Positions 1 through 35,810 of a DNA stretch of 35,810 nucleotides are shown in pieces. Made by a program: the position numbers and the translations under genes. This DNA is from a bacterium (lineage in GTDB: Bacteria > Patescibacteriota > Doudnabacteria > UBA920 > 2-01-FULL-46-14), in assembly GCA_030700065.1 (NCBI GenBank), contig JAUYKH010000010.1:1-35810 (forward strand), given 5' to 3'. A model generated the notes under the pieces. The model was not told the DNA's origin and made no database searches. It worked only from the letters and a program-made list of their open reading frames with translations. Position 1 is the stretch's first letter; the number at the start of each line of letters is the position of its first letter.

Positions 1-169
1 AAATATGGATTGCTCTTTACAATACATCTCCTGCGGGTCTTTGTTATTTTCTGGAAACAGCGCTGGGTATTAATGACACGGGAGAATTAATACCTAATTG
101 CCCAACACTGTCGTAATACCCAGAGTCGTTTCCAGAACCAAATTCAAATTTCAGAGGAGGAAAAGAAAG

Positions 170-493
170 ATGTTTAATCAGAGACACCCTAACCGCCGGC
201 GTTTGATAACGGCTTTGCAGAAGAGTGGTTTTATCCAGTTGAGCTTTGGAGGAAACAACGGCGCTCGCGCGGTTTTCAATTTCAGGACCCCCGAGCACGC
301 ACCCAAATCCCGCCCCGTTGTCCGCAAACCCCGCCCTGCGTTTCTCGCTCAAACCGAGTCGGTCAGGATTGTGACAATCCTCTCCTACCGGCCGCCAGTC
401 GCACGACTGCCGGGGCACGCAATCGAGACGCCGATGGATGTTCTGCGCCGGGCGCACAGAAATTCGCGGCGGGCCCACGGTTGCTGGTGGTAG
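170..493 (+). CDS. hypothetical small basic protein (MFNQRHPNRRR...)
   Basis: ATG at 170 follows a GAGGAGG Shine-Dalgarno-like motif (gaggaggaaaagaaag); open to 493; no family recognised. Confidence 0.35.
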   Translation: MFNQRHPNRRRLITALQKSGFIQLSFGGNNGARAVFNFRTPEHAPKSRPVVRKPRPAFLAQTESVRIVTILSYRPPVARLPGHAIETPMDVLRRAHRNSRRAHGCWW

Positions 494-543
494 TGGTGGC
501 AGTGTTACAATGAGGGGAGCAAATCTTGCGATTTGTTTCCCTC

Positions 544-585
544 AACTCTCAAGTCAGCAATCAATAGATTGTTGATTTAAGAGTT
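544..585. repeat. imperfect inverted repeat / hairpin (aactctcaagtcagcaatc-aata-gattgttgatttaagagtt)
   Basis: 19-nt arms with 3 mismatches, two of which are G.U compatible in RNA. Confidence 0.5.
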
Positions 586-695
586 AAGGAAAGTTTATTA
601 TAATATCAAGGAGTGTTCTCATACAGTACGCGGCGGGATGGATTTCATATAAGACCTCCGTCCCGCTTAAAAACTTTGCATTGGAGGAAGCAGCA

Positions 696-932
696 ATGAG
701 AAGATTTTTGCTGAAATTCTGGGTGACAATCACGTTGCTTGTCTCGTACTTCACAGCCGCTTGTATTTTGCGCTACCTGATATTCCAGGACGGGCAGTGG
801 GGCGAGCTCGGTCTGTTGTTGCTGGTCGCGCTGCTCGCTGGAACGGTCATCGATTTGATTCGTTGGCACCGACGGTACGTGCGACGATTCATTTCCTCGT
901 TGCCGCCGCGGAAAAGTCTGCGCCCCTTGTGA
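696..932 (+). CDS. small membrane protein, hypothetical
   Basis: ATG at 696 preceded by ttggagg SD; two hydrophobic segments; followed by a hairpin. Confidence 0.6.
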   Translation: MRRFLLKFWVTITLLVSYFTAACILRYLIFQDGQWGELGLLLLVALLAGTVIDLIRWHRRYVRRFISSLPPRKSLRPL

Positions 933-939
933 CAACCTT

Positions 940-980
940 GAGAAGCCCGAAGGTCCCCAAACCTTCAGGCTTCTCCTTCT
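940..980 (+). terminator. putative terminator hairpin
   Basis: gagaagcc-c-gaaggt-ccccaa-accttc-a-ggcttctc; only a weak T tract follows. Confidence 0.45.
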
Positions 981-1121
981 CAAGCTGCCAGTGATCGAGT
1001 GATCTTAACTTTATTGTTGAGACTACTTCATATATCCGTTTCTCGAAGAAATTTGAGATTCTCCTGTACGGACTTCATTGGCAGCTTGAGGGGAAAAATT
1101 TGAGAGAGGGGGGTAATATCT

Positions 1122-1304
1122 ATGCCAGTTGTAAAAGCTGTGTATCTGATTGTAGTTGCCATCAGCGTTCTCGTTCTGACCATCAATGGGAGTATGAACC
1201 TCAATTCCCGAGATCAGAAGAACGTTTACAGCGGTATCGCCAACATGTTGACGGCGATCATCGTGATGCTCGTAGTGATCGTTTTTAACACGTTGAAGTG
1301 GTAA
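1122..1304 (+). CDS. small two-TM membrane protein, hypothetical
   Basis: SD-like gagagggggg upstream; MPVVKAVYLIVVAISVLVLTINGS...LTAIIVMLVVIVF is strongly hydrophobic. Confidence 0.6.
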   Translation: MPVVKAVYLIVVAISVLVLTINGSMNLNSRDQKNVYSGIANMLTAIIVMLVVIVFNTLKW

Positions 1305-1381
1305 ACCTGGTGCCGTCAATCCCGGGCTGTCGCTTGCGAGCGATGGCCTTTTCTTTTTGACTTTTAGGATAGTTTCGGTAT

Positions 1382-1478
1382 AATTCTGTCATGCCGTACT
1401 TGCCTGCCCGCCGTAGCTTTAGCGAAGGCTGGGATATGGCATGACAGAATTCTGGATTCCCGCTTTCGCGGGAATGAC
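1382..1478. repeat. composite REP-like palindromic element
   Basis: 14-nt perfect inverted repeat AATTCTGTCATGCC (1382-1395) / GGCATGACAGAATT (1438-1451), then ATTCCCGC-tttc-GCGGGAAT (1456-1475). Confidence 0.75.
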
Positions 1479-1504
1479 AAATCTAAGAAATTTAACTTTT
1501 TATT

Positions 1505-1705
1505 ATGGGAGTTCCTAAAAAGCGGAAAACACAAGGATCAACAGGCCAGCGGCGGTCGCATCATTTTCTGACCAAAATTCAGCTGGCCCGTTGCAAGAAC
1601 TGCGCCGCACCGGTGATGCCGCACGAAGTCTGCCAGGTGTGCGGATTTTACCGCGGGAAACAGGTAATCAAAATCGAATTGCCAAAGACTAAGACAACTA
1701 AGTAA
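1505..1705 (+). CDS. rpmF: 50S ribosomal protein L32
   Basis: [20 protein letters not shown]... plus CxxC...CxxC zinc ribbon. Confidence 0.92.
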
Positions 1706-1706
1706 A

Positions 1707-2180
1707 ATGGCCAACAGGCACCTTTCCAGAACAGTCGCAATGCAGGCGCTCTACGAGTGGGACTTTCAACAAAAGAAAGAAGACCTGCAGAAAATAGTGC
1801 AGCGCGATATTGAAAATTTCGCGCCTGGTTTGGAAGACCCGAAATTTATTCATGATCTGGTGGATGGCGTGAAGGAAAATCAAGTCGAGATCGATCAAAT
1901 AATCGAGAAGACTGCTCCCGAATGGCCGATTGATCAGATCACAATCACCGATCGCAATATTTTACGGATCGGTATTTTTGAACTCAAGTACGCCAAAGAA
2001 GTACCGCCCAAGGTGGCGATAAACGAGGCGGTGGAATTGGGAAAAACTTTCGGCGGCGAATCGTCGGGAAAGTTCGTCAATGGAGTCTTGGGAACTTTGT
2101 ACCGCGAGATGATCCCGGCAGAAAAGGGAAGTGAAACAGAAACTAAAACCGGAACTGCGCCTGAAGACAGGATTAATTAA
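1707..2180 (+). CDS. nusB: transcription antitermination factor NusB
   Basis: [17 protein letters not shown]...[12 protein letters not shown]...[30 protein letters not shown]. Confidence 0.93.
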
Positions 2181-2290
2181 GGCCCGCATCACGTACATTC
2201 TTTATTTCTCGAACATAGAGTTGGTCGCCGGGATGCCAATGGGTACCGAAAGGATTTTGCCGCGCACAGGAATGGATCCATCTTCCTTGA

Positions 2291-2319
2291 TTGCGTTTTT
2301 CGCGGGAATTTGCTATATT
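2291..2319 (+). promoter_or_regulatory. putative sigma70-type promoter for the HU gene
   Basis: TTGCGT - 17 nt - TATATT upstream of ATG 2361. Confidence 0.45.
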
Positions 2320-2360
2320 ATTTCTAAAATCATAATTAAAAGGGAAAGGATAAATTTATA

Positions 2361-2642
2361 ATGAATAAAGTCGAATTGGCTGACGCGGTTGCCGGCAAAA
2401 CCGGAATGGGGAAAGCCGATGCCGAAAAGGCCATCAATGCCGTGGTGGATGTTATAACTGAACAGCTCAAAGCCGGAAGCGAGGTAAGCATTACCGGTTT
2501 CGGAAATTTCTCGGTCTCCCAACGAGCGGCTCGCACGGGGGTTAATCCGCAAAACCCAACCGAAAAAATCCAAATTGCCGCCACGAAAGTTCCAAAGTTC
2601 AAGGCTGGCAAGGGTCTCAAAGACGCGGTCAGGGGATTGTAA
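2361..2642 (+). CDS. HU-family DNA-binding protein
   Basis: MNKVELADAVAGKTGMGKADAEKAINAVVDVITEQLKAGSEVSITGFGNFSVSQRAARTGVNPQN. Confidence 0.93.
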   Translation: MNKVELADAVAGKTGMGKADAEKAINAVVDVITEQLKAGSEVSITGFGNFSVSQRAARTGVNPQNPTEKIQIAATKVPKFKAGKGLKDAVRGL

Positions 2643-2663
2643 TATTCAGCTTTAGGAAAAATC

Positions 2664-2700
2664 AAAACCCCCGTCCGCCCTTTGGCGGAGGGGTTTTCTT
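2664..2700 (+). terminator. rho-independent terminator after HU
   Basis: AAAACCCC...CCGCC-cttt-GGCGG...GGGGTTTT followed by cttttaa. Confidence 0.85.
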
Positions 2701-2796
2701 TTAACGGACTGTCGTATACCGGCAGCCCCAGTAGTAGTCCGCCTCGGGCGGACACTATGGGGTAAATACGCCTGGTAACTAGCCTGAAACTTTTTC

Positions 2797-2870
2797 CGGA
2801 GAGTAGTATACCGGTAGTACGCCTGGTTTGGGACCAGGTAGACCGGGTTCGATTCCCGGCTCTCCGACCA
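2797..2870 (+). tRNA. tRNA-Pro (anticodon TGG), CCA encoded
   Basis: acceptor cggagag/ctctccg; anticodon arm cctgg-tttggga-ccagg; T arm ccggg-ttcgatt-cccgg; 3' acca. Confidence 0.93.
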
Positions 2871-2885
2871 TGTGGCTTATAAAGT

Positions 2886-3476
2886 ATGCAGAATATTTAT
2901 AATTTTTATACCAATCTTTTAAGAGCCAATTCTGTCTGGATTAAGCGAATGAGTATTTGGGCGCTTTTGTGGTTTGCAATAGGCACCGGGACATATCTCG
3001 TTCGGCCCGATCTTTTGGAATCTGTTTCCCAATTTTTGGACAGAGTATTTCGGGATATTTGGGGTGATAAGGCGCCCGCCCTGGATTTCTCGGCCGTCCT
3101 TTTGATTTTTAGTAATAATCTGGAAGCCGCCCTCCTCGCCCTTTTCTTAGGCATAATCATCGGAATCGTGCCACTCATGGTGGCGGCCCTGAATTTTTTT
3201 ATCTTGGGATTTTTGTTTGCCATATTCGCCTTGCCGTATTCCCCGTCTGGAGCCTTGATTTTTGCAGCGGCCGTTGTGCCTCACGGAATCATTGAGATCC
3301 CAGCGCTCCTTGTTGCCAGCGCGTTTGGCCTGCGCCTCGGACTTGATTGGAAAAACTGGAAGGTGACTCTGGGGCAGAATATCCAGATTGCTCCGCTTTT
3401 GGCAGCGTTACTTTTCCTCGCCGCGGTCATCGAAGTTTTTGTTTCCGGAAAATTGGTCGAGCAGTTGGCAAAATGA
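2886..3476 (+). CDS. stage II sporulation protein M (SpoIIM/DUF95)-like membrane protein
   Basis: multi-TM with PHGIIEIPALLVASAFGLRLG motif; stop overlaps the next start (AAATGA). Confidence 0.8.
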   Translation: MQNIYNFYTNLLRANSVWIKRMSIWALLWFAIGTGTYLVRPDLLESVSQFLDRVFRDIWGDKAPALDFSAVLLIFSNNLEAALLALFLGIIIGIVPLMVAALNFFILGFLFAIFALPYSPSGALIFAAAVVPHGIIEIPALLVASAFGLRLGLDWKNWKVTLGQNIQIAPLLAALLFLAAVIEVFVSGKLVEQLAK

Positions 3477-3793
3477 ATTTTTTAGAAAGGGTTTACGAGG
3501 AAGCAGGGAAAATTCCAAAGGGCAAAGTCTTAACTTACGGGCAAATCGCAAGTCTGATTTCAACTCCGCGGGCGGCTCGCATTGTCGGTTTTGCCCTGCG
3601 GCAATTGCCGCCTGACACGAAAATTCCTTGGCAAAGGGTGGTCAACGGCCGTGGCATGATCTCCATTGAAAACATGAATTTTCCCAAAACAGAGCAAGCA
3701 AGGCGTTTACAAGGAGAGGGGATCGAGGTAGTATTGAGGGACGGAAATTACTGGGTGGATTTGAAAAAGTATTTGTGGAACGCGCGGGATTAG
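3473..3793 (+). CDS. alkyltransferase-like (ATL) / MGMT C-terminal-domain protein
   Basis: IPKGKVLTYGQIASLISTPRAARIVGFALRQ...IPWQRVVNGRGMIS; Trp occupies the PCHRV cysteine position. Confidence 0.85.
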   Translation: MNFLERVYEEAGKIPKGKVLTYGQIASLISTPRAARIVGFALRQLPPDTKIPWQRVVNGRGMISIENMNFPKTEQARRLQGEGIEVVLRDGNYWVDLKKYLWNARD

Positions 3794-3854
3794 TATAATG
3801 GTAGTACGGCACCCTTCCAAGGTGCACGCACCGGTTCGATTCCGGTATCCCGCT
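3784..3854 (+). tRNA. tRNA-Gly (anticodon TCC), CCA not encoded
   Basis: acceptor gcgggat/atcccgc; anticodon arm gcacc-cttccaa-ggtgc; T arm ccgg-ttcgatt-ccgg. Confidence 0.92.
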
Positions 3855-4369
3855 ATGTGGATAATTTATTTTGAATTTTAAAGGGTTCAATTTTTGGCTT
3901 ATTTGAAAGCCATTTTTTATTTTTTTTATCCACAGTACCTCTGTATTGAAAAATTTATCTTTCCACAATTGACAATGCTTTTGATAAATTCGTATAATAA
4001 ATTGAATTGCTTTGGATTTGCGCAATTTTGTTATTTATTGTCTGATGTGTAACAAGAGTAGTTGCATTACCGTCCACAATACTGCTTTGAATAACAGCAA
4101 GAAACGAACGCAAATCTCATAATTTTGAATTTGGGAAGCCTTTTCAATTAAGGTGTCTGTTGGTTTGGCATTTTAGATTCAGAAAGCCTGCATTTAATTA
4201 TTGTGCTTTCTGGCGGTCGGTATCTAAAAAAGAGCCTGATCAACGGCAAAAGTTTGGGAAGGCAAATTGGAATAGTTTATCAATTAACAAAGGAAATAGA
4301 ATTTGCAGGATCTAAAAGTTTGATTGTCTCAATTGAACAATTAAACAGATCTCTTGCAAAGTAATACAA

Positions 4370-7300
4370 ATGCATAAACCTAATAGATCTTTTGCGAAAA
4401 AGGTCTTTGCTGCGGGTTTAGCGGTATCAACCGCCCTTTGGGCATCCGCTGGTTTGTTCGTCTTCGTGGCACAAGCCGTCGAAGCTCATCCGGCTGGCAC
4501 TCTGGTCCTCTCCGGGGGAACAGTTTGGCACGTTTCTGACGATGGCACTGGTCGCCATGGAATTGATTCTTTGGCGAAATTCCAGTCTCATCGTTATGAC
4601 TTTGCCGATGTAGTTTCAGCGAATTCCGCGGATTTGGCATTGCCAGATCTCGGTCTTCTGTCCTGGGGTAACGGAGTCTTGTTTCTGGAAGGTGGCACAG
4701 TCTACCAGGTTTCCGGTGGAATGAAGCATGGATTTACCTCCGCTTCAGTCTTCACTGGGAATGGGTTTGATTTTGCGACAGTCATTGGGGCAAGCCTTGC
4801 CGGGGTTCCGGTAGGAGCCAACATTGACAGCACCAGCGCTGCTCACCTGGAAGGAACATTCGTTGTTTCCGGCGGCACTATCTGGATGATTACCGCCACT
4901 GGTCGAAAAGGCATTCCTTCACCGGACATATTTTATTCCTACGGGGCCGGATTCGGTCATGTCGCGGCTGCGAATGCTGCTGATTTGTCTCTGACCAACG
5001 AAGGCAACGCCACGTTCCGAACCGGAGCGTTAGTTAACGATGGCGGAACAATCTGGGCCGTAACTGCGACAAGCAGACGCGGATTCCCGACTGGTTCCTG
5101 CTACACTGGTTTTGGGTTTAACTTCTCAATGCCAGTCGTGGGCTCAACTTCCAGCTTGACCACTGGCGCGAATTACTGCGTTGATGGGGATGACGTTATA
5201 CCCCCTCCTCCCACTTCTACCGGCACTTTGAGCGTTTCTCTGGCTTCGGACACTCCGGCAGCCGGCATTGTGCTCAAGAGTCAAGCGCGCGCGCCTTTCA
5301 CCAAAGTCCAACTCACCGCCACTGGCGGGGATGTTGTGGTTGACACGTGGGTAATGGAGCGCAAAGGCGTTGCCGCGGATAGCTCTTTCGCGAGCGTGGA
5401 TATTGTTGATCTCACAACGAATGCCACGATCAACGAGAGCGGCAAAACCTTCAGCACCGATCACACCGCGAACTTCACCGAAGACCTGACCATTCCATCC
5501 GGTCAAACCAAGTATGTGATGCTCGCCGGCAATATTGCCGCTTCTCCGGGCGCGGGTGAGCAGCCTATTTTGGCGCTCAAATCCATGACGCTCAAGGGCG
5601 GATCATTGGTCGCCAGCTTCCCGATTCAGGGCAACGCGATGACCATCAATACCACCATCACAATTGGTTCGGCCACTGTTCAGCGAGGCGCTTACACCAA
5701 TTCTTCTTCGACAACGATTGAAGTGGGCAAGACAGCTTACACTTTCTTCTCCTTCCAGATCCAAGCCGGTTCTGTTGAAGACGTTGGTTTCTCGCAAATC
5801 AAAGTCTACCAATCCGGCACCGCGAGTTTGTCGGCCGATCTGGCTAATATCAAACTCTATCGGGACGGGACATTCCTGGCGGACGGAGTTGTGAGCGGCA
5901 ACTATGTCAATTTCAGCTTTGCCGAACAACTGATTCCCAAAGGACAGACCTTCCAGTACCAGGTAAAAGCTGATGTTGTCTCCGGTTCTGACCGGACTGT
6001 GAAGCTGGCCATCTGGCGGGTCAATGACGTCTATGTCGTGGGCAAGACCTATAACGCCGGTATCACCCCGACTTATTCCGGCACGTCATCTGCCAACGGC
6101 ACCAATACCACGCTGGTTTTGACGGACAATCAATTCACGATTTCCGTCGGCACTTTCCGCGTGGGTAGTTCCAACTCGGTCCCGGCCCAGAATATCTCGG
6201 TGGGCACCAACCAGACCTTGGGCGCCTTTGAATTTGAAGTTAAAGGCGAGCCAATGATTGTCAGTGCCGTGACACTCACCGTGGCCTCTTCCACGACAGG
6301 TGCCACGATTATCGAAGACGCTCTGCAGGCCGTGAGCTTGGTTGACCCCAACGGCAACATTGTCGCGGGTCCGACCGATGTCTCTACCGGCAGCGGCACT
6401 ATGACCGTGCCGTGGACTGACACGTTCACCGTGCCAATCGGCCTTAACCACTACAAAGTGGTGGGCAACTTGGCCACCGACGGCGGCTGGACAAGCAACA
6501 ACACGATTACCGTGAGTCTCCAGACCCCGGCCTCGGCCATCACATCCAAAGGCGAAGTGACCGGCCTCTCGGTTACGGAAACGCCGGCCTCCAACACTTC
6601 GGCCAACACGCAGACAGTCAAGGCCTCCACTCTGACTGTAACCAAGAACTCCACGCCGACAGCCAAGACCATTGTCGCCAACGCGACCAATGTGCTCTTG
6701 GGCAGCTGGCAGATGGATGCCACCAACTCTGGCGAGGATATCCGCATCACGTCCATCGCGGTGCGCGCCTCCACCACAGGCAAGCTCAACACGCTGACCT
6801 TGAAGAAAGTCAGCTCTCCGGGCGGCACAGTCCTCACGACCCTGTCCCCGGTTAATGACAACCCGTCGGACAATGGAGCAAATTCCAATGACGCGGCTGC
6901 GACCTCGACCTTCGCGCTCTCTGATCCAATCGTAATAACCAAGGGCACGGCCATTCACATTGATCTTTACGGCAATGTGCCGTCCAATGTGAACGCCGGC
7001 GAAGTGGATTCATATGGTCTCACTGATACAGCCACGGCCAGCAATGCTTCAGTTGTGGCCTACGGGGTGAGCACGGGCAACCGCGCGACTGTAACGTTGA
7101 CGGCCAATGACGGCGCGGCTCTGACCATCGCGGCCGCCGGAACGTTGACCGTGGATGAAGATGCCTCATCGCCCAACAGCCGGCTGGTAACGTTCGGCTC
7201 AAACGGAGTCGAAGTTTCCACGCTTCGCTTGAAGGCGACGAATGAGTCCATTGACATCACGGTGCTCAATATTCACGTTGACGACGGCGGTCTCACCGGC

Positions 7301-8248
7301 ACCAACTCCGGCGATTACACGCAGGTCAAGAAGCTCTACCTCAAGCTTGACGGAACCCTGGTCGGCAATACCGACGGCTACTCGCTCGGCGCGGCCAGAA
7401 CGACCATCAACTTCGAGCGCGGAGCGCTGACCATTCCGGAAGGCGTGACCGGCAAGAAACTCTCCATTGTGGCGGACATCGTTGAAATCGGCACCAACCA
7501 GCCGGGTGAAGCGAATGATGACATTGTTATCGGCTTGGGAGGAACGACTTCCATCACTTCGACCGGGAATGGCTCGAACACCGCCGCCACCGAAACCTTC
7601 AATGACGGCACGGGTTCAGCGATCATTCTGCACCGGTCTGTCCCGCAAGTCGTCATCGAGACTCCGACCAACAACCTGTTTACGTCTTCGGTCCTCCACC
7701 GCGCGAAGGTTTCCGCTGTGGGCAACACCATTGGTCTCTACCGCTTGTCGTATGGGGTTTCATCCTCAACCGGCATCCGGTTCACCAACGGTTATGTGAA
7801 GCTTATCACTTGCGGCGGTTGCGCCGGCGTTCCTGACGGGACGCAGCTGGCCAACACAGTCGCCGTCGGGACTTATCTAGCCGACGGGACTGATTCGTAC
7901 TCGTTCACCCTGAATGGCACTGCCCTGGGCAAGAACTTCTTGCAGATCGGCGCTACCCAAACCGCGGTGATTGACTTCTTCGCGACCTTCAGCGACGATT
8001 CCACGGCTGACACCGAGTCAGTGTCCACCTCTCTCTTGGGTGACACGGCGACAACGTCTCCCAATGACGTTGCGGGCGCTCAAGCCGCCGGCTTCTCTTC
8101 GCTCCAGCAAGGCAACTTTGTCTGGTCAGACCTCAACTCTGACGACACCAATGGTTCCGGCCATACCACCAAGCAGTGGTACAACGGCTACTATGTGTCA
8201 GGACTAGGCCCGACAACGACCTCGACAGCGGTGACGGTTAGCCAATAG
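4370..8248 (+). CDS. large secreted surface protein with four N-terminal tandem repeats
   Basis: basic/hydrophobic signal peptide; four repeats of form GGTxWxVxxxGRxGxxxxxxFxxxGxxFxxVxxA; PPPP linker; long Thr/Ser-rich beta-type region. Confidence 0.8.
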   Translation: MHKPNRSFAKKVFAAGLAVSTALWASAGLFVFVAQAVEAHPAGTLVLSGGTVWHVSDDGTGRHGIDSLAKFQSHRYDFADVVSANSADLALPDLGLLSWGNGVLFLEGGTVYQVSGGMKHGFTSASVFTGNGFDFATVIGASLAGVPVGANIDSTSAAHLEGTFVVSGGTIWMITATGRKGIPSPDIFYSYGAGFGHVAAANAADLSLTNEGNATFRTGALVNDGGTIWAVTATSRRGFPTGSCYTGFGFNFSMPVVGSTSSLTTGANYCVDGDDVIPPPPTSTGTLSVSLASDTPAAGIVLKSQARAPFTKVQLTATGGDVVVDTWVMERKGVAADSSFASVDIVDLTTNATINESGKTFSTDHTANFTEDLTIPSGQTKYVMLAGNIAASPGAGEQPILALKSMTLKGGSLVASFPIQGNAMTINTTITIGSATVQRGAYTNSSSTTIEVGKTAYTFFSFQIQAGSVEDVGFSQIKVYQSGTASLSADLANIKLYRDGTFLADGVVSGNYVNFSFAEQLIPKGQTFQYQVKADVVSGSDRTVKLAIWRVNDVYVVGKTYNAGITPTYSGTSSANGTNTTLVLTDNQFTISVGTFRVGSSNSVPAQNISVGTNQTLGAFEFEVKGEPMIVSAVTLTVASSTTGATIIEDALQAVSLVDPNGNIVAGPTDVSTGSGTMTVPWTDTFTVPIGLNHYKVVGNLATDGGWTSNNTITVSLQTPASAITSKGEVTGLSVTETPASNTSANTQTVKASTLTVTKNSTPTAKTIVANATNVLLGSWQMDATNSGEDIRITSIAVRASTTGKLNTLTLKKVSSPGGTVLTTLSPVNDNPSDNGANSNDAAATSTFALSDPIVITKGTAIHIDLYGNVPSNVNAGEVDSYGLTDTATASNASVVAYGVSTGNRATVTLTANDGAALTIAAAGTLTVDEDASSPNSRLVTFGSNGVEVSTLRLKATNESIDITVLNIHVDDGGLTGTNSGDYTQVKKLYLKLDGTLVGNTDGYSLGAARTTINFERGALTIPEGVTGKKLSIVADIVEIGTNQPGEANDDIVIGLGGTTSITSTGNGSNTAATETFNDGTGSAIILHRSVPQVVIETPTNNLFTSSVLHRAKVSAVGNTIGLYRLSYGVSSSTGIRFTNGYVKLITCGGCAGVPDGTQLANTVAVGTYLADGTDSYSFTLNGTALGKNFLQIGATQTAVIDFFATFSDDSTADTESVSTSLLGDTATTSPNDVAGAQAAGFSSLQQGNFVWSDLNSDDTNGSGHTTKQWYNGYYVSGLGPTTTSTAVTVSQ

Positions 8249-8317
8249 GCCAAGTCCGCATGTAGGACAACCTGCGCTTAAAATCTTCCTGATCAAAGGA
8301 TTAGCGTAAGGCGAAAC

Positions 8318-8360
8318 ATCCCGCACCAGTTTCTGCAGAAACTGGTGCGGGATTGTTTTT
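8318..8360 (+). terminator. terminator: 36-nt perfect palindrome plus T tract
   Basis: ATCCCGCACCAGTTTCTG|CAGAAACTGGTGCGGGAT then TGTTTTTTGG. Confidence 0.9.
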
Positions 8361-8390
8361 TGGCAGAAATTCGGTTAGAATGTATCTATT

Positions 8391-9113
8391 ATGTCTATTT
8401 TTAGCGGAAGAAAAGTAAAAATTGGCGCTGGAATCATCGGCGCGCTGATTGTCTTGGGAGGATTGCTCTGGTATTACCAGCAACAAGGCTTCATTAAGAT
8501 TTTTCCGACTGCGGAGGAGCGGGCGATGAAAAAGATTTTGGAGATAGACCGGTCCAAGTTTCGACCGGCTGAAGGCCTCGATCCGCAGGTATTCGAGGGG
8601 GAAATCAAAAAATTGGAAGAGCAAAAGGCCAAAGTTCTTTCAGACCCGGGCAACGCGCAGTTGTGGTTTGATTTCGGCTACACCAAGGAGTTTCTGAATG
8701 ATCACGAAGGCGCGATTCTGGCCTGGGAGAAATCATTTGCGCTCCAGCCGTTCAATTTCGTCACCGCCCAAAACCTCGGCAATACCTATCAATATTTTAT
8801 TAAGGATTGGGCCAAGGCCGAATTCTACTACCGAAAAGTTCTGGAACTGCGGCCGGATCACCCGCAGGCCTATCAGGGGCTGATTGACCTTTACCGCTAC
8901 AATTGGCCGGGCAGGAAGAGCGAGGTCGAACCGTTGCTTTTGGAGGCCATAAAAAATGATCCCAAGAATAAACTTCCCTATTATATAACCCTGGTGGAAT
9001 TTTTTGCTGACGCGGGAAATGTCGAGAAGGCAAAAAGTTATCTTGCGGAAGTCCGGGCGCTGGACGAATCAAAGGTCCCGGATTTGTTGGAAACATACCC
9101 CATTCTAAAATAA
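8391..9113 (+). CDS. membrane-anchored TPR protein
   Basis: N-terminal TM; TPR-like helices (NAQLWFDFGYTKEFLNDHEGAILAWEKSFALQP...). Confidence 0.75.
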   Translation: MSIFSGRKVKIGAGIIGALIVLGGLLWYYQQQGFIKIFPTAEERAMKKILEIDRSKFRPAEGLDPQVFEGEIKKLEEQKAKVLSDPGNAQLWFDFGYTKEFLNDHEGAILAWEKSFALQPFNFVTAQNLGNTYQYFIKDWAKAEFYYRKVLELRPDHPQAYQGLIDLYRYNWPGRKSEVEPLLLEAIKNDPKNKLPYYITLVEFFADAGNVEKAKSYLAEVRALDESKVPDLLETYPILK

Positions 9114-9116
9114 GCG

Positions 9117-11408
9117 ATGTTAAAAACTTGGCTAATTAGAATCATTTACCTCGGGGCGGCCTTAGGTTTGGCGACCCCGCTTTTCATTGATAACGGTTTC
9201 TTTTTTCCGTTTATTTCTACGAAGGTCTTTTTTTTCCGCGCTGTCGTCGAAGCGATGCTTTTGGCTTATTTATTTTTAAATTTCGTTAGCGAGGAGTACC
9301 GGCTCAAAGTTAATTGGCTTGTGATTTTGACAGTCTTTTTTATCGTGATCGCCAGTATTTCTTCGGCTCTAGGCGGAAATTTTTACCAAAGTTTTTGGGG
9401 AGATGTTGAACGGGGCGAGGGGATAATCCTTTGGCTTCATTTGCTCGCCTTACTTGTTATTTTGACCAGTGTAGTCAGAAGTGAACGAGCATGGGCAGGG
9501 CTGTTGGATACTTCTCTGGGAGTGGGAATTCTGATGGGATTGTTCGGGTTCGGGCAGGCGTTTGGTCTGAAAGGACTTTTGGCCACTTCAGGGTCGCGCG
9601 TGGACGCCACCTTGGGCAATGCCGCTTTCTTCGGCACGTATCTTCTGTTTCAGATAATGTTCGCGCTTTATCTTTTCAAATACCGCGGTGCACGCGGACT
9701 TAAGATTTATTATTTGGCGTTGGCCGCGGCTTTTGCCGTTCTCATTCCCATGACCCAGACGAGGGGCGCGTTGATCGGGCTTGTCGCCGGTATCTTTTTG
9801 GCCGCACCGCTCCTGTATTGGTTAAACCGCGATAAAAAATCAGTTCGTTATGGCAGTATCGCGGGAGTTTTGGCTATTTTAATTGCGGTCGGATTTCTGT
9901 ATTTTTCCCGCGAGCGCCCTTTTGTGCAGGAGAACTCGGTTTTGCGGAGGATGACCTCAATTTCGACCCAGGAAAAAACCGCCCAAACGCGGCTTTTGAC
10001 CTGGAAGGCGGCGTGGAACGGCTGGAGGGAAAAGTTTTTACTTGGCGGGGGGGTCGACAATTTTGACGTAGTGTTCAACAAAAATTTCCCCGCTGTTTTT
10101 TATGAGGATCCCGGTTCTGTTGTCTGGTATGATCGCGCGCACAACGTTGTGCTTGACCGCGGGGCCACGACTGGAATTTTAGGTTTATTGGTTTTTTTGG
10201 CGTTGTTTATCTATCCTGCGTACTACTTTTGGAAAATGGCGTTGCGGGATCGCGAGCGGTCGTTTTACGGCGTGCTTTTTCTGTCTTTTCTAGCCGCTTA
10301 CCTCATCCAGGATCTTTTTATTTTTGAAAGCATTGCGACTTATATTATTCTGTTCTTTACTTTGGCATTCTGGGGCGCTTTGTTCCTGCCGGCTTTCGAA
10401 CGCGTCAATGTCATGGCCAGCCGCAAGGCTTGGGTCTCGTTGTTTGTAATTTATCTTCTCGCTTTTGGGCCCATTCTCTATAAAGTCAATTTTTATCCCG
10501 CAAAAATAAATCGGGCCGCGGCCGAGGCAGCACATTCCAATCCGCAGGAAGAAGATTTTTTTCTCATCGTTGACCGGTTCAAGGCTTCAATCGAGCCAAA
10601 GAATTATGGACAGGGGGAGTATCGTCTGCAGTTTATAGATTTTGTCGGCCAGCAAGTAGCCAATGTCGGCGAGGTCATCCCGAAGGCGCGTGCGGTGGTT
10701 ATTTATACGGATCAGCAGCTGGACGAGCTTTTGAAGAGCGACCCGGATGACGCGAAAAATTTTTTGCTGGCCATGAGGCATTACAATTACACGTACGCGA
10801 TGGATTCCTCCTCCAAAATCGCGCGTCTTGAGAAGGCTCTTAGTTTTTTCCCCAAGCTCGTCGAGCTTTCTCCGACCAGACCCCATGCTTACCAGGAAGC
10901 GGGCTACTCTCACGCATATCTTTACCGCGAATATAAAAAGGACAACGACAAGGAAAATATGGAGCGATCATTGGCGCGGGCGGAAGAGATGTTCCAAAAA
11001 ACTATTGAACTCTCTCCGCGGGTGATTGATTCTTACGCTAATTTAGTTGATCTCTATTTGACCACTGGCAAAGATGCTGAGTTGGAAGGAATTCTGGCTG
11101 AAATGGCCAAACTGCAAGTATCAATCCGTTCCGAACCGTTTTTGACCCGTTTCATCGACAAAACCCAGAATAGCGGGCAGGCAAAGTGGCGGGATTATTT
11201 CTTAAATGAGCTAACCCAACTGCGCCTGGAGCAGCGCAACGTGGACGGGCTGATTAATATCGCCGTATATTACGCGACCATCGGTAATCGGACTCGTGCC
11301 ATTGAAATAGGGGAGCTGATCAAGAGCTTTGGCGGGGATTATGTGAGACAAGCCGAGCTCTTTATCGAAAACGTAAATAAAGGCGCGTATGAAGCGCCGA
11401 CGAAGTAA
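9117..11408 (+). CDS. O-antigen ligase/polymerase (Wzy_C-like) with C-terminal TPR region
   Basis: multi-TM; NAAFFGTYLLF...QTRGALIGLVAG...WYDRAHNVVLDRGATTGILGLL; C-terminal TPR segments. Confidence 0.85.
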   Translation: MLKTWLIRIIYLGAALGLATPLFIDNGFFFPFISTKVFFFRAVVEAMLLAYLFLNFVSEEYRLKVNWLVILTVFFIVIASISSALGGNFYQSFWGDVERGEGIILWLHLLALLVILTSVVRSERAWAGLLDTSLGVGILMGLFGFGQAFGLKGLLATSGSRVDATLGNAAFFGTYLLFQIMFALYLFKYRGARGLKIYYLALAAAFAVLIPMTQTRGALIGLVAGIFLAAPLLYWLNRDKKSVRYGSIAGVLAILIAVGFLYFSRERPFVQENSVLRRMTSISTQEKTAQTRLLTWKAAWNGWREKFLLGGGVDNFDVVFNKNFPAVFYEDPGSVVWYDRAHNVVLDRGATTGILGLLVFLALFIYPAYYFWKMALRDRERSFYGVLFLSFLAAYLIQDLFIFESIATYIILFFTLAFWGALFLPAFERVNVMASRKAWVSLFVIYLLAFGPILYKVNFYPAKINRAAAEAAHSNPQEEDFFLIVDRFKASIEPKNYGQGEYRLQFIDFVGQQVANVGEVIPKARAVVIYTDQQLDELLKSDPDDAKNFLLAMRHYNYTYAMDSSSKIARLEKALSFFPKLVELSPTRPHAYQEAGYSHAYLYREYKKDNDKENMERSLARAEEMFQKTIELSPRVIDSYANLVDLYLTTGKDAELEGILAEMAKLQVSIRSEPFLTRFIDKTQNSGQAKWRDYFLNELTQLRLEQRNVDGLINIAVYYATIGNRTRAIEIGELIKSFGGDYVRQAELFIENVNKGAYEAPTK

Positions 11409-11409
11409 A

Positions 11410-11444
11410 AGATTATAGATTAACGATTATTGATTAAGGATTTA
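11410..11444. repeat. degenerate heptanucleotide array: agattat|agattaa|cgattat|tgattaa|ggattta
   Basis: five consecutive 7-mers read directly; overlaps the 3' end and stop codon of the minus-strand GT. Confidence 0.75.
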
Positions 11445-12697
11445 TACACGTTGACGGTTTTGTTCAACATCCCAGGGATGCTGAATTTTTTTGCGGCAAG
11501 CTTGGCGTTTTGGCCAAGCCAGTTTCCAAGACTGGGATTTTGCAGCAAGGATTTTATGGCTTCTGCCAGCGCGGCGGGATTTTTGGGAGGGACGAGGATT
11601 CCTGTTGCCCCCTCCCCTTGCCCCTCCCACGAGGGGAGGGGAATTGTGGAATTTTCCTCCCCCCTTGCCTGCCCGTCCGGCAGGCGGGTGGGGGAGGTCA
11701 GGTGGGGAGTGATCATTTCGGGAATGCCGCCGACCGCCGTTGAAACAATCGGCAGCCCGGCGGCCATGGCTTCAAGGATGGAGTATGGAAATCCTTCTTT
11801 CACGGACGAACAAACATAAATATCAAAGGCCGGGAGCAGTTTCGCGGCGTCGGGAATTTCGCCGGTTGTCCCGCCCCGCCCGCCATCGCTACGCTCAGGC
11901 GTTAGCGGGCGGGCCCGACCGATAATGACTAATTCTGAATTTGGATAATCCTGTTTGATGAGTGCGAAGGCTTTTCGGAGCGTAGCCAAGTCTTTACTAG
12001 GATAGTCGTGGGCAATGGTGCCGATCAGAATTTTAGAATATGGAATATGGAATATGGAATTTAGATATTTTTTTGACTCCTTGCGAGGGGGTTCGTATTT
12101 ATATAACTCACTTTGTGCGCGGCCGCGTAACGCGTGAGTTAGGGCAAATCGGAGATTTTCAAAATCAATACCGTTATGAATTGTAACTACTTTTTCAGGC
12201 GGGCAAAGTCGGCGCTCAAGCGCCCTTTGCCTGTCGAATTCCGAAACAGCGATTATTTTTGAGCGAAATCGCGCAGCAAATTTTTCCGCCCAGAAATAAA
12301 ATTTTTGGACAAACCAGTTGTGTGGCTCCAGGAAAGCAAACCCGTGCGCCGTGAAAATTACGTTTTTTATGCCCGCCAGCCGCGCGGCGATACTGCCGAT
12401 GACCCCGGCTTTGCTGCTATTTAAATGGATGATGTCCGGTTTGAGATTAAGAAAGATTTTTTTCAGTTCCAGAATCGCCAAAAGGTCGCTCACGGGGTGG
12501 ATGTTTCGAACCAGGTGATTTGCGATGATTACTTTTATGTCCGCATCTTCTAGTCTTGATTTCAACGGCTCATGATGTGAGCCGATGACGACTGTGACAT
12601 CGCGGGTATCTTTTAAATTTGTCGCCAAATCAAAAACATAGCGCTGCGCGCCGCCGAGTTCTCCCTGGGTGATGACAAACAGAAGTTTGAGCCTCAT
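11420..12697 (-). CDS. GT-B glycosyltransferase (GT4 type) with several repeat-derived in-frame segments
   Basis: MRLKLLFVITQGELGGAQRYVFDLA...FTAHGFAFLEPHNWF...SVKEGFPYSILEAMAAGLPIVSTAVGGIPEMI; start placed at ATG 12697-12695 rather than the track start 12826. Confidence 0.85.
   Translation of the reverse strand: MRLKLLFVITQGELGGAQRYVFDLATNLKDTRDVTVVIGSHHEPLKSRLEDADIKVIIANHLVRNIHPVSDLLAILELKKIFLNLKPDIIHLNSSKAGVIGSIAARLAGIKNVIFTAHGFAFLEPHNWFVQKFYFWAEKFAARFRSKIIAVSEFDRQRALERRLCPPEKVVTIHNGIDFENLRFALTHALRGRAQSELYKYEPPRKESKKYLNSIFHIPYSKILIGTIAHDYPSKDLATLRKAFALIKQDYPNSELVIIGRARPLTPERSDGGRGGTTGEIPDAAKLLPAFDIYVCSSVKEGFPYSILEAMAAGLPIVSTAVGGIPEMITPHLTSPTRLPDGQARGEENSTIPLPSWEGQGEGATGILVPPKNPAALAEAIKSLLQNPSLGNWLGQNAKLAAKKFSIPGMLNKTVNVYKSLINNR
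11605..11715. repeat. GC-rich palindromic repeat inside the GT ORF
   Basis: CCCCTCCC-acga-GGGGAGGGG and CCTCCCCCC...GGCAGGCGGGTGGGGGAGG; encodes PHLTSPTRLPDGQARGEENSTIPLPSWEGQGEGA between GGIPEMI and TGILVPPKNP. Confidence 0.75.
11875..11913. repeat. palindromic element inside the GT ORF
   Basis: CCCGCCCGC (11875-11883) / GCGGGCGGG (11905-11913); encodes RPLTPERSDGGRGG. Confidence 0.75.
12036..12061. repeat. heptanucleotide tandem array (gaatatg)n in the GT ORF
   Basis: gaatatg gaatatg gaatatg gaattt; encodes NSIFHIPYSK on the minus strand. Confidence 0.85.
12104..12141. repeat. inverted repeat TAACTCAC / GTGAGTTA flanking CGCGGCCGCG, inside the GT ORF
   Basis: 8-nt perfect arms (12104-12111, 12134-12141) with a self-complementary NotI-like core. 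Confidence 0.65.
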
Positions 12698-12721
12698 AAC
12701 CTGCTTATTATAGCTATGGCC

Positions 12722-12750
12722 TTGACTGTTGTAAAAGGATTTAATACAAT
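12722..12750 (+). promoter_or_regulatory. sigma70-type promoter
   Basis: TTGACT - 17 nt - TACAAT upstream of ATG 12782 with an AAAGGAGG SD. Confidence 0.8.
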
Positions 12751-12781
12751 AGAATGTTGGAAATCGAAAGGAGGAACTATT

Positions 12782-13483
12782 ATGAGAAGGGCGATTATGC
12801 CGCATGGCTTGCATGTGCAGGCCCATGGCTGGGAGGAAATGGTATGGGGAATTCCACCCGACCGTTTGGGGAGAGCTACTAAGGCCATTCAGTCGGCCGT
12901 GGAAACCGACGCTTCGCTCGTAATCTTTGGCACGGGTGCTTCGAAACGAGATGGTGTGTTTGAGGCCCAGTGTATTGTCAACCTGATGTGGGAGCGGTTT
13001 TCAAGGCTGAAGGAGTTCCAGGCCTTTGATGACTACAACATTGATTCGCTCCGGCAGATAATGGAAGAAATCAGCGTTGTCGAGACCCGATCGACCAATA
13101 CTGACACTGAAATCCAGTTTGGGTTTGAGCGATGTTTGAGCTTGGGGATCGACCGAGTGATTCTGACGTCTTCGCCGGGTCATATCGGACGATGCGCACA
13201 GGCTGCGTCCAAAATCCGCCACCGGGATCAGCGATTCAAACATTTGCGGATTTCAAGCGAGGAAAGCGATGTAAATTTCTTTCAGTACCGAAACGGTTAC
13301 CTGGTCGAAGCAGGTGTCGAAGAAACCGCGATCTTTGAACCTTCCCATCGGGGGGATGACCCCTCAAGGGATATCCCCGCAGATTTGCAGCCGAACCGTC
13401 TGTTCCCGCAGATTTTCCGGGTTGCCGACAAAGCACGGTGTCTGCAGAAAATTGACGAAGTGTTCAAGCGACACGGGGTTTGA
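12782..13483 (+). CDS. hypothetical protein, possibly YdcF/DUF218-like fold
   Basis: strong promoter and SD; VIFGTGASKRDGVFEAQ...GFERCLSLGIDRVILTSSPGHIGRC; family call tentative. Confidence 0.6.
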   Translation: MRRAIMPHGLHVQAHGWEEMVWGIPPDRLGRATKAIQSAVETDASLVIFGTGASKRDGVFEAQCIVNLMWERFSRLKEFQAFDDYNIDSLRQIMEEISVVETRSTNTDTEIQFGFERCLSLGIDRVILTSSPGHIGRCAQAASKIRHRDQRFKHLRISSEESDVNFFQYRNGYLVEAGVEETAIFEPSHRGDDPSRDIPADLQPNRLFPQIFRVADKARCLQKIDEVFKRHGV

Positions 13484-13513
13484 AAATTTCGAAGGTGGAA
13501 GGCAAATTTAAAT

Positions 13514-13549
13514 AGCCGACGGTTCGTTGTTTAGAACCGCCGGCTTTTT
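13514..13549 (+). terminator. rho-independent terminator
   Basis: agccgacggttc-gttgttta-gaaccgccggct + tttttg. Confidence 0.85.
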
Positions 13550-13623
13550 GTTTGAGGGTTGGCAAAGTGTCTTTTCGGGATTTCGCCAGCTTCTCTGATG
13601 GTTTTGGCCAGAAATTCTTGTGA

Positions 13624-13652
13624 TTGACTCATACAATAAAGCTTGTTAGAAT
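13624..13652 (+). promoter_or_regulatory. sigma70-type promoter of the glycan operon
   Basis: TTGACT - 17 nt - TAGAAT upstream of ATG 13688. Confidence 0.7.
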
Positions 13653-13687
13653 AGATTATAATTTATTATAGCAAGGATATTACCACC

Positions 13688-14557
13688 ATGGATATTGATA
13701 GCGCGAAGGTCAAAATTAAGGAACACGGCCAAGCCGCCATTCCGCATGATATTCCAATGTCCCGACCGGGCAAAAAGATCGGCGTGATCGGGAATGGGTA
13801 TGTCGGCGGTACAATCGCGGGTTTTTACAAGCAAACCGGCGCGGACGTAAAGGTCTATGATAAGTATAAAGAGAATGATCCGCTGGAGGAAGTCCTGGCG
13901 CAGGATTACATTTTTATCGCGGTGCCGACGAACCACGTGGAGGGGAAGGGCATAGATTTTTCCATGATGGATGACGCCATGCAGAACGCCAGCCGTTCCA
14001 AAGCGCGCGCAATTATCATCAAATCCACGGTCGTGCCGGGGACAACCAGCCGGTATCAGCGGCGGTATCCGAATTTGAAAATTATTTTCAATCCGGAGTT
14101 TCTCACGCAGCTGACGGCCTACACCGATTTTCAATATCCTGATCGGCAGCTGATTGGTTATACCGCCGCCAGCTACGACGTCGCCGCCGATGTCCGCGAA
14201 CTTTTACCTCTCGCGCCTTTTACCAGAATTCTACCGGCCGAAGCCGCGGAAATGGCCAAATTTTTCGGTAATACTTGGTTTGCCGCCAAGGTTGTCTTTG
14301 CCAATCAGATGTATGACATTTGCGACAAGCTGGGCATTGATTATAATCTCGTCAAGGATTGCGTGGCGGCGGACGCGCGGATCGGCCGTTCGCATTTGGA
14401 CGTCGCGCATGGGGGATACCGGGGATACGGCGGCAAATGTCTTCCCAAAGATACGCGGATCCTTATTAAATTTGCCGAGGACTTGGGGATTGATCTGAAA
14501 CTTCTGAAAATCGTTGAGGAGATAAATCGCGAACTCACCGGAGGGGTGGACAGATAA
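13688..14557 (+). CDS. UDP-glucose/GDP-mannose dehydrogenase-family protein (short form)
   Basis: IGVIGNGYVGGTIAGFY; IIIKSTVVPGTT; FNPEFL; GYGGKCLPKDT. Confidence 0.85.
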   Translation: MDIDSAKVKIKEHGQAAIPHDIPMSRPGKKIGVIGNGYVGGTIAGFYKQTGADVKVYDKYKENDPLEEVLAQDYIFIAVPTNHVEGKGIDFSMMDDAMQNASRSKARAIIIKSTVVPGTTSRYQRRYPNLKIIFNPEFLTQLTAYTDFQYPDRQLIGYTAASYDVAADVRELLPLAPFTRILPAEAAEMAKFFGNTWFAAKVVFANQMYDICDKLGIDYNLVKDCVAADARIGRSHLDVAHGGYRGYGGKCLPKDTRILIKFAEDLGIDLKLLKIVEEINRELTGGVDR

Positions 14558-15450
14558 TGGCCAAAGTTCTTGTAACAGGTGGTGCTGGATTTATCGGTTC
14601 ACATTTGGTTGATCGACTGGTTGCTGACGGGCACGATGTTGTCGTTTTGGATAATTTGAGCACTGGCAAGAGAGAATATATAAACCAAGGGGCAAGGCTG
14701 GTTGAATGCGATATCGGAGATTACGAGGCCATTGCCGGCCAGTTTGACGGAGTTGAGGCCGTTTTTCACCTCGCGGCCAAGGCCCGTATTCAAGGTTCAA
14801 TATCCGATCCTCTGTTATACAACAAAACCAATATTACCGGGACATTGAATGTCTTGTGGGCGGCTAAAAACGCCGGAGTGAAGAAAGTCGTTTATTCGGC
14901 CTCATCGTCGGCCTATGGCGATCAAAAAGTTTTTCCCGTTCAAGAGAATTTTTTCTGCCGTCCGAAAACGCCGTACGGCTTGCAGAAAATGGTCGGTGAA
15001 GAATACTGCAGGATTTTTTCGGAGTTATATGATTTGCCAACCGTAGCGCTAAGGTACTTTAATGCCTACGGTCCCCGCCAAGTGATTGACGGTCCTTACC
15101 CGACTGTCATCGGGCTTTTTTTGGAGCAATCCAAAAATGGCAAACCCATGACAATAATCGGGGATGGCGAGCAGAGACGGGATTTTACCTACATATCCGA
15201 TGTGGTGGAGGCGAATATTCGCGCGTGGCAGAGCAATGTCGGCGGAGGGGAGTTGTTTAATATCGGCACCGGCCGCAACCATAGTATGAATGAAGTGGCC
15301 GCCATAATCGGCGGCCCGACCGTAAACATTCCGCTCCGGCCCGGAGAGGCCAGGATTTCTTTGGCCGATAACACCAAGGCCAAGCGTCTGCTTGGCTGGG
15401 AGCCGAAGGTTACGCTTCAAGAAGGGATTGCCAAATTAAAGGCAATTTAG
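14557..15450 (+). CDS. NAD-dependent epimerase/dehydratase (extended SDR)
   Basis: VTGGAGFIGSHLVDRL; YxxxK in PYGLQKM; RYFNAYGPRQ. Confidence 0.9.
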   Translation: MAKVLVTGGAGFIGSHLVDRLVADGHDVVVLDNLSTGKREYINQGARLVECDIGDYEAIAGQFDGVEAVFHLAAKARIQGSISDPLLYNKTNITGTLNVLWAAKNAGVKKVVYSASSSAYGDQKVFPVQENFFCRPKTPYGLQKMVGEEYCRIFSELYDLPTVALRYFNAYGPRQVIDGPYPTVIGLFLEQSKNGKPMTIIGDGEQRRDFTYISDVVEANIRAWQSNVGGGELFNIGTGRNHSMNEVAAIIGGPTVNIPLRPGEARISLADNTKAKRLLGWEPKVTLQEGIAKLKAI

Positions 15451-15459
15451 CGCCTTGGC

Positions 15460-16575
15460 ATGCCAAACAAACGGATTCTAATTTTCAGCATTGCCTATCA
15501 CCCCATTGTTGGCGGGGCGGAAGTCGCGGTCAGGAATATCACTGACCGTTTATTGTCTTACGAATTTGATCTCATCTCTTGTCGGTTTGGAAATCACCCG
15601 CGGCAGGAAAAAATCGGGAATGTAAATGTTTATCGGGTTAGTTCGGGTAGCCGGATTGGTAAATATCTCTATCCCCTGTTTGCTTATCGTTTAGCGGCAG
15701 AGCTTCATCGTGAAAGGCCCTATGAGATCGTTTGGGCGATTATGGCGGCCTTCGCTTCCGGCGCGGCCATGCTGTTTTTGCGGAAGTTTCCGAAAGTGAA
15801 ATTTTTGCTGACTTTGCAGGAGGGCGATCCGATTGAATATATTCACGAGCGAGTGCGCTGGTTTAGTTCCGCTTGGCAAAAGATTTTCAAACGCGCCGAT
15901 TATATCCAGGCAATCAGCAATTTTCTGGCCGATTGGGCGAAAAAAGAAGGAGCGGTTTGTCCCGTTGAGGTCGTGCCGAATGGAGTAGACTTTAAAAATT
16001 TTCAATTTTCAATTTCTAATTTCCAATCAAAGTCCAAAGATCCAATTTACAAAATAATAACGACCTCGCGGTTGGTGCACAAAAACGGCATTGATATTCT
16101 GATCCGGGCCTGCGCCAAGTTACAAGTTACAAGTTACAAGTTACAAGTTTTTGGTTCCGGACCGGACGAAGCAAAACTGAAAAGTTTGGCCAAAGAATTG
16201 GACATTGCTGACTGTGTAGAATTTTTCGGACACGTCGAGCCGGATGATTTGCCGAAATATTATGCTGATGCTGATATTTTCGTGCGCCCCTCCCGTTCGG
16301 AGGGACTTGGCAACTCATTTCTTGAAGCCATGGCGGCAGGTGTGCCGGTGATTGGTACCCCTGTGGGCGGCATCCCCGATTTTTTGATCGATGGAGAGAC
16401 AGGATTGTTTTGCCGGCCGGAGGATCCAGAGGATTTGGCGGAAAAAATTCAACGGCTCACCGCGGATGAGCAACTGCAGCAAAAATTAATTACCAATGGC
16501 AGAAAATTAGTGGCAGAAAAATATGACTGGAATATTATCGTCGGCCGTATGAATAGTATTTTTCAAAAATTATGA
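15460..16575 (+). CDS. GT-B glycosyltransferase (GT4 type)
   Basis: GGAEVAVRNIT...VVPNGVDF...PSRSEGLGNSFLEAMAAGVPVIGTPVGGIPD. Confidence 0.9.
   Translation: MPNKRILIFSIAYHPIVGGAEVAVRNITDRLLSYEFDLISCRFGNHPRQEKIGNVNVYRVSSGSRIGKYLYPLFAYRLAAELHRERPYEIVWAIMAAFASGAAMLFLRKFPKVKFLLTLQEGDPIEYIHERVRWFSSAWQKIFKRADYIQAISNFLADWAKKEGAVCPVEVVPNGVDFKNFQFSISNFQSKSKDPIYKIITTSRLVHKNGIDILIRACAKLQVTSYKLQVFGSGPDEAKLKSLAKELDIADCVEFFGHVEPDDLPKYYADADIFVRPSRSEGLGNSFLEAMAAGVPVIGTPVGGIPDFLIDGETGLFCRPEDPEDLAEKIQRLTADEQLQQKLITNGRKLVAEKYDWNIIVGRMNSIFQKL
15998..16025. repeat. degenerate heptad array ttttcaa|ttttcaa|tttctaa|tttccaa in the GT ORF
   Basis: four period-7 units, encoding NFQFSISNFQS at the inter-domain linker (coordinates +/-3). 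Confidence 0.75.
16116..16149. repeat. heptanucleotide microsatellite (caagtta)~4.9 in the GT ORF
   Basis: caagttacaagttacaagttacaagttacaagtt; encodes KLQVTSYKLQV. Confidence 0.92.
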
Positions 16576-17735
16576 AAATTCTCATCGCCGCGGGCATTTT
16601 CCCGCCGGAGACGGGCGGGCCGGCGACCTACACCAAACTTTTGGCGGAAGAACTGGTCCGTCGCGGACATGACGTAACCGTAACAACCTATTCGAATTAT
16701 TCAAAATTTGATGGGGATTCGGGTTTTAAAATAGCCAGAGTCAAACGCTCATTTTTCAAACCCCTGCATTACTATCGCTATTACCGAGCAGTAAAAAAGT
16801 TTGGCAAAGAGGCGGAAGTTATTTTTTTGCAAGACATGGTCTCGGCCGGTTATCCGGCGTCATTGGCCACCAAGGTTTTGGGCAAGCCATATGTCGTAAA
16901 AGTCACGGGAGATTACTCATGGGAACGGGCCTACGCCGAGGGACTTACCAAACTTGCAACCGATGATTTCCAAAAACTTTTGGTTTACCCGAAAAAAATC
17001 AGTAAAATTCGCGATGTTCAAATCCGTGTCTGCAAAGACGCGCGGATTGTAATCACGCCTGCCGAATATCTCAAAATCATCGTGGCTGGTTGGGGTGTTA
17101 AACCAGAGCGAATTCGGGTGGTTTATAATAGTATTAAGATGACCGAAATGCCGGATCGGGTGGAACTGCGCAGGCGGTTAAATTTGGAAGGAACAGTTTT
17201 GGTAAGCGCCGGCCGACTGGTCAAATTGAGACGGTTTGACAGGTTGATTGAACTTATGCCGGAGATAGTAAAAAAGGTTCCAAATGCCAAATTGGTCATT
17301 GTCGGTGGAGGACCTGAATATGCGGCGAGTCTAATGCAAATGGTCGCACAAAGAGGGCTGACGAGCGCGGTAACGTTCACCGGTAAAATTGATCCGCTGA
17401 ACGTGCGAGAATATGTCGCCGCTTCAGACTTGGTAATCGTCAATTCCATTCAGGAAGGATTGTCGCATTTGATTCTCGAAGCGCTCGCCTGCGGTACGCC
17501 AGTGGTGGCGACAGATGTCGGCGGGACCCCGGAAATCATTCAGCATGAAGAAACAGGGTTGCTTTTTCCGCCCGAGGATGAGAACAAGCTGCTAGCGTCC
17601 ATATTCCGAGTACTTTTCGATGAGGGATTGCGGCAGCGCCTGCAAACTGCGGGAAAGGCATTGATTGAAACTAAATTTTCCATGGCAAAAATGGTCGATG
17701 AGACATTGAATATTTTAGAGAGGGCAAAGGCATGA
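16572..17735 (+). CDS. GT-B glycosyltransferase (GT4 type)
   Basis: FPPETGGPATYTKLLAEEL...NSIQEGLSHLILEALACGTPVVATDVGGTPE; ATGA overlap with the upstream gene. Confidence 0.9.
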   Translation: MKILIAAGIFPPETGGPATYTKLLAEELVRRGHDVTVTTYSNYSKFDGDSGFKIARVKRSFFKPLHYYRYYRAVKKFGKEAEVIFLQDMVSAGYPASLATKVLGKPYVVKVTGDYSWERAYAEGLTKLATDDFQKLLVYPKKISKIRDVQIRVCKDARIVITPAEYLKIIVAGWGVKPERIRVVYNSIKMTEMPDRVELRRRLNLEGTVLVSAGRLVKLRRFDRLIELMPEIVKKVPNAKLVIVGGGPEYAASLMQMVAQRGLTSAVTFTGKIDPLNVREYVAASDLVIVNSIQEGLSHLILEALACGTPVVATDVGGTPEIIQHEETGLLFPPEDENKLLASIFRVLFDEGLRQRLQTAGKALIETKFSMAKMVDETLNILERAKA

Positions 17736-18886
17736 GAGTTCTAATGACCGGCTTGGACAAGGGTCTCTTCGGCGGGGGTGTGTCCGGTGATGTGGTAGAG
17801 CGCCATCGAAAATACGCTGATTTGGCCGGGCATTTGGATATTATTGTTTTTGCTGGCGATAATTATCAAGAGAAGCAGTGGGCATCAAACTTGCGCGTTT
17901 TTCCAACAAGAACGAATAAATTTTCTCATTTTGCTCGCGCTGTGGAGATGGCTTCCACTTTGCAGGAACAGGAACCTTATGATTTGATTGTGACTCAGGA
18001 TTTTACCGCGCCGGTCGGAATGCGATTAAAGAGGAAGTATGGCCTACCATGGATCGTAAATACCCACAGTATGTTTTTTAGCTGGAATTGGCTGGGTTTC
18101 AACCCGCTTTCCTGGTATTTGTTTTTTTTAATCAAACGTGCGATAAAGCAGGCAGACGGTTTTCGAGTAAATAATGAGGAGATTAGGGACAAATTGATCG
18201 ATTGGGGAATTGAGAAGCCGATCTTGGTTCAGCCGACACCGATAGATGTAACAAAATTCAAAAGTCTCTCTCATGTCATTCCCGCCATGCCTACCGGCAG
18301 GCAGGCGGAAGCGGGAATCCAGCAGTCCCGTCTGGATCCTCGGGTCAAGCCCGAGGATGACAAGTCAGTTATTCTCTTTGTTGGCAGGCTCTCTCCGGAA
18401 AAGAATGTGGCTATGTTGATTCGGGCGGTTAAAAATCTCAAAGAAGACTTCGAGCTATGGATTGTCGGGAAAGGACCCGAAGAGGCAAACTTGAAAAGAC
18501 TTGCAGGAAACGATGAACGAATACGATTCTTGGGGCCAAAAACAATTGACGAATTGCCTGTGATTTTTCAATCAGCCGATATTTTTGCGCTCCCTTCCAA
18601 TACAGAAAGCTTTGGGCAAGTGCTCCTGCAGGCCGCCGCCGCTGGCTGCGCGATCATCGCGACCGCAACCCCGGGAGCAAGGAGCGTTTTAAGCAACGAA
18701 AAATACGGGTTACTTATCCCAGTAGGATTCCAGCGACATTTGGAGGCGGCCCTAAAAAATTTGATCAGCAAAACCTTCGAGCGTGAATATTGGGCTACGC
18801 AGGCTCAAATTCTTGTTGCTCAATACGACCCGCAAAAGGGATTTAACAATACCATCGCATTTTGGAAAAAAATCGTAAAAGGGTGA
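17732..18886 (+). CDS. GT-B glycosyltransferase (GT4 type) with an in-frame REP-like insertion
   Basis: FVGRLSPEKNVAMLIRAV...LPSNTESFGQVLLQAAAAGCAIIATATPG. Confidence 0.9.
   Translation: MRVLMTGLDKGLFGGGVSGDVVERHRKYADLAGHLDIIVFAGDNYQEKQWASNLRVFPTRTNKFSHFARAVEMASTLQEQEPYDLIVTQDFTAPVGMRLKRKYGLPWIVNTHSMFFSWNWLGFNPLSWYLFFLIKRAIKQADGFRVNNEEIRDKLIDWGIEKPILVQPTPIDVTKFKSLSHVIPAMPTGRQAEAGIQQSRLDPRVKPEDDKSVILFVGRLSPEKNVAMLIRAVKNLKEDFELWIVGKGPEEANLKRLAGNDERIRFLGPKTIDELPVIFQSADIFALPSNTESFGQVLLQAAAAGCAIIATATPGARSVLSNEKYGLLIPVGFQRHLEAALKNLISKTFEREYWATQAQILVAQYDPQKGFNNTIAFWKKIVKG
18274..18362. repeat. REP-like palindromic element inserted in the GT ORF
   Basis: outer TGTCAT (18274-18279)/ATGACA (18357-18362); internal ATTCCCGCC...GGCGGAAGCGGGAAT and CCTCGGG-tcaag-CCCGAGG; encodes VIPAMPTGRQAEAGIQQSRLDPRVKPEDDK. 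Confidence 0.85.
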
Positions 18887-18887
18887 C

Positions 18888-18912
18888 AAAAGGCCTTATT
18901 TGAGCCTTTTTT
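18888..18912 (+). terminator. putative terminator after the GT gene
   Basis: aaaaggc-cttattt-gagccttttttc. Confidence 0.65.
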
Positions 18913-18942
18913 CAAGGATAAATCATTTAAGCCGTTCGGGCA

Positions 18943-18971
18943 TTGATTCTTTTGTGTATTTGTGCTAGAGT
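18943..18971 (+). promoter_or_regulatory. putative promoter of the DGR variable-protein gene
   Basis: TTGATT - 17 nt - TAGAGT; strong SD gaggaggtg before ATG 19030. Confidence 0.55.
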
Positions 18972-19029
18972 GTAATGTAATCCATTCTGGGTTACGTATT
19001 TTCAATTTCAATTTAAGAGGAGGTGTGTC

Positions 19030-19893
19030 ATGCCAACAGACATGGTGCGTCAACAGGAAGAAGGGTTCGGCCACGATTATGGGCTGATCCACGAGATGAT
19101 CGTCACCGGGCGAAAGGTCGGCGCTGGGCAGGGATTCTACTCTGCCTTGGCACACAACGAAGAGTTGTTTGCTAGGGTTGTGGAGTTTGTCAGAAACGGC
19201 GGAAATGTGACTGCCAATGCGGAAGCTACCGTTTCTTCAAGGCCAGTTCTTGCCCACGAAGTTGAGCATCTGATTTCGGGGATGTTCATTCCGGCTGACA
19301 AACAGCTTGGGCTTGTCAGGGAGCGTAATGTCGAGCGGCGCTGGGGTTTTACTGAGGAAGATTTTACCAAGCTCGGGCCGGCGCCGGTATGGCCAAGCGG
19401 TAAGATTTCCGCGGTCATTCTTGAAGTAAGCCTCGACACCATCGAGAAGACCCTTGAGGAAGCCTGGCTCTTCGCGCACTCTGCACAGGTTGATAACTGG
19501 CGCTGGGAAGAGGTAAAGTCCGACCCTGGGCATTTGCGTTTGTTTCCCGGGATCGAGCACAAGCGTGGCCTGGTCTGGCGCGTGGTTGACCTGGCGGCCA
19601 ATTGGGACAAAAAAGACGGGATCCGCCCCAAGGATGTCCGCAATACTGAAAAGTCCCCGCATTCGGCCGTCCTCTGGGCCGCCTCGTACTTCCCAAAGTG
19701 GATCCAAGCCATGGACGGGACCATTGTTCCTTATGTCTGGATTCCAGGCTACGAGCTTAGTGTCTCCGGTAGCGAGCCTTGGTCGCGCGTGCCGAACTTG
19801 CACTTCGATCGCGTTGCTCGGCGGATCGGGCTCGATGCCGATGGCTACGGCCTTCGCTACGGCTACTATGCTGTGCCGGAGTTTCGGGAGTAA
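19030..19893 (+). CDS. DGR target (variable) protein, C-terminal VR
   Basis: C terminus VSGSEPWSRVPNLHFDRVARRIGLDADGYGLRYGYYAVPEFRE* is an A-mutagenised copy of the TR at 20221; no signal peptide or TM evident. Confidence 0.93.
   Translation: MPTDMVRQQEEGFGHDYGLIHEMIVTGRKVGAGQGFYSALAHNEELFARVVEFVRNGGNVTANAEATVSSRPVLAHEVEHLISGMFIPADKQLGLVRERNVERRWGFTEEDFTKLGPAPVWPSGKISAVILEVSLDTIEKTLEEAWLFAHSAQVDNWRWEEVKSDPGHLRLFPGIEHKRGLVWRVVDLAANWDKKDGIRPKDVRNTEKSPHSAVLWAASYFPKWIQAMDGTIVPYVWIPGYELSVSGSEPWSRVPNLHFDRVARRIGLDADGYGLRYGYYAVPEFRE
19755..19892 (+). other. DGR variable repeat (VR)
   Basis: ungapped alignment to 20221-20358 (offset 466): 25 mismatches in 138 columns, all opposite TR adenines. Confidence 0.97.
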
Positions 19894-19919
19894 TAGACCT
19901 CGGACTTTGGCTGTTTGGA

Positions 19920-19970
19920 ACTTGGAAGATCTAGGGTTTTTGACCCTCGGTCTTCCAAGTCCTTTTTTAT
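19920..19970 (+). terminator. nested hairpin terminator just 3' of VR
   Basis: acttggaaga-tct-agggt-ttttg-accct-cgg-tcttccaagt + ccttttttattt; starts 28 nt after the VR. Confidence 0.85.
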
Positions 19971-19975
19971 TTGTC

Positions 19976-19981
19976 TATAAT
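19976..19981 (+). promoter_or_regulatory. possible -10 box (TATAAT) for a TR transcript
   Basis: perfect TATAAT after the terminator T tract; -35 match is weak. Confidence 0.3.
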
Positions 19982-20070
19982 CACTGCAAGAGAGAATAGG
20001 TTTATGAATCCCGATGGAATGATCCGCGGATCACCGAAATCTCGTCTGCCTAGCAATACAACCGCCGGAG

Positions 20071-20095
20071 TTTTGTCATCTACTAGATGACAAAA
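20071..20095. repeat. 25-nt perfect palindrome (12-nt arms) upstream of TR
   Basis: TTTTGTCATCTA-C-TAGATGACAAAA. Confidence 0.9.
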
Positions 20096-20192
20096 GCGTG
20101 TGGTGCGATTGGTGGAGTACTCCGTGTCTTTGTTTTGGGATGAAGTTTTAAACTTGCATCCTGCATAAAATACAGGGAATGGGTGTGCCTAT

Positions 20193-20210
20193 TTCCAGTG
20201 ACTTCTGGAA
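20193..20210. repeat. hairpin immediately 5' of TR
   Basis: TTCCAG-tgactt-CTGGAA. Confidence 0.5.
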
Positions 20211-20220
20211 GGACAAAGAT

Positions 20221-20358
20221 ACAAAATGTCTCCGGTAACAAGCCTTGGTCGAACGTGCCGAACTTGAACTTCAATCGCGATAATCGGCAAATCAAGCTCA
20301 ATGCCAATGACTACGGCAATCGCAACGGCAACTATGCTGTGCCGGAGTTTCGGGAATA
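20221..20358 (+). other. DGR template repeat (TR)
   Basis: asparagine-codon rich (NKPWSNVPNLNFNRDNRQIKLNANDYGNRNGNYAVPEFRE in the VR frame); matches VR except at adenines. Confidence 0.97.
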
Positions 20359-20365
20359 TCCACCG

Positions 20366-20398
20366 AAAAACCTCGTCCCCAAAACCAGGGCGAGGTTT
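20366..20398 (-). terminator. hairpin between TR and the bAvd 3' end; possible minus-strand terminator or TR-RNA structure
   Basis: AAACCTCG (20368-20375) / CGAGGTTT (20391-20398), with TTTTT on the minus strand. Confidence 0.6.
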
Positions 20399-20399
20399 G

Positions 20400-20784
20400 C
20401 TAAGATATGGATTTTATCCAGCCGCCAAGCATTTTGCCTATCGTATGGAGTTTGGATTGAATTTCCAAATATGACTCATTGGACAGGCAATCACAGTCTT
20501 TGCTTAATCGGATAAGAATTCGTAGCGAGTCTAGTTTAACACTGGCTTCCCGCAACTTTTCAACTTTGATATTTTGATTAGAATGAGATGATGCGGTCAG
20601 GGTTAATTCAAATAGTGAAAGTAGGGTACTTGAGCAAGTTTGCCCTAAGCTATAGCGTTGAGATTTTGGAAAACGCAAATTTATTTTGTGCCAAATGCGA
20701 TAAGTTTCATATAGTGCATGGACAATAGGAATGTCAACAATCCCAAAACCATGAGGGGGGGGGGTTAGAGGCCGAGTAAGTCAT
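20400..20784 (-). CDS. bAvd-like DGR accessory protein (S23/four-helix bundle); start codon reachable only if the G10 tract is shortened by 1 (mod 3)
   Basis: manual reverse translation gives ...HGFGIVDIPIVHALYETYRIWHKINLRFPKSQRYSLGQTCSSTLLSLFELTLTASSHSNQNIKVEKLREASVKLDSLRILIRLSKDCDCLSNESYLEIQSKLHTIGKMLGGWIKSIS*; bAvd-like LxxRLxK...IGKMLGGWIKS ending. Confidence 0.8.
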
Positions 20785-21756
20785 GAATTATTTGATCGAA
20801 TTTGTTCGATAGATAATATTTTTGTTGCCTGGCAGAAGTTTGCGCGAGGTAAACGATTGCGAAGTGATGTCATGGCATGGGAAAGGTCGCTTGAAGTCAA
20901 CCTTTTCGAGTTGCGAGATGAGCTTTCTACCAATAGATATAAGCATGGTCATTATACACCATTTACTATCCATGATCCCAAAGAAAGAAGGATTCACAAG
21001 GCAGGGGTTAGGGATCGAATCGTGCACCAAGCAGTTGTTAATATCCTCGAGCGAATTTTTGAATGCCAGTTTATTTTTGATAGTTTTTCTTGCCGGAAGG
21101 GGAAAGGAATCCATGCGGCTTCAAAACGGCTGCAAAAATTCTTGGTAAAGGCAAGCAAAAACTATACCCGAACTGTGTATGCTTTGAAATGTGATATAAG
21201 GAAATTTTTTGATCGGGTGGATCATAACATCCTTTTAGAGTTGATCAGGAGAAGAATTGATGATAACGATACCACCAGTCTCTTAACGAACATAGTAGCT
21301 AGTTTCAATGCAACTTCTGCCAAGGGTCTGCCGATTGGTAATTTGACCAGCCAATTGTTTGCCAATATTTATCTGCATGAACTTGATTATTTTGTGAAAC
21401 ATATTTTACGAGAAAAGTGGTATCTGCGGTACTGCGACGATTTTATAATTATTAGCTATTCTTGGGGTCATTTGTTGAATATTTTAGAAAAGATTAAATA
21501 TTTTTTTCGGCAACGACTCAAACTGGAAATTCATCCCAACAAAGTTTCGATTAGATCCTGGGGCCAGGGGATCGATTTTGTCGGCTATGTACATATGCCT
21601 AACTGCGTGATTGTTAGGACAAAAACAAAAAACCGCGTGCTGCGTCGAGTCAATCAAAAAAACCTTGTTTCTTATATGGGCGTTTGCAATCACGCCGATA
21701 CATTTGAACTCCAACAGTTACTGTTTAATAAAGTCGGGAAAACTGCTAAACTATAG
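20751..21756 (+). CDS. DGR reverse transcriptase; as given, open only from 20755 (track start TTG 20857), and ATG 20751 is out of frame by one
   Basis: ELFDRICSIDNIFVAWQKFARGKRLRSDVMAWE...KCDIRKFFDRVDHNIL...GLPIGNLTSQLFANIYLHELD...RYCDDFIII; IGxxxSQ is typical of DGR RTs. Confidence 0.92.
20755..20764. repeat. G10 homopolymer at the RT/bAvd 5' junction
   Basis: catgaGGGGGGGGGGttag counted directly. Confidence 0.95.
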
Positions 21757-21764
21757 GCAAATAA

Positions 21765-22826
21765 ATGAAATTAGTATTTATCACGCGCAAGGTGGACAGA
21801 GGAGACCCTTTAACAGGGTTTGTTTTTGGTTGGTTGAACGCTCTCGCCGGAAGATTGGACAAACTCTATGTGGTCTGTCAGGAGAAAGGTGACACTTCAG
21901 GTTTGGCAGATAATATTGAAGTTCACTCCTTTGGTAAAGAAAAGGGTTATGGTAGACTTCGTCAGGCTTTTGAACTTTGGAATTTGAGTTTTGAGTTTGG
22001 TAAAAAATCCGAAGGATTTTTTATTCATATGCATCCGATCTACGCAATCACTGCCTGGCTTCCCGCCAAGCTTTTCGGAAAGAAAATTATTTTGTGGTAC
22101 GCGCACAAATCAGTGGATTTCAAGCTTCGCGTCGCCCATTTTCTAGTTGACAGGGTATTGACTTCGTCAAAAGAAAGTTTTCGCTTGCCGTCCAATAAGG
22201 TCCGCGTGGTGGGACATGGAATTGATATGCGCAAATTCAACCCCTCTTCCCATATTCCACATTCGATATTCCATATTCTAAGCATTGGCAGGATTTCTCC
22301 GGTGAAGGATTACGAAACATTAATCAAAGCGATGGAGATTTTGTGCAATGACATGGGAATGAGAGGTTTGAAAGTTCAAATTTACGGACGCATCGGATTA
22401 CCTGAACACCAGGCGTATCTGGATTCCCTGGTCGATTTTGTCCAAAATGCCAATTTGGACGAGGTGATAGATTTTCAATCCGAAGTCAGCCACGAATATG
22501 TTCCGCAGATTTTGGGAGAGGCAGACCTGTTTGTTAACCTAAGCCAGACGGGCAGTTTGGATAAGGCTGTCTTGGAGGCTGCTGCGATGGGTGTACTCGT
22601 GCTTACTTCCAATGAAGCATTTGAGAGTAAACTAAAAGAGATTTCGCCATTGTTATTTTTCAAGCGTAATGATCCCTCGGATTTGGCGGAAAAGATCATG
22701 GCCACAAAGAATTTAACTTCAGAGGAAAAAATGAAAATCGCGAATCAGTTAAAGTCATGGGTCGAGCGGGAGCATAATTTGAATAATTTAATTTCTCTGA
22801 TTATAAAGGAGTTTAGACAGGTGTGA
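21765..22826 (+). CDS. GT-B glycosyltransferase (GT4 type)
   Basis: KVRVVGHGIDMRKF...LSIGRISPVKDYETLIKAM...LSQTGSLDKAVLEAAAMGV. Confidence 0.88.
   Translation: MKLVFITRKVDRGDPLTGFVFGWLNALAGRLDKLYVVCQEKGDTSGLADNIEVHSFGKEKGYGRLRQAFELWNLSFEFGKKSEGFFIHMHPIYAITAWLPAKLFGKKIILWYAHKSVDFKLRVAHFLVDRVLTSSKESFRLPSNKVRVVGHGIDMRKFNPSSHIPHSIFHILSIGRISPVKDYETLIKAMEILCNDMGMRGLKVQIYGRIGLPEHQAYLDSLVDFVQNANLDEVIDFQSEVSHEYVPQILGEADLFVNLSQTGSLDKAVLEAAAMGVLVLTSNEAFESKLKEISPLLFFKRNDPSDLAEKIMATKNLTSEEKMKIANQLKSWVEREHNLNNLISLIIKEFRQV
21970..21997. repeat. degenerate heptad array tttgaac|tttggaa|tttgagt|tttgagt in the GT ORF
   Basis: four period-7 units encoding FELWNLSFEFG. Confidence 0.65.
22250..22279. repeat. degenerate heptad array catattc|cacattc|gatattc|catattc in the GT ORF
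   Basis: four period-7 units encoding SHIPHSIFHIL at the GT-B inter-domain linker. Confidence 0.8.
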
Positions 22827-23878
22827 CTGTTTGTTATTTTGGCATCTACAATCCCAATCACACTCGCAATCGTTTGAATATCAAAGGACTGCGCTTAAAC
22901 GGCGTGGAAGTTTTGGAATGCAACATCAGGGAGAAAAGCTGGGGCAAGTATTGGCAGCTCATTCGCCTGCACTGGCCCATGCGCCATAAGTATCAAGTGA
23001 TGATCGTTGGCTTTCCCGGGCATACCATCATGCCCTTGGCGTGGCTTTTGGCCAAACTTCACGGCAAGAGCATTATTTTTGACGCGTTTATTTCCCTGTA
23101 CGACTCATTCGTGTTTGATGAGAAAAAATACCGGCCGCGAAGTCTGCCGGCACTGAAGTATTGGTTTGTGGATTGGCTGGCTTGCCGGCTCGCGAATGTC
23201 ATCATGCTTGAGGCCTATGAATACGCCAAATATTTTATTCAAACCTTCAAGATCAATCCCAAAAAGTTCAGGCGGGTTTTAGTTAGCTGTGATGAGGAGA
23301 TAATGTACCCGCGGGAAAATCCTCGCAAAGATGGAAAGTTTGTCGTGCATTTTCACGGAACCTACATTCCCGCGCAGGGCATTGACTACATTATTGGCGC
23401 AGCCGCTTTACTCGAGGACGAGGGAGTATATTTTAATATCATTGGCCGACTGAAAGATTATCAACCAGTGATTGAGCAGGCAAAAAAAGATGGGCTGACC
23501 AATATTAATTTTTACGATTTTATGCCGTATGAGCGTCTGGCCGAGATGATGGCCGAGGCGGATATGTGTTTGGGGATGTTCGGTGATACTGCAAAGGCGA
23601 AGCGGGCCGGGGCTTTCAAAATCATGGAGGCCATGGCCATGAAGAAGCCGCTCGTTACCGCCAATACCCCGGCGGTCAGAGAATTTTTGGTTGATCGAGA
23701 AAACGCGATTCTTTGCCGGATCGCCGACAGTCAGGACTTGTCAAAAAAAATAATGCTGTTGAAAAATGATCCGACCCTGCGAAATCAAATCGCGCAAAAT
23801 GGATACGATCTTTTTCTCAAAACAATGACGCCAAAGGTCATCGGCGAGCAGCTGACCCAAATTGCAAAAAGTCTGTAA
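22823..23878 (+). CDS. GT-B glycosyltransferase (GTG start)
   Basis: FHGTYIPAQGIDYIIGAAALL...FKIMEAMAMKKPLVTANTPAVREFL. Confidence 0.82.
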   Translation: MTVCYFGIYNPNHTRNRLNIKGLRLNGVEVLECNIREKSWGKYWQLIRLHWPMRHKYQVMIVGFPGHTIMPLAWLLAKLHGKSIIFDAFISLYDSFVFDEKKYRPRSLPALKYWFVDWLACRLANVIMLEAYEYAKYFIQTFKINPKKFRRVLVSCDEEIMYPRENPRKDGKFVVHFHGTYIPAQGIDYIIGAAALLEDEGVYFNIIGRLKDYQPVIEQAKKDGLTNINFYDFMPYERLAEMMAEADMCLGMFGDTAKAKRAGAFKIMEAMAMKKPLVTANTPAVREFLVDRENAILCRIADSQDLSKKIMLLKNDPTLRNQIAQNGYDLFLKTMTPKVIGEQLTQIAKSL

Positions 23879-23911
23879 CTGTGGTATTCTCAAATCTACT
23901 ATTTTTTAAGT

Positions 23912-24871
23912 ATGGCGAAGAAAAAAGTTTTAATTTTGGGAGCCGCTGGTTTTGTCGGAAGCAACCTTGTGCGCAACAGCCTTGCCGAGGATGCGGAGGT
24001 TACGGCGGTTGACTCGCTCGAGCCTCTCCTAAAAAGCACCATGGACAGCCTCGCGCCGGTATTGCCCCTGATCAATTTTATAAAAGGCGATATCCGCGAT
24101 CAGCAACTGCTCCGCGAGGTAGTGCCGGGTCAGGACATTATTTTTAATTGCGCGGCTCAAACCTCCCACCCCCTTTCCGTGCAAAATCCTGTTCTGGACA
24201 CGGAGATTACCTGTATCGGCCAGCTCCGGGTTTTGGAAGCAATGAGAGACTATAATCCTCGTGCTATTTTTGTTTATCCTTCCTCAACCACGGTGGTCGG
24301 CAAGGCTGTTGGCGATTTGATTGACGAAAACCACGGCGAGCGCCCTTTGGATATTTATTCGGCAAATAAAGGCGTAGCGGAAAAGTACTGCCGGATTTTT
24401 CACAAAGTATATGATTTAAAAACAGTGGTGCTGCGTTTTCCCAACCTCTATGGGCCTTTGGGAAAAAACGATCCGGCATTCGGATTTATTAACTATTTCA
24501 TCCACCAGGCCGCGTCTGACAAACCGATTGAGATTTGGGGGGAGGGCTTACAGACCAGAAACGTGATGTTTATTGATGATGTAACGGATATGATGTGGCA
24601 TTCTGCCGATTATCCCAAACTCATTGGCGAGACATATTTTGCCGTGCATGACGATCATCACACCGTGCGCGAGGTTGCGGAGGCGATTGTCAATGTTTTC
24701 GGCCGCGGGCGGATTGACATGAAGCCGTGGCCGGATTTTCGTAAACGTATAGAGATCGAGCGGGTCCTGTTTTCCGGCGCGCGCCTGCATTATCACACCG
24801 GCTGGCGGCCGAAATATTTTTTGTCGGAAGGGCTGAAGTTAACCAAGCAAAGGATGGAGAAGGGTTACTAG
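23912..24871 (+). CDS. NAD-dependent epimerase/dehydratase
   Basis: LILGAAGFVGSNLVRN; YSANKG; RFPNLYGP. Confidence 0.88.
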   Translation: MAKKKVLILGAAGFVGSNLVRNSLAEDAEVTAVDSLEPLLKSTMDSLAPVLPLINFIKGDIRDQQLLREVVPGQDIIFNCAAQTSHPLSVQNPVLDTEITCIGQLRVLEAMRDYNPRAIFVYPSSTTVVGKAVGDLIDENHGERPLDIYSANKGVAEKYCRIFHKVYDLKTVVLRFPNLYGPLGKNDPAFGFINYFIHQAASDKPIEIWGEGLQTRNVMFIDDVTDMMWHSADYPKLIGETYFAVHDDHHTVREVAEAIVNVFGRGRIDMKPWPDFRKRIEIERVLFSGARLHYHTGWRPKYFLSEGLKLTKQRMEKGY

Positions 24872-24872
24872 A

Positions 24873-25820
24873 ATGTCAAAGCAGAAATTAACTGTTTTGG
24901 TCACGGGCGCCCTGGGCCATATCGGTTCGCGCCTGATTCGCGAGTTCGATCCGAATCTAGTGGAAAAAGTGATTCTGCTTGATAATCTGGCAACCCAGCG
25001 ATACACTTCCCTGTTTAATTTGCCCGATAAATTTGATTACGAATTTATTGAGGATGACGTTCGTACCGCGGATATGGATTCATATCTGAAGGGGATTGAC
25101 GCGGTCATTCATTTGGCCGCCCTTACTGACGCAGAAAAAAGTCATATGAGTCCGCAGGAGGTCGAGTCAGTCAATCTCGAAGGGACCAAAAAGGTCGCGG
25201 ACGCTTGTTTGCGGCAGAAAATAAAATTATTTTTTCCTTCCACGACCAGCGTCTACAGCAGTCAGGCTTCGCGCGTTGATGAAACTTCCCGGGAGCTTGA
25301 GACCCAGAGTCCTTACGCGAAATCCAAGCTTATGGCCGAGCAATATCTTTGGGATTTGAAATCTCAAGGATTGCGATATGTTATCTGCAGATTTGGCACG
25401 ATTTTTGGTCCATCTATCGGGATGCGTTTTCATACCGCGGTGAACAAGTTTATATGGCAGGCAATTTTGGGGAAACCAATTACGGTTTGGAAAACTGCCT
25501 GGGAGCAGAAACGGCCGTACCTTGATCTCACCGACTGCGTGGCCGCGATAAACTTTATTTTGGAAAAGGACTTGTTTGATGGCGAGATTTTCAATATTTT
25601 AACCGTCAACCTCACGGTTCAGGATATAGTGGAAACGATTAAACAATTTGTCCCCGAACTGAAAGTTGATTTCGTTGAATCCCCGATTATGAACCAGCTT
25701 TCCTACGAGGTTGATGACTCCAAGTTTAAAAGACTCGGATTTGAAAGCGTAGGTAATCTAGAAAAAGGTGTCTCGGATTCGATAGAACTTTTGGAAAGGA
25801 TAAAGGCAAATGCAAATTAA
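24873..25820 (+). CDS. NAD-dependent epimerase/dehydratase
   Basis: VTGALGHIGSRLIREF; SPYAKSKLMAEQY. Confidence 0.88.
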   Translation: MSKQKLTVLVTGALGHIGSRLIREFDPNLVEKVILLDNLATQRYTSLFNLPDKFDYEFIEDDVRTADMDSYLKGIDAVIHLAALTDAEKSHMSPQEVESVNLEGTKKVADACLRQKIKLFFPSTTSVYSSQASRVDETSRELETQSPYAKSKLMAEQYLWDLKSQGLRYVICRFGTIFGPSIGMRFHTAVNKFIWQAILGKPITVWKTAWEQKRPYLDLTDCVAAINFILEKDLFDGEIFNILTVNLTVQDIVETIKQFVPELKVDFVESPIMNQLSYEVDDSKFKRLGFESVGNLEKGVSDSIELLERIKANAN

Positions 25821-26982
25821 ACTTCAGCCAAAAATTGATTTCAGCAGAATGCCGATAGCAAACGCATTTTTGACCCCTGACCAATTCAAGGATGAGTATT
25901 TTTTCGACATGATCCTCGGATTCGATCCGGCGACCAAAGCTATCGGTCTTGTCAATACCGTGCCGCCGGAGAAGATGTTTCATGATCACTACGCCTTTTA
26001 TTCTTCGACTTCCAAAGGCATGCAGACGCATTTTGCGGAAACCGCCAAAAAACTCCTTCCGTTAGCCGGAAAGGGTTTGGTCGTGGAAGTCGGCAGCAAT
26101 GATGGGATTATGCTTGAAGCTTGGAAAGATATCGGGGTATCTGTGGTTGGTGTCGAACCATCGGCCAATGTCGCCGAGGTTTCTCGAGGCCGCGGTCATG
26201 ATGTGATCAGCAAATTTATGAGCGACAAAGTAGTCCAGGAGATTTTGGCAAAAGGCAAGGTGAGTTTGGTCTATGGGGCCAATGTTTCATGTCATATCGA
26301 AGGATTCGCAGATTATTTGCGCAATGTCGCTTCTCTAATCGGGCGCGATGGGGTATTTGTTTTTGAGGATCCGTATTTTTTGGATATCGTGGAAAAAACT
26401 TCTTATGATCAGATTTACGACGAGCACGTCTGGTATTTCACGATCTCGTTTATTAATCAGATGGTTGAGCCGTATGGTTTGCAAGTTTTTGATTGTGAGC
26501 ATATTCCAGTGCACGGCGGGGAATTGCGCATGTATGTGGGACACAAAGACAAATTTGCCCAAAAGCCGGCAGTTGAGGATTGGCTCAAAAAGGAACGAAA
26601 CCTCGAACAGCAGATCCAAATCCTGGATCAAAATATCAAAAAATCCAAAATTGAGCTTTTGAACATCCTCAATGCGGTAAAAAAAGACGGTAAAAAAATT
26701 TGCGGCTTTGGTGCCACCTCAAAAGGGGTGATTGTTTGTAACTACTGCGGAATCGGTCCGGATCTCGTTCCCTTCATCACCGATACTACGCCGACCAAGC
26801 AGGGAAAATACTACCCAGGAGTGCATATTCCTGTCGTGCCCCAGGAGAATTTTAAAGGTGTGGATTATGCCTTCCTTTTTGCCTGGAATCATTTCAAGGA
26901 GATTGACGAGGGGCAGGCATGGTTTAGAAAAAATGGCGGCAAATGGATCACTCATGTGCCTATGCCGAGGATAATGGAATGA
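25810..26982 (+). CDS. SAM-dependent C-methyltransferase-like sugar-modifying protein lacking N-terminal zinc cysteines
   Basis: VVEVGSNDGIMLEAWKDIGVSVVGVEPSANVAE; C-terminal GFGATSKGVIVCNYCGI; start overlaps the upstream stop. Confidence 0.85.
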   Translation: MQIKLQPKIDFSRMPIANAFLTPDQFKDEYFFDMILGFDPATKAIGLVNTVPPEKMFHDHYAFYSSTSKGMQTHFAETAKKLLPLAGKGLVVEVGSNDGIMLEAWKDIGVSVVGVEPSANVAEVSRGRGHDVISKFMSDKVVQEILAKGKVSLVYGANVSCHIEGFADYLRNVASLIGRDGVFVFEDPYFLDIVEKTSYDQIYDEHVWYFTISFINQMVEPYGLQVFDCEHIPVHGGELRMYVGHKDKFAQKPAVEDWLKKERNLEQQIQILDQNIKKSKIELLNILNAVKKDGKKICGFGATSKGVIVCNYCGIGPDLVPFITDTTPTKQGKYYPGVHIPVVPQENFKGVDYAFLFAWNHFKEIDEGQAWFRKNGGKWITHVPMPRIME

Positions 26983-27635
26983 CGGATAATTTTGAACAAA
27001 TTGAGATTTGGTCGCATTTGGTTAACAGGATATTGGATTATTGTTCCAAGAAGGTAATAGCGGACGCAATTTTTGTCCACGGCTGGGGAGATTTGCATGA
27101 TGAGATGATTGAGTTAACCGCCCGAGTATATAAGGAGAGTGGAGCCAAATTTATTTTGTTAAACGGCGCAAAAGAATATGAGATCGGCGCTCCAGGGTTT
27201 GAGTATTGGAAAGAAAGTTTGGTTAAGAAACATCGAATACCGCCGGAATCAGTCACCGGGATTGAGTCTGCAAGTAATACTCTGATTGAAGCCCAAAGAT
27301 TGAAGCATTTTATTGAGGAGAAAAGAATCTCGTCAATAAGTATTATTTCCGTGCCACAGCACATTATCAGAGCTTTTTTGACTGATTTAGGGGTAATCAG
27401 TCAAGGGAATTCCAATATTAGCTTATATCCAAAAAGTTTAAAAGAAGTGGATTGGGCCGAACCCATTGTTATTCGCAATTTGTCAGGCGCCAATGAAAAT
27501 ACTACACGATTAGGCAGGTTAGCCGCGGAATTCGCCAGGATTTTGGATTACAGAAAGCGGATGAAAGACGGGGACAATAATTTTATTATTGCTTCGGCGA
27601 AAGAAGGACTTGAGCATTTAGAAAAAGAACGATGA
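26979..27635 (+). CDS. YdcF/DUF218-like protein
   Basis: IESASNTLIEAQRLKHFIEEKRISSISIISVPQHIIRA; ATGA overlap. Confidence 0.6.
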   Translation: MTDNFEQIEIWSHLVNRILDYCSKKVIADAIFVHGWGDLHDEMIELTARVYKESGAKFILLNGAKEYEIGAPGFEYWKESLVKKHRIPPESVTGIESASNTLIEAQRLKHFIEEKRISSISIISVPQHIIRAFLTDLGVISQGNSNISLYPKSLKEVDWAEPIVIRNLSGANENTTRLGRLAAEFARILDYRKRMKDGDNNFIIASAKEGLEHLEKER

Positions 27636-28348
27636 AACTCCTCATTACAGGCGGCTCTGGACTTTTGGGCCGCGAGATATTAAAATTAGATTCCTCAATT
27701 GCTTCCCCATCTCATAAAGAGATGGATATCGCCGATGAGAGACAAGTTCTGGCTGTTTTACAAAAGCATCAACCGGATATTGTCTTGCACCTGGCCGCGG
27801 AGACAAAACCATTGGCACACGAACAAACTCCCGAGCCGGGCTTGAAGATAAACATCATCGGTACAGCTAATGTGGCTTTGGCCTGTCACAAATTGGGAAT
27901 CCGAATGGTTTACACTTCTACAGATTATTTATATGTTGGTAAAGGTCCCCACAAAGAAGATGAGCCTATACTTGCCCCTTACCGTTTCAGCTGGTCCAAA
28001 TTGGGAGGCGAAGCCGCGGTTAGTCTATTAAAGAACTATCTGATATTGCGATTGAGTTTCGGCCCAGTGCCTTTTCCTTGGGAAAAGGTATATGAGGGGC
28101 AGTACAATTCTAAATTGTATATGGACGAAATGGCGCCTTTGGTGTTGGCGGCCGCGAAGAGCACAGCAACCGGCATCATGAATGTCGGCGGCCCGCGAAT
28201 CAGCCTCGAAGATTATGCCAGGCGGACCAAACCCGATATCGAGACTATTTCCAAACCTGACTGGGTGCCACAGGACACAAGTTTGGATATTGCAAAAATG
28301 AAAGAAGTTTTGGAAATTGATGACGAACTAACTTTGTTAAAACACTAA
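27632..28348 (+). CDS. RmlD-like SDR sugar-nucleotide reductase
   Basis: MKLLITGGSGLLGREI...VYTSTDYLYVGKGPHKEDEP. Confidence 0.85.
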   Translation: MKLLITGGSGLLGREILKLDSSIASPSHKEMDIADERQVLAVLQKHQPDIVLHLAAETKPLAHEQTPEPGLKINIIGTANVALACHKLGIRMVYTSTDYLYVGKGPHKEDEPILAPYRFSWSKLGGEAAVSLLKNYLILRLSFGPVPFPWEKVYEGQYNSKLYMDEMAPLVLAAAKSTATGIMNVGGPRISLEDYARRTKPDIETISKPDWVPQDTSLDIAKMKEVLEIDDELTLLKH

Positions 28349-28351
28349 TTT

Positions 28352-29455
28352 ATGCGTGTTCCATTTGTTGATCTCACTGTTGTTATCGATCAGATAAAAG
28401 ATGCCTATTTAGAAGCAGTCACTAGGCTTTTGGATAAAAAACATTTTATCTTGACCGAGGAAGTCGAGGCGTTTGAAAGAGCATGGGCTCAAAAATGCGA
28501 GGCAAGATACTGTGTTGGAGTAAGTTGCGGGGCAGACGCCTTATACCTTGCGCTTTTGGCAACGGGCATCAAGCCTGGCGATGAAGTGATTACCCAAGGG
28601 AATGCTTATAATGCCACGGTCACAGCGATTTTACAAACCGGCGCAGTGCCGCGGTTTGCCGATATTGATGAAGATACTCTAACCCTCGATGTTTCCAAGG
28701 CAGAAGCGCTGGTTAATGAAAAAACAAAGGCGATTCTGCCGGTTCATTTGTTTGGCCAAGCCAATGATATGGCAGGTATTTCTGATTTGGCAAAAAGGCA
28801 TGAGCTGGCTATCGTAGGAGACTGCGCCCAGGCCCATCTGGCCGAGTTTGATGGAAAACCAGTCGGCGCCCTCGGAAACGTTGGGGCTTTTAGTTTTTAT
28901 CCGACCAAAAATTTGGGCGCATTCGGCGATGCCGGGGCGGTCACGACCGACAGCGAAAAGATTTATCGGGAAATTCTGGCCAGGCGCAATCTGGGTCAGG
29001 TGGCGAAAAATGACCATCAATATTTTGGTTTCAATATGCGCCTTGATCCCGTGCAGGCCATAGCTTTGAATCTGAAGCTTCAATATTTGGAAGAAAATAC
29101 CATGGCGCGAAAGGACGCGGGCGCGTATTATGACAAGCTGATTGACCAGGCCGATTTACCGCTTAGGCCGGTGCAAAAAGTCAAAGGAGCCAATCACGTG
29201 TATCATTTGTATGTTGCGCAGTCCCTGCAAATGGATCGGGATGATTTGATAAAGAGCCTTTTGGAACTTGGAGTAGAAACCGCGGTGCATTATCCCGTAC
29301 CAGTGTATAAGCAGCCGTTTTACGATGGACCAAAGGATCCCTGCCCGGTAATGGATGAAGTTTCGGGCCGAATAATTTCCCTGCCTTTGTTTGTCGGGAT
29401 CACAAGAGAGCAGCAGGAGTATGTCATCGAATCTTTGAACAAGACACTTAATTGA
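28352..29455 (+). CDS. DegT/DnrJ/EryC1/StrS sugar aminotransferase
   Basis: GVSCGADALYLALLATGIKPGDEVIT...GAFSFYPTKNLGAFGDAGAV. Confidence 0.93.
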   Translation: MRVPFVDLTVVIDQIKDAYLEAVTRLLDKKHFILTEEVEAFERAWAQKCEARYCVGVSCGADALYLALLATGIKPGDEVITQGNAYNATVTAILQTGAVPRFADIDEDTLTLDVSKAEALVNEKTKAILPVHLFGQANDMAGISDLAKRHELAIVGDCAQAHLAEFDGKPVGALGNVGAFSFYPTKNLGAFGDAGAVTTDSEKIYREILARRNLGQVAKNDHQYFGFNMRLDPVQAIALNLKLQYLEENTMARKDAGAYYDKLIDQADLPLRPVQKVKGANHVYHLYVAQSLQMDRDDLIKSLLELGVETAVHYPVPVYKQPFYDGPKDPCPVMDEVSGRIISLPLFVGITREQQEYVIESLNKTLN

Positions 29456-29459
29456 TAGA

Positions 29460-30389
29460 ATGAATTTGAAAAGCAGTAATTTGTATCGTGAATTGCGGTA
29501 TATTTACCGCAGTATTTTTGTCTACAAGAAACCGATATCATATTTGTATCATCGGTTTTTTCTCGGCCCGAAAATTAGACGATTCACGACTCCGGAGGAT
29601 AGCCGATTTCCTGGCAACGCCTATTCTGTTCATCTTTTGTGTGGTCACAAGGATTTGCAGATGCTGTTCTGGTCGCTTGCCAGCTGGTATCAGGCTGTAG
29701 CACAAAGCGGCCAGGTTTACATTCACGACGATGGAACCTTTAATTCAAAAGATAAACGGATTATAAGCAAAATGTTTCCCTACGCGGCAATTGTTGATTA
29801 TCAGGAAACAACTCAGCACGTGTTGGCAGGACTGGCCGACCGGTTTCCGCGAGCTTATCATTATCGCAATTTGTCCCAGACCGACCGGCGGTATATTTTC
29901 AATCTCAAACTCATAGATCCGTTTTTTGTGGGCGATGCCGGCACAAAGTTAATAATTGATTCCGATTTATTGTGGTTTCAGCGGCCGCAGAAATTACTCG
30001 AAGCCATATCCGAAAAACGATTGCCGATATTTATGGGCGGGGAGGGTAGCATGGATTTCGTTTTTGCCGACGGGTCCGAGTTGAATAAAAATATCGGCGG
30101 CGTCAACAGCGGCGTGGTCGGTTATGAAAGGAAACAATTTTCTCTTGATAGTTTGGAAGAGTTTTATTCGCGGGTGGGCAGCAACGCCAATCCCCACTTT
30201 GTCGAGCAGGCCGGTTATGCCTACATTCTCACCCGCGGCAGTGAGCCGATTTTTTTGCCGGCGGATAAATATCATATCAAAGGATCAGTTAGTGATCAGA
30301 CAGTCATGAAACATTATACCAGTCCGCGCCGCGAACAGTTCTGGTTTGAAGGCGTTAAAAGATTAAAAGGCGGAATTCTGAAAAAGTGA
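29460..30389 (+). CDS. putative GT-A type glycosyltransferase
   Basis: KLIIDSDLLWFQRP (DxD-like); GGVNSGVVGYER. Confidence 0.6.
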   Translation: MNLKSSNLYRELRYIYRSIFVYKKPISYLYHRFFLGPKIRRFTTPEDSRFPGNAYSVHLLCGHKDLQMLFWSLASWYQAVAQSGQVYIHDDGTFNSKDKRIISKMFPYAAIVDYQETTQHVLAGLADRFPRAYHYRNLSQTDRRYIFNLKLIDPFFVGDAGTKLIIDSDLLWFQRPQKLLEAISEKRLPIFMGGEGSMDFVFADGSELNKNIGGVNSGVVGYERKQFSLDSLEEFYSRVGSNANPHFVEQAGYAYILTRGSEPIFLPADKYHIKGSVSDQTVMKHYTSPRREQFWFEGVKRLKGGILKK

Positions 30390-31540
30390 AAATAATATAT
30401 ATTGCCAACATCCGGCTCCCGACCGAAAAAGCGCATGGAATTCAGATTATGAAGATGTGCGAGGCTTTTGCGCTGGCCGGTACAGATTTAGAACTTGTTA
30501 TCCCGACCAGGACAAATTCGGATTTTTCAGAGGTTGACCCATTTGTTTATTATGGGGTGAAGAGAATTTTTAAGATTACACCCCTGAAGACTTTTGACCC
30601 GACATTCCTGCAGGCGTTTCCGGCGGGAAGCTATGGCAAGGGACAGATTTTCTTTTTTACAATAGCGCTTTTCAGATATTTAAAAAGCATCCAAACTGAA
30701 GATGTGTTGTTTTATACTCGCGATGAACATCTCCTGCCGGTTTTATTTAAATTTTCCAAAAGAATAATTTGGGAGGGGCACGCCCTCTCCGAGCGTCCCA
30801 AAAAATTCATCAAGTATTTCAAAGCTTGTCAGAAAATCGTTGTTTTGACCAAATCACTGAAAAAAATACTGGTTAATCTCGGTATTCAAGAAAAAAATAT
30901 TTTGGTTGCGCCGGATGCTGTTGATCTCGGAACTTTTGATTTTGATTTGACGATTCCCGAAGCCAGAATCAGGTTGAATTTGCCGCAAGGAAAAATTATT
31001 CTGGGCTATACAGGGACATTCCGAACAAAAAATATAAGCAAGGGACTGGAAACGGTTCTGGAAGCCCTGCAAATGACAGCCGATCCAAAAATAATTTTTG
31101 TCGCTGTTGGCGGGGCCGCGGCTGATATCAAACATTATCAAAATTTGGCGCGGAATATGAATGTGGAGAAACGGGTTATGCTTTTGCCAAAAGTTGACCA
31201 GCCAAAGGTCGCCATCTGCCAAAAAGCGTTTGACGTATTGCTGATGCCTTTTCCCAAAAATGAACACTATGCCTATTTCATGTCTCCCCTTAAGATGTTT
31301 GAGTATATGGCAAGTGGCCGCCCGATCGTGACCGCGGATCTGCCAAGCATTCGGGAAATATTGGGTGAAGAAAGCGCCGTCTTTGCGGAAGCCGAAAATT
31401 CCAAGAGTTTCGCTGATGGAATAAAAAAGATTTTGAGCGATTCAGACCTTGCCGATAAGATTTCCTTAAATGCCCGGCAAAAAGTTCAGGAATTTACCTG
31501 GCAAAAACGCGCTAGAAATATTTTGAATTTTAGCGTATAA
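30386..31540 (+). CDS. GT-B glycosyltransferase (GT4 type)
   Basis: RLPTEKAHGIQIMKMCEAFA...ILGYTGTFRTKNISKGLETVLEAL...SPLKMFEYMASGRPIVTADLPSIREIL. Confidence 0.88.
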   Translation: MKIIYIANIRLPTEKAHGIQIMKMCEAFALAGTDLELVIPTRTNSDFSEVDPFVYYGVKRIFKITPLKTFDPTFLQAFPAGSYGKGQIFFFTIALFRYLKSIQTEDVLFYTRDEHLLPVLFKFSKRIIWEGHALSERPKKFIKYFKACQKIVVLTKSLKKILVNLGIQEKNILVAPDAVDLGTFDFDLTIPEARIRLNLPQGKIILGYTGTFRTKNISKGLETVLEALQMTADPKIIFVAVGGAAADIKHYQNLARNMNVEKRVMLLPKVDQPKVAICQKAFDVLLMPFPKNEHYAYFMSPLKMFEYMASGRPIVTADLPSIREILGEESAVFAEAENSKSFADGIKKILSDSDLADKISLNARQKVQEFTWQKRARNILNFSV

Positions 31541-31541
31541 T

Positions 31542-33710
31542 TTGAAAACACAAATGATCGGCAGACTCAAGAATTATTACTACAGGATTGCCAAGAGCCG
31601 GGCAACAAAGACTGCGGCAGCTGTTTTCTTGGTCATTCTTGTTGCGGGCGCTGTCGGGGTTTTTTTGGCGCGGGGCAAATTCGCTGATCCAGGAACGCGG
31701 GCACAATTTCTTCGCGAACATCCTGGCGTGACCAAAATTTTGCCGCTTTATTGGAAGATCCGAAAAATAACAGACGTAACCTATTTATCTTATTTTTTCA
31801 AAAAAGACGAAGTTCCGAACTATGAGCTGGTGATTGCGGAAAATGATTTGAAAAAACTCAATGACAGCCTGCCCAAAGGATTTATGAACGTGGTTTACAC
31901 CGATAAGGTTTTTGCCCCCGCGGAATTTCGGGCAGGGGACAAAACCTATCAAGTCAGAGTGAGATATCGAGGTATCAACGCCGTCCACTGGAACGCCCGA
32001 AAAAGATCTTACCTCATAAAATTTGATCGGGATGATTTGTTCAAAGGGATGCAGGAGCTCAACTTTATTATTCCTGATGACCGATTTTTTGCGGTCGAAC
32101 ATTTCAACAATTACCGAGCAGAAAAATTGGACTTGAAGGTGCCGGCAAGCGGCTTTGCCAACCTCAAGGTCAACGGCCAAAAAAACGCTCTGTACTTTAC
32201 GATCGAAGGCTGGTCTGACGAGATGCTTGAGAAATGGGAATTGCCGAAGGGGGCCGTCCTTTACGGTAACGAATTCGGCGGGGATTGGGAGAGCCTTTCT
32301 GGCTGGGATCACATGGCCGGACCGAAATCCCCCGAGGCTATGGCCTTGCTGTCCGAACTGCTGCGGCTTTTGTACCGCGCAGAAGATGCGGAATTTTATG
32401 CGAAAATTTTCGGGATTGTTGACAAAGACAATTTTTATGCCTGGCAGATTCACCAAGAGCTCGTAAATTCTACTCATCAGGCCACAGACAATCATCGCTT
32501 CTATTTTGACAAAACAAGCGGCAAATTTTTCTTTGTCCCGTGGGACGTGGAGATCGAGCTTCTCGAAGAGAAGGATAATTTTGGATATTACGGCGCATTA
32601 GGCAAGCGGATATTCTCAAACCCGGTCTTTTTGCAAGAAAAGAATCATCGGTTGGCTGATTATGTTGCCGATGAAAACAATCTGGAAGATGATCTGGATT
32701 TTTATGATAGAACCTTTGAGAGTTTCAAGATCTCTCTTTACAAAGATCGGCTGAAAATTTATCCCAATCGTTTTGCGGACAATTCCTACGCCGACCACCG
32801 TCAGCAGATTATTGATATTTTTCTCCGACTAAGAAATGAGCTGGTATTACAAGGTCAAGAAGACGTACGAATCGAGGATGATTTCAATTTAGCATATCCG
32901 TCCGGTAAATCAGATGAGATGGTTGCGCATCTTAGACAGCGATATATTGACGATCAAAGTTTTGTAAAAGAACTCGGCCCAAATTTTACCAGCGCCTACG
33001 GTGACGAGGATTTTGTAGATACTTATTTTGATACGCCCAAACTTGATTTATATAACCGCAAAGCAGGTTTGCGTTATCGCCTCCGCACCAATCGTGTTGA
33101 CCCCGAAGACCGGAAGAGCGGACGCGAGTTAGTGCAATTAAAATTAAGCGGGACTGACAAATTTCAGGACCAGGGCAATACCGACAGCCGCAATGAAATC
33201 AAATTTGATGTGGAGCGTGCCTCATCCGGGAACCTTGCAGACGATAGAAATCCCGTCATCAGCTTGATCGCGCCTGATATGCGGGAGGGGTTTAAAGAGC
33301 TGATACGAGAACTCGGCCTTGATCCCCATGATCTCCGTCCAATTTTAACAATAGAACAGCATCGCCGGCGCGTGTATCTGAATCGCGATGGCGAGACATT
33401 CATTTCTTTTTCCGTGGACGATGCCAGAACACAGCTTTGGTGGGCCGGAAGCTCATTTTCTCAAATGGAAGTGGAATTGAATGAGCTTGCGTACACTGCG
33501 GCCGATGCCGCGTTAAAAGAGCGAATGCAAAAGATTCGCGAAGAAATGATCGCTGATTTGCGCGAACATTTTAATTACCTGCAAGACGATCAGACCGTCA
33601 AATATACGAAAATGTTCGACCTTCTGGACGCTCGTTTGCCTTGGATGAAATTTTTAATTAGGACCGGGGTTTTGCGGGAAAAACAGCCGCCTTTACAACC
33701 GCAAAAATAA
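31542..33710 (+). CDS. CotH-like kinase domain fused to a C-terminal VTC/CYTH-like domain, N-terminal TM
   Basis: CotH-like VRVRYRGINAVHWNARKRSYLIKFDRDD...FVPWDVEIEL; C-terminal VDTYFDTPKLDLYNRKAGLRYRLRTN...EIKFDVERAS. Confidence 0.78.
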   Translation: MKTQMIGRLKNYYYRIAKSRATKTAAAVFLVILVAGAVGVFLARGKFADPGTRAQFLREHPGVTKILPLYWKIRKITDVTYLSYFFKKDEVPNYELVIAENDLKKLNDSLPKGFMNVVYTDKVFAPAEFRAGDKTYQVRVRYRGINAVHWNARKRSYLIKFDRDDLFKGMQELNFIIPDDRFFAVEHFNNYRAEKLDLKVPASGFANLKVNGQKNALYFTIEGWSDEMLEKWELPKGAVLYGNEFGGDWESLSGWDHMAGPKSPEAMALLSELLRLLYRAEDAEFYAKIFGIVDKDNFYAWQIHQELVNSTHQATDNHRFYFDKTSGKFFFVPWDVEIELLEEKDNFGYYGALGKRIFSNPVFLQEKNHRLADYVADENNLEDDLDFYDRTFESFKISLYKDRLKIYPNRFADNSYADHRQQIIDIFLRLRNELVLQGQEDVRIEDDFNLAYPSGKSDEMVAHLRQRYIDDQSFVKELGPNFTSAYGDEDFVDTYFDTPKLDLYNRKAGLRYRLRTNRVDPEDRKSGRELVQLKLSGTDKFQDQGNTDSRNEIKFDVERASSGNLADDRNPVISLIAPDMREGFKELIRELGLDPHDLRPILTIEQHRRRVYLNRDGETFISFSVDDARTQLWWAGSSFSQMEVELNELAYTAADAALKERMQKIREEMIADLREHFNYLQDDQTVKYTKMFDLLDARLPWMKFLIRTGVLREKQPPLQPQK

Positions 33711-33733
33711 TTGATATCGTTTAAAGACCTAAG

Positions 33734-34486
33734 ATGGCCAAGCCAACACTACATTTTCAGCGATTTGAATTTAAATACTTTTTGCCGAAGCACAAGGTTA
33801 AACAGCTTATCGCGGCGCTTCTGACCCACATGGTTTGGGATCCAAACGCCAGGGAGACTGGTTTTTATCGCGTTAACAGTCTCTATTTTGACAGCCCGGA
33901 TTACGGCTGTTTCTGGGACAAAGAAGCCGGAGTCGCGGATCGAAAGAAAATGCGGCTTCGATATTATGGAGACTTATTAGCTTCGGACACCCCGGTATTT
34001 GCCGAAATCAAACGTAAAAAAGACGCCCTTATCATTAAGGATCGGGTCGGACTTTTGGCCAAGGATTGCGCGGGAATAGCCTTTGAACAAAAAATTCGTG
34101 AACTTTCTCATAGCGAAAAGGATAATGGATTCTTGCAAGAACTGATGTGGTTCATAAAACGCAACGCGATGCGGCCCAAAGTGCATGTTACTTACAACCG
34201 ACGCGCGTTATTTGGCAAAAGGGACAAGCGGTTTCGCGTAACCATTGACGAAAATATCGAGTCCCGCCTCCAGCCGTTTTTTGGCGAGTCAAAAGCGAGA
34301 CTCCCGCGCCGGATCTATCCGCACGGCGTTGTTTTTGAGGTCAAATACCACAATGTCCTGCCGTCCTGGTTTCATCGGGTCCTACAGACCTTTGAGCTCC
34401 AGCGGCTGGCTTATTCCAAATACGGCAACTCGGTGAGAATGATCTTGCCGCAGTTTAACGATAATAATTATCAATTAAGTTATTAA
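33734..34486 (+). CDS. VTC-domain (polyphosphate polymerase-like) protein
   Basis: RFEFKYFLPKHKVKQLI...YRVNSLYFDSPDYGCFWDKEAGVADRKKMRLRYYGD...VFAEIKRKKDALIIKDRV. Confidence 0.88.
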   Translation: MAKPTLHFQRFEFKYFLPKHKVKQLIAALLTHMVWDPNARETGFYRVNSLYFDSPDYGCFWDKEAGVADRKKMRLRYYGDLLASDTPVFAEIKRKKDALIIKDRVGLLAKDCAGIAFEQKIRELSHSEKDNGFLQELMWFIKRNAMRPKVHVTYNRRALFGKRDKRFRVTIDENIESRLQPFFGESKARLPRRIYPHGVVFEVKYHNVLPSWFHRVLQTFELQRLAYSKYGNSVRMILPQFNDNNYQLSY

Positions 34487-34487
34487 C

Positions 34488-35177
34488 ATGGATTTTAACG
34501 GACTTTTCAGCACTCCCGGCACTATTCCGCAGTTGACATTGGCGGTTATTTTATTAAATCTTGCGTCAGCCCTTGTTCTTTCGTTTGTTTCGGCATTGGT
34601 TTATCGTAATACTCACAAAGGACTTTCTTATTCCCAAAGCTTTACTGTCAGCCTAATTTTGATAAGCTTTTTCATCGCCTCGATAGTAATGGTCATCGGC
34701 AACAGTCTGGCCCTGGCTTTTGCCGCTTTTGGCGCCGTGTCGCTCATCCGTTTCCGTACCGCGATCAAAGATACCCGCGACATCGCTTTTGTTCTTCTGG
34801 CGGTCGCGATTGGTTTTTCAAGCGGGACCGGCAGTTATATTATCGGGATTGCCACCACTGTCTTTGGTCTCTTGATCGTATATATTTTGGCTAGAACAAA
34901 TTTCGGCTCAATCCGCAAATACGATTATGTTTTGAGCCTCACCACAAACACAGACGCTTTTGTGAGCGATAAGTTGCGCGACGTCTTTACTGAATATTTG
35001 AAATTCGACAATCTTTTGAACTTGGTCGCCAGGGAAAACGGCAAAATCCTGGATCAAAGTTTCAACGTTCGGTTTATCAATTCGCAGGAAATAGAGAAAT
35101 TTGCCAAGGCGCTTGGTCAGCTGCCCGGTGTATCTGACGTGGACATCATCAGCGCCAAAAACGACATCGAGTACTAA
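34488..35177 (+). CDS. DUF4956-family membrane protein
   Basis: multi-TM; FGAVSLIRFRTAIKDTRDIAFVLLAVAIGFSSGTG. Confidence 0.88.
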   Translation: MDFNGLFSTPGTIPQLTLAVILLNLASALVLSFVSALVYRNTHKGLSYSQSFTVSLILISFFIASIVMVIGNSLALAFAAFGAVSLIRFRTAIKDTRDIAFVLLAVAIGFSSGTGSYIIGIATTVFGLLIVYILARTNFGSIRKYDYVLSLTTNTDAFVSDKLRDVFTEYLKFDNLLNLVARENGKILDQSFNVRFINSQEIEKFAKALGQLPGVSDVDIISAKNDIEY

Positions 35178-35183
35178 TCCGTT

Positions 35184-35213
35184 GTCATTCCCGTCCGCCT
35201 TGGGCGGAGGAAT
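35184..35213. repeat. REP-like palindromic fragment
   Basis: gtcattcccg-TCCGCC-ttg-GGCGGA-ggaatct. Confidence 0.6.
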
Positions 35214-35220
35214 CTAAAAA

Positions 35221-35250
35221 CAACGGCTCATTTTGTGGGCCGTTTTAAAA
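35221..35250 (+). terminator. terminator after DUF4956 gene
   Basis: aacggc-tcattttgtgg-gccgtttt. Confidence 0.7.
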
Positions 35251-35261
35251 TTCTATTTTCA

Positions 35262-35398
35262 GACAACCATACCACGATCGTGCTATAGTTGTCCAACAGT
35301 AGCTGACCAGCACTGTTTACTTTGCTTAATTGCTTTGTCTACACCATGATGTAATTACATCACATCGTAGACAAAAGAAATAACGAGTTCAAAGTAAA
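35262..35398. other. intergenic block of nested palindromes (candidate structured RNA or site)
   Basis: GACAAC..CACGATCGTG..GTTGTC; TTTACTTTG..TTTGTCTAC..TGATGTAATTACATCA..GTAGACAAA..CAAAGTAAA. Confidence 0.6.
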
Positions 35399-35400
35399 AG

Positions 35401-35437
35401 AAAAACGGCTCGCCGTGATCGGTTGAGCCGTTTTTGT
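35401..35437. terminator. bidirectional terminator
   Basis: AAAAACGGCTC / GAGCCGTTTTT perfect 11-nt arms. Confidence 0.85.
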
Positions 35438-35461
35438 TAAGTTGTCGCGTTTTACCGCGAC

Positions 35462-35635
35462 TTATTTTTTCTTTGCGAGATTCTTGTGGCGCTGTCGGAC
35501 CCTTTGCCGCGCCCTCATCAGTCTCTCCGTTTCAGCTTCGCATGAGCCACAATTGCCGTAAACGTGTTCCAGGGCAAGATCTTCGGCCCCAACTTCCTCT
35601 TCGCTAATCCGTTGTTGCCGTTTGCTCTTTTTCAT
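35462..35635 (-). CDS. 57-aa hypothetical protein with CxxC (absent from the ORF track)
   Basis: aggaggcaaaaATG; MKKSKRQQRISEEEVGAEDLALEHVYGNCGSCEAETERLMRARQRVRQRHKNLAKKK*. Confidence 0.7.
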   Translation of the reverse strand: MKKSKRQQRISEEEVGAEDLALEHVYGNCGSCEAETERLMRARQRVRQRHKNLAKKK

Positions 35636-35645
35636 TTTTGCCTCC

Positions 35646-35810
35646 TTAGAGTATCATCTCGATCGCGTCCGCCATCTTGCGCAGGGCCGCGCCGCGCTCC
35701 GTGGGCTTGGGATAGACTTCCTGTTGGCGCGCTTTCATCGGCGCGAAACCCTCTGGCGTGAGCAATTTTCTGATCGCGCCCGTAAGATGTCTAACGTCGG
35801 CCACAACCAG
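35646..35810 (-). CDS. C-terminal part of a hypothetical protein truncated by the window edge
   Basis: ...LVVADVRHLTGAIRKLLTPEGFAPMKARQQEVYPKPTERGAALRKMADAIEMIL*; followed directly by the SD of the 57-aa gene. Confidence 0.6.
   Translation of the reverse strand: MVVADVRHLTGAIRKLLTPEGFAPMKARQQEVYPKPTERGAALRKMADAIEMIL

Follow-up and report, generated by a model that had tools for sequence, protein, structure and literature searches.

A frame-shifting repeat shared by divergent avd and reverse transcriptase genes suggests a phase-variable mutator in Patescibacteria diversity-generating retroelements

Described retroelements and the Doudnabacteria locus

In the BPP-1 diversity-generating retroelement (DGR), avd, the template repeat (TR) and the reverse transcriptase (RT) gene brt follow each other in this order on one strand, and in the reconstituted system inactivation of bRT, Avd or TR each reduces activity to ~1e-9 (PMC12875486). 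The natural regulation of DGRs has been named as an open question in the same work. For a DGR clade restricted to Patescibacteria (clade 2), lower activity has been reported (Roux et al., 2021; PMC8144416). Cellular DGRs are less active according to that study, which leaves open whether this results from stronger control of the RT or from stronger selection, and does not mention avd in its main text.

Here we analyze a DGR in a 35,810-nucleotide stretch of a Doudnabacteria genome (contig JAUYKH010000010.1 of assembly GCA_030700065.1), hereinafter the window. The initial annotation described a complete DGR located in a glycan operon and noted that DGRs are reported to be common in CPR lineages. 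The DGR assignment holds, being supported by TR differences from the variable repeat (VR) that are confined to adenines, a DGR-type RT and an Avd protein in a Patescibacteria genome, and the element indeed sits among glycosyltransferase genes. The claim of completeness has to be corrected: avd was overlooked, and both RT and avd are shut off by a G10 tract as assembled. What stands out in the architecture is the pairing of divergent avd and RT genes with a frame-shifting repeat. The locus comprises the following features:

19030..19893, plus strand: target gene, 287 aa, with VR at its 3' end
19755..19892, plus strand: variable repeat (VR), from a repeat finder and alignment to TR
19917..19962, plus strand: strong hairpin with T-run just 3' of VR (z -4.25)
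20221..20358, plus strand: template repeat (TR), from a repeat finder and alignment to VR
20368..20398, plus strand: hairpin between TR and the avd stop (z -3.68)
20400..20784, minus strand: avd (bAvd family), between TR and RT, head-to-head with RT and antisense to the TR-RT direction
20751..21756, plus strand: DGR reverse transcriptase; its frame is open from 20755 onward, with the stop at 21756
20755..20764, no strand assigned: G10 tract (C10 on the avd strand), inside the 5' coding ends of both RT and avd

The ungapped VR/TR alignment at an offset of 466, when re-run, again yielded 25 mismatches in 138 columns, all 25 at TR adenines (15 A>G, 6 A>T and 4 A>C; TR contains 42 adenines), and the first mismatch at any other base is found downstream at 19893, beyond the repeat. 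Within the 132-nt core (19761-19892), all 21 mismatches are opposite a TR adenine (hypergeometric chance 1e-14), and the earlier count of 15 amino-acid-changing codons in the core was reproduced. The pair was also recovered independently by the repeat finder, and no other VR for this TR was detected across the 798-kb genome. The hairpin that follows VR is presumably a terminator and/or the DGR stem-loop, and the one next to TR might be a TR-RNA spacer element or an avd terminator. The target protein has no sequence match in Pfam, NCBIfam or the PDB, and its AlphaFold model (pLDDT 65) has no PDB fold match at E < 1, so that we do not assign it a C-type lectin fold; homologs of the target gene adjoin other Patescibacteria DGRs (L159-L162, L164 and L004).

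The RT carries the motifs GLPIGNLTSQ and YCDD. A profile of 12 RTs has its best PDB match in 8ub7_A (deposited under the title 'Reverse transcriptase'), which we take to be the BPP-1 DGR reverse transcriptase, with 210 bits vs 116 bits for the best group II intron RT, and the window RT falls in one tree together with phage DGR RTs. Matches to a defense RT (PADLOC 'RT' and DRT) were attributed to generic RT similarity, the TR/VR pair and Avd deciding for a DGR. The Avd protein matches PF22296 (bAvd) with 68.5 bits (cut-off 40) and NF033474 (DivGenRetAVD) with 76.6 bits, just below the cut-off of 80; a single-sequence search of the PDB with Avd returned noise only. The 5' ends of avd and RT overlap by 34 bp.

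The G10 tract and the avd and RT reading frames

The G10 tract within this overlap is the longest homopolymer in the window. A pattern search of the genome detected approximately 21 G/C tracts of at least 8 nucleotides, only three of which reach at least 10, the DGR tract being one of these. Read from the ATG at 20751, the RT terminates after 5 codons at G10, but is 334 aa long at G9 and 335 aa at G12. Avd, read from the ATG at 20784-20782, similarly terminates after 16 codons at G10 and would extend to 127 aa at G9 and 128 aa at G12. At G10, there is no in-frame ATG, GTG or TTG for either the conserved RT N-terminus or the Avd domain. The conserved region of the RT begins at ~20788, whereas the listed RT open reading frame (20857-21756) begins at a TTG because the conserved N-terminus, LFDRICSIDNIFVAW, lacks an in-frame start at G10. 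Thus, the element as assembled is off on both the avd and the RT sides. Both ATGs are in register with the opposite reading frame, and therefore the phases of avd and RT are locked in the window.

Two G tracts elsewhere in this genome lie next to genes for secreted proteins. One is a G13 (positions 1501-1513 of L320, G000:C37:43376-46376) located ~50 nt upstream of a long gene whose product has a signal peptide (MKKFNKISTVILSLALILGITG...), a possible case of promoter-type phase variation of a surface protein. The other is a G9 (positions 1501-1509 of L327, G000:C30:2596-5450) shortly upstream of a secreted-protein gene (MRKQVVLGIFAASLVVTGLLG...).

We propose, with a probability of roughly 0.85 and judging from sequence comparison, that the window element is a Patescibacteria-type DGR with a phase-variable mutator. 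One simple-sequence repeat, here G10, sits within the first codons of avd and RT. Under this model, replication slippage in populations would alter it by one unit, such that at two lengths in three the start codons and the domains would no longer share a frame. For the window, both proteins would be on at G9 or G12, and both off at G10 or G11. In the on state, RT and Avd would copy the TR RNA with adenine errors and the cDNA would rewrite VR; in the off state, activity would presumably be lost and the current VR allele frozen. The likely benefit would be bursts of diversification, after which a good variant could be locked. No earlier report of a repeat-switched DGR turned up in the literature searched, from which a Nature Microbiology study of CPR DGRs (2017) and a DGR survey in NAR (2018) were absent. 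The phase variation mentioned in DGR-titled papers is that of the Bordetella host, and among the other publications, taken at the level of their titles, none points to homopolymer or slipped-strand control of DGRs.

Junction repeats in related DGRs and their turnover

RT relatives were gathered within the phylum, in viral contigs (IMG/VR) and in named genomes that include Doudnabacteria, Uhrbacteria, Saccharibacteria, Yanofskybacteria, Kazan and many more. After removal of duplicates, 288 loci remained, 208 of them, nearly all from Patescibacteria, with avd divergent to RT; several same-order relatives of the window's genome are identical to Doudnabacteria records (L016/L187, L017/L202, L021/L198 and L115/L230), placing the host close to this group. 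The final counts are based on repeat thresholds that we set at G/C runs of at least 7, A/T runs of at least 9, dinucleotide repeats of at least 11 nt, and tetra- or pentanucleotide repeats of at least 4 copies.

A frame-shifting repeat is present at the junction in 133 of the 208 divergent loci, compared to 1/56 among loci with the canonical avd-TR-RT order, which come mostly from phages (Fisher p 3e-19; the loci share ancestry, so that this and the other p values given here overstate independence, and kinship is addressed by the count of changes on the RT tree below). Only 13 of 3766 other windows of the same size from the same loci carry such a repeat, and dinucleotide shuffling predicts 4.2 junction repeats per 208 loci vs the 133 observed. 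At the chosen thresholds, the junction repeat is missing in 75 of the 208 loci. The repeats are mostly G7-G13 (mode 9-10), and also include (GA)n, (GT)n, ATTG, TTCG and pentamers, for example, (TGTCC)8; the units are 1, 2, 4 or 5 nt long, and no tri- or hexanucleotide repeats were found at the junction or in the RT body of the 208 loci.

In 20 of the 208 loci, a repeat is found inside the RT, near query codons 184-200 or 130. Among the 202 divergent loci where the RT match extends past residue 250, 130 have a repeat at the junction only, 19 in the RT only, none in both places and 53 in neither (p 5e-10). The RT of the 19 RT-only loci is in one frame in 8 cases and split into two frames at the repeat in 11, close to the one third in frame expected for random frames; this splitting of the frame explains why RT matches often break near residue 184. 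A G10 tract 362 nt before the RT (-362), inside the avd region, not at its start, of a Peribacteraceae locus (L169), possibly marks a third switch position.

Homopolymers are error-prone in sequencing and assembly, and in the window a change of one base restores both avd and RT, so the tract could be a misread G9 in an ordinary, constantly expressed DGR. We consider this quite unlikely. A G9 tract, too, would be slippery and would occupy the conserved place; across the phylum, this place is taken by di-, tetra- and pentanucleotide repeats with as many as 23 units, and homopolymer errors cannot account for an RT whose two halves lie in different frames on either side of a dinucleotide repeat.

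In nearly all junction loci, the repeat separates the avd ATG from the Avd domain. No other start lies between the repeat and the domain in 93 of the 133 loci; in the remaining 40, a possible start (GTG and TTG included) follows the repeat before the avd domain, and the gating is therefore weaker. For the RT, a possible start of its own after the repeat is present in 82 of the 133 loci and absent in 51. In 32 loci, avd and RT both depend on the repeat and a single phase can be defined for each; in 31 of these, one and the same phase opens the two genes, although the 32 loci are not independent because the arrangement may be inherited. Of the 74 junction loci that could be resolved unambiguously, 14 (19%) have avd ON, which is below one third (p 0.009); either the OFF state is favored or some starts are misassigned.

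These starts bear on the possibility that the repeat sets promoter spacing for the two divergent genes, which would make the phase variation transcriptional rather than translational. The position of the repeat between two divergent starts, the possible downstream RT start in the 82 loci and the poly-G tracts just upstream of the two secreted-protein genes in the window's genome are all compatible with such a role. Nevertheless, the repeat lies inside the avd frame, there are no tri- or hexamers, and the other place where it occurs is far within the RT gene, all of which makes promoter spacing an unlikely explanation, although promoter-spacing and frame effects could coexist.

Runs of one base can also make ribosomes or RNA polymerase slip. 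If such slippage at the tract were programmed, as ribosomal or transcriptional frameshifting, Avd and RT would be kept at a low but constant level, and leaky expression in the off state is plausible. However, no slippery motif or frame is fixed, as both repeat type and frame differ between sister loci, and some loci are already in frame. Repeats of 4-5 nt are not known to act as frameshift signals. We therefore regard frameshifting as very unlikely, and favor translational phase variation of the mutator.

The repeat turns over, while the flanks remain conserved, in comparisons between species other than that of the window. Sister loci carry G8 vs (GA)12 at 87% identity (L022/L217), (ATTG)7 vs (TTCG)9 at 85% identity (L063/L191) and, in the closest informative pair, (CT)23 vs (CT)14 at 92% DNA identity (L034/L163). 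A single Saccharibacteria family has (CT)23, (CT)14, (CT)7, G11, G8 and G10 at the junction. A search for repeat variants within a species in two families found none, the hits being either identical records or more distant species. In a tree of 260 RTs (FastTree; 69 of the 256 inner branches well supported), the divergent arrangement can be accounted for by one change, as opposed to at least 46 changes of repeat type and 36 of repeat place. It thus seems that selection keeps a frame-shifting repeat rather than one particular sequence.

In 147 loci examined for TR/VR-like pairs, 122 have a pair in which all differences are at TR adenines. Most of these pairs have near-fixed spacing, with TR ~500 and VR ~950 nt before the RT; a handful, located elsewhere and with hardly any differences, may be repeats that arose by chance. 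The related DGRs thus look recently active, rather than being relics. Because the majority of avd frames are in the off state as assembled, the elements might otherwise be taken for decaying pseudogenes with broken frames, but the domains on either side of the repeat are open and conserved, such A-only pairs persist, and the break falls at a slippery repeat in a few fixed places. Hence, decay is highly improbable.

Taken across the phylum, we consider a two-tier form of hypermutation likely, whereby the mutator of Patescibacteria DGRs (Avd, often together with RT) would itself be a contingency locus, kept phase-variable by selection as the repeat keeps being replaced, and the two divergent genes would be opened in one common phase by a single bidirectional repeat.

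The Saccharibacteria family with the six junction repeats listed above also includes 23 RT loci (L335-L357) for which the search returned no avd head-to-head with RT; these have no junction repeat. Two of these DGR-type RTs without a head-to-head avd have poly-G inside the RT (G13 at +502 in L348 and G9 at +500 in L357), so that the RT-internal switch may predate the divergent clade or extend beyond it. Patescibacteria-type DGRs with divergent avd were also found in a Planctomycetota bin (L222, with a G8 at the junction) and a Chlamydiae bin (L172), through either misbinning or transfer. Patescibacteria-type DGRs also occur on contigs filed as viral in IMG/VR; the junction tract is G9 in L239 and G11 in L249, and nine others (L240-L248) have divergent avd and no junction repeat. 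Several genomes (G214, G330, G189 and G071) encode between two and five DGR RTs, which often have separate repeats, and different DGRs in one cell could be turned on and off independently.

Comparison with BPP-1, clade 2 and contingency loci

If the proposed switch is real, a slippery repeat in the mutator genes would answer the question of regulation for roughly two in three members of a very large DGR group. A random switch would be placed over a targeted mutator, bursts of variation would be followed by a locked state, and tract length should predict VR diversity. Furthermore, avd and RT in such genomes may be annotated as fragments or pseudogenes, or reported as absent.

The window element resembles the BPP-1 DGR (mtd/avd/TR/brt) in the adenine-only TR/VR differences and the presence of Avd and a DGR RT, and possibly in the hairpin after VR, which could be only a terminator. 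Unlike in BPP-1, avd of the window is antisense, located between TR and RT and head-to-head with the latter, with a repeat in the 5' ends of both genes; no junction frame-shifting repeat was found in the phage DGRs compared. With the clade 2 DGRs (Roux et al., 2021; PMC8144416), the element shares the Patescibacteria host, a cellular rather than viral context and a target without a recognizable domain, an agreement that is limited to taxonomy and the domain-poor target. A phase switch would fit the lower activity of this clade.

The contingency loci of Neisseria, Campylobacter and Haemophilus (e.g., PMC5320596 and PMC8355987) are similar in having G/C tracts or short repeats with a unit length not divisible by 3 in the 5' coding region and frame-based ON/OFF switching. 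These loci usually switch a surface structure or a methyltransferase, whereas here the switch would act on a retroelement mutator and, in a further difference, one tract can gate two divergent genes.
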